From: Histomonas meleagridis
Lineage: Eukaryota; Parabasalia; Tritrichomonadida; Dientamoebidae
Direction: 5' to 3'
Assembly (NCBI GenBank): GCA_020186115.1
Contig: WSYJ01000175.1
Span: 116,194 to 180,193 of the forward strand
DNA: 64,000 nucleotides
Positions 1 through 64,000 of the stretch are shown piece by piece. The position numbers were made by a program, and so were the translations under genes. Position 1 is the stretch's first letter, and every line of letters starts with the position of its first letter. The notes beneath the pieces were generated by a model. That model searched no databases. It was given only the letters and a program-made list of their open reading frames with translations, and had not been told where the DNA came from.

Positions 1-1
1 G

Positions 2-2050
2 GATTATGCATTAATATATAAAGGAGAATATTTTGAAAAAGTAAAAAATTATGTTCAAAATATTCATATTAATAATTGGCCATTAGATGATAAGTTAATG
101 AAAAAATCATTGGTCGAATTCCTCGAGAAAATTGATTTTAAGATAAAATTAAATAATTTGGATAAGATTGACTTGAAACATTGGAAATTTATTATCAAGA
201 ATAAACAATTTTTTGATGTTTCTGAATTAAATCAATTTATTTCAGAACATATTTCATTATTTTATAAAATTAACATAACAAATATATATCAAATTAATGA
301 TAATACTAAAAAATATATATTTAATGAAATAAAAGATATAACAAAAGTTTCAACAATTAGAACATTTGTTGATTCTGGAGAATTTGTTAAAGAAAATATT
401 CTTTTAACAAATTATTTCGATTATTCTAATAATAAAATATCAGATGAATTATTTAATAAATATTTAACATATTCATTAGAAATTAAATCAATAAAATTAT
501 TAAAATCGTTATTAAAATATGCGCAAAAGTTTTCTATTTCATATAATATAACTGATAATTCAATGTTTTTCACACCTGAAATCATTGATTATACATTAAT
601 TTCATTATCTAAATATAAATCGATTGATAATATTCCTAAAAATCTTTTAAATAAACTTGAAGAATATATTAATAAACCAATAACAAAAGAAATAATATTT
701 GATAAAGATCCATCAATTTCACGAATATCTAAAATCGATCCGACGTATTTCATACATTATTTATATGAATTTGAGGATTTTAAAGCTAATCGACTTATGA
801 AACTTATAAAGATAATGAATTTTGTGTTGTTTCCAACGAATGAACTTTTGGGTATAATAAAACATTACATTGGTTTATATAACCAATTAACATCGCAAAA
901 GAAAAAAGCGATTTTTTTAAGATTTATATATTCGTCGTTAGTTAATTTACATATTCGTAAACAAAAACAATCATTAAATCAATTAATATTAATTTTGGAT
1001 GAATTCTTTCCGATTTTTATTAAAGATATTTCATCAATAATTTATTTAGAGATTTCATTATTATTACAATTTTTAATTTTATATTCGAATAATTTAAATG
1101 TTTATAATAATTTCTTTAACATTATAAATAGTAAAACATTTTTGTTTAAATATTTTTTGAACCATTTTACTAATTTATATATAACACGTGCAAAACAAAC
1201 TACATATTCTTCATTAATAATAAAAAATATTAAACAAATTTTTAATATTAATTTGCCTTCGTTAAATAATATCGCATTTAAATCTATAAAATGTTTCTTA
1301 AATGTCGAAATGTTTTCATACATAAAAAGTATTTTAATAAATGAAGTTCCAAATAATTTTTCGATATATAAAAATGACTTTCAAATCGGGCCTTCGATTG
1401 TTTATATATATTTAACTATTTTAACGAATAATCAAATGTTTGATAATGTACAACTTCAAATATTTTTCGATATAATAAACAATTTGTTTAATAATAATAA
1501 AATTCCAATATATCAAATTAGTTTTCCAATGATTCCAAAACTTTCGATTTTTGATATAAATTTATTTGATAACATTTTTAAACTTAATTTTTGTAATTCG
1601 TTGATCATAAATACTATAGTTAACACATTTTACTCATTACAAAGTCAAATAAAAAATACAGAAAGATTAAAAACATTGCAAATTAATACAATGAAATGTT
1701 TCATTGATTACTATTTAAAGTTCCCTTCGATCGAAGGAACAAAGTTTTTGTTCAATGTCGTTCGATTGAATAATGAGCCGATTTCTTTCGTGTTCTCGAA
1801 ATTGGTCTCCGAAACTGATAATTTCGTCGTTTTGTTTGTCGCGTTAAAACTTATTTTCGATGAGTTCAATGCGAAACAAAAAGAATACGCGAAATCAGTG
1901 ATAAAAAAGGCAGAAATAAAAATGCTGTCGAGGAAAATGGCAATGGAATACTTCTTGTGCGATGATGTTGACGTCAGGAAATATTTTGTTATCGCTGCTG
2001 CAGAAAGTGATAATAGCGATGAGATATCAGAACTTAGTAAAATTATTTGA
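2..2050 (+). CDS. Large helical protein of unknown function, 5' partial
   Basis: The reading frame is already open at base 2 and has no stop up to 2050, so the gene starts to the left of the window. The first internal Met is at 98, but the frame upstream of it (about 32 codons) is open and of the same composition. About 680 residues are visible. They are rich in Ile, Leu, Asn and Lys with many short amphipathic segments, which suggests an alpha-helical solenoid (inferred only). I see no signal peptide, membrane segment or catalytic motif. The 3' part (about 1720-2000) has more G+C and looks better conserved in codon use. I do not recognise the family. Confidence 0.7.
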   Translation, partial: DYALIYKGEYFEKVKNYVQNIHINNWPLDDKLMKKSLVEFLEKIDFKIKLNNLDKIDLKHWKFIIKNKQFFDVSELNQFISEHISLFYKINITNIYQINDNTKKYIFNEIKDITKVSTIRTFVDSGEFVKENILLTNYFDYSNNKISDELFNKYLTYSLEIKSIKLLKSLLKYAQKFSISYNITDNSMFFTPEIIDYTLISLSKYKSIDNIPKNLLNKLEEYINKPITKEIIFDKDPSISRISKIDPTYFIHYLYEFEDFKANRLMKLIKIMNFVLFPTNELLGIIKHYIGLYNQLTSQKKKAIFLRFIYSSLVNLHIRKQKQSLNQLILILDEFFPIFIKDISSIIYLEISLLLQFLILYSNNLNVYNNFFNIINSKTFLFKYFLNHFTNLYITRAKQTTYSSLIIKNIKQIFNINLPSLNNIAFKSIKCFLNVEMFSYIKSILINEVPNNFSIYKNDFQIGPSIVYIYLTILTNNQMFDNVQLQIFFDIINNLFNNNKIPIYQISFPMIPKLSIFDINLFDNIFKLNFCNSLIINTIVNTFYSLQSQIKNTERLKTLQINTMKCFIDYYLKFPSIEGTKFLFNVVRLNNEPISFVFSKLVSETDNFVVLFVALKLIFDEFNAKQKEYAKSVIKKAEIKMLSRKMAMEYFLCDDVDVRKYFVIAAAESDNSDEISELSKII

Positions 2051-2452
2051 TATGTTTTAATATATTTTTATTTTAATGCGAATGAAATTTGTATATTTTT
2101 CATATAAATGATTTTCATATAAAATGATCTTTAAAGATGTTTCTATGAGCACGAAATTTTCATTTTAATTTATAAAAACTAAAAACCAGATTTTAAACAT
2201 TTAAGGATAATTTCCGCAAAATGAATTTATCAAATTACACATAAATTTATGCGTTTTGCTGAACAAGACGTCTAACAGTTGAAACAAGAGTAAATCCTTT
2301 GTATTTCCTCGATGTTGCATTTGTTATTTCATTTTTATCTTATGTCGTGATGTTAACTTTGCTTCGAAGTAGTTATAATACATTTTAAAGTTTACAACGA
2401 AATTTTTATTTTTAAATCATGAAATAATGAAAAATTTACATAAAATAGATAT
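2051..2452. other. Intergenic, no gene seen
   Basis: About 400 bases of AT-rich sequence between the 3' ends of the left-edge gene and the RING gene. It holds only short repeated phrases such as 'tttcatataaa' near 2098-2120. I see no ORF, RNA gene or strong palindrome. Confidence 0.5.
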
Positions 2453-3166
2453 TCAGACCTGTTCTTCATCAGAGAATTCTATCAATTCGGTCACGTTCGC
2501 ACGGCAAACTGGACAATGAGATGAAAGAGTTGAAAATCGCACACTGCATTCTTTGCACATGCAACAGTGACGACATGGAAATGCAATCACTGTAGCTCTC
2601 TGAGAACAACAAATGATACAAAGACCTTCAGAAGAAGCATCATCGCCATCTATGCCTTCTTGTTTGTATACTTTGGAAATTGTGGAAATAACCCCATTAA
2701 TGACAATTTTGTCGTTCTTCACAGACGGGGTTGAATGTGGTGTTGATTGTAGTGTATAAATTCGACAAGTTACCCCATGCCAAGAATCAAAATCAAATTT
2801 GATTGTAAAATTATCTTCATTTGGTTTATCAAATATTTGTGTGTGATCAGTGCTAGCATCATAGTGATGGCTTTCAGAAGAGTTCTCGGTTTGAAGAGTT
2901 ATTATTCCTTCACATGATGAAGAAAATGAAACTGTAATTGTAGAATCATCATTAAAGGATACTGGATCAGGGCTTAATGCTGCGGGTACTGAAATATGTG
3001 AAGTTGCTACTTTTCGAATTGGAATAGTTGGAACTTCACCAACTTCTTGTCGAAATTGTTCATTAATAGCTGCATTTATAGCATTTATAGCTTCAGGACG
3101 TTGTATTGGACCATAATATGAATGCCAAATTGGGCCTTGATAAGGAATACACAAAGAGCACCCCAT
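2453..3166 (-). CDS. RING-finger E3 ubiquitin ligase, MGRN1/LOG2-like
   Basis: Predicted 237-residue E3 ligase. The C-terminal RING (about residues 181-223) has C-x2-C, an HCCMC block and a final CPVC pair, in the compact form seen in Mahogunin (MGRN1) and plant LOG2/LUL ligases. The middle (about 60-165) is beta-rich and could correspond to the substrate-side domain that precedes the RING in that family (inference). The N-terminus MGCSLC is a likely N-myristoylation plus palmitoylation signal, and MGRN1 proteins are also myristoylated, so it probably sits on endomembranes or the plasma membrane. It is transcribed divergently from the F-box gene; the two ATGs are 57 bases apart, sharing one promoter. 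ATG start confirmed at 3166-3164. Confidence 0.8.
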   Translation of the reverse strand: MGCSLCIPYQGPIWHSYYGPIQRPEAINAINAAINEQFRQEVGEVPTIPIRKVATSHISVPAALSPDPVSFNDDSTITVSFSSSCEGIITLQTENSSESHHYDASTDHTQIFDKPNEDNFTIKFDFDSWHGVTCRIYTLQSTPHSTPSVKNDKIVINGVISTISKVYKQEGIDGDDASSEGLCIICCSQRATVIAFPCRHCCMCKECSVRFSTLSSHCPVCRANVTELIEFSDEEQV

Positions 3167-3187
3167 CTAAGCTCCAACTTAATGAAG

Positions 3188-3211
3188 AAAACGTTTTTTA
3201 AACGAACGTTA
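3188..3211. promoter_or_regulatory. Shared divergent promoter with three AACG/CGTT cores
   Basis: The 57-base gap between the RING and F-box start codons contains AAACG, AAACGAACGTT and a short TCAAAATT stretch just before the F-box ATG. The AACG/CGTT core recurs upstream of many other genes here and resembles Trichomonas Myb recognition elements. Role inferred from position. Confidence 0.45.
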
Positions 3212-3223
3212 AAAATCAAAATT

Positions 3224-4663
3224 ATGGAAAACAATGAAATAACAGACGATTTCCATCCTTTTCTTATAGAAGTAAATAATATATCATTTGATGAAATTAG
3301 TGATGAAATTTTACTTTTGATTTTATCCAATCTTCCCTTAAATAAATTAGCAATTCTTAGTTGTACTTCAAAACGAATGCATCGCCTTTGTCACACTCCG
3401 CAACTTTGGTCATCGATTCATATAACTGATGCTAAATCATTACTTACACCATTTTCAATATTTGTTTTATGTGGCAAAGGTCGGTTTATACAAAATCTAT
3501 CCATTGACTTACGGCATAACGATATTACTGATGCTGTTCTTTTTTGCCTTGCTTCTTCATGTACATCTTTAGTTTCACTTTCATTATATAAACGGGAAGA
3601 TTCCATTCTTTCCACCACTCGTATTAACACCTTTCCAGTTGATGTTTTATTTCACTTTCTTTCTAGCTCCAAATTCATTCGATCATTAACCTTTACAGAT
3701 TCAGTTTTTATTGATGATTCACATCTTGTCAAACTCCTTCCTCGTCTTCAAATGATACAAGAAATCAATCTTTCTGGGTGTAGTTCCATCACGGATTCCA
3801 TTCTAATCCGACTTTCACAACAATGTCCCTCATTACAAATCCTTGACATCTCTCGACTTTCCATCACAGGTCGCTGTCTTGAGTCTCTTTTTCGATATTG
3901 TTCATATCTACGTGTTCTTCGTGCCAATTATTGCCTAAGTTTTCAAAGTGATTCATTTGATGTGATTCCAATTGATTGTCTTAATCAACTTACCGAACTA
4001 TCAATAGTTCAAACGCCTGTTAGTTTAGAGCAAGCGCTTAACTTCTGCACAAGTTTACGTGCGCTACTTGCAACGGAAAGTCTTCACGACTCCATTTTGA
4101 TACCATTTCTAATACGTAACCATTCGCTCGAAGTGTTACACATGGGCGTTGGCTGCCGTGTTACAATATCATCACTTCTAACGGCATTACAAACATGTGG
4201 GCCGACATTACAATCGTTAACATTTCATCCATTTAAAGAATTTGGAATTCCGTCGGATGAAACAATTCGAATCATATGCGAAAGATGTCCGCGTTTACGG
4301 AATCTTTCGTTTGCATGTTCAAGAGAAATATCGACGTTTTGGGTAATACAATTGTTGGATAGATTAAAAATAGAAACTTTAGCATTGTTCGGTTGGGAAA
4401 ATGCAAATTCTTCAACTTTAAGAATAATTTCCCAACACGTTAAATATCTAAAAGTGTTTTGTACTTCCGAATGTGTAAAAGTTACTGCAAATGGAATTGT
4501 GGACTTCGTATCCAATTGTCCGTCTTTGGAAACAGTAAAGTTCAATGAGACTGGTGCAAACGTGGGACAAGATGGAAGACTTGACCCAATTGTCGTACAA
4601 GAAATACGAAAGTTGTTCCCTGAGGCAATGGAAACGACGCCTGGAACAATTGTGCTTAAGTAA
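3224..4663 (+). CDS. F-box / leucine-rich repeat protein (FBXL-type)
   Basis: Putative substrate receptor of an SCF (Skp1-cullin-F-box) ubiquitin ligase, about 479 residues. An F-box lies at about residues 20-65 (FDEISDEILLLILSNLP then a CTSKRMHRL...LW stretch), which would bind Skp1. The rest is a run of AMN1/FBXL-type leucine-rich repeats, recognisable by phrases such as LQEINLSGCSSITD, LQILDISRLSITG and LRNLSFACSREIS; these normally form the substrate-binding solenoid. I place the start at 3224 rather than at the upstream in-frame ATGs (3122, 3182), because 3122 lies inside the divergent RING gene and the shared promoter would otherwise be coding. The substrate cannot be guessed. Confidence 0.85.
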   Translation: MENNEITDDFHPFLIEVNNISFDEISDEILLLILSNLPLNKLAILSCTSKRMHRLCHTPQLWSSIHITDAKSLLTPFSIFVLCGKGRFIQNLSIDLRHNDITDAVLFCLASSCTSLVSLSLYKREDSILSTTRINTFPVDVLFHFLSSSKFIRSLTFTDSVFIDDSHLVKLLPRLQMIQEINLSGCSSITDSILIRLSQQCPSLQILDISRLSITGRCLESLFRYCSYLRVLRANYCLSFQSDSFDVIPIDCLNQLTELSIVQTPVSLEQALNFCTSLRALLATESLHDSILIPFLIRNHSLEVLHMGVGCRVTISSLLTALQTCGPTLQSLTFHPFKEFGIPSDETIRIICERCPRLRNLSFACSREISTFWVIQLLDRLKIETLALFGWENANSSTLRIISQHVKYLKVFCTSECVKVTANGIVDFVSNCPSLETVKFNETGANVGQDGRLDPIVVQEIRKLFPEAMETTPGTIVLK

Positions 4664-4776
4664 TGTGCGTGGGAGTTTTTGTTTGTTTAAATAAAAATAA
4701 AAAACATCAAAAATTTAAAGAATTGAAACGAATCGTTATGATGGGGCACCCCATTCATTTTTGGCTTTAAGCAAAA

Positions 4777-5679
4777 ATGTCAAATGATGATGCAAAAATT
4801 GCAAGCATAGATTCCAAGTCTCCAAATATTTATCTTGAATTAAGTGCTCAATTAGAACATATTATATTTGATTTAACTCAAGAAAATCTTGAATTGTCAT
4901 TTGAAAAAACAATGGAACTATTTGATCAAAATTATCCATATACATCTAATTTATTAATAAGTAATTTAATTTATGAAGCATTTTGTTCACATAATGATAA
5001 AATTTATATATATTTAAATTTCTTAGAAAAAATGAATTCATTTAACCAAGAAATTGTTGAAATTTTCAGCAAGCACATATCTGTAATTGACTCACAAGAA
5101 TCATATTATTTAATTTATCAAATGATAAAACGAAATTTAATTGACGCAAGCATTACTAAAAACATTAAAACTAAATATTTCGCACAATATAAAACAGAAG
5201 AAGAGAATAAAGAAAGAAATTTTGTATTTCCTTCAGAAGGAATTTTTTTAACTAATTATGAAGAACTTTCAAAGAATGGTTGGGAACTTCATAAGAAATT
5301 CATTGAAGAAGGACATAATCCCGATGAAATTGCGAAAATAATTCGAAATGATGAAATCGAAAAACTTCAAGAAATATCATCACAAAATAATTTTGATTTT
5401 AATCAAATAATTGAACCATCACTTTATGAAAGATGTGATTTTATTAATCAGTTTGGCATATCATTAATTGATTATGCAGCATTTTTTTCTTCTGTTAAAT
5501 GTTTTAAATATTTACTTATGAATAATGCGAATGTAAAGAATGCAGGTAAATATGCAGTTGCAGGCGGAAATATTGAAATTATTCATTTATGTGAACAAAA
5601 CCATTCATCATTTGAAGATGCATATGAAGCAGCAATCCAATTCCATAAAAATGATTTTTTTTTTATATATTTACGATAA
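4777..5679 (+). CDS. DUF3447-ankyrin protein, head segment, ends at a frameshift
   Basis: N-terminal 300 residues of a trichomonad DUF3447/ankyrin protein. The DUF3447 signature is clear at about residues 228-300 (SLIDYAAFFSSVKCFKYLL, then GKYAVAGGNIEIIHL). The upstream 220 residues match the heads of the other DUF3447 loci in this window, for example the block with EELSKNGWELHKKFIEEGHNP. The frame ends early at 5679 because a run of ten T (5655-5664) is one T longer than would keep the frame; the protein clearly resumes in another frame after the run. The extra T is either a real lesion or a homopolymer sequencing error. A GGGGCACCCC palindrome and AACG core lie 25-50 bases upstream. Molecular function unknown; ankyrin regions usually bind proteins. 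Confidence 0.8.
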   Translation: MSNDDAKIASIDSKSPNIYLELSAQLEHIIFDLTQENLELSFEKTMELFDQNYPYTSNLLISNLIYEAFCSHNDKIYIYLNFLEKMNSFNQEIVEIFSKHISVIDSQESYYLIYQMIKRNLIDASITKNIKTKYFAQYKTEEENKERNFVFPSEGIFLTNYEELSKNGWELHKKFIEEGHNPDEIAKIIRNDEIEKLQEISSQNNFDFNQIIEPSLYERCDFINQFGISLIDYAAFFSSVKCFKYLLMNNANVKNAGKYAVAGGNIEIIHLCEQNHSSFEDAYEAAIQFHKNDFFFIYLR

Positions 5680-5998
5680 TAAGATTGAAGAAATTAATGA
5701 TTTGGAAGAATTAGGAAAAATATGTGTTTCTCATAATAATTATACAATATTTACATATTTACTTAATAAAGGAATGAAAATTAATGAAAATATTATTGAT
5801 GAATCTGCAAGAATTGGAAATTTGTTTCTTACAAAAAATTTCATTGAAGAAATTCAAATTCCAAAAGACATATTGATTAGATCAATAGAATCAAGAAATG
5901 TTGAACTTGTTAAATATGTTCTTGAACAGAAAGGATTTGATATTAATTCTCAAGATATCTTGAATTTGTTTTGTTTCAAATTTATTTTAATAATTTGA
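5665..5998 (+). pseudogene. Continuation of the DUF3447-ankyrin head after the T-run frameshift
   Basis: After the ten-T run, the same protein continues in a shifted frame: a YDNKIEEINDLEELGK block followed by ankyrin-like phrases (NIIDESARIGNLFLTKNFIEE, NVELVKYVLEQKGFDINSQD). It ends in a hydrophobic stretch FCFKFILII and a TGA at 5998. The same hydrophobic tail plus stop ends the ankyrin frame of most units in the arrays, so this stop is the first of the regular spacers and not a random lesion. Counted with the array downstream, the locus runs from 4777 to a plausible true stop at 8506. Confidence 0.65.
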
Positions 5999-8506
5999 AA
6001 TTACAAAACAATATTTGGAAATTATTTTAATTATTTGAAACAGCACTCATTTATGCATCTAAATTAGGTCACATAGAAATAGTTAAAATACTTCTTGAAC
6101 AAAAAGGAATTAATATTAAAGCTAAAGATATTTATTAGTTTGATATAATATTTTATTTAATTATTTTATATTTGAAATTATTATTTGAAAATTATCTAAA
6201 TTATTTGAAACAGCACTTATGAACGCATCTTCAAAAGGTCATACTGAAATCGTGAAATTACTTCTAGAGCATGGAAAATTTGATATAAATGATATAGATA
6301 TTTATTTGTTTTTTATATTATTTATTGTAATTATTTAATATTTCAAAGTAATATTTGGAAATTATTTAACATATTTGAAACAGTTCTTATTTTAGCATCT
6401 AGAAATGATCATAAAGAAGTGGTTAAATTACTTCTTGAACAAAAAGGAATTGATATTAATGCTAAAGATATTTATTTGTTATATTTGACATTTATTTTAA
6501 TAATCTGATATTTGATAATAATATTTGGAGATTAATAATATTATTTTTATCAGCACTTATGATAGCATCTAAAAGTGGTCATTCAGAAATAGTTAAATTA
6601 CTACTTGAAAAAAAAGAAATTGATATTAATGCCAAAGGTATATAAATATTTGATTTGATATTTGTTACAATAGTTTAACATTTCATAATAATATTTGGTG
6701 ATCAATTATAATATTTTTTACATCACTTATATTCGCATCTTGTAATGGTAATACAAATATAGTTAAACTACTTCTTGATCAAGAAGGAATTGATATTAAT
6801 GCTAAAGATATTTAAATATTTGATCTGATATTAATTTTAACAATTTGATGTTTCACAAAAATATTTAGAAATCATTCAAATTACTTGAGACATCACTTAT
6901 CAAAGCAACTTATAATGGTAACTTAGATACTGTTCGATTACTTCTTGAGCAAGATAATATTGATGTCAATGCAAAAGATATTAATTTGTTTTATTTTCTA
7001 TTTATTTTGAGAATTTAATGTTTTAGAATAATATTTGGATTTTATGAAAATTATTTTATACAGCAATTATGCATGCATCTGAAAGCGGTGAAATAGAAAT
7101 ATTTAAGTTGCTTCTTGCGAATAAGAACGTTGATATCAATTGTAAAGACATTTGTTTGTCTTATTTTATATTTGTTATGATGATATGAATTTTCAAAATA
7201 ATATTTGGAAATTATTTAAATTATTTAATACACCACTCATGTATGCATCTAGAGAAGGTTATATAGAAATTGTAAAAATACTTCTTATACAAGAAAAAAT
7301 TGATGTTAATACAAAAAATTTTTATTTGTTTTGTTTAGATTTCATAATAATAATTTGAAATTCCAAAATAATATTTGGAAATTATATAAAATATTTTATA
7401 CAGCACTTATGTATGCATCTTATAATGGGTATTTAGAAATAGCTAAATTACTTCTTACGCAAAAAGGAATTGATTTTAATGCGAAAGATATTTGTTTTTT
7501 TGATTAAATATTTGATTTAATGATTTGAATTTTCAAAATAAAATTTGGAAATTATGAAAAATATTTAACACAGCACTTATGCATGCATCAGAAAATGATA
7601 AAATAGAAATAGTTAAATTACTTCTTAAACAAAATAAAATTGATATTAATGCAAAAGATTTTTATTTGTTTTGTTTAGAATTTATAAAAAAAATTTAAAA
7701 TTTCAAAATATTGTTTGGAAATTATTTAAATTATTTAAAACAGCACTTATGTTTGCATCTAATGAAGGTTCTATAGAGATAGTTAAATTACTTCTTGAAC
7801 AAGAAGGAATAGATATTAATGCTAAAGATATTTAATTGTATTAAAGACTTATTATAATAATTTAATATTACAAAATATTGTTTGGAAATTATTTAAATTA
7901 TTTAAAACAGCACTTATGTTTGCAGCTAATGAAGGTTCTATAGAGATAGTTAAATTACTTCTTGAACAAGAAGGAATAGATATTAATGCTAAAGATATTT
8001 AATTGTATTATTTAAGACTTATTATAATAATTTAATATTACAAAATATTGTTTGGAAATTATTTAAATTATTTAAAACAGCACTTATGTTGGCATCTATA
8101 GAAGGTTCTATAGAGATAGTTAAATTACTTCTTGAACAAAAAGGTATCAATATTAATGCTAAAGATATTTAATTGTATTATTTAAGACTTATTATATTAA
8201 TTTAATATTTCAAAATAATATTTGGAAATAATTTAAAATATTTTGGACAGCACTTATGTTGGCATCTAAAAATGGTTATACAGAAATAGTTAAATTACTT
8301 CTTGAACAAGAAGGAATAGATATTAATGCTAAAGATATTTAATTGTTTTGTTTAAAATATATTTAAAAAATTAAATATTTTCTCGTAAAATTTAGAAATT
8401 GATTAAAATATTTGATACAGCACTTATTTATGCATCTAAAAAAGGTTACACTGAAATAGTTAAATTAATCAAAGAGAAAAAGAATAGTGAAAATTCTAAT
8501 TGTTGA
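5998..8506 (+). repeat. Ankyrin array 1: about 15 units, 170-bp period, spacer-interrupted
   Basis: Each unit has about 90 nt of ankyrin sequence (consensus TALMYAS..G..EIVKLLLEQ then GIDINAKD) and about 80 nt of AT-rich spacer ending ATATTTGGAAATTATTT. Anchors (the ACA of T-A-L) fall at 6040, 6210, 6380, 6550, 6720, 6890, 7060, 7230, 7400, 7570, 7740, 7907, 8077, 8247 and 8417: every step is 170 bp except one of 167. None of the ankyrin segments has a stop, while about half the spacers have one in the frame of the next unit. The last unit changes from KLLLEQ to KLIKEKKNSENSNC and ends in TGA at 8504-8506, which looks like the true gene end. No consistent GT or AG marks the spacer edges. Confidence 0.8.
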
Positions 8507-8942
8507 AATATATCCAAATAAATAAAAGTATCTTTCTATAATGTTATCCATTTTGAGTCAAAACAATATTGTATAAGCTGTTTTACAAATATTTAATAAG
8601 GGAAAAATATTATTTTAAAGATAATTTGTTCCTTGAGTCCCATTAAGTAAAATTATTATTTGTTTCATTTGTTTACTCATTATATGAAAATAAAAATTAT
8701 TGTATCAGATTCTCATATTAATTTATATAAGCATCACCATATTCTCTTTTCTTTTAAGATTGTATGAAATTTATTTTGATTAAAGATAGATGTTACAAAG
8801 AAATTTTCTAAATAAAATAAACTTATATTTTTACCTTGATTTAAAAATCACACTTGAGGATATGAAAAAATTATAATAGTTAAAATGTTTTATTTTTTAT
8901 TTATTCGTTTTGTTGAAAGGAAATTATAACAAAAGCAATTGT
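8507..8942. other. Intergenic, no gene seen
   Basis: About 435 bases of AT-rich sequence between the end of ankyrin array 1 and the 3' end of the HP1-like gene. Only short ORFs without recognisable content; no strong palindrome or RNA-like structure noticed. Confidence 0.5.
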
Positions 8943-9461
8943 TTAAGAGAAATTGAGATGACTTTCTAAAAATGATGCAAGTTTGAAAGGAGCCCATCTC
9001 CGAACAAGAGAAGATGGAAGTGAAGATGGTTCTGTTTCGCCTTCAAATTTTACAACATAATAAATAATATTACGCGTTGAATCTGTTGTACACCCAAAGA
9101 TTTCTGCTATTGGTCTTTTCTTAATTTTGTTATCCTTGGACTTGACTGTTTTCTTGGGCGTTGGTTTGCTATCTGATTGTTTGGATTTTGATGTTTTTGA
9201 TTTAGGAGATTTTGGAGATGATTTGATACTATTTTCTTTTTGAACTAAAGACTGTTGGTACCTTTTAAGGATATCAGGACATGAAAGATTTGACTCTGGT
9301 TCCCAAGTATTTTCTGAATCTGGGTACCCAACCCACTTTATTAAATAGTACATTTTATTTCCTTTCTTTTTGTGACCTTTAATGTCTTCGACTTTGTATA
9401 CTTCTTCATCACTATCTGAAGACGAAGAAGAAGACATTACGAAGATTTTGGGTAGTCGCAT
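8943..9461 (-). CDS. HP1-like chromodomain / chromoshadow protein
   Basis: Predicted 172-residue heterochromatin protein. A chromodomain lies at about residues 21-70. It contains VYKVEDI and YLIKWVGYPDSENTWEPES, which keep the Tyr/Trp/Tyr positions that form the methyl-lysine cage in HP1. A Lys/Ser/Pro-rich hinge follows (about 75-115), then a C-terminal block (about 116-172: RPIAEIFGCTT...YYVVKFEGE...FLESHLNF) that resembles a chromoshadow domain, the HP1 dimerisation and partner-binding module. An acidic-serine patch (SSSSSSDSDEE) precedes the chromodomain, as in several HP1 proteins. ATG at 9461; a second Met at codon 9 is an alternative start. An AAACGTC motif lies about 20 bases upstream. 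Confidence 0.88.
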   Translation of the reverse strand: MRLPKIFVMSSSSSSDSDEEVYKVEDIKGHKKKGNKMYYLIKWVGYPDSENTWEPESNLSCPDILKRYQQSLVQKENSIKSSPKSPKSKTSKSKQSDSKPTPKKTVKSKDNKIKKRPIAEIFGCTTDSTRNIIYYVVKFEGETEPSSLPSSLVRRWAPFKLASFLESHLNFS

Positions 9462-9476
9462 TTCACATCAAAAGTC

Positions 9477-9483
9477 AAACGTC
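9477..9483 (-). promoter_or_regulatory. GACGTTT motif upstream of HP1-like gene
   Basis: Read on the minus strand the sequence is GACGTTT, 16-22 bases before the ATG. The same heptamer occurs upstream of eS6 (11618-11624). Regulatory role inferred from recurrence. Confidence 0.35.
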
Positions 9484-9665
9484 TTTTTTGCCAGCAAATT
9501 TATTTTTTTCAAAAAATTCCTCAAATAAGAAACGTTTTGGAAATGTGTATCATCACACCAAATGTAGCAACTTACGATTTCACCATAGACACAACTCCAA
9601 AAATCTTGACAAAATGAGATGGATCATCAATTAATTTTAAAAAAAATCACTGTTAACATACAATT

Positions 9666-10688
9666 TTAATCTAAGTATATTCTATAAGAAGTATTTTTTG
9701 TAGAGTATAGATAATTTCCAGAGTAATTGAGCATCATATTCAAGTCCTTATGTTGCCCATATACACCTCCAAGTTTAAAGCCATTATATAAATCCAGATC
9801 TCTTACTAAAGTTTTTAAGTTGCATTTATTCTTTCCATGATCCAAATGATAAACACTTGGTTCGTAGTTATATCCAATAGAAGATTTCATTCGATGGAAA
9901 ATTCCATACATAAAGTTGTCCCATGTACAATAACCAACTTCAAAGTCAGGAATCAACGATATATTAAATCGCGTTTGATCGCGTGCAAATAGAAACAAAT
10001 CACCACCAATGTGTTTATTTGATGGTAGATTCGAAAAAATTTCATGGATAAGGTTATAATCGGTTTGAAAAATGTCATCTGTGAAATTAGTGATCTGAAC
10101 TCGAGCAATACCAATGTAAGTTTTAATGCCAAATTTGGAACAGATGCGACGTGTGGTGTCAAACCAATAATCTGGTATGATGATATCGGAATTAACAATC
10201 GCGAGAAATGGTGTGGTTGTAAGTTTGTGACTAGAAACTATCCATGATCGAACAAGAGGATTCCCATGGAATCCCGTTTGAAGATGTTCGTTATAAAAGA
10301 TAACTTGTGGTGGATAAAGCTTTTTTATTGTATCATTTAATTCATTTGTAAATATTACAACTTTAACATCAGGTTGACGAACCCATGAATTTATAGCGTA
10401 CAAGTGCATTTTGAGTTGAAGTGGTGTCATTTTTGGTGATGGAATCGTGAATAAAGTGAGAAAAGAAGTAAAAATAGAAAATTTGAAATTTGCAATATAA
10501 GTATCTGTAATAATGAGGAAGGTATAAGCCAATATTATTAAAAATAAAATCTCTATAAAAAGGAATTGAAATTTCAATTTGATGTTTCTGATATAACAAA
10601 ATTTCCATAAATGTAAATTTTTTATGTCACACCTCCTGCTAGCCAAACAAATAATTTCTTGGCTCCCAGGAGGTTTGATTGGTTTCAT
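9666..10688 (-). CDS. Type II membrane glycosyltransferase-like protein
   Basis: Predicted 340-residue protein with a short cytosolic N-terminus, one membrane segment (about residues 43-62, FLFIEILFLIILAYTFLII) and a lumenal domain, the topology of Golgi glycosyltransferases. The lumenal part has features of a GT-A fold: a VNSDIIIPDYWFD stretch (candidate metal-binding acidic motif), GGDLFLFARD, and CTWDNFMYG followed by a YHLDHGKN block near the C-terminus. Two NxS/T sites are present. I cannot assign a GT family or donor sugar. ATG at 10688. The gene is divergent from the bromodomain gene with 78 bases between starts. Confidence 0.65.
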   Translation of the reverse strand: MKPIKPPGSQEIICLASRRCDIKNLHLWKFCYIRNIKLKFQFLFIEILFLIILAYTFLIITDTYIANFKFSIFTSFLTLFTIPSPKMTPLQLKMHLYAINSWVRQPDVKVVIFTNELNDTIKKLYPPQVIFYNEHLQTGFHGNPLVRSWIVSSHKLTTTPFLAIVNSDIIIPDYWFDTTRRICSKFGIKTYIGIARVQITNFTDDIFQTDYNLIHEIFSNLPSNKHIGGDLFLFARDQTRFNISLIPDFEVGYCTWDNFMYGIFHRMKSSIGYNYEPSVYHLDHGKNKCNLKTLVRDLDLYNGFKLGGVYGQHKDLNMMLNYSGNYLYSTKNTSYRIYLD

Positions 10689-10766
10689 AGCTCACTTCCA
10701 TTTCTTGTATAACGATCAAAATTTGAATTGGATTGAATTGATACTTTTCAATTATCAATTCAAAAG

Positions 10767-11459
10767 ATGGATGAAAAAATCAGAAAAGAAGCACTCAACG
10801 TAGTAGACAAGCTTTTAGAACATCCTCTTGCCAACATATTTATTGATCCAATTCAACCCAACGAAGGAGACACAGAGTTTGAGAAAATTGTTACAAATCC
10901 ACAAGATTTAACATCAATCAAAAATCGGCTAATTAATAACGAATATACTTCAATATCTAAGTTCTACGATGATATGGAAAGTGTTTGGGTGAGTACCGAG
11001 CAATATTATAGCACAGATCCCCACTTAATGGTTATTGCCGCCGATTGCAGGAAAACGTTTAACAAACTTAAACGGTCGATCGACGTTCTTTCTATGGGAA
11101 CATGGTGTACAGAGTTATTTAGACTTAAAAACAAAGCTATAGAGATAATGAACCAGCCCCCAAATAAGATGAAACAGTATTCATCGTCTTCTTCATCAAA
11201 TTCAAATCATACACAAAAACAAACATTAAGTCTCTTGTCTGAAAGAGAAATACAAAACTTCATTACGGCTTCCGAAATGATGAATGAAGAAGAACAGAAC
11301 GAAATTGTTAAAATTATTTCAGAGATTGATCCTGAAGTGGATCCATCAAAACCGGAAATTAATCTGAATGTAACAAAAATGAATTTAAGTGCAATATATG
11401 CTGTTAGAGATTTCATGAAAAATGCCCTCGAAAAAAGAGGTCAAAAATATCCTGAATAA
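10767..11459 (+). CDS. Bromodomain-NET (BET-like) protein
   Basis: Predicted 230-residue chromatin reader. A single bromodomain-like region spans about residues 8-100 (HPLANIFIDP, VTNPQDLTSIKNRL, then AADCRKTFNKL), followed by a serine-rich linker and an extra-terminal (NET) domain at about 150-215 (LSEREIQNFI...EEEQNEIVKIISEIDPEVDP). Metazoan BET proteins have two bromodomains and yeast Bdf1/2 likewise, so this is a short one-bromodomain form. The position of the acetyl-lysine-binding Asn appears to be occupied by Tyr (QYYSTDP), so canonical acetyl-lysine binding may be weakened; this rests on alignment by eye. It lies among other chromatin genes. Confidence 0.8.
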   Translation: MDEKIRKEALNVVDKLLEHPLANIFIDPIQPNEGDTEFEKIVTNPQDLTSIKNRLINNEYTSISKFYDDMESVWVSTEQYYSTDPHLMVIAADCRKTFNKLKRSIDVLSMGTWCTELFRLKNKAIEIMNQPPNKMKQYSSSSSSNSNHTQKQTLSLLSEREIQNFITASEMMNEEEQNEIVKIISEIDPEVDPSKPEINLNVTKMNLSAIYAVRDFMKNALEKRGQKYPE

Positions 11460-11617
11460 ATAAATATTTTTTTTTATAAATCCTATTAAAAAGAATTAAT
11501 TTCAAACTCATATTAAGATGATATTTTTTATAACCTCAACCAAATACATTTGTTTTAATGATATAATGAATTCTCATAAATTTGTTCTAAAAAATAGGGC
11601 GCCCTGATTTTAGGAAA

Positions 11618-11633
11618 GACGTTTATTAAACGG
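11618..11633 (+). promoter_or_regulatory. CGTT/AACG motif pair before eS6
   Basis: GACGTTTATTAAACGG lies 20-35 bases before the eS6 ATG and combines the GACGTTT heptamer with an AACGG Myb-type core. A GGGCGCCC palindrome sits just upstream (11597-11604). Function inferred from position and recurrence. Confidence 0.4.
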
Positions 11634-11652
11634 TTGAGGCCGATCCTTTGTT

Positions 11653-12303
11653 ATGAGGCTTACTCTCGCCTATCCAGATCACGGAACACAAATTTGCATT
11701 GATGTCGAAGATCCAGTTGCTTTGAACTCTTTGTATGACCACCGTCTTGGTCAAGATATTGATGGTGCTATTCTTGGACAACAATTTGCAGGATATCTTT
11801 TCCGTCTTGGTGGTGGATTTGACAAACAAGGATTCCCAATGAAACAAGGAGTTCTTACACCACGACGTGTTCGCCTTCTTCTTCGTGCAGGTACATCATG
11901 CTATCGTCCACGTAAAGATGGTGAACGTAAAAGAAAAACAGTTCGTGGTTGTGTTATTTCATCTGAAATTTCTGCACTTCATCTTATAGTTCTTAAGAAA
12001 GGTGAAGCAGAAATTGAAGGTCTTACAGATAAAGTTGTTCCACGTCGTTATGGTCCTAAGCGTGCCACAAGAATTCGTGCAATTTTTGGAGCAGATAAGA
12101 AAGCCGATGTTACAAAACTTGTTCTTCGTCGTGAAGTTAAACCAGGCAAATTCACACAACCAAAAATCCAAAGACTTATTACACCACGTCGTCTTGCGCG
12201 CAAGGCCAAATTCTTAAAGGAGAAGAAAGCCCGCAAGGAAGCAGCAACAAAGAAGGCTGAAGCATATAAGGCCTTGCTTGAACAAAGAGGATTGAAGCAT
12301 TAA
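11653..12303 (+). CDS. RPS6: Small ribosomal subunit protein eS6
   Basis: Component of the 40S subunit, 216 residues. The family signatures are plain: GGFDKQGFPMKQGVLTPRRV, RLLLRAGTSCYRPRKDGERK, KTVRGC, VVPRRYGPKRATRIR and IQRLITPRRLARK. The protein ends at QRGLKH, some 30 residues shorter than animal or yeast eS6, so the C-terminal serine tail phosphorylated by S6 kinase is absent. G+C and codon use are higher than in the surrounding genes, as expected for a highly expressed gene. The start at 11653 matches the family N-terminus (MRLTLAYP). Confidence 0.97.
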   Translation: MRLTLAYPDHGTQICIDVEDPVALNSLYDHRLGQDIDGAILGQQFAGYLFRLGGGFDKQGFPMKQGVLTPRRVRLLLRAGTSCYRPRKDGERKRKTVRGCVISSEISALHLIVLKKGEAEIEGLTDKVVPRRYGPKRATRIRAIFGADKKADVTKLVLRREVKPGKFTQPKIQRLITPRRLARKAKFLKEKKARKEAATKKAEAYKALLEQRGLKH

Positions 12304-12387
12304 ATAAACGTACTTTTTAGAAAAAGTCAAATATTGAATAAATCATTCAATTTTTTCACTAGGTCTGTTTGAACCTTCAGTTGGAAT

Positions 12388-12816
12388 ATGTGTGAAATCC
12401 AAACATTTTGGGGAGTTTCAATTCCTGCAGGCAAAAAGGTAGAACTACAGATCCCAGATAATCTTTACACAATTGTAACTAATATATGTTTAGGGGAAAT
12501 CACAAAGCAAGAACCAACAAAAGTAAAACTCTACTTAGAAACAATTTTAATTGATGAAATTGATGAAGCAAAACAGGAAGCGCCAACGGAAAAACATGAA
12601 ACAGTTTTAACAATTTTAATCCCGAACCAATTCGAGCAATTCCCAACAAATCAGATTTATTCTCCTCTCAATAAAGTATACATTGAAGCTGACGGTCCAA
12701 ACACAATTTACATTTCAGGATATTATGATGATATAGAAGATGATGCAGAGGAAGAAGAAGAAGAAATCATAGAAGGTAACATTGACGAAATTCTCATGAA
12801 CAAGAAACTTGAATAA
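12388..12816 (+). CDS. Nucleoplasmin-like histone chaperone domain protein
   Basis: Predicted 142-residue nuclear protein. It begins with FWGVSIPAGKKVELQIPD, the typical opening of nucleoplasmin-like domains found in FKBP39/46, yeast Fpr3/4 and plant HD2 proteins. It closes the domain with TIYISGYYDD and an acidic tail (about residues 115-125, DDAEEEEEEII). In that family the domain forms pentamers and binds histones. No FKBP or zinc-finger domain follows, so this is a stand-alone chaperone-like form. It follows eS6 by 84 bases, with an AAACG core in the gap. Confidence 0.72.
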   Translation: MCEIQTFWGVSIPAGKKVELQIPDNLYTIVTNICLGEITKQEPTKVKLYLETILIDEIDEAKQEAPTEKHETVLTILIPNQFEQFPTNQIYSPLNKVYIEADGPNTIYISGYYDDIEDDAEEEEEEIIEGNIDEILMNKKLE

Positions 12817-12881
12817 AGAGTTATGTTAAGATACAATTGGAATTAAAGAAATTTTTTAGGGGTTTGAAGTACGTTTATTTA

Positions 12882-12894
12882 GCGTTTAAACGTC
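12882..12894 (+). promoter_or_regulatory. Palindromic GCGTTTAAACGTC element before Mrt4
   Basis: GCGTTTAAACGTC contains the palindrome CGTTTAAACG, with another ACGTTT ten bases upstream (12871). It sits about 60 bases before the Mrt4 ATG. The CGTT/AACG core recurs at other promoters in this window. Confidence 0.4.
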
Positions 12895-12952
12895 TTTTGC
12901 TCGACCAAAAGAACCTTCTCAATTTCCAATCAAGGTCCTAAAAAGTGACAAA

Positions 12953-13597
12953 ATGAGTCGAAGAGGAACAGGAAAAGACACTTCTAATAAAAAGCATAAG
13001 GCAGATAAAATAGAAGTTGTTAATACACTTAAAGAAAACCTTCCAAAGTATCAAAGAGTTTATGTCTTAGAATTTTCTTCTAAGAAATCAGACCATTTGA
13101 ATCAAATTCGAAGAAGGTTCAGATCTTCTGTTTTATCTTTGGCTAAAAATTCACTCATTGGTTTCGCACTTGGAACAACAGAACAAAACTCAACTCTTCC
13201 AAATATTTACCAGCTTAATCAATATCTCAAAGATAATACTGGTATTTTTATGACAAACGAAACACATGATACTGTTGTTCAATATTTCCAGGATTTACAT
13301 TATTCTGATTATGCTACATCAGGATTTATTCCAGATCAAACATTCACAGTTCCTGCTGGTCCATTACCACAATTTGTTTTCAGCTTGGATTCATATCTTA
13401 GAGAGCTTGGTCTTCCTGTTCAATTAGATAATGGTACAATCACAAATGTTCGCGATTATGATGTTTGTGTTGCTGGAAAGCCATTAACTAAAAATGCTGC
13501 AAGGCTGTTGAAGCAATTCGACCAAAAGATTGCAACATTTTCTGTTACACCAATTGCATATTGGGAAAATGGTCAAATATTTACTCCAAACCAATAA
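12953..13597 (+). CDS. MRT4: Ribosome assembly factor Mrt4 (P0-like)
   Basis: Predicted 214-residue nucleolar 60S assembly factor related to stalk protein P0, which it precedes on pre-ribosomes. It is recognisable by the basic N-terminus, the YVLEFSSKKSDHLNQIRRRF region, the FALGTT and GIFMTNET blocks, the insertion-region phrase FTVPAGPLPQF, and LRELGLPVQLDNGTITNVRD followed by VCVAGKPLTKNAARLLKQF. Length and order match Mrt4 (about 220-240 residues). It lacks the P0 C-terminal acidic stalk tail, as expected for Mrt4. Confidence 0.9.
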   Translation: MSRRGTGKDTSNKKHKADKIEVVNTLKENLPKYQRVYVLEFSSKKSDHLNQIRRRFRSSVLSLAKNSLIGFALGTTEQNSTLPNIYQLNQYLKDNTGIFMTNETHDTVVQYFQDLHYSDYATSGFIPDQTFTVPAGPLPQFVFSLDSYLRELGLPVQLDNGTITNVRDYDVCVAGKPLTKNAARLLKQFDQKIATFSVTPIAYWENGQIFTPNQ

Positions 13598-13714
13598 AGA
13601 ATATTAATGAATGAAGTAATTTTTTTGGTTTTAGTAATAATTCTTTGAGTATGAAAGATATTTGCTAGTTTTCATTTTATTTTGATTTCTGAGAGGTTTG
13701 TTTAGATTCTTTGG

Positions 13715-15658
13715 ATGGATGAAAAAGAGATAAATCCAGAGTTTCTTCAAATAATTCATGAAGAAAGAGATCTTCAAAACAGAATCCAAAATGAAAAAGA
13801 TTTTATGGAAAATAAAAATAAAATTTTACAAGATATACAATCAAAATTCCAAAAATCAAAACAAAGATTCGAATCAATTTCAAATTCATTACGAGAGGCA
13901 ATAAACAAACAATCTATAATAGAATATTCCGAAGGAAAAAAACCTTCAGTTCTCAAAATTTCAAATTTCGAAGGACAAACACCATATTTATTTCATTTAA
14001 GATATATGCTTCATATAGCCCATCTTAAGTCAATAATTCTTAGATTAAAAGAAAGACTTTATCATTTGCGAATGTCAACATTTTGCATGGATGATAAGGA
14101 TAATATAAATAATTTTGATATTTGTTCAGGTGTTGACCTTAATGATTTTGATCCTACAGAATTCATTCTACCAATTGATACTTCAATTCCGGAAAACAAA
14201 ATTAAATTAAGTTTTTCAGAAAAACTAAAAAACATTACAATTGATGAATGTGAAAACGAACTCCACATAAATTTAATTAAGTTCCAACCACAAGAACCCG
14301 TCATTGCAGATCTTTCGTCCGTCCCACAATTTCATTTATCATCAACTTCCATAACGCCACCTAATTTACAGAATGAGTTTATCGAAATACAACGTCTCTT
14401 TAATTCACAAAGCAATCAGCAGCTCCAAAACAACGAAATTAATATTGCAAAAACCGTTAACAAAATCACATCACAACTTCAACTTGCGAAACAAACATTA
14501 AATTCACTTGCTAGAGAATCAAATTCTGGAATATCATCTAAAATATGGACAACAGAGAAGATAATTCATAATAAAATGTTCGAAATTACAAAAGCTTTAA
14601 ACAAATCTCTTGAAAAAGTCTTAATAAATAATGAAATATCAGTCAAACCATTTGGTTACAGAGAGCCAAATCCAATAGTTGTTAAAGTTCCCGATGAATC
14701 CGAAACAAATCACTTTAAATCAATTGATTCAGAAATTGAATCAACAATTACATCAATGAAGCAAATTAATGAAAATGATATTAATTCAGCAAAACAAATT
14801 ATTTCTTCTTTTGAAAAGCCAAAGAATATTGTTTTAGAAGAAGAAGAAGAAGAAGAAATTTGTGATTTCATCGAGAAAAATAAGGAAATAATAGAAATAA
14901 GAGAAAAAATATTAAATCAACAAAAAGAGGCATTGCAAAAATTAACAGATTTAATCGGAACATTGCCTGAAAACGTAAATGAATTTAAAGTAAATCCAAA
15001 CATCCAAAAACGGTTTACGATTGAACTCCCTTCAAAAATTCCACTGAACGATACAACAGAAAAAACAGAACAAAATCAGTTAATTGAAAGCAACAGAAAA
15101 ATTTTCAATGATTTCATCAGAAATAATAATGACCTCACTGAAATTTCAATACCCGATATCACACAAACCGTCAAATATTCTGAAAATCAACGGTTTAAGA
15201 ATATCGTCGAAAAATGGAAGGAAAAACTTCAAGAATCTTCAATGGATAATTATACATCACTTTTAGCAAAGCGAAAAGAAGAGCTAACAGAAGAGTTAGC
15301 AAGTTGGGAATCAAAGTTTAAAGCATTTCAACGCCAACGCCAACTTTTGGAATCGAAACGAGAAAGTTATGAAGCAAATTTACAGAACGCGAAAGAAAGG
15401 AGAAGCCAAAACTTAAAGCAATACGAGAAATTTGTAACTCTAAACAAAAAACTTCCGCTTTATAAACAGAATTTGCCAAAAATAATCGAAAATTTGGAAA
15501 AAGAAATTTGGACGAAAAAAATTGAAATTAGAAACAAAGAAAAAATGAAAACAAGATGGATGAAAGCAAACCAAGCATACGAGGAAATGATGAAAGAAAT
15601 GGAAAAACTTCAGAATCAAATACGGCAACACGATGACGAAGTGTCCAAGAAAAAATAA
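13715..15658 (+). CDS. Long coiled-coil protein of unknown function
   Basis: Predicted 647-residue protein with no recognised catalytic domain. Heptad-like stretches rich in Glu, Lys, Gln and Asn occupy about residues 8-65, 240-300, 375-420 and 510-647; an acidic run (EEEEEEE) lies near residue 372. The last 130 residues form the most continuous predicted coiled coil (KRKEELTEELASWESKFKAF and following). This suggests a cytoskeletal or centrosomal scaffold, but that is inference. ATG at 13715, about 118 bases after Mrt4 on the same strand. Confidence 0.72.
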   Translation: MDEKEINPEFLQIIHEERDLQNRIQNEKDFMENKNKILQDIQSKFQKSKQRFESISNSLREAINKQSIIEYSEGKKPSVLKISNFEGQTPYLFHLRYMLHIAHLKSIILRLKERLYHLRMSTFCMDDKDNINNFDICSGVDLNDFDPTEFILPIDTSIPENKIKLSFSEKLKNITIDECENELHINLIKFQPQEPVIADLSSVPQFHLSSTSITPPNLQNEFIEIQRLFNSQSNQQLQNNEINIAKTVNKITSQLQLAKQTLNSLARESNSGISSKIWTTEKIIHNKMFEITKALNKSLEKVLINNEISVKPFGYREPNPIVVKVPDESETNHFKSIDSEIESTITSMKQINENDINSAKQIISSFEKPKNIVLEEEEEEEICDFIEKNKEIIEIREKILNQQKEALQKLTDLIGTLPENVNEFKVNPNIQKRFTIELPSKIPLNDTTEKTEQNQLIESNRKIFNDFIRNNNDLTEISIPDITQTVKYSENQRFKNIVEKWKEKLQESSMDNYTSLLAKRKEELTEELASWESKFKAFQRQRQLLESKRESYEANLQNAKERRSQNLKQYEKFVTLNKKLPLYKQNLPKIIENLEKEIWTKKIEIRNKEKMKTRWMKANQAYEEMMKEMEKLQNQIRQHDDEVSKKK

Positions 15659-16140
15659 AATAAAATTTGTTTAATATTAAATTTGTTTGCCACAATTATA
15701 ACGATCGGTTTTAATTCAAAAATCGACTTTTTCAGAGCGTAATAAAATATGTTCTTGGCCAAGAAAAATTTTTATATATGAAATATGCGATGTTACTGGC
15801 ATAGGCCTCATTTATGTGTTTAGGCATTCCTTATCTTTCTTAATTATTACATTTATTTTTGATTAATAAATCTCAATCATTAAAATAATTTAAAACAAAA
15901 TTATACAGCACAGGATTTTGGGCTTGAGGAACATTAATGTCTGATTTACTTATCGCGCTCTCCTTATATCTCAATTATTTCCTGCCCTTTTCCTTCCATG
16001 TTATTTCCTGCCCTTTTTTTCTATCGCGCCATTGTGGTCATGTAACCCATTCAAAAAATGGATTTTTCAGTCCATTTTAACCGTTTTTACATCTTGATTT
16101 TTCAACTTTTTGATAAAAACAATTGTTTTCATTTTTCACA
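15659..16140. other. Long upstream region of the Rab1-like gene
   Basis: About 480 non-coding bases. It holds two copies each of 'tatcgcgc' (15957-15965 and 16022-16030 region) and 'atttcctgccctttt' (about 15975-16018), so a short local duplication. TTAACCGTTTTT (16077-16088) and a TCATTTTT initiator-like motif (16129-16136) precede the Rab1 ATG. Confidence 0.5.
16129..16136 (+). promoter_or_regulatory. Initiator-like TCATTTTT just before the Rab1 ATG
   Basis: TCATTTTT ends four bases before the ATG at 16141. It fits the trichomonad initiator consensus TCAYWYT, normally placed 5-20 bases from the start codon. This supports 16141 as the start. Confidence 0.45.
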
Positions 16141-16752
16141 ATGGCGACCAACGACTATGATTATCTTTTCAAGGTATTAATTATTGGAAACTCAGGTGTA
16201 GGTAAGAGTTGTTTACTCCTCCGTTTCGCTGAAGATATGTTTAGTGATAACTACATTTCAACTATTGGTGTCGATTTCAAGATCAAAAAGATTGAACTTG
16301 AAGGCAAATCAATTAAGCTTCAGATCTGGGATACAGCTGGTCAAGAAAGATTCAGGACTATAACAAAAAGCTATTATCGCGGAAGTAACGGTATTGTTGT
16401 TGTTTATGATATTACTGATCGTGAGTCATTCGAACAAGTCTCACACTGGATGACTGAAATTGATTCACACGCTTCATCAGATGTTTGTCGTCTCCTTGTC
16501 GGAAATAAATGTGATTTAGATGATAAGAGAGCTGTTAAGACAGAAGAAGGCGAGGCCCTTGCTCGTCAATTCGGAATTCCATTCCTTGAAACATCAGCCA
16601 AAGATTCTAAGAATGTTGACGAAATGTTCATAACAATGTCAAGCGCAATGAAGAAGAAGGCTGGTGGTTTATCACCAAGCGCAGCTCCAACAGGCGGAAG
16701 TGTTAACGTTCAAAAAGGACAATCGGTTGGTGGAAAAACATGCAATTGCTAA
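16141..16752 (+). CDS. Rab1/Ypt1-like small GTPase
   Basis: Predicted 203-residue GTPase of ER-Golgi traffic. P-loop GNSGVGKS, switch [32 protein letters not shown] and ETSAK motifs are all intact. The effector region and [13 protein letters not shown] stretch are closest to Rab1/Ypt1 (Rab8 is the main alternative). The C-terminus ends in CNC, suitable for double geranylgeranylation. The frame is open upstream, but the only ATG fitting the family N-terminus is 16141, supported by the initiator-like motif just before it. Confidence 0.92.
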
Positions 16753-16937
16753 ATAAAGCATCAAATTTCATTTTTAAAAAGTTATACAAAAAGTGAAAAT
16801 CACAATCAAAAGCAAGTGTATAAGTCGTTCGCTTGAATACTTTACATTACTAAAATAAAAATCATTTTTGCAAAATTCGTTCCTACGATAAAATACTATG
16901 AAAATGAAGGATCGGCAAAGTTGCCAACCCCTCTCTA

Positions 16938-19200
16938 TCATCCTATAAATACAGCTACTGTAGTGTTGTCAACAACGGAAGTAATCTTACCAATAATCAT
17001 ACTATTTATTTTTGTTGTTAATGCAGTATCATCATCAAAAATACTACCACCATAAAGTATTATATCACCAACGCTGTAAGCAGCACTATCGTTTACTTTA
17101 AAATAATAATCACCATGAATAGCAAAATCTATAGTATATTTATTAATACATATATCTTGTTTAATAGTATCTCCTATTTGAAATATTTCAATAGAATGAT
17201 GTTTATTAACACAAATACCAATAAATTCTTTATAAGAACCACTACTTTTAACACTAGGTATACAGTTAGTAGAATCTGTAGTAGAAATATATTTATAAGT
17301 CCCATTTTCATTAATCAATTTATAAACATTACCTGTTATAAATACTGGTTTTCCAATGATGAAATTAACAATATTATCATTTTCCGAAATAGGTGAATTA
17401 TTAGTTATTGTTTTATTAATCTGTCCTCCTCCAGTACTACTAATGATAGCTACTCTATACTGACTATTAGAATAGTGCCAAAATTCTAATTCATTTTGAT
17501 AAGAAGCTATCCTCCGAGTATATGTTCCTGGTGCTTCTGTTGATTGATCATGATATACAAAATCTACAAATCTACCGATTCTTAATACAGCATTTGAATA
17601 AGGAACTATATCATTAGGTTCATGAATATGGGAACTATATGTAAAAGTAGAAGGTTTGTGAGTAATATCATTATAACTATGAGTATGGCCATTTACTGAG
17701 AAAAAACTTACATTAATATTAGTTAATAGAATTACAATTTATATTATTATTATTTCCATTAAAACTGATATTACCATCATTATTATGGAGTTTACCGAAA
17801 TACATAGTATTACCAGAAGTTCTTATTCTTGAACTATAATTACTATCATCATTACTATCATTAAAATCAATATATTGTTCAATTTCCATAACACCATCAC
17901 TTTCAATAGTAGCTATACATATCAAAGTATTTAAATAATTTCCTGGTGAAGAACCGTTATTAATATAATAAATGTTAATTTTACCATCAACAGTAATATC
18001 AACATTAAATTCTGAATGAGTATGATTATTTAAACTAAAATTATCAACATGTATATCATTAATATAATTTACTTCTCAATTACCATATATTTTCAAATCG
18101 TTATTAATAGTGTTGTGAGTATGATTTATTAGACAAAAGTTATCAACATCTATATTATTAATATAATTACGATTTATATTACCGTTAACAGTAAAAATAT
18201 TATTAAATTCTGTATGAGTATGATTTAATAAAGTATATTCATCATCATGATTATGTGTTGTTAATGAAATATTATTAGTATCAATTCCATTAATATAATT
18301 ACAACTAATATTACCGTTTCTAAATATACTTACATAATTACCATCACATGTTTTGAATCTTAAACAAGTATCGATGTTATCATCAGAACCTACGTAATGT
18401 TCTATTACACTTCAATCATCTCCATATGGTAATACACCTATTTCCATTCTGATAGAATTATATGGGAACGCATTAAATTCATTATAGATAAACAATCCTT
18501 TATAAATATTCGTATCATCTGAATATTTACTACAATCAATATTCTACATGAAATATCATTACCTACTAATAAATCTTGTTTAATCTTAGTCCATTCACCA
18601 TATTCATTATATGATATTCCTGTTAAAGCCTTATTTATATCAGTTAAATTAAAATTAGTTAAATACTGATCATAAGTATGAGTTGTTAGAAGAAAGTTAT
18701 TAACAGGTATATCATTACCATACTTTGTTTCTATATTACCATTAACCTCTAAATTTCGATTGATATTAATATATATTTCATAGATATCTTCTCCTTCTTC
18801 GTTAATTTTTATTTAATCTTTATTATAATCAATTCCTGTTAGCTTGTTATTTATATTAAATATATCATTATTAATTACTGACAACTCATCTAAATCAATA
18901 CCATTAATATTATTACATTCTTTATCACCATTAACTTCAAGATTTTGATCAATATTAGTATATATTTCATATATATCTTTTTCCTCATATTCATTAATAA
19001 TGATTCCAATTAAATCTTAATGATAAGTAATTCCTGTATAATTATTTAAATCAGAGCTTATTAAGTAATTATCATGTTTATGCTCAATAAATCTTTTATA
19101 TATCTGACAATCAACTAATAACATACCTAATTCATTAGTTCTCCGGTATTTAGAAACATCTTCATAATAATATTTCAAATTTTTGAAAATTACATTCATT
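16938..19200 (-). pseudogene. Degenerate tail-fibre-like (virion-type) gene
   Basis: Read on the minus strand, this 2.2-kb stretch translates into segments of one long repetitive protein, interrupted by several stops and frame changes. It starts near MNVIFKNLKYYYEDVSKYRR (19199) and ends in an intact 126-residue segment (17318-16938) with SVGDIILYGGSIF and IGKITSVVDNTTVAV. The middle has repeated NNHTHS/NGHTHS phrases and an ITHKPST block, with H-x-H motifs like those of phage and virus tail-fibre or receptor-binding proteins. Such genes occur in Maverick/polinton-type elements, which are abundant in trichomonads. I see no integrase, polymerase or capsid gene beside it, so I call it a decayed remnant. 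Origin is inference. Confidence 0.55.
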
Positions 19201-19989
19201 TCTAAGAATAGATTTATTAACTTTTTAAATTACTTGAAAGGGAGAAACATCACTGAATTTAATGAAATAAAGACAACAATAAAAAATGAATCAATCAAAA
19301 AAATTTGCCAATTTTCATGTAGCGATTCGAATCTATATTAGAAAAATGTCAATATATATTATATGAGGTTTCATACAAAGAAATTACACGAATGTTCTGA
19401 GAAACATTAAAATTATTATCATTACATAGAAAAAAATATTAATATCAATATTAATAAATTGGAAAGCTTTCAGAGTTCAATTATCCATAATAATGAGGAA
19501 AATTTTTCGTCAAAACTTCACATTTGAATGATTTCATCAACAGTACTATATTCTTCTGCAATTATCGGTGAAATATCATAATTAATTTGTTGAATCTTGT
19601 TTTATATTTATGATTAAACATATATAAAACATTGTTGTGAAATGTTTTATCCTTTCTGTTATAGTTAAGAATAAAAATGCACCCATAAGTGAAATATATT
19701 TTATATTCAAATTATGAAGAGTACTCTTCAAACGCGATTACTAATCCATTGTAATTTGAGATTATCTGTATATGATATAAGAGACCCAAACAATTGTTTT
19801 GTGATATCAATTTTGGCGGGTTTTTCAATTTTGGCGGGCTTTTAACGGAAGGAGGATGCGACCGTTATGCCCTGGAAATACGATTCCTCATTAAAATATA
19901 CTGATTTTTTTCTTAAATAAAACAGAAATACATTTTTAAAAAATTAATTTATAAACTAATATATGCTTTTAAAAAATATAACTATGTAT
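19201..19989. other. Non-coding debris between tail-fibre remnant and DUF3447 pseudogene
   Basis: About 790 AT-rich bases with no recognisable gene. Near its right end are two direct copies of TTTTGGCGGG (19811-19820 and 19829-19838), and then GCGACCGTTA (19858-19867), a decamer also found at 42558-42567 and, inverted, at 63159-63168. Confidence 0.5.
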
Positions 19990-21052
19990 GAAATTATTAG
20001 AAAAATCGATCCGAGAATGTCCGATTGGATCCTATATTATAATATATTAAATTATTAAAAATTAATTTTAAATAAAACAAATAAACATCTTTAGCATTAA
20101 TATCAATTCCTTTTTGCTCCAAAATATATTTGACAAGTTCCGTGTTTCCTGATCCTGCTGAAAATACCAATATATCATGCGGATTTGAATGCTTTTTAAT
20201 AAAATATTCAACTAAAAAAATATTTCCAATTTTTGCTGCTACATTAATGATATTTTCATTAATTTTCATTCCTTCTATTTCTAGATATGTAAAAATTTCA
20301 TAATTAAAATATGAAACACATTTTTCTCCTAATTCGTCTAATTAATTAATTTCTTCAATTTTACTTTCATAAAGATAATGAAAAATATCATTTCGATGGA
20401 ATTCAATTGCTGTTTCATATGCTTTAAAAAATGAAGAATGATTTTGTGCACATAAATGAATGATTTCTTCATTTCCACCTGCAACTGCATATTTACCTGC
20501 ATTTTTTACATTTGCACCATTCATAAGTAAAATTTAAAACATTTAACTGAAGAAAAAAATGCTGCATAATCAATTAATGTAACATTCTTTTGATTAATAA
20601 ATGAACATCTTTCATAAAGTGATGGTTCAATTATTTGATTAAAATTAAAATTATCTCGTGAAGATATTTCTTGAAGTTTTTCTATTTCATCGTTTCGAAT
20701 TATTTTTGCAATTTCATTCGGATTATGTTATTCTTTAATGAATTTCTTATGAAGTTCCCAATCATTCTTTGATAGTTCTTCATAATTTACAAAATCATGT
20801 TTCTTTAAATAGACTGCTAATTATTCTATAGACATATAATGTACAAAATATGGACTCCGTCTGTTTTTTACAATGTTTGGTTCAAGAAAATTATGTTCAA
20901 TCATCGATTCAAGAAGATAAGATGATTCATTTGTATACTTATTGATAAGAAATCGACCAAATATATCAAATATATTGGATTTGATTTAATTACTCTCTTC
21001 AAATGCTCTTATTTCTTTTATAACATTCAAAAATGAATCTGCGTTATTATTT
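19990..21052 (-). pseudogene. DUF3447-ankyrin pseudogene
   Basis: A decayed relative of the DUF3447 heads at 4777 and 46914. In order on the minus strand, the recognisable blocks are ELHKKFIKE, IIRNDEIEKLQEISS, NVTLIDYAAFFSSVKCFK, GKYAVAGGNEEIIHL and EFHRNDIFHYLYESKIEE, then an ankyrin-like tail ending IDINAKD and the usual hydrophobic stop segment. At least four in-frame stop codons (near 20340, 20730, 20825 and 20987) and one single-base deletion (near 20533) break it. The N-terminal ~100 residues are missing and replaced by unrelated sequence at 21053. No ankyrin array follows. Confidence 0.8.
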
Positions 21053-21334
21053 TTAATCACAAAGGATTAATATATCATTTGAACTATTATTAATATCAGT
21101 ATCTGGACCTTCTAAATTTTTCAAAATTTCACCTGTTGATATATCATATTCATCAAATACTACATTTCTCACAGTTGGTATAGGAATATAACCTCTAGCT
21201 CCAGTTAATACATTTTTTAATCTTCTTATTCGACACATTGCCCAACTACTATTTTTAATACTATTATATACTTTACTAGCTAGTTCAGCGAATTCAGCTA
21301 AAGATATTGCAAAAGAAAATGCATTTGTCGGCAA
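21053..21334 (-). other. Unrecognised open frame upstream of the DUF3447 pseudogene
   Basis: A 93-codon open frame without an ATG at its head (first in-frame Met is at about codon 33, MCRIRRL). It has an Ala/Leu-rich beginning (AISLAEFAELASKVYNSI) and a conserved-looking middle (LTGARGYIPIPTVRNVVFDE). It joins directly to the truncated DUF3447 pseudogene. It may be a fragment of an inserted element, but I do not recognise it. Confidence 0.35.
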
Positions 21335-21372
21335 ATTTCGTGTTAAAAAAACGATACAGTTATTTCACAAAT

Positions 21373-21433
21373 AATAAAGGCAACTTTTTAAGACGATGAA
21401 CTTTGATCATCGTTTTAAAAAGTTGCCTTTATT
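21373..21433. repeat. Near-perfect 27-bp-arm palindrome
   Basis: Arms at 21373-21399 and 21407-21433 are reverse complements with one mismatch, around a 7-base loop. The arm begins AATAAAGGCAAC. It lies just outside the left inverted repeat of the recombinase fragment and would form a strong hairpin. It could be a transposon end or a head-to-head junction. Confidence 0.75.
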
Positions 21434-21440
21434 ATGTGTA

Positions 21441-21514
21441 ATTCTCATCGACACTTTTTGAAATGAAAAAATTAAAAAAAGTAATTTCGCTCACAATTTT
21501 CAATATTGTTTTTA
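21441..21514 (+). repeat. Left inverted repeat flanking the recombinase fragment
   Basis: Starts AATTCTCATC and runs through ACTTTTTGAAATG to TCACAATTTTCAAT. It is about 95% identical, in reverse complement, to 21863-21938. Confidence 0.75.
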
Positions 21515-21540
21515 AGTTTTTTTTATGAATCATATTTAAA

Positions 21541-21792
21541 ATGTCATTGATGGAGCAATTACTTGCTGAAGCTGATACAATATCAGCCGCAAATGTTTCA
21601 GCAGGAACGAAAAGTACATATGATAGGCTGATTCATGCTTATGCCAAAGTGATGATAAATCTAATACACGAAGAACCATTTCCTATTACTCATGACAAAA
21701 TGGTTGCATTCATTATATTTAAAAAGAATCAGAATATGAAATGTTGTACGTTACTAGCTTACATTAATAGTTTTACACATTATTTTCAGTAG
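21541..21792 (+). pseudogene. Tyrosine-recombinase core-binding-domain fragment
   Basis: An 83-residue open frame with the look of the SAM-like N-terminal (core-binding) domain of tyrosine recombinases: AANVSAGTKSTYDRLIHAYAK, then PFPITHDKMVAFIIF and CTLLAYINSFTHYF. It stops before any catalytic domain, so the R..H..R..Y residues are absent. The fragment sits between two inverted repeats of about 70 bp, forming a unit of about 500 bp. It is either a small non-autonomous element that captured the domain or the deleted derivative of a larger tyrosine-recombinase element. Domain call is by eye. Confidence 0.5.
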
Positions 21793-21862
21793 ACATGAGC
21801 AGAGCTGGTATGGAAATTTCGAAGGCACTTTCTATATAAACAATAAAATTTTTGCAATTTTA

Positions 21863-21938
21863 AATTGAATTGAAAATTGTGAACGAAATTATTTTTTTTA
21901 ATTTTTTCATTTCAAAAAGTGGCTTGATGAGAATTCTA
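21863..21938 (-). repeat. Right inverted repeat flanking the recombinase fragment
   Basis: Reverse complement of 21441-21514 with a few mismatches and a two-base indel near the outer end. The unit from 21441 to 21938 is about 500 bp. Confidence 0.75.
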
Positions 21939-22549
21939 AATATCGGTGGTTATTTTCTTAGACTGACGATCATAAACCTTCAAAAGTTTAATGTAACAGT
22001 TGATATTATTCATTTGTAATACTATTATCCATTCTAAAATTTGGATATAATGATAGATACGTGATAAAATATATATTTTCAGTAAAACTCAATTTCTTTA
22101 TGATTTATAAACATTTTACTTCTAGATTTAAATTGATAATTTAATTAATTAAACATTTTTTATTATTAAGTAGTGAACTTCTTGAGAATGCTACACCAGA
22201 AACTTATCTTACACTATCATTTAATAATGATGAGCATTCAATAGAATTAAATGCATTCATTTTTTGTAACTTAAGTAATATGTGATGCTTCATCTTTACT
22301 GATGTATTGATTTGGTGATGCGCATTTTCTTAAATCTGATTTCGTGCCAATATGCAGAATATTAGGAGATCTCGTTTATTTTCATCAAACCATATAAATA
22401 TATGAGGAATCAAATGGGAAATAAAGAATTTCTTTGGGATTAGAATGTCATTAGAGCAAAAGAAAACACATAATCACTGACTTTATTTATTCTTTTAAAA
22501 CTTTCAAATACATTGAGAAGTAATATCAGAAATTCATCATATATGATGT

Positions 22550-22615
22550 TCATATGAACCTGTGGATCAAAGATGTTTTTCCTGAGGAAGCATCTCCAAT
22601 AAAATATATTATCAT
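22550..22615 (-). pseudogene. Small-GTPase P-loop fragment (left arm)
   Basis: A 21-codon frame holding FIGDASSGKTSLIHRF, which fits the P-loop and first helix of a Rab/Ras GTPase, then a stop. An identical copy is in the right arm at 35898-35963. No downstream GTPase motifs could be followed. Confidence 0.4.
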
Positions 22616-22992
22616 ATAGATAATCTTTGTTTTCTTTGTATTAATGAGTACATAAATTCTATCCTTCTTGAAATAAAACATTTATTTTTGGATGAGAACA
22701 CTTTTGATTATGAATTAGACATTTTATACTAATTCAAGGAAATGGAATAATCCTTAAATGTTTATCCAATAAGATCTTTTATTCGTATTTGTTAAATAAT
22801 ATATTAATCTGATGGATAACACTACACATTCTAAAATATATTGAAGAAGATATTTAAAATATTTAAACTAAACTAATGTTTATTTATCATATAAATAAAT
22901 GCATATTGCATTTCGTTATATTGCAAAATGTTTTGTTGATTCTTATTACAACAAATAATTAATTGTATATATTTATTTATTAGTTTCAAATA

Positions 22993-25257
22993 TTAAATGT
23001 GATTAAAATATTTATCATCTTCAAAATCTTTGGCAAATGGATCTTCTTCCGCATTAACTGTAGTCAATCCAAATGAAAAACTATTAACTTGTGAAACATC
23101 TGTTTGTATTACATCATCTGTTTCTGTTTTGAGAGATTTATTATTTCGATTTTTATGATGATTATAAAGAATTAAAATTATAATAATTGCTATAATTATA
23201 AGAATGAAAATAACAACACAAATAACAATAATGATAATAATATTCGTTTCATTATTTTGTTGGTTATCTTTTTCTTTATATTGAAGAATAGTATAAAATT
23301 CGGAATAAAATTTAATATATGTCGAATAAATAATAATCGTATATTCATAATGAATTAAAAATGTGTTAACATAAATATGTGTCGATTCAATTTTTGTTAA
23401 TGTCATCGAATTTATTATAAAACTTTTCGTTAATATCGTTTGCGTAATTGAATTCGTATATGTAACAATAAATGAATGTGATAATGATGAAAATAATGGA
23501 AATGATTTCGTTATTATATTTATCAATGTCATTGACTGACTAAATGTATTCGACTTACTAAATGTATTCGACTTTGTTAATGTATTCGATTCTGTAAATG
23601 TATTCGACTTACTAAATGTATTCGATTTTGTAAATGTATTTGATTTTGTAAATGTGTTCGATTTAGTGAATGTATTTGATTCTGTAAATGTATTAGATTT
23701 ACTGAATGTTCCTGTTGATGGTTCCTTTGATAGAAAGAAATGCGATGTATTACTCAATGTTCCATAGTTATCGACTGATGCAACATGAACATAAAGATCG
23801 CCATTCTTAATATTTGATATAGTTCCATTTGTTGTGTTGTAAGCGTTCGCGGTATCTTTCGTAATATTCGTGCTTTCATTTTCATCAATAATGTAATAAT
23901 ATTCTTTGACATATGTCGTAAGATTAAATTGAACTATTTGTGAAGTATATGCTGCATTTTCACTTATTGCTTTGCCAATAACTTTATAATTAATAATCTC
24001 TGTTACATAATTGTTATCTGTATTAATTCCAACTGATCGTTCACCTTTGATTCTTGCTATGTTTGGTGGATTTAGTTTATGTGGTTCAACTGAATTATCA
24101 TATGAATATTGAAGTGATGTTCGTTGATATAAATAACAAATAGTATTCATAAGAAGTTGTCGCTCATATAATGTTGCACTTGCTAATGTATGTCCTGTTT
24201 GAATCATCGCTGTGTTTTTATATGTTGTCAAATAATAATGCGGATTCCCATATCTTAAATCTGAATATCCGTCAAGTTCCCATGAATATGATTCGGCTTC
24301 TGTAAAACTTCCTTCAGATCCAATAGCAAATTCACCGAGTTCAGCCCAAACATCACCAAATGCTGCATTTGAAGTTGTGTGTGTTAGATTTATTGGTAAA
24401 ACGCCACTTGGAATGTTGTACGGATAATTAGTAACTAAACCACGCATCGTGACTTTGATTTCATTGGAATAATGACCCCAACTTGAACTAAGTGTGCCTG
24501 GAGAGCAATAGCCAGAAACAACACATGGCTCTGTTCCAAGTTTAATTCCAAATTTGTCTGCAATTTGTCCATAGCCAAAAGAGTTCCCATAAAAATAACC
24601 AACAACATCATTACCATATAAAACACCATAACCAAGATCAATATATTGTGAAACACGTTGAACTGTTTCACTATACGGTTGACAATAAGGTCCGCCATTA
24701 TTGTCCATAAATCCAACAACGATGATATCATAATTTAACATACTTTCTAAACTCATCGATTCAAAATCACTAATTGAAATTGGTGTAACACTTATGATTT
24801 TTTCTTGTGTATCAAAATTCATTCCTAAACTTTCAAAACTATAATTTACATCATTATATATATAATAACCTCCTTCAACCCAAACTTTAAGAATAGCAGA
24901 AAGTGGAAGTGTAAAATTTATTGTTGGTTGTGAATTACATACAAAATTGACTTCAGTGCCTGCGTTTGGATACACATTAAGCACTTTGATACTTTTTGTT
25001 GTGTTGAAATCAAACGTACTGAGTGGTTTCCATTTTGAGCAGTTTCTTTGCGAAGAAACTGAATATATCAAATCTTGAATTGAATGAGATCCTGTCCAAT
25101 TCAATAAAACATGATTATTTTCATATTTAACAGTGAGGTTGATTTCGTTTGCATTAATTACAACTATAAAAAAATTCAGAATTATAATTAAAAACAAATG
25201 GCTTTTCTTAATTACATGACTTCCTTTTTCTATTTTAATTATATTTTGAAAATACAT
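22993..25257 (-). CDS. Single-pass surface protein with SNTF repeats, copy A
   Basis: Predicted 754-residue type I membrane protein. A hydrophobic segment near residues 20-37 acts as a signal peptide. The ectodomain opens with a beta-rich part (about 38-110). Next is a region of about 280 residues whose layout (YDIIVVGFMD, YIDLGYGVLYGNDVVG, closing TLYERQLLMNTICYLY) suggests a class I glutamine-amidotransferase-like fold; that is inference. Then comes a Ser/Thr stalk of about ten six-residue repeats (SNTFTK, SNTFTE, SNTFSK; 18-bp units). A membrane segment near 668-698 (IIIIIVICVVIFILIIIAI) precedes a charged cytosolic tail ending DDKYFNHI. Many NxS/T sites are present. Compared with copy B this frame is intact. 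Confidence 0.82.
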   Translation of the reverse strand: MYFQNIIKIEKGSHVIKKSHLFLIIILNFFIVVINANEINLTVKYENNHVLLNWTGSHSIQDLIYSVSSQRNCSKWKPLSTFDFNTTKSIKVLNVYPNAGTEVNFVCNSQPTINFTLPLSAILKVWVEGGYYIYNDVNYSFESLGMNFDTQEKIISVTPISISDFESMSLESMLNYDIIVVGFMDNNGGPYCQPYSETVQRVSQYIDLGYGVLYGNDVVGYFYGNSFGYGQIADKFGIKLGTEPCVVSGYCSPGTLSSSWGHYSNEIKVTMRGLVTNYPYNIPSGVLPINLTHTTSNAAFGDVWAELGEFAIGSEGSFTEAESYSWELDGYSDLRYGNPHYYLTTYKNTAMIQTGHTLASATLYERQLLMNTICYLYQRTSLQYSYDNSVEPHKLNPPNIARIKGERSVGINTDNNYVTEIINYKVIGKAISENAAYTSQIVQFNLTTYVKEYYYIIDENESTNITKDTANAYNTTNGTISNIKNGDLYVHVASVDNYGTLSNTSHFFLSKEPSTGTFSKSNTFTESNTFTKSNTFTKSNTFTKSNTFSKSNTFTESNTLTKSNTFSKSNTFSQSMTLINIITKSFPLFSSLSHSFIVTYTNSITQTILTKSFIINSMTLTKIESTHIYVNTFLIHYEYTIIIYSTYIKFYSEFYTILQYKEKDNQQNNETNIIIIIVICVVIFILIIIAIIIILILYNHHKNRNNKSLKTETDDVIQTDVSQVNSFSFGLTTVNAEEDPFAKDFEDDKYFNHI

Positions 25258-25582
25258 GGAATGCTCCCTTGATGGATAAACAGGTTTATGGTTATCTATT
25301 GTTATTTCAATTATATTGAATTTTAAAGCTGTTAAAACATTGAGGCATAAAATTGGACCACTCCAAAATCAACAAGTTTAGTGGAAAAGTGCGGATTTAA
25401 ACGGCTAACATTAACGTTCTTTAATACAAAAAATAAATTAAAGTGCAAACGTCCAAAGAAAAATTTTGCCTCATGAAACGAAACTTTTTGAAGAATCACT
25501 TGTAACTTTTTCAATACTAAAACGATAGCCGAAAAAGGCATGGTGGAATTCCTTTATTTCGACATGTAATGTTAAGAACTCT

Positions 25583-26134
25583 TTAAAACCAACCATTTAA
25601 AGAAAATTCTAGTTCGCTTTCGATTAGGGCTTGGCTTATTTCAATATTATTTTCCCCATCATCTCTTTCATAGTTGCTTGGAAGAACAGGTTCTGGTGAT
25701 GTTTTTTGATTAGAACTGTGACCTTGCTTTGTTTCTTTTTTGTTTGCATTGTCATTTGAATCTGGTTTATTTGTTTGTTGAGTTTTTGTGTTATTCTCTA
25801 TGCTATTGTTAAGAAATCCACTTCTTTGGGAAAGAGAGTGCCATCTATTCTTTATATTAACATCTGATCTTGAAGGGAAAAAAGCTGATATTTTTGTCCA
25901 TTTTTTCCCAAGTTCAAGATATTTTTTAACAAGAAGCGCATCTTCTTCTGCTGACCAAGGCCCATTAACAATACCTGGCGATAAAAAATTCCTATATCTT
26001 TCACGAACTTGTCTGACAGTTCTTTGAGGCATAAATGAAGCTATGCGCTTAAAGTCTTGAGTACCATATTGTGAAACAAGATATTTTAAGAGTGCATCTT
26101 CTTCTACTGAAAAAAGCTTTCTCTTTTTGTCCAT
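25583..26134 (-). CDS. R2R3-type Myb DNA-binding protein
   Basis: Predicted 183-residue transcription regulator. Two Myb repeats lie at about residues 5-52 (FSVEEDALLKYLVSQYG then VRQVRERYRNFL) and 56-105 (GPWSAEEDALLVKKYLELG then IKNRWHSL). The first repeat has Phe in place of the first Trp, which is common in protist Myb proteins. The C-terminal 75 residues are Asn/Lys/Thr-rich and probably disordered. Trichomonas Myb proteins of this type bind AACG-core elements in promoters, the same core seen upstream of many genes here. ATG at 26134. Confidence 0.9.
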   Translation of the reverse strand: MDKKRKLFSVEEDALLKYLVSQYGTQDFKRIASFMPQRTVRQVRERYRNFLSPGIVNGPWSAEEDALLVKKYLELGKKWTKISAFFPSRSDVNIKNRWHSLSQRSGFLNNSIENNTKTQQTNKPDSNDNANKKETKQGHSSNQKTSPEPVLPSNYERDDGENNIEISQALIESELEFSLNGWF

Positions 26135-26518
26135 TAAATTTTTGTTGTAGGGTGACTGTTAATTGAATATGAGCTTTTCAAATCAACCGCAATATTGTTT
26201 GAAAAATTGACTGGGGGAATTGGAAACTTCTCAAATTTGAGAGGCCCTCCAACTGCGATGCTTTCAAATTATACACTGTGTATTAGAAAAAGTTTTTTCG
26301 GTTGTGATTCCCCAAAACAAATCAGCGGATGTGATTGCATAATATTTGGAAAACATATAATTTATTTAAAAAAGAGCATAATGAACCAAAAGTAAGAAGT
26401 TTTTACAAAAGTTGAAAAAAAATCTGATAATATTCTCTTCATTGAAAATTATATTTATATGCAAATAACATATCAACAGAATCAATTCTTGCCAAACATT
26501 GATCCAATTCATTCATTT
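26135..26518. other. Intergenic between Myb start and UGGT end
   Basis: About 380 bases. The Myb side has TAACAG (minus strand, about 26 bases from the ATG). I see no convincing gene; an open frame near 26195-26395 begins with TTG and has no recognisable content. Confidence 0.5.
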
Positions 26519-29500
26519 TTAAACAAAAAAGAATTTTTTGAATGTATCATCATCAGTCTTTATCTTCCTTGCTTCCTCATCAAGACCTGGCCATTCCTTA
26601 ACTCTCTTTTGTGCTATCATTAATTTTGGTATCTTTGTGTATGGGTTATTACATAAATCAATTGTCTTCGCTTGATCCATTGTTTCATCGCTACACCATG
26701 TTTCACACCATAGCCAGTTCTGTTGGAGCGAATATATTGGTATAATTGATTGTACATAATTTGGCAAATCTTGATCAAGATTAGCCAAAGAATCTTTATC
26801 TAATGATAAGCTCTGGTAATAATGTCTAAGGACATCAGCAGCTCCCATTTCTCTAAACCTTTTTAAGTCTATTGCAAATAAAGCAGAAATATGGTATTTC
26901 TTATTACCTAAATGATTTGCCCAAAATCCATTTTTCCAAAATCTGAATGGTTCTGTTTCAGGTCTTGAATCACAGAAAGGTGTAAATGCATAAGGTGCGC
27001 CATTGAAATCCATTTTCATTAATTCGTTCATATCTGTTCTAACTATTTGATCTGAATCTACGTAAATAACTCTATCTAACTCAGGTGGGAACAACACGTC
27101 TAGGAACAAAATCTTATTACCCCAAATTATTCTTTGTTTTTCGACTTGCTTGTTAATCCAATAGGGCCATTTATACTTAACGAGCACGTACTTAAAACCG
27201 TATCTATCGGCCATTTGATGCAAAACCGCCTTGAATTGAGGCGACAAGAAATTATTCAAAATCCAAAAAGTGACGGATGAATTTGTTTGTCTTTTCACCG
27301 ATAACATCATAATTTTCATTAATCTTTCGTATAAATGGCCACTAGCCACTGCGAATATATCGACTCTCGAAGAGTTCTTAGCTTTTATGAACGTTTTAGC
27401 TTTGTTTTCTTTCACTTCTATTCTATGTCTTCTTGAAGCATAAGTATTAACTTCGATTAATTCATTCATTTCATTTCCATTTGTAATTTCATTCACTCCA
27501 ATTGTACCCATTAATTGGAAATATGCGAAATCTTTCATCACAAATGTTTCGGAAGGGTTTAAATAATGGTTTTGATAATATGAGTTATGAAATATTTTCG
27601 ATGGAATTATTTTAAGTTTTAATCCTTTTGCAGCTTTGTTTGTATTCTCGATTAAACAATGTCCTTCTACAATTATATTTGTTAATATATATTCCGCAGA
27701 ATGAACTTTAGGCGAAAGTTCTTTTAATAAAATGTTATCTAAATCAAAACTTGAGATTAATGATTCAACTTGCCATGAATTAGGTATATCGATCATTGAT
27801 GAATATGTTGTCGTATCATTTAACTTAGTAAATATCGTTTGATCTGTTGTTAATGAATATCGATAAAAAGATGAAAATGTTGTCATATGTATTGATATAT
27901 CAGATGATGGATTTAATAAAAGCTTTAAATTTAAAACTTTCTCATCATTTATATACTTGATTAATGTGGAAAGTCTTCTAAACTCTCTTGAAAATGGATC
28001 AATTGCAATCATCCAAATCATTTTCGATGTTAATATATTATTAGTATTATAAATCAATGGATTTTTCAATGTATAAATTGCGGGATCTACATACTTACGT
28101 TTAATACCATTCATTCTCCAATTATTTATAATCGTATTAATATAAAATCCATGTAATTTAGATTTAGTGAATTGTGATGTGAAAGACGATACAAAACGGT
28201 TATTGTAAACTTCTAAATATTTGAATTTTGTTTTATCGGAAAAATTAAATTTGTTTAAAATTCGGCCATTAATTATAATCATTGGAAATTTATTGTTTTT
28301 TATATTAAAAGAAGTAATTGAAGGATTAATAGCTATATTATAATTAAATTTCTTTGCATATTTTAATGCGACATTTAAATCATTAGTATTATTATTATAA
28401 ATTAACAAATAATTTGATGAATTTGTTTTATATTGTAACGAATTGTTTAATTCATTAATAAATTTCATTTGTTTATCCATTGGTAATTTAATTAAATCAA
28501 TACTTTCAATATTATTATTAAATATTTCATTATCGATTTTTTTAATCACAGGGAAAACTTTTTTATATATATTTAAAATTGATTCGTTTGGAATATAATT
28601 TAAATTTAATTTCGAAAACGCAAATAATATTTTATCATAAGTATTCGATATCAATCTAAAATACTTATGTGGACTCTTTGGAGCTTTTTTAATAATTTCT
28701 CCATTAATAGAAACAGAACCGATTTTAATTCCGACACGTTTTAAATAATTTGTATTTCTTTTAATGCGCATAAAAACTTCGGAATTTAATGAGAAATGTT
28801 CATTTAAGTTATTCCAAGTTTTAAGTTTATAATGTGCAGCAAATATTTCATATGAATTAGCAAATATTGTCTCATTAAATCGTATTGGATAATGTGTGAT
28901 TTCATCTGTTTCATGGCCATTATATGAACGTATTAAAAAGTTAATTGCGGCTTCAACATTAACTTGCGCTAATGAATGATATGCAAACGCAATTTTCCTT
29001 GAAAGTGTATCACACAAATTAAAATATGGAACAAGGCCAACACGAATTGGAAATCCATTACGTACTAATATAACGGCACTAAATAATTGGACAATTCCTT
29101 TTGGTGTTGATGGATCAATATATAAAATTATATTAACAAGATTCTTACGGATTTGTGGCATTACTGTTTTTGCATTATGAAGTTTTTCAATGTTTAAATC
29201 CCATTTGGAATAAAACTTTTCAGTTTCAATGTCATTATAAAAATCAATACAATTAGAATTATAATCAAAGAAAATATTTGATGTGTTAGGTAATTCAGAA
29301 TAAACAAATGTGTTGATTTGACGATCACTTAAATTAAATTTAAGTTGAAGCACATTTCGTAAAATAGATTCTTCATCTAAAATATCTAGAAAAGTAAACG
29401 TATCCATGTCACTTTTGGGTAAAACGCGACCGTTAAGGATGGAAAATGATGCTCCTTCATCGACATAATAACGAAACTTCTCATATTCATTAACTGGTGG

Positions 29501-30286
29501 TATTTCTTGAGTGGAAATAGCTTTCATATAAAGTGGCCAATTCTCTGAAATATCTCTCATAATTGATGGAAGTGGGATATTTTGAGTTCCAAGATAATGA
29601 GTAAATTTTGCATCAAAGTTAGTAAGATTAAGGTTCGATATATTATCATCAATGTCTTCAGGAAGATGTTTTTGAGTTTCATCAATAATGCCAATAGGTT
29701 CAGCTGATTCTTTATCTTCAGAAAAACTATCTTTCACACCATATTCCATAGAGTATTTGAATGGGCGCATTTCGATTCCATAACCTCTAACATTGGATTT
29801 TTGATCAATCTTATCTGGAATAAGTCGTATAGCATATGATTTATCTGACTTCAAAAGATTAAGTATCTTTTTTGAATCTGTTCGTAGATTAACACATGTT
29901 ATTGTAGTCGGATTTCCTTGAACTAAATCTGTTTCATAAATCCTAAAAGTACTGGATTTACAGGATCCAATATCATCACCATTAAAAATTGCTCTTGGTA
30001 CTTGTGATCCAACCTCAATATTTGTTTTAAGAATTGGTTTCAACCAATATGGAATTATTTTTTCTACAGATTTCCAAACTAATTTTTCGTCATCTATTTT
30101 TTCAATATTTTGAGCTCCAAACATAAGAAACTCTTTTGCATATTCAGCAGAATAACGAACTAAAAATGCATAAATTTGATGGAATAAAGATACGTTTCCC
30201 CATGGAGCAACAATAGAAAGTGATACTGCTTGATCATCTCTAAATGTTGAAATACTTGAAGTAATCAGACAAATCAAGAACAGCAT
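26519..30286 (-). CDS. UGGT: UDP-glucose:glycoprotein glucosyltransferase (UGGT)
   Basis: ER folding sensor that reglucosylates misfolded N-glycoproteins, 1255 residues. A signal peptide (MLFLICLITSSIS) leads into a long, divergent thioredoxin-like folding-sensor region. The C-terminal GT24 catalytic domain (about 985-1250) is well conserved: VDIFAVASGHLYERLMKIMM, YKWPYWINKQVEKQRIIWGN, DRVIYVDSDQIVRTD (DxD), FWANHLGNKKYHISALF, LDQDLPNY and WLWCETWC. It is shorter than animal or yeast-type UGGT (about 1500). It ends KKFFFV with no KDEL-type retention signal. TAACGAT lies about 26 bases before the ATG, matching the Trichomonas Myb element core. Confidence 0.93.
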   Translation of the reverse strand: MLFLICLITSSISTFRDDQAVSLSIVAPWGNVSLFHQIYAFLVRYSAEYAKEFLMFGAQNIEKIDDEKLVWKSVEKIIPYWLKPILKTNIEVGSQVPRAIFNGDDIGSCKSSTFRIYETDLVQGNPTTITCVNLRTDSKKILNLLKSDKSYAIRLIPDKIDQKSNVRGYGIEMRPFKYSMEYGVKDSFSEDKESAEPIGIIDETQKHLPEDIDDNISNLNLTNFDAKFTHYLGTQNIPLPSIMRDISENWPLYMKAISTQEIPPVNEYEKFRYYVDEGASFSILNGRVLPKSDMDTFTFLDILDEESILRNVLQLKFNLSDRQINTFVYSELPNTSNIFFDYNSNCIDFYNDIETEKFYSKWDLNIEKLHNAKTVMPQIRKNLVNIILYIDPSTPKGIVQLFSAVILVRNGFPIRVGLVPYFNLCDTLSRKIAFAYHSLAQVNVEAAINFLIRSYNGHETDEITHYPIRFNETIFANSYEIFAAHYKLKTWNNLNEHFSLNSEVFMRIKRNTNYLKRVGIKIGSVSINGEIIKKAPKSPHKYFRLISNTYDKILFAFSKLNLNYIPNESILNIYKKVFPVIKKIDNEIFNNNIESIDLIKLPMDKQMKFINELNNSLQYKTNSSNYLLIYNNNTNDLNVALKYAKKFNYNIAINPSITSFNIKNNKFPMIIINGRILNKFNFSDKTKFKYLEVYNNRFVSSFTSQFTKSKLHGFYINTIINNWRMNGIKRKYVDPAIYTLKNPLIYNTNNILTSKMIWMIAIDPFSREFRRLSTLIKYINDEKVLNLKLLLNPSSDISIHMTTFSSFYRYSLTTDQTIFTKLNDTTTYSSMIDIPNSWQVESLISSFDLDNILLKELSPKVHSAEYILTNIIVEGHCLIENTNKAAKGLKLKIIPSKIFHNSYYQNHYLNPSETFVMKDFAYFQLMGTIGVNEITNGNEMNELIEVNTYASRRHRIEVKENKAKTFIKAKNSSRVDIFAVASGHLYERLMKIMMLSVKRQTNSSVTFWILNNFLSPQFKAVLHQMADRYGFKYVLVKYKWPYWINKQVEKQRIIWGNKILFLDVLFPPELDRVIYVDSDQIVRTDMNELMKMDFNGAPYAFTPFCDSRPETEPFRFWKNGFWANHLGNKKYHISALFAIDLKRFREMGAADVLRHYYQSLSLDKDSLANLDQDLPNYVQSIIPIYSLQQNWLWCETWCSDETMDQAKTIDLCNNPYTKIPKLMIAQKRVKEWPGLDEEARKIKTDDDTFKKFFFV

Positions 30287-30311
30287 TTTGTTGCCACTTT
30301 TTTATATGTTG

Positions 30312-30318
30312 ATCGTTA
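30312..30318 (-). promoter_or_regulatory. TAACGAT Myb-type element before UGGT
   Basis: Minus-strand TAACGAT, 26-32 bases before the UGGT ATG. The same core was described as a Myb recognition element in the Trichomonas ap65-1 promoter. Function here is inferred. Confidence 0.45.
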
Positions 30319-30447
30319 TTCAAAATAAGTTCTAATTAATTAGTCATCAAATATTCCTGAAATAATATTAGATACAAAAATAAAATTCTTTATTAACAAG
30401 TACATTTTTCATGTTAGATTTATTATCGGTATATTGCTAAATCTTTT

Positions 30448-30903
30448 TCAATCATTATCAAATTTCTTAATTTGGTGCATTTCCTCTATTTTTCGTATTT
30501 CTGCTTCCAATTCAGGTATTTGATGATTATAAATAAAATCTGTTTGATTTTGTAATAATTCTATTTCCAAACATGATACTTCTTCACTTGTTGGTGGTTC
30601 ATTTCTTAGATTCCTTGCAGTTTCTATTGAATTATTAATACCTTCAAAACCTATTTTTTTAATAAGCTTATTAATATTTTGATTCACATATCCATGTTGT
30701 TCACATAAGATCGATGCTAGTAAGCAATCTATTTCGTTATCGTTTTCGAACGATATTTTCGATTCTGAGTAGTATTGATTTTTCTTTGCATTCAAAACTC
30801 CTCTTTGAGTTTCAATCGCGCCTTCAATTATTGGCGCAAATCCTATTTCATCATCCAAATCGCTCGGAAGTTCCACAAAATTATGTTCTGTTTCTTTTTC
30901 CAT
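30448..30903 (-). CDS. Small acidic protein, unknown function
   Basis: Predicted 151-residue soluble protein. The N-terminal third is acidic; a helical middle (about residues 55-100, IDCLLASILCEQHGYVNQNI...IKKIGFEGINNSIETARNLR) faintly recalls the RNA-binding fold of PHAX proteins, but I would not assign it on that. The C-terminus (about 110-145) is a probable coiled coil (LEIELLQNQTDF...LEAEIRKIEEMH). ATG at 30903, with an ACGTACG element about 25-30 bases upstream. It lies between UGGT and the AIP1 gene, all on the minus strand. Confidence 0.65.
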   Translation of the reverse strand: MEKETEHNFVELPSDLDDEIGFAPIIEGAIETQRGVLNAKKNQYYSESKISFENDNEIDCLLASILCEQHGYVNQNINKLIKKIGFEGINNSIETARNLRNEPPTSEEVSCLEIELLQNQTDFIYNHQIPELEAEIRKIEEMHQIKKFDND

Positions 30904-30990
30904 TTTTTTTAACTCACATTAAATAAACGTACGAAAAGTGACGCACATCAAAAAAAAAATTGATGTCAAAATTGATGAAATGAAATGGCT

Positions 30991-32757
30991 TTATTCGATT
31001 TTCTGGAACTTCCATGTGCGGATGCATCCATCAAGACCAACAGTCAAAAGGGTTGAATCATCAACTAAGAAACCATCTGTAATTGATTGTTCATGAGCAC
31101 GAGGAGCTTCGACATATTTCCTTCTCTTAGACATAGACCACATTCTAATTGAACGATCCTTAGATAAAGTGATTAAGTTACCATTATCAATCCAAATGAT
31201 CTTATTGATAGCTAATGAATGGAATCTCCAACCATCAATTAATGGGTTAGCATAATCACCTCTCTTCCAAATCATAATTTCTCTATTTTCACTTGTAGCA
31301 GCGATCATAGTATTATCTGGGGAATAAGCAATAGCAGCACAAGCCTTGAATAATCCGGTGATTTTACCAGTTTCATTACCATCAGGTGTAAGTAAGTGGA
31401 TTAATTTATCTTCGCCACCAACAGCAATTTCTTTACCATCATTATCAATGGCAACATAAGTTGGTACATAAGAAAGTTGAATTGTTTTAGCTTCACCACC
31501 ATTAACAATGATTAAATTCTTTTCAGAGAATGTAACAATTAAATCACCATGTGCGACAACATTACCAGTGCTCTTCTTAGAAACAGGGATTGTCTTAACA
31601 ACACTTGCGTCATTAGTATTAAGGATTGTCATTAAGCCATCTGCACGTGTGATGACTACTTTATCGTCTGATATTGTAGCAATACCATTAACTGGAACTC
31701 CATCAGCTTCTTGGCAGAAACAAGCGTAAGATAATTCGTTATATTTCCAGAATAATACACGGCCATTGTTATCACCAGATACATATCCATCTTTAATCTT
31801 TGTAACTGCTGAGATTGGAGCTGTATGGCCGATTTCGGTACGGATTGAACCATCTTCGTTAAGGAAGTTGAAATCACCATTAAGTGATATTGATAACATT
31901 GTTGTCTTAGTCCATAAGCAGCCTTGTTGTTGTTGGTAAACTTCGTCACCAATCTTATATTCCTTAGTGACGGTACCATCAGCTACGGTGATAACCCTAG
32001 CAGCACCATCCATCATAGCGCATAAGATATTCTTGGAATCTGGCGAGAATGAGATGCAGCAAATACCTGAGTTAAGTTGATGTACCTTAACAAGATCGCC
32101 AGTACGTCCATCATAAATGACAACGCGACCATCTAATCCAGTAGTAGCATATACTGAGCCATCTGGTGAATAACGAGCGCAAAGAATGAACTTCTCATGA
32201 TCACGACCTGTGTGGTGGAACTTGAAAGGAGGTCCTTTGTAGAATACGTGTTGTGAGTCGTCACCAGCTGTAACTAATGAGAATGGTCTTTGTGCACGAA
32301 CAGCGCATGTGTTCACAGGTTGTGTATGTCCCATAACTTCTCCAAGAGAAGAACCATTTGTAGCGTTGATGACGCATCCATAACTTTTAGCACCTTTACC
32401 AACAACAGCGAGACGCTCATTGTCTTCTGTCCATGAAAGGTCATTGATAGCTCCGGCGATTGGACGTGTTTCGATTGTTAATGTTTGTTGTTTGGTTGGT
32501 GCCCATACACGAAGATGTCCTTCTTCATCAGCTGACGCGAGGTAACGACCTGTTGGTGAATAAGAAGCGATGGTAATCTTCGCTTGATGTTGGTTGTAGA
32601 CGTCGCAGTCGAATATGTTTGTGAGCCCTCTAAGATAGACAATGTTGTCAAGACCGTAGGCAATACGATTGAGCCTTTCGTTGAAGCCGATGAAAAAGCC
32701 AAGGGCACGGCGTGGCACTGGATGCGGTGGGATGATCTTCTCGAAGGTGAGAGACAT
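30991..32757 (-). CDS. AIP1: Actin-interacting protein 1 (AIP1/WDR1), WD40 protein
   Basis: Predicted 588-residue double beta-propeller protein that works with cofilin to disassemble actin filaments. Family phrases in order: YSPTGRYLASADEEGHLRVW, FSLVTAGDDSQHVFYKGPPF, KFHHTGRDHEKFILCARYSP, YDGRTGDLVKVHQL, YQQQQGCLW, and a terminal propeller ending LDGCIRTWKF. The length fits AIP1 (about 600). I choose ATG 32757: it is the first ATG in frame, gives the family N-terminus (MSLTFEKIIPP), and follows a TTCATTTGG initiator-like motif. The frame stays open upstream to 32916 without an ATG and is unusually G+C rich. Confidence 0.92.
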   Translation of the reverse strand: MSLTFEKIIPPHPVPRRALGFFIGFNERLNRIAYGLDNIVYLRGLTNIFDCDVYNQHQAKITIASYSPTGRYLASADEEGHLRVWAPTKQQTLTIETRPIAGAINDLSWTEDNERLAVVGKGAKSYGCVINATNGSSLGEVMGHTQPVNTCAVRAQRPFSLVTAGDDSQHVFYKGPPFKFHHTGRDHEKFILCARYSPDGSVYATTGLDGRVVIYDGRTGDLVKVHQLNSGICCISFSPDSKNILCAMMDGAARVITVADGTVTKEYKIGDEVYQQQQGCLWTKTTMLSISLNGDFNFLNEDGSIRTEIGHTAPISAVTKIKDGYVSGDNNGRVLFWKYNELSYACFCQEADGVPVNGIATISDDKVVITRADGLMTILNTNDASVVKTIPVSKKSTGNVVAHGDLIVTFSEKNLIIVNGGEAKTIQLSYVPTYVAIDNDGKEIAVGGEDKLIHLLTPDGNETGKITGLFKACAAIAYSPDNTMIAATSENREIMIWKRGDYANPLIDGWRFHSLAINKIIWIDNGNLITLSKDRSIRMWSMSKRRKYVEAPRAHEQSITDGFLVDDSTLLTVGLDGCIRTWKFQKIE

Positions 32758-33377
32758 TTGTCCAAATGAAGTGAGGTGAACTGAAAAGCCGCTGAATTTG
32801 ATAGGTTTCAATAGTAGCCAGTGAATCTTGTCCCATAACGAGTGTTTGGAACCTGCGCCCAATGTACGTTCAGGTTCAATGCGGTTTTGAATGAGGCTGA
32901 TAGGAACGAAAGTCAATTACGAAATAGTGTGTAATTTATGAAGTGTGTGAAGATATTGACGTTTGATGTCTGCAAAAAACCGTTCTGACACTTTCAATTT
33001 TGTGGAAGAGGGTAAAACAAGAACACTTTTTGAATGGATATAGGCACTTTTTGGATAAGAATGATAACTTCGGTTCAATCCTTAAGCCGACTTAAATTTG
33101 ATTGTTTTACGAAAAGTGCGGAAACAAACGTTCTCTGAAATGCTTTTGAATGAGAGAACGTTTGTGGTGACCGTTAAAATCTCTACTTTGATTACATCTA
33201 AAGATCGATTCGATTAAATCTTCTTATAACATGTCATTAAGTCACTTTTATGTAATTGGTTCAACTTTGCAGAACATTTTGGAGTGGTCCAATTTTATTT
33301 CACCGGCTTTAAGATTCAATATAATTGAAATAACAATAGATAACCACAAATCTGTTTATCCATCAAGGGAGCATCCC
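32758..33377. other. Long divergent gap between AIP1 and surface copy B
   Basis: About 620 bases. It holds GACGTTT (32959) and AACCGTT (32978-32984) on the AIP1 side, and a perfect 13-bp inverted repeat (33124-33136 / 33153-33165, ACAAACGTTCTCT) in the middle. From about 33271 it belongs to the right arm of the large inverted duplication. Confidence 0.6.
33124..33165. promoter_or_regulatory. 13-bp inverted repeat with AACGTT core
   Basis: ACAAACGTTCTCT (33124-33136) is repeated inverted without mismatch at 33153-33165, with a 16-base spacer. It places two AACGTT cores in a symmetric arrangement in the AIP1 upstream region, and could be a dimeric regulator site or a hairpin. Confidence 0.45.
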
Positions 33378-35517
33378 ATGTATCTTCAAAATATAATTAA
33401 AATAGAAAAAGGAAGTCATGTAACTAAGAAAAGCCATTTGTTTTCAATTATAATTCTGAATTTTTTTATAGTTGTAATTAATGCAAACGAAATCAACCTC
33501 ACTGTTAAATATGAAAATAATCATGTTTTATTGAATTGGACAGGATCTCATTCAATTCAAGATTTGATATATTCAGTTTCTTCGCAAAGAAACTGCTCAA
33601 AATGGAAACCACTCAGTACGTTTGATTTCAACACAACAAAAAAGTATCAAAGTGCTTAATGTGTATCCAAACGCAGGCACTGAAGTCAATTTTGTATGTA
33701 ATTCACAACCAACAATAAATTTTACACTTCCACTTTCTGCTATTCTTAAAGTTTGGGTTGAAGGAGGTTATTATATATATAATGATGTAAATTATAGTTT
33801 TGAAAGTTTAGGAATGAATTTTGATACACAAGAAAAAATCATAAGTGTTACACCAATCTCAAGTAGTGATTTTGAATCGATGAGTTTAGAAAGTATGTTA
33901 AATTATGATATCACCGTCGTTGGATTTATGGACAATAATGGCGGACCTTATTGTCAACCGAAGAGTGAAACAGTTCAACGTGTTTCACAATATATTGATC
34001 TTGGTTATGGTGTTTTATATGGTAATGATGTTGTTGGTTATTTTTATGGGAACTCTTTTGGCTATGGACAAATTGCAGACAAATTTGGAATTAAACTTGG
34101 AACAGAGCCATGTGTTGTTTCTGGCTATTGCTCTCCAGGCACACTTAGTTCAAGTTGGGGTCATTATTCCAATGAAATCAAAGTCACGATGCGTGGTTTA
34201 GTTACTAATTATCCGTACAACATTCCAAGTGGCGTTTTACCAATAAATCTAACACACACAACTTCAAATGCAGCATTTGGTGATGTTTGGGCTGAACTCG
34301 GTGAATTTGCTATTGGATCTGAAGGAAGTTTTACAGAAGCCGAATCATATTCATGGGAACTTGACGGATATTCAGATTTAAGATATGGGAATCCGCATTA
34401 TTATTTGACAACATATAAAAACACAGCGATGATTCAAACAGGACATACATTAGCAAGTGCAACATTATATGAGCGACAACTTCTTATGAATACTATTTGT
34501 TATTTATATCAACGAACATCACTTCAAAATTCATATGATAATTCAGTTGAACCACATAAACTAAATCCACCAAATATAACAAGAATCGAAGGTGAACGAT
34601 CAGTTGAAATTAATACAGATAACAATTATGTAACAGAGATTATTAATTATAAAGTTATTGGTAAAATAATAAATGAAAATGCATATTATAATTCACAAAT
34701 AGTTCAATTTAATCTTACGACATATGTCAAAGAATATTATTACATTATTGATGAAAATGAAAGAACGAATATTACGAAAGATACCGCGAACGCTTACAAC
34801 ACAACAAATGGAACTATATCAAATATTAAGAATGGCGATCTTTATGTTCATGTTGCATCAGTCGATAACTATGGAACATTGAGTAATACATCGCATTTCT
34901 TTCTATCAAATGAACCATCAACACGAACATTCACTAAATCAAATACATTTAGTAAGTCGAATACATTTAGTCAGTCAATGACATTGATAAATATAATAAC
35001 GAAATCATTTCCATTATTTTCATCATTATCGCATTCATTTATTGTTACATATACGAATTCAATTACGCAAACGATATTAACGAAAAGTTTTATAATAAAT
35101 TCGATGACATTAACAAAAATTGAATCGACACATATTTATGTTAACACATTTTTAATTCATTATGAATATACGATTATTATTTATTCGACATATATTAAAT
35201 TTTATTCCGAATTTTATACTATTCTTCAATATAAAGAAAAAGATAACCAACAAAATAATGAAACGAATATTATTATCATTATTGTTATTTGTGTTGTTAT
35301 TTTCATTCTTATAATTATAGCAATTATTATAATTTTAATTCTTTATAATCATCATAAAAATCGAAATAATAAATCTCTCGAAAAAGAAACAGATGATGTA
35401 ATACAAACAGATGTTTCACAAGTTAATAGTTTTTCATTTGGATTGACTACATTTAATGCGGAAGAAGATCCATTTGCCAAAGATTTTGAAGATGATAAAT
35501 ATTTTAATCACATTTAA
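33378..35517 (+). pseudogene. Surface protein with SNTF repeats, copy B, frameshifted
   Basis: Nearly identical to the gene at 22993-25257. One extra A in a run (33638-33643, six A against five in copy A) shifts the frame about 90 codons after the ATG, so the first frame ends at 33659 and the rest (signal region lost) continues from about 33640 to 35517. The stalk has only about three SNTF repeats against about ten in copy A. There are also a few amino-acid changes, for example YNSQ for YTSQ and KEN-rich substitutions near the middle. The membrane segment and tail are intact. The extra A may be real or a homopolymer error; the repeat difference is not an error of that kind. Confidence 0.85.
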
Positions 35518-35897
35518 TATTTGAAACTAATAAATAAATATATACAATTAATTATTTGTTGTAATAAGAATCAGCAAAACATTTTGCAATATAACGAAAT
35601 GCAATATGCATTTATTTATATGATAAATAAACATTAGTTTAGTTTAAATATTTTAAATATCTTCTTCAATATATTTTTAGAATGTGTAGTGTTATCCATC
35701 AGATTAATATATTATTTAACAAATACGAATAAAAGATCTTATTGGATAAACATTTAAGGATTATTCCATTTCCTTGAATTAGTATAAAATGTCTAATTCA
35801 TAATCAAAAGTGTTCTCATCCAAAAATAAATGTTTTATTTCAAGAAGGATAGAATTTATGTACTTATTAATACAAAGAAAACAAAGATTATCCATAT

Positions 35898-35963
35898 ATG
35901 ATAATATATTTTATTGGAGATGCTTCCTCAGGAAAAACATCTTTGATCCACAGGTTCATATGA
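35898..35963 (+). pseudogene. Small-GTPase P-loop fragment (right arm)
   Basis: Same 21-codon fragment as in the left arm, with GDASSGKTSL and a TGA at 35961. It shows that the fragment was part of the unit before duplication. Confidence 0.4.
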
Positions 35964-36620
35964 ACATCATATATGATGAATTTCTGATATTACTTCTCAA
36001 TGTATTTGAAAGTTTTAAAAGAATAAATAAAGTCAGTGATTATGTGTTTTCTTTTGCTTTAATGACATTCTAATCCCAAAGAAATTCTTTATTTCCCATT
36101 TGATTCCTCATATATTTATATGGTTTGATGAAAATAAACGAGATCTCATAATATTCTGTATATTGACACGAAATCAGATTTAAGAAAATGCCCACCACCA
36201 AATCAATACATCAGTAAAGATGAAGTATCACATATTACTTAAGTTACAAAAAATGAATGCATTTAATTCTATTGAATGCTCATCATTATTAAATGATAGT
36301 GTAAGAGAAGTTTCTGGTGTAGCATTCTCGAGAAGTTTACTACTTAATAATAAAAAATGTTTAATTAATTAAATTATCAATTTAAATCTAGAGGTAAAAT
36401 GTTTATAAATGAAAATGAAACAAATGATAAAGAAATTGAGTTTTACTGAAAATTTATGTAAGGTATAGGCTTACTTATAAATAAGCTGGTTAAAATGGTT
36501 TTTTTGTTTAATATCAGTTCTTCATTTAAATGGATTAAAAAAAGCAATAATTTCGCATTTTGTAATATATATCTATAAGTTATTTTGTTCATGGTACGAA
36601 GTGATGAACAAAAAAATTTA

Positions 36621-36899
36621 TTAAAACAGATCTTTAGTCACTTGAACTCCAACCAGAAAACCGCTTTGCTCTCCAATAACAACAGACTTTGTATTTCCTT
36701 CTATAACAGTCTTAATGCTTGTTGCATCTGGAAAGATTTCTTCGATACAATTTTGAACTTCTCTAAGATATGCAGCAGTCATTTTATTTGCGTCACCACT
36801 TGCTGCAATAGAATATCCGTTTTTATCTGTAACGCTTACATAGTTCACAAATGCTTGTCTTTCAAGTGAACGAATACCTTCAAGGAGCTGGTCTTCCAT
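36621..36899 (-). CDS. Roadblock/LC7-domain protein
   Basis: Predicted 92-residue single-domain protein of the Roadblock/LC7 fold (helix, beta-hairpin VNYVSVTDKNGYSIAASGD, long helix AAYLREVQNCIEEIF, strands SVVIGEQSGFLVGVQV). Members are dynein light chains or scaffolds for small GTPases such as the Ragulator subunits; the sequence does not decide which. It is divergent from the coiled-coil gene at 36974, with 74 bases between ATGs and an AATAACGTATT motif in the middle. Confidence 0.72.
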   Translation of the reverse strand: MEDQLLEGIRSLERQAFVNYVSVTDKNGYSIAASGDANKMTAAYLREVQNCIEEIFPDATSIKTVIEGNTKSVVIGEQSGFLVGVQVTKDLF

Positions 36900-36949
36900 A
36901 TGTCATTTTTATTTAAATTCAAAATTATTTGACATTTTTCTTTTTTATG

Positions 36950-36962
36950 AAATAACGTATTA
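36950..36962. promoter_or_regulatory. Shared divergent promoter, AATAACGTATTA
   Basis: Lies in the 74-base gap between the Roadblock and coiled-coil start codons and contains a near-symmetric TAACGTTA-like core. Confidence 0.4.
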
Positions 36963-36973
36963 TTAAAAATCAT

Positions 36974-38110
36974 ATGAATCATCAATATCCACAATTAATT
37001 TTAAATAAATCCCCTCGAATTATATACCCAAAGCCACAAACAAGTGGACATCGAAAAGGAGTGACATCATCTCCAAATTTTAACATTATTCAAGAAATAC
37101 CATTAAATTCGACTTATCAAAATTCACCATCAACAATAAAAAGATGTGAATCATTAATGTTTCGTTTGGATGCTATTGAAAGAAAAATAAAATCATATGT
37201 TCAATCAATGCAATTTTCGTCAATGAATTCCAATAAAATTGCTTCTTCCATTTCTTTTTTGAGTTCTGAGGTAACACAAATGCAAAACAAACATACTAAT
37301 CTTGATCAAAAACTTAAAAGTATTTCAAAGATACTTGACAATGATTATCCTTATCAAATTCAAAGCATGATCCAACCATTACAGGAAAGTTTTAAGTCGT
37401 TTGACAATAGGTTTAATGAATCTTTTAAAAACATTGAATCCATTTTTTCAGGGTTATTAACTCGTTCCAATATAATACAATCAGATTATGAAACATATAC
37501 AAATCTAATAAATGAAATCAATAATATCTCTCCCATGATCGAAAATCTAAAACAAACTCATCAAAATGCAAAAGACAACATGAAAATTCAATCAAAAGAA
37601 TTCAATAAAATTCTGAAAAACCGCAAAAATTCACTTTTTGAAGAGTACAATAACCGAAAGAAAAAAATCGAAAAAAGAATTAATGAATTAGAAAAAATTT
37701 CAACACAAATATCTAAAAAATCACAAAACTTAATTATAGATTCACAAAATATCGAGTTTGAACTTCAAAAAGAATTTGATGAAATGATGGAAAAATTCGA
37801 AAATAATTTTAATGAAAAATTTACACAAATTAAAACAAGAATTAACAAACTTAACAAACAAAGACGTAAAGAATTTGAACGAATTCGTCTTCAAAATGAA
37901 AATAAAGAAGAATCTCAAAATGATTTTAATGAAAATAAGGAAATAGAAAACTTAAAGCAAAGAATTAAAAAATTAAAATCAAAAATAAATGAAAAAGAAT
38001 CAAATGATGAATTTGATTTAAAAGAATATGTGAAATTTTATTACAGAATTGATGAATTTGGTAAATATCAATGTATAATAACCTTAGATGACGGAACTGT
38101 TTATTGTTAG
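36974..38110 (+). CDS. Coiled-coil protein of unknown function
   Basis: Predicted 378-residue protein. The first 50 residues are basic, Pro/Ser-rich and probably disordered (NKSPRIIYPKPQTSGHRKG). From about 60 to 350 it is almost continuous heptad-like helix rich in Lys, Asn, Glu and Ile. The last 30 residues form a small beta-like end (FYYRIDEFGKYQCIITLDDGTVYC). This layout suggests a cytoskeletal element, which is inference. It starts 74 bases from the divergent Roadblock gene. Confidence 0.72.
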   Translation: MNHQYPQLILNKSPRIIYPKPQTSGHRKGVTSSPNFNIIQEIPLNSTYQNSPSTIKRCESLMFRLDAIERKIKSYVQSMQFSSMNSNKIASSISFLSSEVTQMQNKHTNLDQKLKSISKILDNDYPYQIQSMIQPLQESFKSFDNRFNESFKNIESIFSGLLTRSNIIQSDYETYTNLINEINNISPMIENLKQTHQNAKDNMKIQSKEFNKILKNRKNSLFEEYNNRKKKIEKRINELEKISTQISKKSQNLIIDSQNIEFELQKEFDEMMEKFENNFNEKFTQIKTRINKLNKQRRKEFERIRLQNENKEESQNDFNENKEIENLKQRIKKLKSKINEKESNDEFDLKEYVKFYYRIDEFGKYQCIITLDDGTVYC

Positions 38111-38197
38111 TTTGAAATATTTATTTTTTTGTTAATAAAAATCTTTCGTTTAATAAAATATTTTATTTCATCAATTAAAAAAAAATAACAACACAAA

Positions 38198-38240
38198 TAA
38201 ACGGCCCCAAAAACGACAAAAAGTCAAATTTACAACGGCT
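38198..38240 (+). promoter_or_regulatory. Cluster of AACG cores before V-ATPase a
   Basis: AAACGG (38198), AAACGAC (38211) and CAACGG (38233) lie within 90 bases of the ATG at 38286, and TTCAACAAAA immediately precedes the ATG. Confidence 0.4.
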
Positions 38241-38285
38241 TTTTCGGTTAATATGTGAAATGTAAAAGTGCTAATTTCAACAAAA

Positions 38286-40595
38286 ATGACGAAAGAATCT
38301 TCCGTGTTCTTTCCCGAAGAAATGGAGTATGTTGAATTGATTGTTCCACATGAGAGCGCTTACTTTGCTATTAAGCGGCTATCCAAAGGGAATATCATTC
38401 ATTTAATTGACGAGAACTCGAAAGGCATAAATAAACGTTATACAGATGATTTCATGCAATGCGAAGATGCTGATCGTTGTCTCCGATATATACAATCTCA
38501 ACTTGAACAATATGATCTATTATCACCACCATTAACAATCACTGAATTTGAACAACTTCAACAATCAAACCGTGTTTCAAACCATGATCTTTTAATCGAA
38601 GTTGTAGATGCCCATCGTCAACTTCAAAATCGAATTCAAAATACACAACTTCTTGAGGCCCAATATGAACACCTAAATGTCACTCGTGATGCACTTCGTT
38701 TCTACAGACCTCTTCTTAAGGAACATAATTTCGATGCATCAGTTGCAAATGATCAAACAAGTGTTGTAGAGATGGAACTTATTGGCAATAACTTCCTCTA
38801 TAGTATCACAGGAGTCATAGATGCCACCAAAATGAACAAACTTTTCATTACCATGTATCGTATTTCCCGTGGCAATATTATAATGACCACATCTACTGAA
38901 GAAGACAGTACTCGCGGCTTCTTCACTGTCTGGTTCCAATCCCAAATCCTCGAGAGCAAACTCTCCAAAGTAGCCTCATCATTTGGCGCCGAAGTTTTCA
39001 TCTTTCCGACTGAAGAAAGTCGAATCGAGAATCAAGAAAGCGAATTATTGAACCAATTGGAAGACACTGTTCAAGTTTTACGACAATCATATTCCGATAA
39101 CAAATCCTTCCTCACCGAACTTCAAGGCAAGTTCTGGTTCTGGAAGTTATTCTTCACTCAAGAATGTTTAATCTATACATACTTAGACTACGCCGACTTT
39201 ACCTCGATTGAAGATCGCGCGATCTATCATGGGTGGGTCCCAAAGCGTAAGATCTCAATGCTGGAGCCCATTTTGGACGAGGCCACGAACGAAGCAGGTT
39301 CCGCCATCAGGATTGACGTGCGGATATCACAGACTACTGAGCCCCCGCCAACGTGGATCGAGACCAACAAATTTACTGAGCCATTCCAAACACTTAACGA
39401 TGCGTATGGATATCCGGAGCATAACGAAGTTAATGGGGGTGCATTTTATTGTATGTATCCATTTTTGTTTGGTATAATGTTTGGCGATGTTGGACATTCA
39501 TTATTTTTCTTGTTAGCAGGGATTGCATTAATATATTTATATCCTAAGTTGAAAGGAACAGGCGAAGAACTATTTGAACAACTTTTAGGGTTCCGATACT
39601 TCATCGTTATTATGGCTATTTGTGGAATGTATTGTGGCTTATTATATAATGAGTTCTTTGGGTTGCCAGTTGACTTCTTTGGTTCACGTTATGTCCCAGA
39701 TGAAACTAATTCGTCAACACAAACATGGCACCAAAAAGGAAAAGACATTTATCCATTTGGTGTTGATCCTATTTGGTTATTTAAGGACAACGAATTAGTG
39801 TTTCTGAACTCTATGAAGATGAAGATCTCTATTGTGTTAGGTATAACGCAAATGATGTTTGGAATGATCCTACAACTCATCAAACAAATCAAGCGAAAGG
39901 ACTGGCTAAAGTTATGGCTTCATTGGTTACCGCAATTAGTATATTTGGGCTCATTCTTCGGTTACATGGTTGGTATCATCATAAAGAAGTGGTGTACGCC
40001 GGCAGAGAAGCAGCCACAAGACGGAGTTAATTTGATACAAGTATTGATATCGATGTTATTATCTCCGACAAGTTTAGGCACCGAGCTAAAGCTTTACGAT
40101 GGGCAACTAACGGTACAAAACGTCATCGCGATATTGTTCGTGTTGACAATACCAATTATGTTGTTCGTGACCCCAATAATCGAAATGTGCGTCCACGGAG
40201 TCGGTAATGGTATTGTCGAAACTTTCGTCATCAATTTGATCGACGTAATCGAATTCACTTTGTCGGCATTGAGTCACACGGCTTCGTACTTACGTCTTTG
40301 GGCGCTCTCGTTGGCGCACTCGCAGCTGGCGCACGTGCTGTACGATGAACTCTTCCTCATGACTGCAAACATGGACATGCCAATCGCGCCAATTATTTTC
40401 TTCTTCGGATTCGCCGCGTGGGCAGTGTTCTCCGTTGTCATCTTGCTCGGCATGGAAGCGTTCTCTTCTTTGCTGCACGCAATTCGTTTGATGTGGGTCG
40501 AGTTCTCTTCAAAGTTTTACTCTGGAACAGGTTACGAATTTACACCTCTGTCGTTCCAAAAGGAATGTGAAAAAATTGGAATTAAGTACCAGTAA
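38286..40595 (+). CDS. V-type proton ATPase subunit a (Vo sector)
   Basis: Predicted 769-residue subunit that carries the proton half-channels. The N-terminal cytosolic half (1-380) starts FFPEEMEYVELIVPHESAYFA and includes coiled-coil arms. The membrane half has about eight segments beginning FLFGIMFGDVGHSLFFLLAG. The essential Arg sits in ALSHTASYLRLWALSLAHSQ (about residue 670). The C-terminus ends in a family-like soluble tail. Length matches yeast Vph1 (about 840) less some loops. An upstream in-frame GTG at 38268 is not a likely start. The 3' half is clearly richer in G+C than the 5' half. The protein acidifies endo-lysosomal compartments. Confidence 0.95.
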   Translation: MTKESSVFFPEEMEYVELIVPHESAYFAIKRLSKGNIIHLIDENSKGINKRYTDDFMQCEDADRCLRYIQSQLEQYDLLSPPLTITEFEQLQQSNRVSNHDLLIEVVDAHRQLQNRIQNTQLLEAQYEHLNVTRDALRFYRPLLKEHNFDASVANDQTSVVEMELIGNNFLYSITGVIDATKMNKLFITMYRISRGNIIMTTSTEEDSTRGFFTVWFQSQILESKLSKVASSFGAEVFIFPTEESRIENQESELLNQLEDTVQVLRQSYSDNKSFLTELQGKFWFWKLFFTQECLIYTYLDYADFTSIEDRAIYHGWVPKRKISMLEPILDEATNEAGSAIRIDVRISQTTEPPPTWIETNKFTEPFQTLNDAYGYPEHNEVNGGAFYCMYPFLFGIMFGDVGHSLFFLLAGIALIYLYPKLKGTGEELFEQLLGFRYFIVIMAICGMYCGLLYNEFFGLPVDFFGSRYVPDETNSSTQTWHQKGKDIYPFGVDPIWLFKDNELVFLNSMKMKISIVLGITQMMFGMILQLIKQIKRKDWLKLWLHWLPQLVYLGSFFGYMVGIIIKKWCTPAEKQPQDGVNLIQVLISMLLSPTSLGTELKLYDGQLTVQNVIAILFVLTIPIMLFVTPIIEMCVHGVGNGIVETFVINLIDVIEFTLSALSHTASYLRLWALSLAHSQLAHVLYDELFLMTANMDMPIAPIIFFFGFAAWAVFSVVILLGMEAFSSLLHAIRLMWVEFSSKFYSGTGYEFTPLSFQKECEKIGIKYQ

Positions 40596-40687
40596 AAAGT
40601 TTATGATGAAATGAATTTTCGACTTTTTATGTAAATGAAAGTCGAGAAAAATATTGAACAGTTTGAGAGAATTCGTTTTGTTCGAAT

Positions 40688-42530
40688 AATGATTTGAAAG
40701 TGAAAAGGAATTACTTAAATTAATGATTTGAAAGTAAAAAGGATTTACTTAAATTAATGATTAGAAAGTGAAAAGGAATTACTTAAATTAATGATTTGAA
40801 AGTGAAAAGGAATTACTTAAATTAATGATTTGAAAGTAAAAAGGATTTACTTAAATTAATGATTAGAAAGTGAAAAGGAATTACTTAAATTAATGATTTG
40901 AAAGTGAAAAGGAATTACTTAAATTAATGATTAGAAAGGAAAAAGGATTTACTTAAATTAATGATTAGAAAGTGAAAAGGAATTACTTAAATTAATGATT
41001 TGAAAGTGAAAAGGAATTACTTAAATTAATGATTTGAAAGTGAAAAGGATTTACTTAAATTAATGATTAGAAAGGAAAAAGGATTTACTTAAATTAATGA
41101 TTTGAAAGTGAAAAGGAATTACTTAAATTAATGATTAGAAAGTGAAAAGGAATTACTCAAATTAATGATTTGAAAGTGAAAAGGAATTACTTAAATTAAT
41201 GATTTGAAAGTGAAAAGGAATTACTTAAATTAATGATTTGAAAGTGAAAAGGAATTACTTAAATTAATGATTTGAAAGTGAAAAGGATTTACTTAAATTA
41301 ATGATTTGAAAGTGAAAAGGAATTACTTAAATTAATGATTTGAAAGTGAAAAGGAATTACTTAAATTAATGATTTGAAAGTGAAAAGGAATTACTCAAAT
41401 TAATGATTAGAAAGTGAAAAGGAATTACTCAAATTAATGATTTGAAAGTGAAAAGGAATTACTTAAATTAATGATTTGAAAGTGAAAAGGAATTACTCAA
41501 ATTAATGATTAGAAAGTGAAAAGGAATTACTCAAATTAATGATTAGAAAGTGAAAAGGATTTACTTAAATTAATGATTAGAAAGGAAAAAGGATTTACTT
41601 AAATTAATGATTAGAAAGTGAAAAGGAATTACTTAAATTAATGATTTGAAAGTGAAAAGGAATTACTTAAATTAATGATTTGAAAGTGAAAAGGAATTAC
41701 TTAAATTAATGATTTGAAAGTGAAAAGGAATTACTCAAATTAATGATTAGAAAGTGAAAAGGAATTACTCAAATTAATGATTAGAAAGTGAAAAGGATTT
41801 ACTTAAATTAATGATTAGAAAGGAAAAAGGAATTACTCAAATTAATGATTAGAAAGTGAAAAGGAATTACTTAAATTAATGATTAGAAAGGAAAAAGGAT
41901 TTACTTAAATTAATGATTTGAAAGTGAAAAGGAATTACTTAAATTAATGATTTGAAAGTGAAAAGGAATTACTCAAATTAATGATTAGAAAGTGAAAAGG
42001 AATTACTCAAATTAATGATTAGAAAGTGAAAAGGATTTACTTAAATTAATGATTAGAAAGGAAAAAGGATTTACTTAAATTAATGATTTGAAAGTGAAAA
42101 GGAATTACTTAAATTAATGATTAGAAAGTGAAAAGGAATTACTCAAATTAATGATTAGAAAGTGAAAAGGAATTACTCAAATTAATGATTAGAAAGTGAA
42201 AAGGATTTACTTAAATTAATGATTAGAAAGGAAAAAGGAATTACTCAAATTAATGATTAGAAAGTGAAAAGGAATTACTTAAATTAATGATTTGAAAGTG
42301 AAAAGGAATTACTCAAATTAATGATTAGAAAGTGAAAAGGAATTACTTAAATTAATGATTTGAAAGTGAAAAGGAATTACTTAAATTAATGATTTGAAAG
42401 TGAAAAGGATTTACTTAAATTAATGATTTGAAAGTGAAAAGGAATTACTTAAATTAATGATTAGAAAGTGAAAAAGAATTTCTCAAATTAATGATTTGAA
42501 AGTGAAAAGCAATTTCTCAATTTAACACAA
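40688..42530. repeat. 34-bp minisatellite, about 54 copies
   Basis: Tandem unit AATGATTTGAAAGTGAAAAG plus GAATTACTTAAATT. Variant sites are TTG/TAG, GTG/GTA/GGA, GGAATTA/GGATTTA and ACTT/ACTC, and the variants occur in ordered blocks. For example, the block TTG-C, TAG-C, TAG-T, GGA recurs every seven units (about 238 bp) around units 24, 31 and 38. Lengths are almost indel-free; the last two units are degenerate. It lies directly after V-ATPase a and before the end of ankyrin array 2. No spacers, so not a CRISPR. Confidence 0.95.
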
Positions 42531-42583
42531 GAGTTAGGAAGACGTTTATTTTTCATGGCGACCGTTACACTATGGAAATTCAA

Positions 42584-45500
42584 TTATTTTTTTTTAATGA
42601 GTTTAACGATTTCTGTACCACCATATTCAGATGCATACATAAGTGCTGTATAAAATATTTTTAATCATTTCCAAATATTATTTTGAAATATAAAATTATT
42701 AAAATAATTATTAAATAAAACAAATCAGTATCTTTAGCATTAATATCAATTCCTTCTTGTTCAAGAAGTAATTTAACTATTTCTGTATGATCATTCCAAG
42801 ATGCTAAAATAAGTGCTGTTTTAAATAATTTAAATAATTTCCAAATATTATTTTGAAATATTAAATTATTAAAATAAATTCTAAATAAAATAAATAAATA
42901 TTTTTAGCATTTATATCAATTCCTTCTTGTTCAAGAAGTAATTTAACGATTTCTGTACGACCACTCCAAGATGCCAAAATAAGTGCTGTTTTAAATAATT
43001 TAAATAATTTCCAAATATTATTTTGAAATATTAAATTATTAAAATAAATTCTAAATAAAACAAATAAATATCTTCAGCATTAATATCAATTCCTTCTTGT
43101 TCAAGAAGTAATTTAACTATTTCTGTACGACCATATTCAGATGCATACATAAGTGCTGTATAAAATATTTTTAATCATTTCCAAATATTATTTTGAAATA
43201 TCAAATTATTAAAATAATTATTAAATAAAACAAATAAATATCTTGAGCATTAATATCAATTCCTTCTTGTTCAAGAAGTAATTTAACTATATCTATGTGA
43301 CCATTTTTAAATGCACGCATAAGTGCTGTTTTAAATAATTTAAATAATTTCCAAATATTATTTTGAAATATTAAATTATTAAAATAAATTCTAAACAAAA
43401 CAAATAAATATTTTTAGCATTAATATCAATTCCTTCTTGTTCAAGAAGTAATTTAACGATTTCTATATGAGCTCTTCTTGAGGCAACCATAAGAGTTGTT
43501 TCAAATATTTTAGATAATTTCCAAATACTATTTTGAAATATCAAATTATATAAATAAGTTTTAAACAAAACAAATAAATATCTTTAGCATTAATATCAAT
43601 TCCTTCTTCTTCAAGCAGTAATTTAACAATTTCTGTATGATCATTCCAAGATGCATACATAAGTGCTGTTTCAGATAATTTTAATAATTTCCAAATACTA
43701 TTTTGAAATAGAAAATTATTAAAATAGATATCAAACAAAACAAATAAATATTTTTAGCATTAATATCAATTCCTTTTTGTACAAGAAGTAATTTAACAAT
43801 TTCTATCTCACCATTTTTAGATGTCAACATAAGCGCTGTTTCAAATAATTTAAATAATTTCCAAATATTATTTTGAAACATAAAATTATTAAAATAAATA
43901 TCAAATAAAATAAATAAATATCTTTAGCATTAATATCAATTCCTTCTTGTTCAAGAAGTAATTTAACGATTTCTGTTTTACCTTTTTCAGATGCTTTCAT
44001 AAGTGCTGTTCTAAATAATTTAAATAATTTCCAAATATTATTTTGAAATTTTAAATTATTAAAATAAATTTTATCTTTAGCATTAATATCAATTCCTTCT
44101 TGTTCAAGAAGTAATTTAACGATTTCTGTACGACCATATTCAGATGCATACATAAGTGCTGTTTCAGATAATTTTAATAATTTCCAAATATTATTTTGAA
44201 ATATAAAATTATTAAAATAAATATCAAATAAAATAAATAAATATCTTTAGCATTAATATCAATTCCTTCTTGTTCAAGAAGTAATTTAACGATTTCTGTT
44301 TTACCTTTTTCAGATGCTTTCATAAGTGCTGTTCTAAATAATTTAAATAATTTCCAAATATTATTTTGAAATTTTAAATTATTAAAATAAATTTTATCTT
44401 TAGCATTAATATCAATTCCTTCTTGTTCAAGAAGTAATTTAACGATTTCTGTACGACCATATTCAGATGCATACATAAGTGCTGTTTCAGATAATTTTAA
44501 TAATTTCCAAATATTATTTTGAAATATAAAATTATTAAAATAGATATCAAATAAAACAAATAAATATCTTTAGCATTAATATCAATTCCTTCTTGTTCAA
44601 GAAGTAATTTAACTATTTCTGTATGACCTTTTGAAGATGCTTTCATAAGTGCTGTTTTAAATAATTTAAATATTTCCCAAATAATATTTTGAAATATAAA
44701 ATTATTAAAATAAATATTAAATAAAACAAATAAATATCTTTAGCATTGATATCATTATCAATTCCTTTTTGTTTAAGAAGTAGTTTAACTATATCTATGT
44801 GACCATATTCAGATGCACGCATGAGTGCTGTTTCAAATAATTTAAATAATTTCCAAACATTATTTTGAAATTTTGATTCATTTACATTAACACCGAATAA
44901 AACAAATAAAAATCTTTAGCATTAATATCAATTCCTTTTTGTTCAAGAAGTAAATTGACTAAATCTAAATATCCATTTGCTGATGCTAAAATAAATGCTG
45001 TTTGAAATATGAATAATTTTCAAATATTATTTTCAAATATTAAATTTATTTATTAAAAATTAAATATAAGAAATATACATTTGTAGAGTTAATATCAATT
45101 CCTTTTATAAGAAGTAATTTAAATATTTTGGGATAACCTTTTTGAGATGCAATCATAAGTGCTGTGCTAAGTAATCAAAATAATTTCCAAATATTATTTT
45201 GAATTATAATATTATTAAAATAAATTTTATCTTTAGCATTAATATCAATTCCTTCTTGTTCAAGAAGTAATTTAACTATTTCTGTATGACCTTTTTGAGA
45301 TGCATACATAAGTGCTGTATAAAATATTTTTAATCATTTCCAAATATTATTTAAAAATCCAAAATTATTAAAATAAATATTAAATAAAACAAATAAATAT
45401 CTTTAGCATTGATATCAATTCCTTCTTGTTCAAGAAGTAATTTAACTACTTCTGTTTTACCTTTCAAAGATAAATCCATAAGTATTGTTTGAAATGATTT

Positions 45501-45660
45501 AAATAATTTCCAAATGTTATTTTTAAATATCAAATTATTAAAATAAATTTTAATAAAAGCAAATAAATATCTTTGTCGTTAATATTAATTCCTTTATTTT
45601 TGAGAAGTAACCCAATTATTTCCATGTTACAATTTTCGATTGCATAAAGAATTGCTTCTT
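42584..45660 (-). repeat. Ankyrin array 2: about 18-19 units, 170-bp period, spacer-interrupted
   Basis: Continues the DUF3447 gene at 45616-46914. Anchors (minus-strand ACA of T-A-L) lie at 42647, 42817, 42987, 43157, 43327, 43497, 43667, 43837, 44007, 44160, 44330, 44483, 44653, 44829, 44999, 45163, 45316, 45486 and about 45656. Steps are 170 bp mostly, 153 three times, and 176 and 164 once each; the last two come from two-codon changes inside ankyrin segments. Ankyrin segments are all open. The terminal unit ends EIVKLIKKK and TAA at 42584-42586, like the KLIK end of array 1. A two-unit block is duplicated in tandem without visible change (43921 and 44244, offset 323). Confidence 0.85.
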
Positions 45661-46914
45661 TAAATAATTTATGTAATTTCCGAAATTTGTTAGAAAACAC
45701 CAATAAATAAAAACAAATTTTAAATAAAACAAATGTATATAATTTACTTGAGGATTTTCTTGTTCAAGAATATATTTAATGAGTTCAATATTTTTGGATT
45801 CCAACAATTTAAGTAAAATATTATCTGGAACTTGATTATTTTGAAGAAAATATTTAACAAGATATAAATTACCAATTCTTATTGCTTCACATATAATTGG
45901 TGAATTAATTTTCATATGTTCTCCTTCTAAAAATGAAAGAATTTCATAATTATAATATGCTATACATTTATTTCCAAGTCTTTGTAAATTTTTGATTTCT
46001 TCTAATTTATTTTCATAAATATAACGAAAAATATCATTTCGATGAAACATAATTGCTGTTACAAGAGATCCTTTAAATGATGAATGATTTTGTTCACATA
46101 AATGAATAATTTCAATATTTCCACCTGCAACTGCATAATTACCTGCATTTATTACTTTTGCACCATTCATAAGTAAATATTTAAAACATTTAACTGATCT
46201 AAAAAATGCTGCATAATCAATTAATGTAACATTTTTTTGATTTATAAAATCACATCTTTCATAAAGTGATGGTTCTATTGTTTGATTAAAGGTAAAATTT
46301 GTTTGTGATGATATTTCTTGAAGTTTTTCTATTTCATCATTTCGAATTAATTTTGGAAGTTTATTTGGATTATGTCCTTCTTTAATTAATTGCTTATGAA
46401 GTTCAAAATCATTTTTAGATAGTTCTTCATGATGCTTTAAAAAGGTATTCTTAATATTTCCTTTTTTTGTTTTATAATGTGCAAAATATTTTGATTTAAT
46501 GTTTTTCGTAATATTTGAATCAATTAAATTTCTTTCTATCATTATTTCAATCAGATAATATGATTCATGTGATTGGATTTTATTTATACAATTAATAAAA
46601 ACTTCAATGACTTTTAAATTGTTTTTATTTAGCTCTTCTTCTTGAGTTTGAATTAATTCTAAATAATTTAAATATAAATCATTAACATTACTTTGTGAAA
46701 AAAATGCATAAAAAATTAAATTACTTATAATAAGGTTAAATGTGTATGGATAATTTAAATCAAATAATTTCATTGTTTGCTTAATAGATGAATCAAGATT
46801 TTCTTTTGTTAAATTAAATATAATGTTTTCTAGTTTAATTAGAATTTGATACTTGGGGTCATTTGTTTTTATTTCAGGAGAATTTGGAGCATTTGTTCCT
46901 TGTTTATCATTCAT
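45616..46914 (-). CDS. DUF3447-ankyrin protein, head segment
   Basis: Intact head of a DUF3447/ankyrin protein, about 432 residues. The DUF3447 core is at about 245-330 (NVTLIDYAAFFRSVKCFKYLL, GNYAVAGGNIEIIHL, MFHRNDIFRYIYENKLEE), preceded by the conserved EELSKNDFELHKQLIKEGHNP block. The frame ends within the first spacer: NPQVN is followed by a hydrophobic run and then ankyrin sequence in a different frame (EAILYAIENCNMEII). The true product probably continues through array 2 to 42584 if the spacers are removed. I start at ATG 46914 (MNDKQGTNAPN); upstream in-frame codons up to 47007 lack a suitable ATG and overlap the shared promoter. Divergent from the phosphatase gene. Confidence 0.82.
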   Translation of the reverse strand: MNDKQGTNAPNSPEIKTNDPKYQILIKLENIIFNLTKENLDSSIKQTMKLFDLNYPYTFNLIISNLIFYAFFSQSNVNDLYLNYLELIQTQEEELNKNNLKVIEVFINCINKIQSHESYYLIEIMIERNLIDSNITKNIKSKYFAHYKTKKGNIKNTFLKHHEELSKNDFELHKQLIKEGHNPNKLPKLIRNDEIEKLQEISSQTNFTFNQTIEPSLYERCDFINQKNVTLIDYAAFFRSVKCFKYLLMNGAKVINAGNYAVAGGNIEIIHLCEQNHSSFKGSLVTAIMFHRNDIFRYIYENKLEEIKNLQRLGNKCIAYYNYEILSFLEGEHMKINSPIICEAIRIGNLYLVKYFLQNNQVPDNILLKLLESKNIELIKYILEQENPQVNYIHLFYLKFVFIYWCFLTNFGNYINYLKKQFFMQSKIVTWK

Positions 46915-46970
46915 TAAAAAAAAAATTACGATTAAATTGATCTCAATTTTGAATATGGCGGTTAGTAATA

Positions 46971-46981
46971 GGACGTTAACC
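46971..46981. promoter_or_regulatory. GGACGTTAACC in the DUF3447/phosphatase divergent promoter
   Basis: Lies 36-46 bases before the phosphatase ATG and about 60 bases from the DUF3447 ATG. It contains CGTTAACC, another instance of the recurrent Myb-type core. Confidence 0.4.
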
Positions 46982-47016
46982 ATGTTTTGACAAGCTTTGT
47001 TTGTCAATTTTTATAA

Positions 47017-47928
47017 ATGGATTTGGACAAACTTATCTCATCAATTAAAGCTCATAAACCTTTTGAGGAAAGAGAACTTATCTGCTTATTCAGAATAGCA
47101 CAAGATGTTCTTTTTCAAGAAGGAACTTTACTCAATTTAACAGCGCCTATTACTGTTTGTGGAGATGTTCATGGCCAACTTTATGATGTATTTCGTCTTT
47201 TCGAAGTAGGTGGTGATCCACCAGATACTAAATATCTTTTCCTTGGTGATTATGTTGATCGAGGATATTATTCAATTGAAACATTTGCACTTCTTCTTGC
47301 TTACAAGGTAAAATATCCCAACCGCTTTTATATGCTTCGAGGGAACCATGAGTGTCGTCAAGTCAATACCTTATATGGTTTTTATGAAGAAATTGTATTA
47401 CGTTTTGGTCATGCTGGTCCTTGGAAACTTTGCAATGAAGTATTTGACTTATTACCAATGGCTGCGCTTATCAACAACAAGCTTTATTGTGTTCATGGTG
47501 GCCTCAGTCCATCTGTTAAATTAGTGGATCAAGTTGCACTTTTCGAGCGACGCAATGAAATTCCGAGCAGCGGACCGATCTGTGACATTTGTTGGAGTGA
47601 TCCCGATGACATTCAAGGGTGGGGAACTAGTCAACGTGGAGCCGGATACTTATTTGGAATCAGACCGACACAAGAATTTTGCCACAACAATGGCCTAAAG
47701 ATGATTGCTCGAGCGCACCAACTCGCGATGGAAGGTTACCAGTGGCATTTTGGCGGAAAACAACTTGTTACCGTTTGGTCGGCGCCAAATTATATGTATC
47801 GATCGGGCAACAAAGCGTCGATTATGAACGTGAACGAGAATTTGGAATGCGAGTTTAAGGTTTTCGAAGCAGTGCCGGATTCACAAAGAGTGATTCCGAA
47901 GGAACAAATTCCTGGTTACTTCGCTTGA
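47017..47928 (+). CDS. PP2A/PP4/PP6-family Ser/Thr phosphatase catalytic subunit
   Basis: Predicted 303-residue metallophosphatase. All metal-binding motifs are present: GDVHGQ, GDYVDRG, RGNHE, then the VHGGLSP and RAHQL His positions. SAPNYMYRSGNKASIM places it in the PP2A/PP4/PP6 group rather than PP1. The closest match by eye is PP4/PP6. The C-terminus is GYFA instead of the near-universal YFL whose Leu is carboxymethylated by LCMT1, so this regulation may be missing. G+C rises in the 3' half. ATG at 47017. Confidence 0.93.
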   Translation: MDLDKLISSIKAHKPFEERELICLFRIAQDVLFQEGTLLNLTAPITVCGDVHGQLYDVFRLFEVGGDPPDTKYLFLGDYVDRGYYSIETFALLLAYKVKYPNRFYMLRGNHECRQVNTLYGFYEEIVLRFGHAGPWKLCNEVFDLLPMAALINNKLYCVHGGLSPSVKLVDQVALFERRNEIPSSGPICDICWSDPDDIQGWGTSQRGAGYLFGIRPTQEFCHNNGLKMIARAHQLAMEGYQWHFGGKQLVTVWSAPNYMYRSGNKASIMNVNENLECEFKVFEAVPDSQRVIPKEQIPGYFA

Positions 47929-48273
47929 TTTTTGTATATTCATATGAATAAATTATTCTTTTATTTGGTGTTTTTGAAGAAGTGATTTTTGGTTTATAAA
48001 AATTGTGCGCATTTTACACAGAAAACGTAAACTTTTGTTTCATAATTTGTACATATATATTATTGTTGCTATTTGCATGCAAATGCTTCTTTTTGGTCTT
48101 CTATAAGTGCATTTCGATGAATTTCTAAAATCAGTTACATTTATTGGAAGTTCTGCATTTAGTTCATGCTCGCCACTCAGAACATTTATCAATGAAAAAT
48201 GTCGAAAGAATTGAGGATTATTTATTTCATTCACATATTCATCAATTAATAAACATTGCATTATCCAATTCAG
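47929..48273. other. Intergenic, no clear gene
   Basis: About 345 bases after the phosphatase. An open frame on the minus strand (48261-48040) has no recognisable content. Nothing else supported. Confidence 0.45.
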
Positions 48274-48420
48274 TTAATCTTAGCAACAGATATCATTGGA
48301 AAAAATGATGCATTTTATGACTGGCGCATTCAGAAATGTATTTATTTCAATGGTACAGAATCTTCAGCATATGTTACAAATGCATTTAATAATGTGCCAA
48401 CAGAATATTTTATGACATAA
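48274..48420 (+). pseudogene. BspA-like leucine-rich-repeat fragment
   Basis: A 48-codon frame reading LILATDIIGKNDAFYDWRIQ, then KCIYFNGTESSAYVTNAFNN and VPTEYFMT. This is the terminal repeat pattern (IYFNGT...AFNNVPTEY) of trichomonad BspA-like surface proteins. No start, upstream repeats or membrane tail remain. Confidence 0.6.
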
Positions 48421-48799
48421 TTATTATATCAAGATACAACATTTGTACCTTTGATATAGCATAATTATAATTTGCTTGAAGAATAAAACATATATTCATG
48501 ATCAACACATACATTTGCAATAAGTAACACATATAAATCAAATATATATTCAAATATGTTTTAAATATTTATCATTAAACTGTTAAAACTTATTCATATT
48601 TAAATGGAATTACATGCAAAAACATTGATATCATATATATATGAAAACTTTCGATCCCTTTGTTGGTTTTGTTGTTTTTACACAGCAATTTTTCGAAATG
48701 TAATCAAAGATACTAAATGCGATGTAATATATTTCCGACAAATGAATTTTATTTAATTTTGATTTTTACTAATTCTTAATTAACAACATACATTCATTT
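48421..48799. other. Intergenic, no gene seen
   Basis: About 380 AT-rich bases between the BspA fragment and the 3' end of the UEV-RING gene; nothing recognisable. Confidence 0.5.
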
Positions 48800-50281
48800 T
48801 TACGCGTTTTGTGCTCCGTTTGCTGACTCTTCAAGGTTCAGTATCTTTGCAGTTAGTTTCTCAATATTTTCTTCCAATTGCATTTCTTTTTCTTCAAAAG
48901 ATTTTTTCGTTTTGTTCAATTCCTCTATTAACGCCTTTTGACTTTTAATCTTTTCCTTCAAAGTTTTTAAGTCGTCTTTCAGCGAATCCAATATCTCCGT
49001 TTCGCTTCTGATTTTTTCTTTTGTAATATTTATTTGGCGCGCGAATTCTGCTGATTGCTCAAAGCATAAATTCAATTGATTTCTCTTCTCTGTTAACTTT
49101 TTGCCATTATCAACAATTGGTATTTGTTGTTGCACTGGTTGTTGTTCTTTGTTTTCGATGATGTGAAGAAGATTGAAATTGACCGCAGTGTACTTAAACT
49201 CTTGGTTGCAAAGACAGCACTTCTTGCGGCCGGAATTTTGTTGATATGCCTGAATACATGTCTTGCAGAGTGTGTGCCCGCATGGAAAGAGAATCAATGG
49301 CATGTGGTTGGGCGGCTTCATGACTTCATAACAGACAGGGCATATGTAGTCATCGGGGATTTCGGCAGGCTGTGGCTGCGCTTGGTGAGGTTGTGGATAC
49401 TGGTTAGGACGTGGTGGAATTTGATTTGGTTGTGGATACTGGTTAGGACGTGGTGGAATTTGATTTGGTTGTGGATACTGGTTAGGACGTGGTGGAGTTT
49501 GATTTGGTTGTGGATACTGGTTAGGACGTGGTGGAACTTGATTTGGTTGTGGGTGTTGGTTAGGACGTGGTGGAACTTGATTTGGTTGTGGTGGAATTTG
49601 GTTTGGTTGCGGATACTGGTTAGGTCGTGGTGGAACTTGGTCTGGTTGTGGGTGTTGGTTAGGACGTGGTGGATTTTGATTTGGTTGCGGATACTGGTTA
49701 GGACGTGGTGGAACTTGGTCTGGTTGTGGGTGTTGGTTAGGACGTGGTGGAGTTTGATTTGGTTGTGGATACTGGTTAGGACGTGGTGGAACTTGATTTG
49801 GTTGTGGGTGTTGGTTAGGACGTGGTGGAGTTTGTGCGCGAGTTTGTTGCTTGAAATTGTCAACAAGGATTTTGCAATCTCCTACGCCAACAGGTGGATG
49901 ATGCTGAAAATAATCAGTGAGAAGTAAGATAAATTCTGCAAGTGGTGTGAAGTTCGGTACATATGAAACAACACCTTTGCTTAAAACACCGTTGGGTTCG
50001 AAGTTTTGTTTTATGAGAGATTTATTTGGAGGAAGTGGAATTCTTACAAGAGGTTCACAATTTGGGAATGTTGGAGGAAGAGTTATTTCTATAGGCATAT
50101 CGACATAATTTCCTTCAACTTTTATTGTAATAAGACCAGATATTTGAATGAGATGTGGATTCACTGATTGATATTGAGATGCCTTCAAATTTGGATAACA
50201 TTCTATTGCATTTGAGATATTAAATTTTATATCTTCTTTACATGAACGATCATACGGTGTTCCAATGAATAGATCTTCCAT
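48800..50281 (-). CDS. UEV domain / proline repeat / RING / coiled-coil protein (TSG101-like)
   Basis: Predicted 493-residue protein. Residues 1-145 form a ubiquitin E2 variant (UEV) domain like that of TSG101/Vps23 (IEITLPPTFPNCEPLVRIPL ... FQHHPPVG). Residues about 155-312 are a proline-rich tract of about eleven 13-residue repeats (PPRPNQYPQPNQ type; 39-bp units at 49400-49835). A C3HC4 RING follows at about 315-368 (CPVCYEVM, FPCGHTLCKTC, CCLCNQEF), then a coiled coil at about 390-490. TSG101 has UEV, proline region and coiled coil but a steadiness box instead of a RING, so this combines an ESCRT-I-like cargo receptor with an E3 module. Role in endosomal sorting is inference. Confidence 0.85.
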   Translation of the reverse strand: MEDLFIGTPYDRSCKEDIKFNISNAIECYPNLKASQYQSVNPHLIQISGLITIKVEGNYVDMPIEITLPPTFPNCEPLVRIPLPPNKSLIKQNFEPNGVLSKGVVSYVPNFTPLAEFILLLTDYFQHHPPVGVGDCKILVDNFKQQTRAQTPPRPNQHPQPNQVPPRPNQYPQPNQTPPRPNQHPQPDQVPPRPNQYPQPNQNPPRPNQHPQPDQVPPRPNQYPQPNQIPPQPNQVPPRPNQHPQPNQVPPRPNQYPQPNQTPPRPNQYPQPNQIPPRPNQYPQPNQIPPRPNQYPQPHQAQPQPAEIPDDYICPVCYEVMKPPNHMPLILFPCGHTLCKTCIQAYQQNSGRKKCCLCNQEFKYTAVNFNLLHIIENKEQQPVQQQIPIVDNGKKLTEKRNQLNLCFEQSAEFARQINITKEKIRSETEILDSLKDDLKTLKEKIKSQKALIEELNKTKKSFEEKEMQLEENIEKLTAKILNLEESANGAQNA

Positions 50282-50466
50282 ATAACTCAGAGAAAAATGT
50301 TTTCATCTCATTTTTGGCAAAAATTATCCAAAACATTTAATTAAAAAAAATGCCAAACATGGAACAAAGAAAAAGTCGAATTAACAACTTTACGAAACCG
50401 CAAATTATTCAATACAATTTCATCGTTTTGTGTAAATCTAATTTTAAGAATTTGATGTTTAGGGAT

Positions 50467-51660
50467 TTAATCTTCTTTAGCAAGGAGTGGTGCGTCGTTT
50501 ATGCTTTGGACAGGCTTGTTTTCATCAGGGTAATCGAATAATGGTACCTTTAATATCTTATTATACATGAGCATACCTACAAATAGAAGTAAGAAGCCAG
50601 AAAGTTGCATAAGACTGAATGGAGTCCATTCTTCTCCTAACTCTGGATTACCTGTCGAGTAAAATATTATAAGTTGTACGAACCATACGCATAAGGTTCT
50701 CAAACCTTCAAGAATGGTTCTAACAACAGCTGACGTAATGTTAGTGACGAACATTCCTGTAACATTATATAAGAGAATGAAGAAAACATACAAAATCACA
50801 AATGCAATTAATGTTGGAGAATTTCCAATCATTACAAATGTATCAATCGTATCTTCATGGACACCATTTCCTTCGTCTTTGGTACCTCCAGTGAATTGGA
50901 TGATTGGAAGGAAAATGCAAATTGTGATAATCGTTCCCCACATTCCTTCAAGACCTACAATAAGAACGGGAGAGGCTGTCATGTCATGCATAAGGAAGTC
51001 TTCAACAACGATTTGGGAGGCCTGGATAAGTTGTGATCCGACTGTTAAACAAATGGCCATAATAACTTGACCTGTAGTAACGCCGGCCTTTCCTACACCT
51101 GTGGATGATACGGCAGCAACACCGACAATAACAAGGGCTACAATAATGAAACAGACTGCAAACCACATAAATGGATAATGTGGACGCTTGAGAATAAAGG
51201 CACAGAAAAGAGAGGAGAAAAGAACCATTGAGCCACGAAGCATTTGCCAAACAGAGGCTTGAATGTATAAAAGTCCAATATTCATAAGAGCTGTGGCTAA
51301 AAGATCACAACAAGCAGGAGCTGCAACAACAAAATAAAGTTTCTTGTGCGATACCCCAGGGTCATTTTTGGTACTTGCAATTGAGTCATCGGCTGCTGAT
51401 TGTAAAGTATTTTCTTCAACTTCTTTTTTCTTGCAACAAAGGCGTTGAACTTCATAAACTACAAGAGCAAGAAGCATACCAATGAACATTGAGTTTGTTT
51501 GGAACCAAGGCTTTTTGAAATAATGTGGTTCTGGTCCATACTTATCTAAACCAACTGCTTTCTGCTGAAAAAGGAACTTCTGAACAACAACGGTGCATGT
51601 CCCGAATAAAAGCATACCCGGGATTGCAACAGCTTTTTGCCACTTCGGGATCGCAGCCAT
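50467..51660 (-). CDS. SLC35F6-like drug/metabolite-type membrane transporter
   Basis: Predicted 397-residue protein with about ten membrane segments in the drug/metabolite transporter fold. The phrases CCDLLATALMNIGLLYIQAS, SVWQMLRGSMVLFSSLF, QASQIVVEDFLM and GLEGMWGTIIT are typical of the SLC35F6 (C2orf18) branch. In animals it is a lysosomal or mitochondrial membrane protein; the substrate is unknown. The C-terminus NDAPLLAKED contains a possible dileucine sorting signal. TAACGGTTA and AAACGAC lie 75-100 bases upstream of the ATG at 51660. Confidence 0.88.
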   Translation of the reverse strand: MAAIPKWQKAVAIPGMLLFGTCTVVVQKFLFQQKAVGLDKYGPEPHYFKKPWFQTNSMFIGMLLALVVYEVQRLCCKKKEVEENTLQSAADDSIASTKNDPGVSHKKLYFVVAAPACCDLLATALMNIGLLYIQASVWQMLRGSMVLFSSLFCAFILKRPHYPFMWFAVCFIIVALVIVGVAAVSSTGVGKAGVTTGQVIMAICLTVGSQLIQASQIVVEDFLMHDMTASPVLIVGLEGMWGTIITICIFLPIIQFTGGTKDEGNGVHEDTIDTFVMIGNSPTLIAFVILYVFFILLYNVTGMFVTNITSAVVRTILEGLRTLCVWFVQLIIFYSTGNPELGEEWTPFSLMQLSGFLLLFVGMLMYNKILKVPLFDYPDENKPVQSINDAPLLAKED

Positions 51661-52102
51661 TACACTTTTGGCTCTTAATCAAATTTCATAAGAACGATGA
51701 AATGGAATTCATTCCGCGTTCGTTGTTTTGGTAAAACGACCAAATCTGTTTCTAACGGTTACGATTGTTGTCATTAGAAAAAGTGATTACGATAGAATGT
51801 ATCGTTTATTAAACATTTCTTTCTTGTTAAACAACAAAATATGATAAATTAACATTTTAAACTACAACCCATTACTGTAATATGCTTCCAAAGTGGAAAC
51901 AAAAAATTCATGTGAATATTTATTCCAACAATCAATTTTAAATTTAATTAAATACTCAATTTCGAATACGAAATACCAACACCATTAGGAAATGTTTGGT
52001 ATTGCTTTGTTTCTGATCACACCACTTAAAAAAAAAAAAAAAATAAACTTGCGACATTTACATAAATACCAAAATGCAACTTGGTGTTTTGGGCTTGGTG
52101 TT
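51661..52102. other. Intergenic: SLC35F6-like promoter and UBA-SEP gene end
   Basis: About 440 bases. Contains the TAACGGTTA palindrome (51753-51761), and a run of about 14 A at 52028-52041. No gene seen. Confidence 0.5.
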
Positions 52103-52771
52103 TTACTTTGGGTTTTCTTCATATGATTCATCAGAATTAAATTTGATATCAACTTCAACAAATTGAGTGTCATCAACAAAATCCGTTGGCAATATGTTTT
52201 TTTCGATTTGGTCAATTGCTTTTGTGCACTTAGGGTCTGACTTTGGAGTAAAAGATCCATCCCATAGTATCCCATTATTGTAAACAATACATTCGACAAC
52301 TTTGCAATCTATATTAATTGGATATACTTTCGGTAGTGTTGAATCTTGTGCTGTATAAGTTTCTTCGTATTCATTGGGAGTTGGACTCTCATTAAATTGA
52401 ACGCCAAAAGGAAAATAGAGAACTGGGGTTTCTTTTTGATAAAACCCATTTTCCTTATGCGTTGCCATACGTTGGCGGCGAGTTTGAACTGGTTCTTGTT
52501 GCTGATTTTGTGTTGTTTCTGTTGGCTGTTGTGAATCATTTTGTGTTTCTGTAGATGGTGTTGGTGGAGCAGGCGGAGCAGCTTCATGTTGTTGTGGTGC
52601 TTCAATTTCTTCTGGCATAAAATCGTTTGGGATTACTAAATTTCCAGAATTTTCCAAAAAGTAATCTAGAGCCAAACTCATATTACCATGAAATCTATCA
52701 AGACAATATAAAGCAGTTCTTCTGTCTGATTCTGTGATTTCTCGAAACAAAGCAACGTTTTCCTCGCTCAT
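52103..52771 (-). CDS. UBA-SEP protein, p47/UBX-cofactor-like but without UBX
   Basis: Predicted 222-residue protein. The first 45 residues form a UBA-like fold (FREITESDRRTALYCLDRFH, then NMSLALDYFLEN) as in p47/NSFL1C and related Cdc48 cofactors. A disordered Gln/Pro/Thr-rich linker follows (about 55-105), then a SEP domain at about 150-210 (ECIVYNNGILWDGSFTP, AIDQIEKNILPTDF, VEVDIKF). It ends ESYEENPK right after the SEP domain, where p47 would continue to a UBX domain that binds Cdc48/p97. The loss could be natural; I saw no UBX-like frame downstream. Confidence 0.78.
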   Translation of the reverse strand: MSEENVALFREITESDRRTALYCLDRFHGNMSLALDYFLENSGNLVIPNDFMPEEIEAPQQHEAAPPAPPTPSTETQNDSQQPTETTQNQQQEPVQTRRQRMATHKENGFYQKETPVLYFPFGVQFNESPTPNEYEETYTAQDSTLPKVYPINIDCKVVECIVYNNGILWDGSFTPKSDPKCTKAIDQIEKNILPTDFVDDTQFVEVDIKFNSDESYEENPK

Positions 52772-53089
52772 AACAAATAATAAAATTTGTTACAATAACC
52801 TCCAAAAACGATAAAATTTCACACAATTTCAAAAATCATTTTGGAAGATTACTTGAAAGCGAAAAAACTTGTATTAGACATAGAACCAAATAAAAGTTTT
52901 AATGATTGGTCATCACCCAAAGAAGGACATTGAAAAATGACGTCATTTTTACTTGGTGTAACTAGTAACAAATGAATTTAATGTAATCCCTAGGGATTTT
53001 AAAATATCATTCAACTTCAGAACATTGGCAAAGTAACCAACTAGTTAGATGCATTCATAATCAAAATTTTATTTCTTAATATCAAATTG
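52772..53089. other. Intergenic, no gene seen
   Basis: About 320 bases upstream of the UBA-SEP gene up to the end of ankyrin array 3. An AACG core (AAAACGATAAA) lies 35-45 bases from the UBA-SEP start. Confidence 0.5.
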
Positions 53090-54080
53090 TTAAAACTAAT
53101 TTTTTCCCCAACGACTTCAATTCCTTCTTGTTCAAGAAGTATTTTAACAATTTTTGTTCTACAATAATCAGATGCAATCATAAGTGCTGTTTTAAATAAT
53201 TTCTTTAATTTCCAAATATTATTTTGAAATATTAATTTGCTAAAATAAATATTAAATAAAACATATAAATATTTTTAGCATTAATGTCAATTCCTTTTTG
53301 CCTAAGAAGAAATTTAATTATTTTTGTATTACAAGAATTTGATGCAAGCATAAGTGCTGTATTAAATTATTTAAATAATTTCCAAATATTATTTTGAAAT
53401 ATCAAATTATTAAAATAAATTCTAAATAAAACAAATAAATATTTTTAGCATTAATGTCAATTTCTCCATGTTCAAGAAGTAGTTTAACAATTTCTGTATT
53501 ACAAGATCTTGATGCTAATATGAATGATGTATTAAATAATTTGTATAATTTCCAAATATTACTTCAAAATATCAAAACAACAAAATAAATATGAAATAAA
53601 ACAAAAAAATATCTTTAGCATTAATATCAACTTCAATATGTTCAAGAAGTAATTTAACTATTTCTGTATGACCATATTCAGATGCTCTTATAAGTGCTGT
53701 ATAAAATAATTTAAATAATTTCCAAATATTATTTTGAAATATCAATTAATTAAAATAAATATTATATAAAACAAATGAATATTTTTAGCATTTACATCAA
53801 TTCCCTTTTGGTCAAGAAGTAATCTAACAATCACAGGATGATTATGTTTGGTTGCATATATGAGTGCTATTTTAAAATGTTTAAATAATTTTTTTATATA
53901 AAAATTAAATATTAAATAAATATAATAAATTATAAATGAAAAAAACTAATGTTTTTGGCATTTACATTAATATCTTTTTGCTGAAGAAGTAATTCCGTAA
54001 TTTCAATGTTTCCATTTAAGGAAGCATACATAAGTGCTGTTCTAAATTCATTAAATAAATCATAAATTCTGAATTAATAT
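53090..54080 (-). repeat. Ankyrin array 3: six units, exact 170-bp period
   Basis: Anchors at 53188, 53358, 53528, 53698, 53868 and 54038, every step exactly 170 bp. All six ankyrin segments are open although they differ widely (for example TALMYASLNGNIEITELLLQ and IALIYATKHNHPVIVRLLLD). Spacers are of the same type as in arrays 1 and 2. The last unit ends in a short in-frame segment and TAG near 53044. The head upstream (54082-55392) carries two nonsense codons. Confidence 0.82.
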
Positions 54081-54081
54081 T

Positions 54082-55392
54082 TTAAATAATGTGATTAAAC
54101 ATAGTTGAAAGAAAATATATGTCACCAACATTGATATTAAATCCTTTTTGAGTCAAAAAATATTTTAAAATTTCAAAATTATTTCTTTTAATTGCAGAAA
54201 TTTGTATATAATTTGATATATGATTTCCTTCAACAAAATGTATAATAATATATAAGTTACTGTGTTTAATTGATTCATTAATAAGTTCATCATTTATTTT
54301 CATCTTGCTATCTTCTAAATATGATAAAATTTCGAAGTTATTATGTAAAACACATTTATTTCCTAATTTTTCCAAATTTTTGATACTTACAATTTTATTT
54401 TCATAGAGATATTTAAAAATATCATTTCGATGAAACTCAATTGCTGCTTCATATGCATCTTCAAATGATGAATGATTTTGTTCACACAAATGAATGATTT
54501 CTTCATTTCCACCTGCAATTGCATATTTACCTGTGTTTTCTACATTAGCACCACTCATAAGTAAATATTTAAAACATTTAACTGAAGAAAAAAATGATGC
54601 ATAATCAATTAGTGAAACATTTTCTTCATTAATAAATGAATATCTTTCATAAAGTGATGGTTCAATTGTTTGATTAAAATCAAAATTTGCTTGTGATGGT
54701 ATATCATGAAGTTTTTCTATTTCATCATTTCAAATTATCTTTGCAATTTCATTTGGATTATGTCCTTCTTTAACATATTGCTTATGAAGTTTCCAACCAT
54801 TCTTTGAAAGTTCTTCATAAAATTCATTAAATTTTTAATCATAATTCCTTATTGGCCTATTTATTAATTCCAAAATTTCATATTTTAACATATTATGTGC
54901 AAAATATAATGTTTTTGAGTTTTTAGTGACTCTTGGATCGATTAATTGTTCTTCAATTAATTTTTCCATAAGTGAATTTGATTCATTTGTATTTAATTTC
55001 ATTAGAAACTGTGATAAATATTCAAAAATTCCAATATTCTTCGGATTTTTGTGGCTTTCTTTTACTTTTATTCCAAATATTTTTAAAAAATTTATATATA
55101 TTATTAACTCTTTGTTTTGAATTTTATATGATGAATATAGAAAACTACAAATAATGTTAAAAAATGTTTCTGGAAAACAATTATCATAATAGCATAGAGA
55201 AGAATCAACTGATGTTTCAATATTTTCATTCGTTAGATTCAATAAAATTTGTTCAAGTGATAAAAGTTTTGATAAGAATTCTTTTTCATTTGGAGTTTGT
55301 GGTTTGAGGTAAATGTTTTTGCTTTCCCATTTTCGTATTTCGCCCTTTTTATTTTGTCTTTTTTCCCATGAATATCTTCCAAACCATGTCAT
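54082..55392 (-). pseudogene. DUF3447-ankyrin head with two in-frame stops
   Basis: One continuous frame from ATG 55392 (MTWFGRYSWEKRQ) to 54082 carrying two nonsense codons: TAA at 54837-54835 and TGA at 54732-54730 (where the other heads have RNDEIEKL). The DUF3447 core (NVSLIDYASFFSSVKCFKYL, GKYAIAGGNEEIIHL, EFHRNDIFKYLYENK) is intact. It ends GFNINVGDIYFLSTMFNHII, the usual spacer-entry tail, and is followed by array 3. No frameshift is seen, so decay is recent or only point mutations have occurred. The N-terminal 30 residues differ from the other copies. Confidence 0.78.
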
Positions 55393-55599
55393 CACTTAAT
55401 AATATTTTAACGGTTAAATTGAATAATGTGATTATTTTTCAATTTTTTTTAATGAAAAACCGTATCCAATTCCTGTAAACTTAAGAAGAAGAATATCATT
55501 TTCGGAATATTTCGTATTGCTTCTCTAAATTCATAAACAACAAAAACCCTCACAATAAAAAATTCAAATGAAATAAAAGAATAACAGATATATTTGTAT
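55393..55599. other. Intergenic AT-rich gap
   Basis: About 200 bases between the divergent DUF3447 head and the BspA-like pseudogene; nothing recognised. Confidence 0.4.
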
Positions 55600-56606
55600 A
55601 GCCAAACATTTTATAATTCCAAATGGAATCTCTGATTTTTCAGCATATTAATTTGAAAGATGGAACACATTAATTACTGTCTAAAAAGGCGATTTAGTCA
55701 CTACAATAGGTTCAAAAGCATTTTATTCAAGTAGGTATTCATAGACAATGACATTCTGTTGTTATTGAAAAAAATGTTACAATAATAGAATCATCTGCTT
55801 TTGCTGTGTGCCACTCACTTAGCAATGCTACATTTATGGAATGGTTAAAGTAATCTCAAGGTATGCAATCTATGAATGTTTTTCATTATTGAATATTAAA
55901 ATTTCGAACTCAAATGAAATAATGCAGTATTCTTTTTATGCCTCAGGGTTTTTGAATATTACAAATCCAAGCTCAGTTATTTATTTCGATACGCGTACTT
56001 TTAATTCTTGTCTAAATCTTAAATTTATCGAAGTTGATAATAAAAATAATTTTAAGAATGATGGCATTCTTAATATGAAAGATTTAAGTAGGATCATTTG
56101 TTATCCAGGAGGGAAAGAAAATGAAACATTTGAGATTCAAAATAATTTTAAATCAGTTGGTGCATGTGCATTCTATGATGGTAACACAAAACTTAATACA
56201 ATTATAATTCCTGATTCGGTTACTTTGATAAAACATGCATTATCAGTTACAAATATTAAAATCATTGCGTTTTCTGGATGTGATAATTTAGAAGAAGTTA
56301 ATATTAGTGAAAATATAGGATCAAATGGAGAGAATGGATTTTGTTCATCTTCATAATTTAAAAGTATTATAATTCCGAATGTGCCAAATTTAATTGGAGT
56401 CAATAATTTCATATCTTGCATAAGTCTTAAATATATTAAAGTATTGATTGGAAGGAAATTTAAATTTTAATAATAATGAAGATGATGGAGTTCTTTATGA
56501 TAAAAGAATTTCAGAAATTATTTGCTTAAAAATTTATAAAATCATTTCATTTCTTATTTTTAGTGTTTTATTTATTGCAAGTGCAATTGCATTGGCAACA
56601 ACATGA
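55600..56606 (+). pseudogene. BspA-like leucine-rich-repeat surface protein, broken
   Basis: Reads in several frames as TpLRR/BspA repeats: IIPNGISDFSAY, LVTTIGSKAFYSS, VTIIESSAFAVCHSLSNATF, then the open 171-codon stretch 55841-56356 (NFKSVGACAFYDGNTKLNTI, IIPDSVTLIK, SGCDNLEEVNISENIG), and after a stop KSIIIPNVPNLIGV. A hydrophobic end (IISFLIFSVLFIASAIALA, 56540-56603) fits a C-terminal membrane anchor. At least four stops or frame changes break it. BspA-like proteins are a large family of trichomonad surface proteins. Confidence 0.72.
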
Positions 56607-56629
56607 TCTCTTATTCAGAAGATAGTCAT

Positions 56630-57034
56630 TCAAAACGTCAAGAAATTCCTCCTTTTCGGAGAAGTCACTAATATTTTCATCTTTTCCGAATGTAAAATAT
56701 TTTCCAAATCTAAAGAAATCGATTTCTTAAGAACTTCCAACAATTTTGTCGAAACAGGTAATGAGTGATTTTTTATAAACTCGTGTTGTACATCAAATGG
56801 GAACTTATCTTCATACTCATCAATTCCTCCAGTATGCGTTGCAACGTCACTTTCAAAGGCACTTTTTCCCTTTGAAATTTTGAATGCGCAGAAAGTGACA
56901 TGTGCTAAAATATCTTTATGTTTTTGACTTTTTGTAGAATTGCAAACGCAAGCAGAGAACTTAAGATCGCTGGTGTGTTGGACTTCTTGTGAATAATAAT
57001 CTTTTACATCTTGGTGCAATTGATCTGTATTCAT
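56630..57034 (-). CDS. Arsenite-methyltransferase-like protein lacking its catalytic core
   Basis: Predicted 134 residues. The N-terminus (MNTDQLHQDVKDYYSQEVQH, then TSDLKFSACVCNST) matches the opening of AS3MT/ArsM methyltransferases. The C-terminal part (FCAFKISKGKSAFESDVATH, TGGIDEYEDKFPFDVQHEF, and LPVSTKLLEVLKKS) resembles their C-terminal domain. The roughly 200-residue SAM-binding core between them is missing, and the two halves are joined in frame at about KDILAHV/TFCAF. The product cannot be a normal methyltransferase; it is probably a recent internal-deletion pseudogene. I start at 57034, since the upstream ATGs (57121, 57142) collide with GAR1 and cover the shared promoter. Confidence 0.6.
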   Translation of the reverse strand: MNTDQLHQDVKDYYSQEVQHTSDLKFSACVCNSTKSQKHKDILAHVTFCAFKISKGKSAFESDVATHTGGIDEYEDKFPFDVQHEFIKNHSLPVSTKLLEVLKKSISLDLENILHSEKMKILVTSPKRRNFLTF

Positions 57035-57045
57035 AGCACGTTTAG

Positions 57046-57065
57046 AATTAGGGGCACCCCTAATT
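57046..57065. promoter_or_regulatory. Palindrome AATTAGGGG-CA-CCCCTAATT between the divergent genes
   Basis: Perfect 9-bp arms around CA, flanked by CGTTT (57039) and CGTTTG (57069), in the 87-base gap between the methyltransferase-like gene and GAR1. The centre GGGGCACCCC recurs 25 bases before the DUF3447 gene at 4777 (4743-4752). Confidence 0.45.
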
Positions 57066-57121
57066 AGTCGTTTGTTTGTGGCCTTGAATTGAGAGACTTT
57101 GTTCCAATTCTTTAGAACCAT

Positions 57122-57586
57122 ATGAGAGGAAAAGGCGGGCACAGAGGCTCAAATCAAGGAAATCGTGGGGATCGTGGAAACCGTGGATTTGATTCAAATG
57201 CACCTACTGTTGAGTGCGGAACTTTTGACAAGTTATGCCAAGGAAATGCAATATTCAAACTTTCTACAAAAGATAAATGTATTCCCTTAACAAAGACAAA
57301 CCTTTATGATTCAAAGAAAAACGATGTTGGTTTTGTAAAGGATGTTTTCGGAACTCTTGAAGATGTTTCATTCGTTCTTGAACCAAGAGATCCTTCATTC
57401 CTTTCCACACTATCTGAAGGATCAAAAATATATGCACAACAAAATCGTCTAAAGCCAGAATCTTTCTTCCTCGCTGATCAAAATACCAGACGTGGTGGCC
57501 GTGGTGGTGGCGGCCGAAGAGGAGGAGGTGGACGCGGTGGTAATCGCGGCGGCAATAGAGGTGGTAATAAAGGCCATAGGTTTTGA
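57122..57586 (+). CDS. GAR1: H/ACA snoRNP protein GAR1
   Basis: Nucleolar protein of the pseudouridylation complex (with dyskerin/Cbf5, Nop10, Nhp2), 154 residues. Gly/Arg-rich ends (about 1-22, and 125-154 with RRGGRGGGGRRGG) flank the conserved core at about 30-120: a short beta-barrel with IPLTKTNLYDSKKNDVGFVK, DVFGTLEDVSFVLE and EGSKIYAQQNRLKPESFF. Length is typical for a small protist GAR1. ATG at 57122; the only in-frame Met near the N-terminus. Confidence 0.93.
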   Translation: MRGKGGHRGSNQGNRGDRGNRGFDSNAPTVECGTFDKLCQGNAIFKLSTKDKCIPLTKTNLYDSKKNDVGFVKDVFGTLEDVSFVLEPRDPSFLSTLSEGSKIYAQQNRLKPESFFLADQNTRRGGRGGGGRRGGGGRGGNRGGNRGGNKGHRF

Positions 57587-57967
57587 AACAATGAATAAAA
57601 ATATTTTAATTTCTCAAAATTAATTCATCTTAATTTAAAATATATCTCATGAAAGCAAATTTGAAGTCACCACCAAAAAAGCTTACGACAAAGTCATGTG
57701 CTGAATTAATTAAAATAGACTAACATGTAAATCAAAAGTGCCAAGGTAATCTTCGATTAACTTTTTCATTATTTTACAAAAAATTGCTATGCAAGTTCGG
57801 TTGAATTGCGTTCATAAAGTGGAGCCGATACTACCGATTTTTTCCCAGTTTAAAGATATTTACCATTTAAACAATTCCAATGCTTATTGTATGACATTTT
57901 TTTTGGTACTAACAATTGTGTTTTTTCATAAATATTTTGAACAGGGTTTTGAAACATTATTCATTCG

Positions 57968-59330
57968 ATGGAACTTTCGAAATCATTAAAATCAAATGTC
58001 TATAATCTCAATGAAGGAAATTTTGAAACATCAGTTCAAGCAACAATTAATTTATTTGTAGATAGGGTGCTATATACATTTAACTATTTTGTTTCTAGAC
58101 TTATATATTCAGCTTTTGTTTCTCAAACAAATAATGAAAATATATATATTAAATATTTATTAACTTTAAAAGAAAAAGAAGATGAAATGGAAAAAAATAA
58201 AAGTAAAACTGAAACAAATCTTATTCAAATATTTTGTAAATATTTACTAGAAACAGAAAAGCAAGAATCATATTTCCTTCTTGAAAAGATGATCGAAGAA
58301 GAAATAATTGAATCATCTTCAGTAAAAAACTTGAGCACATTATATTTTTCTCAATATAAAACAAAAGAAGAAATAAATGATTTGAGTACAAATTTCCAAG
58401 ACCACAATTCCTTGAAGAATTCGTTTCGGCACTATATGAATTATCAAAAGACGATTGGAAGCTTTATATGCAATATGCAAAAGAAGGAGTTAATCCATTA
58501 GAAATTGCGAAATTACTTCGAAATGATGATTTAGAAGAGCTTCAAGAAATTTCATCACATAATGAATTTGACTTTAATCAAATAATTAAGCCATCACTTC
58601 ATGAAAGATGTTCATTTATTAACAAAAAAAGTTTCATTAATTGATTATTGTGCATTTTTTGGTTGGATTAAATGTTTTAAATATTTGTTTTTAAATAATT
58701 CGATCAAAAATACATCTAAATACGCAATTAAAGGTGGAAACTTTGAAATTATTCATTTATATGAACAAAATAATTCATCATTTACAGAAGCATATGAAAC
58801 AGCTATAGAATTTCATCAAAATGAGATTTTTCGTTATCTTTATGAAAATAAAATTGGTAAAGTTTCCAATGATAGACAAAATTCATTTTCAATGTTTTCT
58901 TATCCAAAATCGAATTCCAATATCAAAAAATCAAGATAATTGTAATTTAAGTGAAGAAAATTTAGTATATCTTGGGAAAAAATGTATAGAGTTCAATAAT
59001 CTTGAAATCTTCTCGTTTTTAGAAAAAGAAGGAATGAAAATAAATAATGAAATTATAGAAGAAATAGCATCAAAAGTGATATAGAAAGTCAGCAAATTCC
59101 AAAAACAATTTTACCATATTCAGTTGAATCAGGAAATATAGAAATCGTAAATTACTTTTAGATAAAGGAATTGATGTTAATGCAAAAATTATTTGAATAA
59201 TTTGGAATATGTTTTAATAATTTGAAACAACACTTCATATAGCAGTTAAAAATAATAGTATATTTCAAGAAACAATAAATATATTGATATTTATAAAGAA
59301 TTTACTATTTAAAACTTTGAAAATAAACAT
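57968..59330 (+). pseudogene. DUF3447-ankyrin pseudogene, frameshifted
   Basis: The head begins MELSKSLKSNVYNLNEGNFE (57968) and stays open to 58501. It shifts frame near 58400 and again near 58615, where SLHERCSFINKK passes into another frame with VSLIDYCAFFGWIKCFKYLF and SKYAIKGGNFEIIHL. It then breaks at about 58935. The tail (59100-59330) contains ankyrin debris (KGIDVNAKII, TTLHIAVKNN) with the usual spacer, then fades. At least four lesions. No array follows. Confidence 0.75.
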
Positions 59331-59808
59331 AGATAACGATATTTATTCAAAGCAAGCAAAATTGGTATGTTACTTTTTTCTTTCTTATATCAAATTTGAT
59401 TTGCAAGTCAATATCGACAGTGAGAATGAATTGTGATATAAAACGATTTTGTCGTAAACACGATAGACCTATCGTATGGTAAATTGTGACCTTAATTTTA
59501 TTTGAATATTATCTATTTATTATTTGAATATTATCTATTTATTAACAATGTTATTTTGAATTTATCGTCTCAGCTTTTTCCTCGTTTATTCAAGAAAATT
59601 TTCTATGAGTTTCATCAAAAAGTCGGAGCTTCAAAGTTTACACCACTCTGAAAAAGCGTTACATTTTCGTTCAAACGAGCATTCAAATTTTTCACTTCAT
59701 AAAATCGCTGGAGAAATTTTTTTTTGGAAATAACTTTCATATCAAAGTGAGTAAAAAATTATATCTTCAAAACAAAAGGAGCTTTGCATATATGTATTAT
59801 TTAGTTTT
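59331..59808. other. Intergenic, short direct repeat
   Basis: About 480 bases. Holds the tandem phrase TTTGAATATTATCTATTTAT (two copies, about 59507-59543) and the inverted pair CGATAG/CTATCG near 59460-59475. No gene recognised. Confidence 0.5.
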
Positions 59809-60444
59809 TCATTCAAATGACGGAATAATCGTCAATGTAACAGATGTCTTCCAACTCGGAGGTTGGGGTGCATCTTTTTCCCAAATCACGGGAATTTCTG
59901 TTTCCAGTGGTTTATCGGGTTTTTCAAAATCCAAATGTGTTGTTTGTGGTTGTGGAACAAAAAGATCTTCTTCTTCTTGCTGTAAGTAAGAAGAACAAAT
60001 CTTTCTGAACTGTTTTGGCCGCATCTCTTTCAAATTGATGCGGTTGTCATATGTTTTAGCAATAGTTCTTGCTCTAACTGGATTAATTTGTAAGGAAATT
60101 GAATGCAATAACAACTCCTTAGCTTTGGATGGCATACGTGATTCTACTAGTAACCTGATTGGTTGAGATTCATCGATTTTCCATCTTGAAAACTTTGGAC
60201 TACAATCTGTTTTATTTTGTCTTTCAAAAACAAGAATCCTATCTCCGTCTTTGATTTTATAAAATGCAAAAGACAAACTCTCCACCAAAATCGTATTGTT
60301 AAATTTGTAAATGTTTTTTGCTTGATAACATTGATTTAAAACACCAATATTATCAAATACATGAACAGAAACAATCTTCTGTCCTCCATCTGTTGTCGAT
60401 AGATATAAGGTGATGAGAGTGTTTAAGAGAGTTGGATTGTCCAT
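59809..60444 (-). CDS. Conserved-looking protein of unknown function
   Basis: Predicted 211-residue soluble protein. The first 85 residues are beta-rich and could form a ubiquitin-like fold (KIVSVHVFDNIGVLNQCYQA, then FAFYKIKDGDRILVFER). The middle is helical and basic (MPSKAKELLLHSISLQINPV, EMRPKQFRKICSSYLQQEEE). The C-terminus is Pro/Glu-rich and probably disordered. ATG at 60444. I do not know the family; the well-formed codon use and intact frame suggest a real gene. Confidence 0.65.
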   Translation of the reverse strand: MDNPTLLNTLITLYLSTTDGGQKIVSVHVFDNIGVLNQCYQAKNIYKFNNTILVESLSFAFYKIKDGDRILVFERQNKTDCSPKFSRWKIDESQPIRLLVESRMPSKAKELLLHSISLQINPVRARTIAKTYDNRINLKEMRPKQFRKICSSYLQQEEEDLFVPQPQTTHLDFEKPDKPLETEIPVIWEKDAPQPPSWKTSVTLTIIPSFE

Positions 60445-61261
60445 GATTTTGAAAAACTAATGGATTTTGTAGGAATTTCGAACCCAAATTTTTCGATGTT
60501 ATCAATTTTGATAGAATTAAAGGTCGTTTTGTGGAAAGCTCCAGAAAAATTAATAAAATTTGGTTAACGAGCACTTTTGCATAGATAACATTTGGAAAAA
60601 AGATTTTACGAAATCTATTGTGAAATACTTTGATCATAATTGTCCTTTATATCTCGAATTTTTATAATATAAAAAAAATTATATTTATTTAACCTAAGGC
60701 GGAAAATAACGAAATTACAATTAACAATGCAACAGGAAAATAATCAATACAGAAAAAAATTAAACTAATAATCAAAAATATTTTTAAAAATATTAGGTTC
60801 ACCCAAAATCAGTGTGAAAATTTTACAAAATTATCTGTTTGATTAATGTTTATTAATAAAAAGTAATTACTTTTTGTTAGTATTTGGCTTTCTTTAAGGA
60901 TAAAGGAAAATCCAATTTTTGACTTTGAATAAATATTTGAATAATTTTCCATCATTAATTATTCAAATTGTTTATTGATTTAAAAATTTAAAATTGCTTT
61001 CTCCATCTTTTATGTATTCTGGAATACATGAAAGTGATGGAAAATTCCATCATTCATAAAAAATGTAAAAATTAGTATTTCATCAAAAAAGACAAACTTA
61101 TTTATCTAACTTAGAACAAACGCACGCGCACTCAAGGGCGCTACTTTCATGCTATTAAATTTTAATAATAATGCAATATGGTTTCACATGCATGAAATAA
61201 AAATCTAACACAAAAAATAAAAAACAAGTATTTTATTGAAGTTTTTGCGCAATATAAATTT
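60445..61261. other. Long intergenic region, no gene seen
   Basis: About 820 AT-rich bases. Contains palindromic ATGGAAAATTCCAT (about 61036-61050) and a CG-rich island ACGCACGCGCACTC near 61118. No open frame with recognisable content and no RNA gene noticed. Confidence 0.5.
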
Positions 61262-61675
61262 TTAATTATGATATAAAAATGGAATATTTTGAATTTGATT
61301 GAACTGTGTGGAATCCAAATCATCAAAACAAATAATCTCTGTACTTCCACTTACGCCAATACCTGAATTTTGAGGCATATCTACAAATGTTGTATTATCA
61401 AATTCCATAATTGGTTCTGGTTGAATTTGAATCTGTGGAATTTGCATATTTTGTGATTGTTGTGCAATTGGCATGAGTTGTTGTTGAGGAGGTGGAACTC
61501 TTTTAGGCTGTTGCTTTGGATTCATTTGTTCGTTTGGAATAAATGGTTCACTTCTATGGGACACTATCATATTTCTGATGCCTTCAAGAGCAAGTAATGC
61601 GATTTCTGTTTGTATTGGTGAGTTTTTGGATATTTGTTCCAGGATGGCGCCAAGTTCCAGGAGCCTTTCCATCAT
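61262..61675 (-). CDS. Short Gln/Pro-rich protein, unknown function
   Basis: Predicted about 137 residues from Met 61675 (MMERLLELGAILEQ). A short helical N-terminal domain (about 1-45, ending EIALLALEGIRNMIVSH) is followed by a Gln/Pro/Met-rich low-complexity tail and an acidic end (EIICFDDLDSTQF). The frame is also open to an ATG at 61732, but an AAACGTT motif (61717-61723) typical of promoters here lies inside that extension. It is divergent from the Rab5-like gene. It might be a small Mediator-type subunit, but I have no firm evidence. Confidence 0.55.
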   Translation of the reverse strand: MMERLLELGAILEQISKNSPIQTEIALLALEGIRNMIVSHRSEPFIPNEQMNPKQQPKRVPPPQQQLMPIAQQSQNMQIPQIQIQPEPIMEFDNTTFVDMPQNSGIGVSGSTEIICFDDLDSTQFNQIQNIPFLYHN

Positions 61676-61871
61676 TTCATATTTCGCATCACATGTCAGC
61701 CAAAAAGCACGATAACAAACGTTCTTAAACATTCAATTTTCAAAATCAACCTGCTTTTATTTGGCGCTTTTTCAGAGTTATCTTTTGAAATGTATCAATT
61801 ATTTCAAAACCAGATTGTGAAGTCTGTTGACATAAACCGCCCTATCGTATCTATCGATTTAATCAAAACGC

Positions 61872-62522
61872 ATGCCGTCAAGCGATGAAGAACTCGATGT
61901 CCCAGAACCAAAGGTTGTATTAGTGGGGCAAGCAAATGTAGGCAAAACATGTATTGTTCAAAGAGCAGTTAATGGTATTTTTAATGACGAAACTGCTAAT
62001 ACTCTTGGAGCGTCTTATACAACATTACTAATAAGTGATGGAGATACACCAATTTCAAGGCTTCAGATTTGGGATACAGCAGGACAAGAGAAGTTTAGAG
62101 GAATGGCACCAATGTATTATAGGGGTTGTGATGTAGCTATCTTAATCTATTCTATCGATGATATGTCTTCCTTTGAAGAAATAGAATCTTGGTATCATTC
62201 CTTAAAGGAGAATATTGATAAGACTTCAATTGATTTGTACTTGGTTGGAAATAAGAAGGATCTTGTAGAAGAACGCCAAGTTTCATATGAAGACGGAGAG
62301 CGCTGTGCAGTTCAATTAAATGCCAGGTTTTACGAATTAAGTGCCAAAACAGGAGAAGGTATTGAAGATTTCTTCAGGACAATTGCAAGACTTTTTACCG
62401 ATAAAGTCAATGGCGGAAAACAAGTTCAACATAAGGATGAAGATAAAAAAAATACAGTTTCTCTTAAATCAGAAGATAAAACAAATTCACATCCCAAAAA
62501 GAAGTTCACATGTTCTTTCTAA
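61872..62522 (+). CDS. Rab5-like small GTPase, divergent
   Basis: Predicted 216-residue GTPase. Motifs: P-loop GQANVGKT, switch I TLGASYTTLL, WDTAGQEKFRGMAPMYYRG, NKKD and ELSAKTG. MAPMYYRG and the TLGASY effector region are closest to the Rab5/Rab22 group, which acts on early endosomes. The NKxD motif reads NKKD as in normal GTPases. The C-terminus TCSF has a single Cys three from the end, which is not the usual CC, CXC or CaaX of Rabs, so prenylation may be atypical. A 30-residue charged tail precedes it. Confidence 0.88.
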   Translation: MPSSDEELDVPEPKVVLVGQANVGKTCIVQRAVNGIFNDETANTLGASYTTLLISDGDTPISRLQIWDTAGQEKFRGMAPMYYRGCDVAILIYSIDDMSSFEEIESWYHSLKENIDKTSIDLYLVGNKKDLVEERQVSYEDGERCAVQLNARFYELSAKTGEGIEDFFRTIARLFTDKVNGGKQVQHKDEDKKNTVSLKSEDKTNSHPKKKFTCSF

Positions 62523-63321
62523 TTACACACAGAAAATGTTTCTTTAGTTGGAACAAAGCTCATTGAAGAACGTAAATGAATGTTTAAGCAATCTTAATGA
62601 TCGATTTTTTTTGTTTGTGCGTTCTTTTTTATTCAAACCGTTTTAAACGATTAAAATAATTTTTTGATAGTAATTTAATCGTTTATTAATTCAAAAAGTA
62701 CTTCCATTGATTTTTTATCGTTTTAATGCTTGAGTGTTGAATTTTTACACGCAAAGTTGCTCACCTATCGTTCCTGTACCGTTAAAAAAGAGACTCCGAC
62801 GAACCAACGTTCCAAAAAATTTGAGACAAGTCTGTAGGATCAGTCCGACAAAGGTTTCTTTAATTAAGAGCTTTTATATTTTATAGTGGTAATATGATAT
62901 TATATATTTTATATGTAAAAATATTATTTTTCATTTTTAAATCATTTATATATATAAATATTGATATTTTTATATTTTTAATTAAATGGTTTATATCGAT
63001 TTTGAATTCAAAATTATCGATTTTTTTTGCTTGGGACGATATTTATAGTACAGATATTCAATATCACATCACAACCGGCGCCATCTATGCCAGGATACGT
63101 TAGCGTTCGGTACCCTGTATAATCATATATTACTAAAATAATTATATATTTTTAGAAATAACGGTCGCCTATCGTTTAAAATTGAATACTTTATTCGATA
63201 AATTCAATTTATTTTGATCGTCTTCAACTCCTTTTTATTTTTAAACATAACGGGCTCCAAGAGACAAATCAATTCTAGGTACCTAAAAAACAATATTAGA
63301 GAAAATTGAAAAATGAATTGT
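62523..63321. other. Long intergenic region with a shared decamer
   Basis: About 800 bases. It contains TAACGGTCGC (63159-63168), the reverse complement of decamers at 19858 and 42558, and a short GC-rich patch (63070-63112, CCGGCGCC and GTTCGGTACC). Long A/T runs fill the rest. No gene recognised. Confidence 0.5.
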
Positions 63322-63783
63322 TTATTCATCTAAATTTAATTCTGACTGGAGGAAAATGTCATCAGGCGTTTTGATTTCCACCAACTTGAATTTTCTTTTG
63401 ATTGCTTGGATATCTTCATCAGGGCATCCGTTAAATGAATCATCAATATTATGATTTGCAGTGACAATAAATTTGAAACTACCTGGATGCATCACCACTG
63501 AGCTTCCTTTCACTTCCCCCAAGAATAAGTATCTATCTGTATAGATCTTTATATGCTGCAGTAATGCTTCACCATTAAATGAAATATCATCTAAAATCAC
63601 GACTTTATTGTCCCCAAGCAGATACCCATCCCACCACTTATTTAAAGCTCTAGGATATATTAGGTGCCCAGGTACTTTGTGAGCCCATCGTGACTTTCCC
63701 ATCCCTGCATGCCCCCAGATTCAAATATTTTTGTCTTTAAGATCGCCATTGTACGTTACTGTTCCTGCCATATTTTTTGACAT
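63322..63783 (-). pseudogene. CRESS-DNA-virus-type Rep helicase fragment, broken
   Basis: A 154-codon frame from ATG 63783 with an in-frame TGA at codon 21 (63723-63721), immediately before the Walker A motif GHAGMGKS. Downstream are Walker B (VVILDD), motif C (VTANHN) and a basic AIKRKF stretch, in the order of the superfamily 3 helicase domain of Rep proteins from circular single-stranded DNA viruses and related plasmids. The N-terminal HUH endonuclease domain is not visible up to the window end. Rep-like fragments are known in other protist genomes. I read it as an endogenous, inactive remnant; host range of the source is unknown. Confidence 0.78.
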
Positions 63784-64000
63784 GTTCGCTCTCCTTACAG
63801 TAAGAATTTGGTTTCTAAACTATTTCCAAAAAAAGGAAAGCACGATACCTCACAATTATTTAATTTTCCAATTGAGTATAATCGTACTTCACAATTTTTT
63901 TCTTCATAAACTAGTCATTTGTTTTCCTTTTTCTAGAGAAAATCGGTATTTACTGTTTATTCAGTTTTTCAATAGTGTAAGCAATTTACACACACACACA
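63784..64000. other. Window end, non-coding
   Basis: Just over 200 AT-rich bases ending in a CA dinucleotide run (about 63988-64000). No HUH domain or other coding sequence recognised. Confidence 0.45.

Follow-up and report, generated by a model that had tools for sequence, protein, structure and literature searches.

The spacers that interrupt the DUF3447-ankyrin arrays of Histomonas meleagridis are probably chains of ultrashort, intron-like elements of 17 nt, which would be removed to leave single-codon exons. The anatomy of the spacers, their 17-nt quantum, the codon behaviour of the triplets within them and the similar inserts in other ankyrin genes were observed directly; removal of the elements at the RNA level in living cells is what we infer from these features. 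The window, that is, the whole stretch of DNA analysed, comprises 64,000 nt of contig WSYJ01000175.1. In the proposed model, 17-nt elements with RTTT-like ends would be removed, most likely from RNA, and the codons between them would remain as single-codon exons. Once joined, these codons would rebuild the normal ankyrin finger D-x-x-G-x-T and give 34-residue repeats, and a single uninterrupted protein would run from the DUF3447 head as far as the terminal stop. Element and codon together form a 20-nt cassette that could be duplicated or lost without frame damage, which would let the finger, a usual binding loop, vary in length and residues.

Array layout and the 20-nt spacer unit

The array at 4777-8506 (plus strand) was confirmed as a DUF3447-ankyrin gene with 15 stop-free ankyrin units of 90 nt and AT-rich spacers between them, as an earlier sequence-only reading had described it. 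Tandem Repeats Finder reported a period of 170 and 15 copies at 5919-8467. The DUF3447 head (4777-5998) is split between two overlapping reading frames (ORF 4777-5679 and ORF 5540-5998), with a frame break apparently within a ten-T run at 5655-5664. The first spacer, adjoining the head (5957-6039, 83 nt), holds an extra codon and then four pairs of 17-nt element and codon, giving the finger I-Q-E-G-E. Fourteen ankyrin units follow (6040-8416), each with a spacer of 80 nt, in one case 77 nt, behind it. Unit starts from 6040 and 6210 up to 7740 are spaced at exactly 170 nt (ten steps); the following ones are 7907 (a step of 167) and 8077, 8247 and 8417 (170 each). The distinct terminal unit (8417-8506) has its own stop codon at 8506, also as first described, and all 15 ankyrin parts, the 14 full units as well as this terminal one, are free of internal stops.

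The 80-nt spacer had been taken as wholly non-coding, a view that had to be revised. It has the structure 17+3+17+3+17+3+17+3, namely four 17-nt elements (consensus RTTT-N9-RTTT) with one codon after each, and 12 nt of every such spacer are codons. For example, in the spacer after the unit starting at 6380, the elements at 6470-6486, 6490-6506, 6510-6526 and 6530-6546 are followed by the codons GAC (D, 6487-6489), GAT (D, 6507-6509), GGA (G, 6527-6529) and TTA (L, 6547-6549), respectively.

Two more arrays and two relics were found in the window. Array 2 (42584-46914, minus strand) has an intact DUF3447 head of 390 aa (45743-46914) and a body (42584-45742) with 18 parsed spacers, ending in a terminal unit that carries a stop; in three of the 18 spacers, which are 63 nt long, element 1 is absent and its codon is kept. 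Array 3 (about 53061-54904, minus strand) has six parsed 80-nt spacers, in-frame stops in its head and a degenerate last unit. The relics are an ankyrin unit with a partial spacer (20035-20176, minus strand) and a degenerate ankyrin unit with a spacer (59105-59247, plus strand). All 28 loci that were retrieved through DUF3447 or through similarity to the head fitted the unit-plus-spacer model, and extrapolation gives roughly 10,000 spacers and 40,000 17-nt elements.

The window and the fetched loci together supplied 351 distinct spacers, which were parsed into 1406 elements and 1584 codons with 5 stops. The parse was clean in 317 spacers (1 stop among 1328 codons) and not in the other 34. Spacer length was 20k, 20k+3 or 20k-3 in 330 of the 351, 20k+1 or 20k+2 in seven, and 20k-1 or 20k-2 in none; in these lengths and clean parses, the 17-nt quantum matches the fixed length of 15-17 nt that marks the ultrashort introns of mikrocytids and heterotrichs. 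One 20-mer more means one extra codon and one extra element, and the 19 spacers with at least five element-codon pairs contained 148 codons and no stop. Exactly one 17-mer was lost and its codon kept in 27 spacers of 63 nt, from 16 sources (one of which, L009, overlaps the window). Between nearest neighbours, the element ends are better conserved (mismatch 0.12 and 0.10) than the middle (0.161). RNAalifold did not find a shared structure in 38 window spacers. The statement that the spacers stop or shift every frame held for the shift (80 mod 3 = 2), but 97 of the 351 spacers have no stop in the incoming frame.

Triplets as ankyrin finger codons

In 238 distinct 80-nt spacers, triplets 1-4 (offset 17 of each 20-mer) contained 0, 0, 0 and 1 stops. 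Column composition predicted 6.5, 18.5, 1.8 and 23.4 stops, and the fewest seen in 2000 column shuffles were 0, 9, 0 and 14; reading one base earlier gave a stop in 164, 106, 48 and 174 spacers, respectively. Triplet 3 encodes Gly in 179 of the 238 (GGA 164, GGG 8, GGT 6), and the remaining triplets are mostly polar or aromatic, like ankyrin finger residues. Between ...NAKD and TALMYAS, the four triplets together read x-x-Gly-x, as a normal ankyrin finger does. When five window units were linked through their real triplets, they scored 150.8 bits against Pfam Ank (Ank_2 150.0, Ank_4 137.3). The same units scored 131.4, 131.6 and 103.7 without a linker, and 133-137, 127-133 and 107-117 with four control offsets. 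Both the Pfam score (PF00023/PF12796) and the x-x-G-x finger before T-[AP]-L are those of an ankyrin repeat.

Similar inserts, one to three of 17 nt per finger, are present in ankyrin genes outside the arrays (L059, L060, L061, L071, L073, L075-L077, L079, L080 and L082), and removing 17 nt in silico restores fingers such as D-N-E-G-L-T-P. Scoring of these isolated elements was weighted towards a length of 17 nt, a purine at the start and TTT at the end, and the parses are partly ambiguous. Even so, among the 23 best parses, five include an 18-nt element; three of these cases lie in T runs of 7-8, and the other two are poor fits. GT starts 24 of 35 hand-picked isolated elements (50 in best parses) under a scoring that favoured a purine start, and AG ends none of the 35 listed, in parses that favoured a TTT end; the second-ranked parse of one L079 finger would produce an AG end. 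Within the ankyrin genes and the kinases, the latter surveyed mostly by table, elements were seen only in ankyrin fingers. The DUF3447 gene L058 is uninterrupted and has no spacer layout, and the frame changes in L072 and L078 with no T-rich insert present.

The sequence-only reading also allowed for a relic that still spreads. The arrays would then be a satellite of ankyrin units and AT-rich 20-mers expanding by unequal exchange, with the DUF3447 head alone expressed. This accords with the dN/dS of 0.80 between nearest ankyrin units, a sign of weak constraint overall, with homogenised arrays such as L021, with the damaged heads of two of the three window arrays, and with the deposited protein P0013, which terminates at the first spacer (...DINAQNI). 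However, stops are present in just 4 of the 351 ankyrin units despite about 14 differences per nearest-neighbour pair (2622 changes in 185 pairs), and a random change would create one in 4.8-7.3% of cases. Stops are also shunned in single codons spaced 20 nt apart, the ankyrin profile is canonical with normal conserved and variable positions, and similar elements occur in non-satellite ankyrin genes. The free build-up of stops and frameshifts that marks a pseudogene or relic satellite was not seen. For the family, with its 5 stops in 1584 finger codons, a relic is unlikely; single array copies may be relics because two of the three heads in the window are damaged.

Splice signals and possible routes of removal

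Ordinary H. meleagridis introns have the form GTATGT...CTAACACATAG and are 57-93 nt long (six cases); they were present in all six fetched interrupted kinase genes. U2 and U6 RNAs are present with a canonical U2 branch box and U6 ACAGAG box, the U6 match falling just below the Rfam cut-off. These RNAs, and a spacer length within the host range, would suit a reading in which the usual spliceosome takes one ordinary intron of about 68-80 nt out of each spacer and the triplets are not exons. Nevertheless, none of the three window arrays contains GTATGT, and the branch motif CTAAC, expected near the 3' end of such introns, occurs once in their ~8.8 kb. Composition, stop avoidance and Pfam score all mark the triplets as codons. 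This very improbable reading also leaves the length law of 20k +/- 3 without a cause.

Trichomonad U2-type signals are scarce in the elements as well: GT starts 110 of the 1406 array elements (AT 919, AA 262) and AG ends 4. The spacers of array 1 have neither a fixed GT start nor an AG end, and the earlier distinction from trichomonad introns stands. Because the spacers misfit such introns and the ankyrin parts stay stop-free, removal by an unusual mechanism, as had been suggested, appears to be the best reading. The trichomonad 3' motif ACTAACACACAG gave 3 matches (control 2), and the motif ACTAACACATAG gave 50 (control 12), about 30 of them in tandem blocks near contig ends. Four other schemes were dropped: a GT-AG intron using the ACAG of Thr-Ala codons, where the site follows coding (ACA TCA, ACA CCA, ACA ACT); one 80-nt intron per spacer; -1 frameshifting at every spacer; and excision between direct repeats at spacer ends, which results in the wrong frame.

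Skipping of each 17-nt element by the ribosome during translation, as in phage T4 gene 60 or yeast mitochondria, was the other mechanism offered. The fixed element length and the position of all array elements between codons agree with it. Bypassing requires matching take-off and landing codons, and the array elements do not have them: the codon before the element varies, whereas the element ends in TTT in 1134 of 1406 cases. Moreover, by best parse one isolated element of L071 and two of L082 fall within codons, and about 60 skips would be needed per gene. We regard skipping as quite improbable.

Excision from DNA as in ciliates, the assembly being the unprocessed version, has its precedent in ciliate germline DNA, which contains short AT-rich elements in great number. 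It is hardly credible here, as Histomonas is not known to have a second kind of nucleus, and no element-free array copy was found in the assembly among the matches listed for a joined 342-aa query. Among these matches, long uninterrupted ones reached at most ~50% identity (the top-scoring one 45%), and higher identities came from short matches inside interrupted arrays. The pattern D-I-x-F-E-T-A, representing element-free junctions, had six matches. The DNA of four was inspected (L032 and L035 were left out), and these were an unrelated sequence, a spacer end in an array, a spacer in a DUF3447 gene and a degenerate ankyrin stretch. In the protein database, the joined query had 7399 matches; the 120 listed showed at most 59% identity, and none of them was named as Histomonas, most carrying no name. 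A single-head query for array relatives gave no match in viral or prokaryote contigs. An alignment query gave none in viral contigs and two loci in prokaryote contigs, L083, which ends within a head nearly identical to P0007, and L084, whose layout is unrelated.

Returning to removal from RNA, we tentatively propose, as a possibility, that tens of thousands of 17-nt elements are removed by a route distinct from the ordinary spliceosome, one that would recognise a purine-TTT end and a fixed length. The element plus codon would then serve as a 20-nt, one-codon-per-exon cassette through which ankyrin genes gain, lose or exchange individual residues of a binding loop with the frame intact, a modular means of diversifying binding proteins.

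Implications and comparison with known systems

If they are removed from RNA as the main model proposes, the elements would rank with the shortest known intervening sequences and would leave one-codon exons, without the GT-AG ends and branch site on which other introns of the cell rely. The cassette would offer a simple route to in-frame gain or loss of binding-loop residues. In that case, the annotation may show many ankyrin genes of this poultry parasite as truncated heads, like P0013. Standard read mappers call such small gaps deletions; hence, such introns may escape notice in other genomes. The elements would also far outnumber the 573 introns of the H. meleagridis genome annotation (PMC8529796).

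Several known systems resemble the elements in part. Translational bypass elements (byps) are mitochondrial, 27-55 nt long and have matching take-off and landing codons; like them, the Histomonas elements are non-coding stretches within an open frame. Trichomonas and Histomonas belong to one phylum. Trichomonas introns are described as types A and B, type B of T. vaginalis being 23-25 nt with a variable GTWYWD start, and in all 63 T. vaginalis introns reported, GT/AG ends are accompanied by a 3' end into which the branch site is fused (PMC12316389); the array elements have neither. The tiny introns of Stentor are reported as AU-rich, with a fixed length of 15-16 nt, and most have a GU start, an AG end and a branch A at position 10 or 11 (PMC9505925). 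The Histomonas elements are likewise very short, AT-rich and of fixed length, but differ from them in the rarity of an AG end. The spliceosomal introns of Mikrocytos mackini are reported to be exceptionally uniform, nearly all 16 nt and the others 17; for mikrocytids, 224 introns of highly conserved sequence are given in 179 genes, with splicing assessed by transcriptome data (PMC10245619). The near-invariant ultrashort length is shared by the Histomonas elements. Unlike mikrocytids, Histomonas has an estimated ~40,000 elements, in ankyrin fingers as far as seen, and combines single-codon exons and elements without the AG end with longer canonical introns in the same genome.

Organization and genomic extent of the arrays

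In array 1 (4777-8506, plus strand), a DUF3447 head is followed by 14 full ankyrin units, and a terminal unit carrying a stop closes the array. The sequence-only reading had counted about 15 units with a terminal stop; the stop was confirmed, and the count is now 14 full units and the terminal one. The 170-nt step is exact in ten successive unit pairs. The head is frame-broken, apparently at the T run 5655-5664 and possibly by sequencing error; because of this break, the activity of this copy is in doubt. The window also contains two minus-strand arrays, array 2 (42584-46914) and array 3 (53061-54904), and two relics. The array 3 head has in-frame stops at about 54700-54850. A 34-bp satellite (54 copies, 40687-42525) begins approximately 60 bases past the 3' end of array 2, and a 99-bp repeat (2.5 copies, 17981-18232) was not recognised.

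The genome searched comprised 43.28 Mb in 121 contigs; the description of a virulent H. meleagridis assembly gives 43.4 Mb, 187 contigs and 28.66% GC (PMC8529796). The array 2 head had at least 122 matches in the genome, and the full-length ones among the matches listed were 56-68% identical, self excepted. The unit-plus-spacer model matched in each of the 28 loci retrieved through DUF3447 or head similarity (L001-L028, L009 being array 2 itself), 2-11 times per locus. L058, a DUF3447 gene without the array layout, is an uninterrupted 500-codon frame. Array-like matches also lie inside long open frames (G000:C40:2953035-2954201, C55:811000-811554 and others; 418 and 584 aa); these may be read through and have a different fate, because 63-nt spacers are a multiple of three. 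ACTAACACATAG is present in tandem blocks near the ends of G000:C9, C53, C55 and C84, with steps mostly of about 820-830 bp, and may be a subtelomeric repeat.

A unit profile identified 495 units in the window and 56 loci, with 427 neighbour pairs less than 400 nt apart. Neighbour pairs separated by 30-260 nt, each member scoring above 12 bits, were retained (404 pairs, 351 distinct spacers, 46 sources), a filter that may drop some decayed units. Identical spacer rows were counted once because some fetched stretches overlap (L009 with the window; L037-L056 around earlier loci). A 17-base string shared by 77 of the 351 spacers had 2283 occurrences genome-wide and none in the reversed control. 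On that basis spacers would number about 10,400 and elements some 40,000, figures to be taken as an order of magnitude, since the sample was not random.

Spacers alternate 17-nt elements with finger codons

The spacers had been described as non-coding stretches of 80 nt. The length holds for 238 of the 351; the non-coding character does not, since four triplets in the 80-nt spacer behave as codons. Spacer length modulo 20 was 0 in 281, 3 in 42, 17 in 7 and another residue in 21 of the 351, and in some loci spacers of 40-240 nt are visibly built of 20-mers. If each spacer were instead one ordinary intron, there would be no need of this 20-nt length law.

Cut at fixed places as 4 x (17+3), the 238 spacers of 80 nt held 0, 0, 0 and 1 stops at the four triplet places, against 6.5, 18.5, 1.8 and 23.4 expected from column composition. 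Stop avoidance is decisive at the second and fourth places; the first and third alone would not be. This fixed cut serves as the test, because some parse exists for a spacer of any length and the parser carried a penalty for stops. Across all 351 spacers, parsing yielded 1406 elements and 1584 codons, 5 of which were stops (clean parses, 317 spacers, 1 stop in 1328 codons; expanded spacers, n=19, 0 stops in 148 codons).

The four triplets are the ankyrin finger D-x-x-G-x-T. Triplet 3 encodes Gly in 179/238 (GGA, GGG, GGT and rarer forms), and triplets 1, 2 and 4 encode N, K, D, R, E, Y, W and similar residues. Of the 39 spacers parsed in the window, 33 have Gly at the penultimate finger codon (e.g., INGE, DDGL, SNGY, NWGY, DYGE, NDGY). 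With the triplets included, five joined units scored 150.8 bits for Pfam Ank and 137.3 for Ank_4, against 131.4 and 103.7 without them. Control triplets at offsets 0, 1, 5 and 14 scored 133.4-137.3 and 107.3-117.4, respectively; of seven control offsets built, two contained stops and the stop-free offset 13 was left out of scoring.

The consensus of 952 pooled elements is R-T-T-T-N9-R-T-T-T. Comparison of nearest neighbours among the units (185 pairs with a mean identity of 84%) put element mismatch at 0.12 for the four leading bases, 0.161 for the nine central ones and 0.10 for the four trailing ones. Exact 17-nt loss of element 1 with the codon retained was observed in 27 spacers from 16 sources, among which L009 repeats part of array 2; these losses may stem from few events. 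We infer that the elements are removed from RNA. No published report of such elements was found among open-licence PubMed Central papers.

Selection on ankyrin units and inserts in other ankyrin genes

Stops were present in 4 of 351 ankyrin units; the 185 pairs differed by 2622 changes, and a random change in these codons would create a stop in 4.8-7.3% of cases. The unit follows the normal ankyrin pattern (conserved L3, A6, L18, L19, N27; variable 4, 5, 8, 9, 11, 12). Change is among the fastest at finger codons 1, 2 and 4 (0.22-0.51) and slower at the Gly codon (0.12-0.21). Mismatch at ankyrin codon positions 1/2/3 was 0.18/0.115/0.178. The dN/dS of 0.80 between nearest-neighbour units is read here as fixed frame residues mixed with fast-changing binding ones, but would also be expected of a weakly constrained family.

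Four and then 12 more ankyrin genes were fetched, picked because they scored high with Ank_2 and, in most cases, had short open frames. L058, L074 and L081 were uninterrupted over the stretch read; in L072 and L078 the frame shifts, probably through small indels, and no T-rich insert is present there. Short T-rich inserts break fingers in 11 genes (L059, L060, L061, L071, L073, L075, L076, L077, L079, L080, L082). There were 23 breaks with both anchors, every one located in a finger, and at least two more (L060, L080) without the second anchor. Clear examples are D-N-[17]-E-G-[17]-L-T-P-M (L059), D-G-F-G-[17]-K-Y-P-L-H (L076) and A-K-[17]-F-[17]-G-[17]-Q-T-P-L-H (L079). Best parses of the 23 gave 50 elements, exclusively of 17 nt in 18 breaks; the other five each have one 18-nt element, which lies within a run of 7-8 T in three cases and fits poorly in two (first breaks of L076 and L080). 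These isolated breaks support rather than prove the element length, because the scoring was biased toward 17-nt elements that begin with a purine and end in TTT. L060 holds both broken and unbroken fingers, and in L071 and L082 elements fall within a codon by best parse.

Three deposited Histomonas proteins were compared: P0013 terminates inside the first spacer (...DINAQNI), and the ends of P0015 and P0017 differ from this stop. A Histomonas proteomics paper lists one ankyrin-domain protein by the label KANK1. Of 12 metagenomic head proteins, seven terminate at I or V just past the head's last D or G, the place where element 1 would start, a hint that the layout also exists in relatives; a search of viral and prokaryote contigs turned up no DNA able to show it. 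L083 (CALUSQ010000040.1), a contig in a bacterial MAG that is likely protist contamination, carries a DUF3447 head of the array family and an apparent DDE transposase.

Contrast with the ordinary introns of Histomonas

For the virulent assembly, 573 introns were predicted by AUGUSTUS after training on a transcriptome (PMC8529796). Among the 133 kinase-domain matches listed here, seven had stops and three were partial (one of them in a frame that already had a match in the list); the remainder of those listed showed no internal stop in the table. One kinase domain (G000:C78:376002-376739) lies within a 22,955-codon open frame. Introns 57-93 nt long, of the form GTATGTTT...CTAACACATAG, are present in all six kinase genes fetched. 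The branch box of U2 is the usual one, and U6 has the ACAGAG box (43.7 bits, cut-off 44). The sequence-only reading had set the spacers apart from trichomonad introns, and this distinction holds: GTATGT is absent from the window's arrays, and 4 of the 1406 array elements end in AG.
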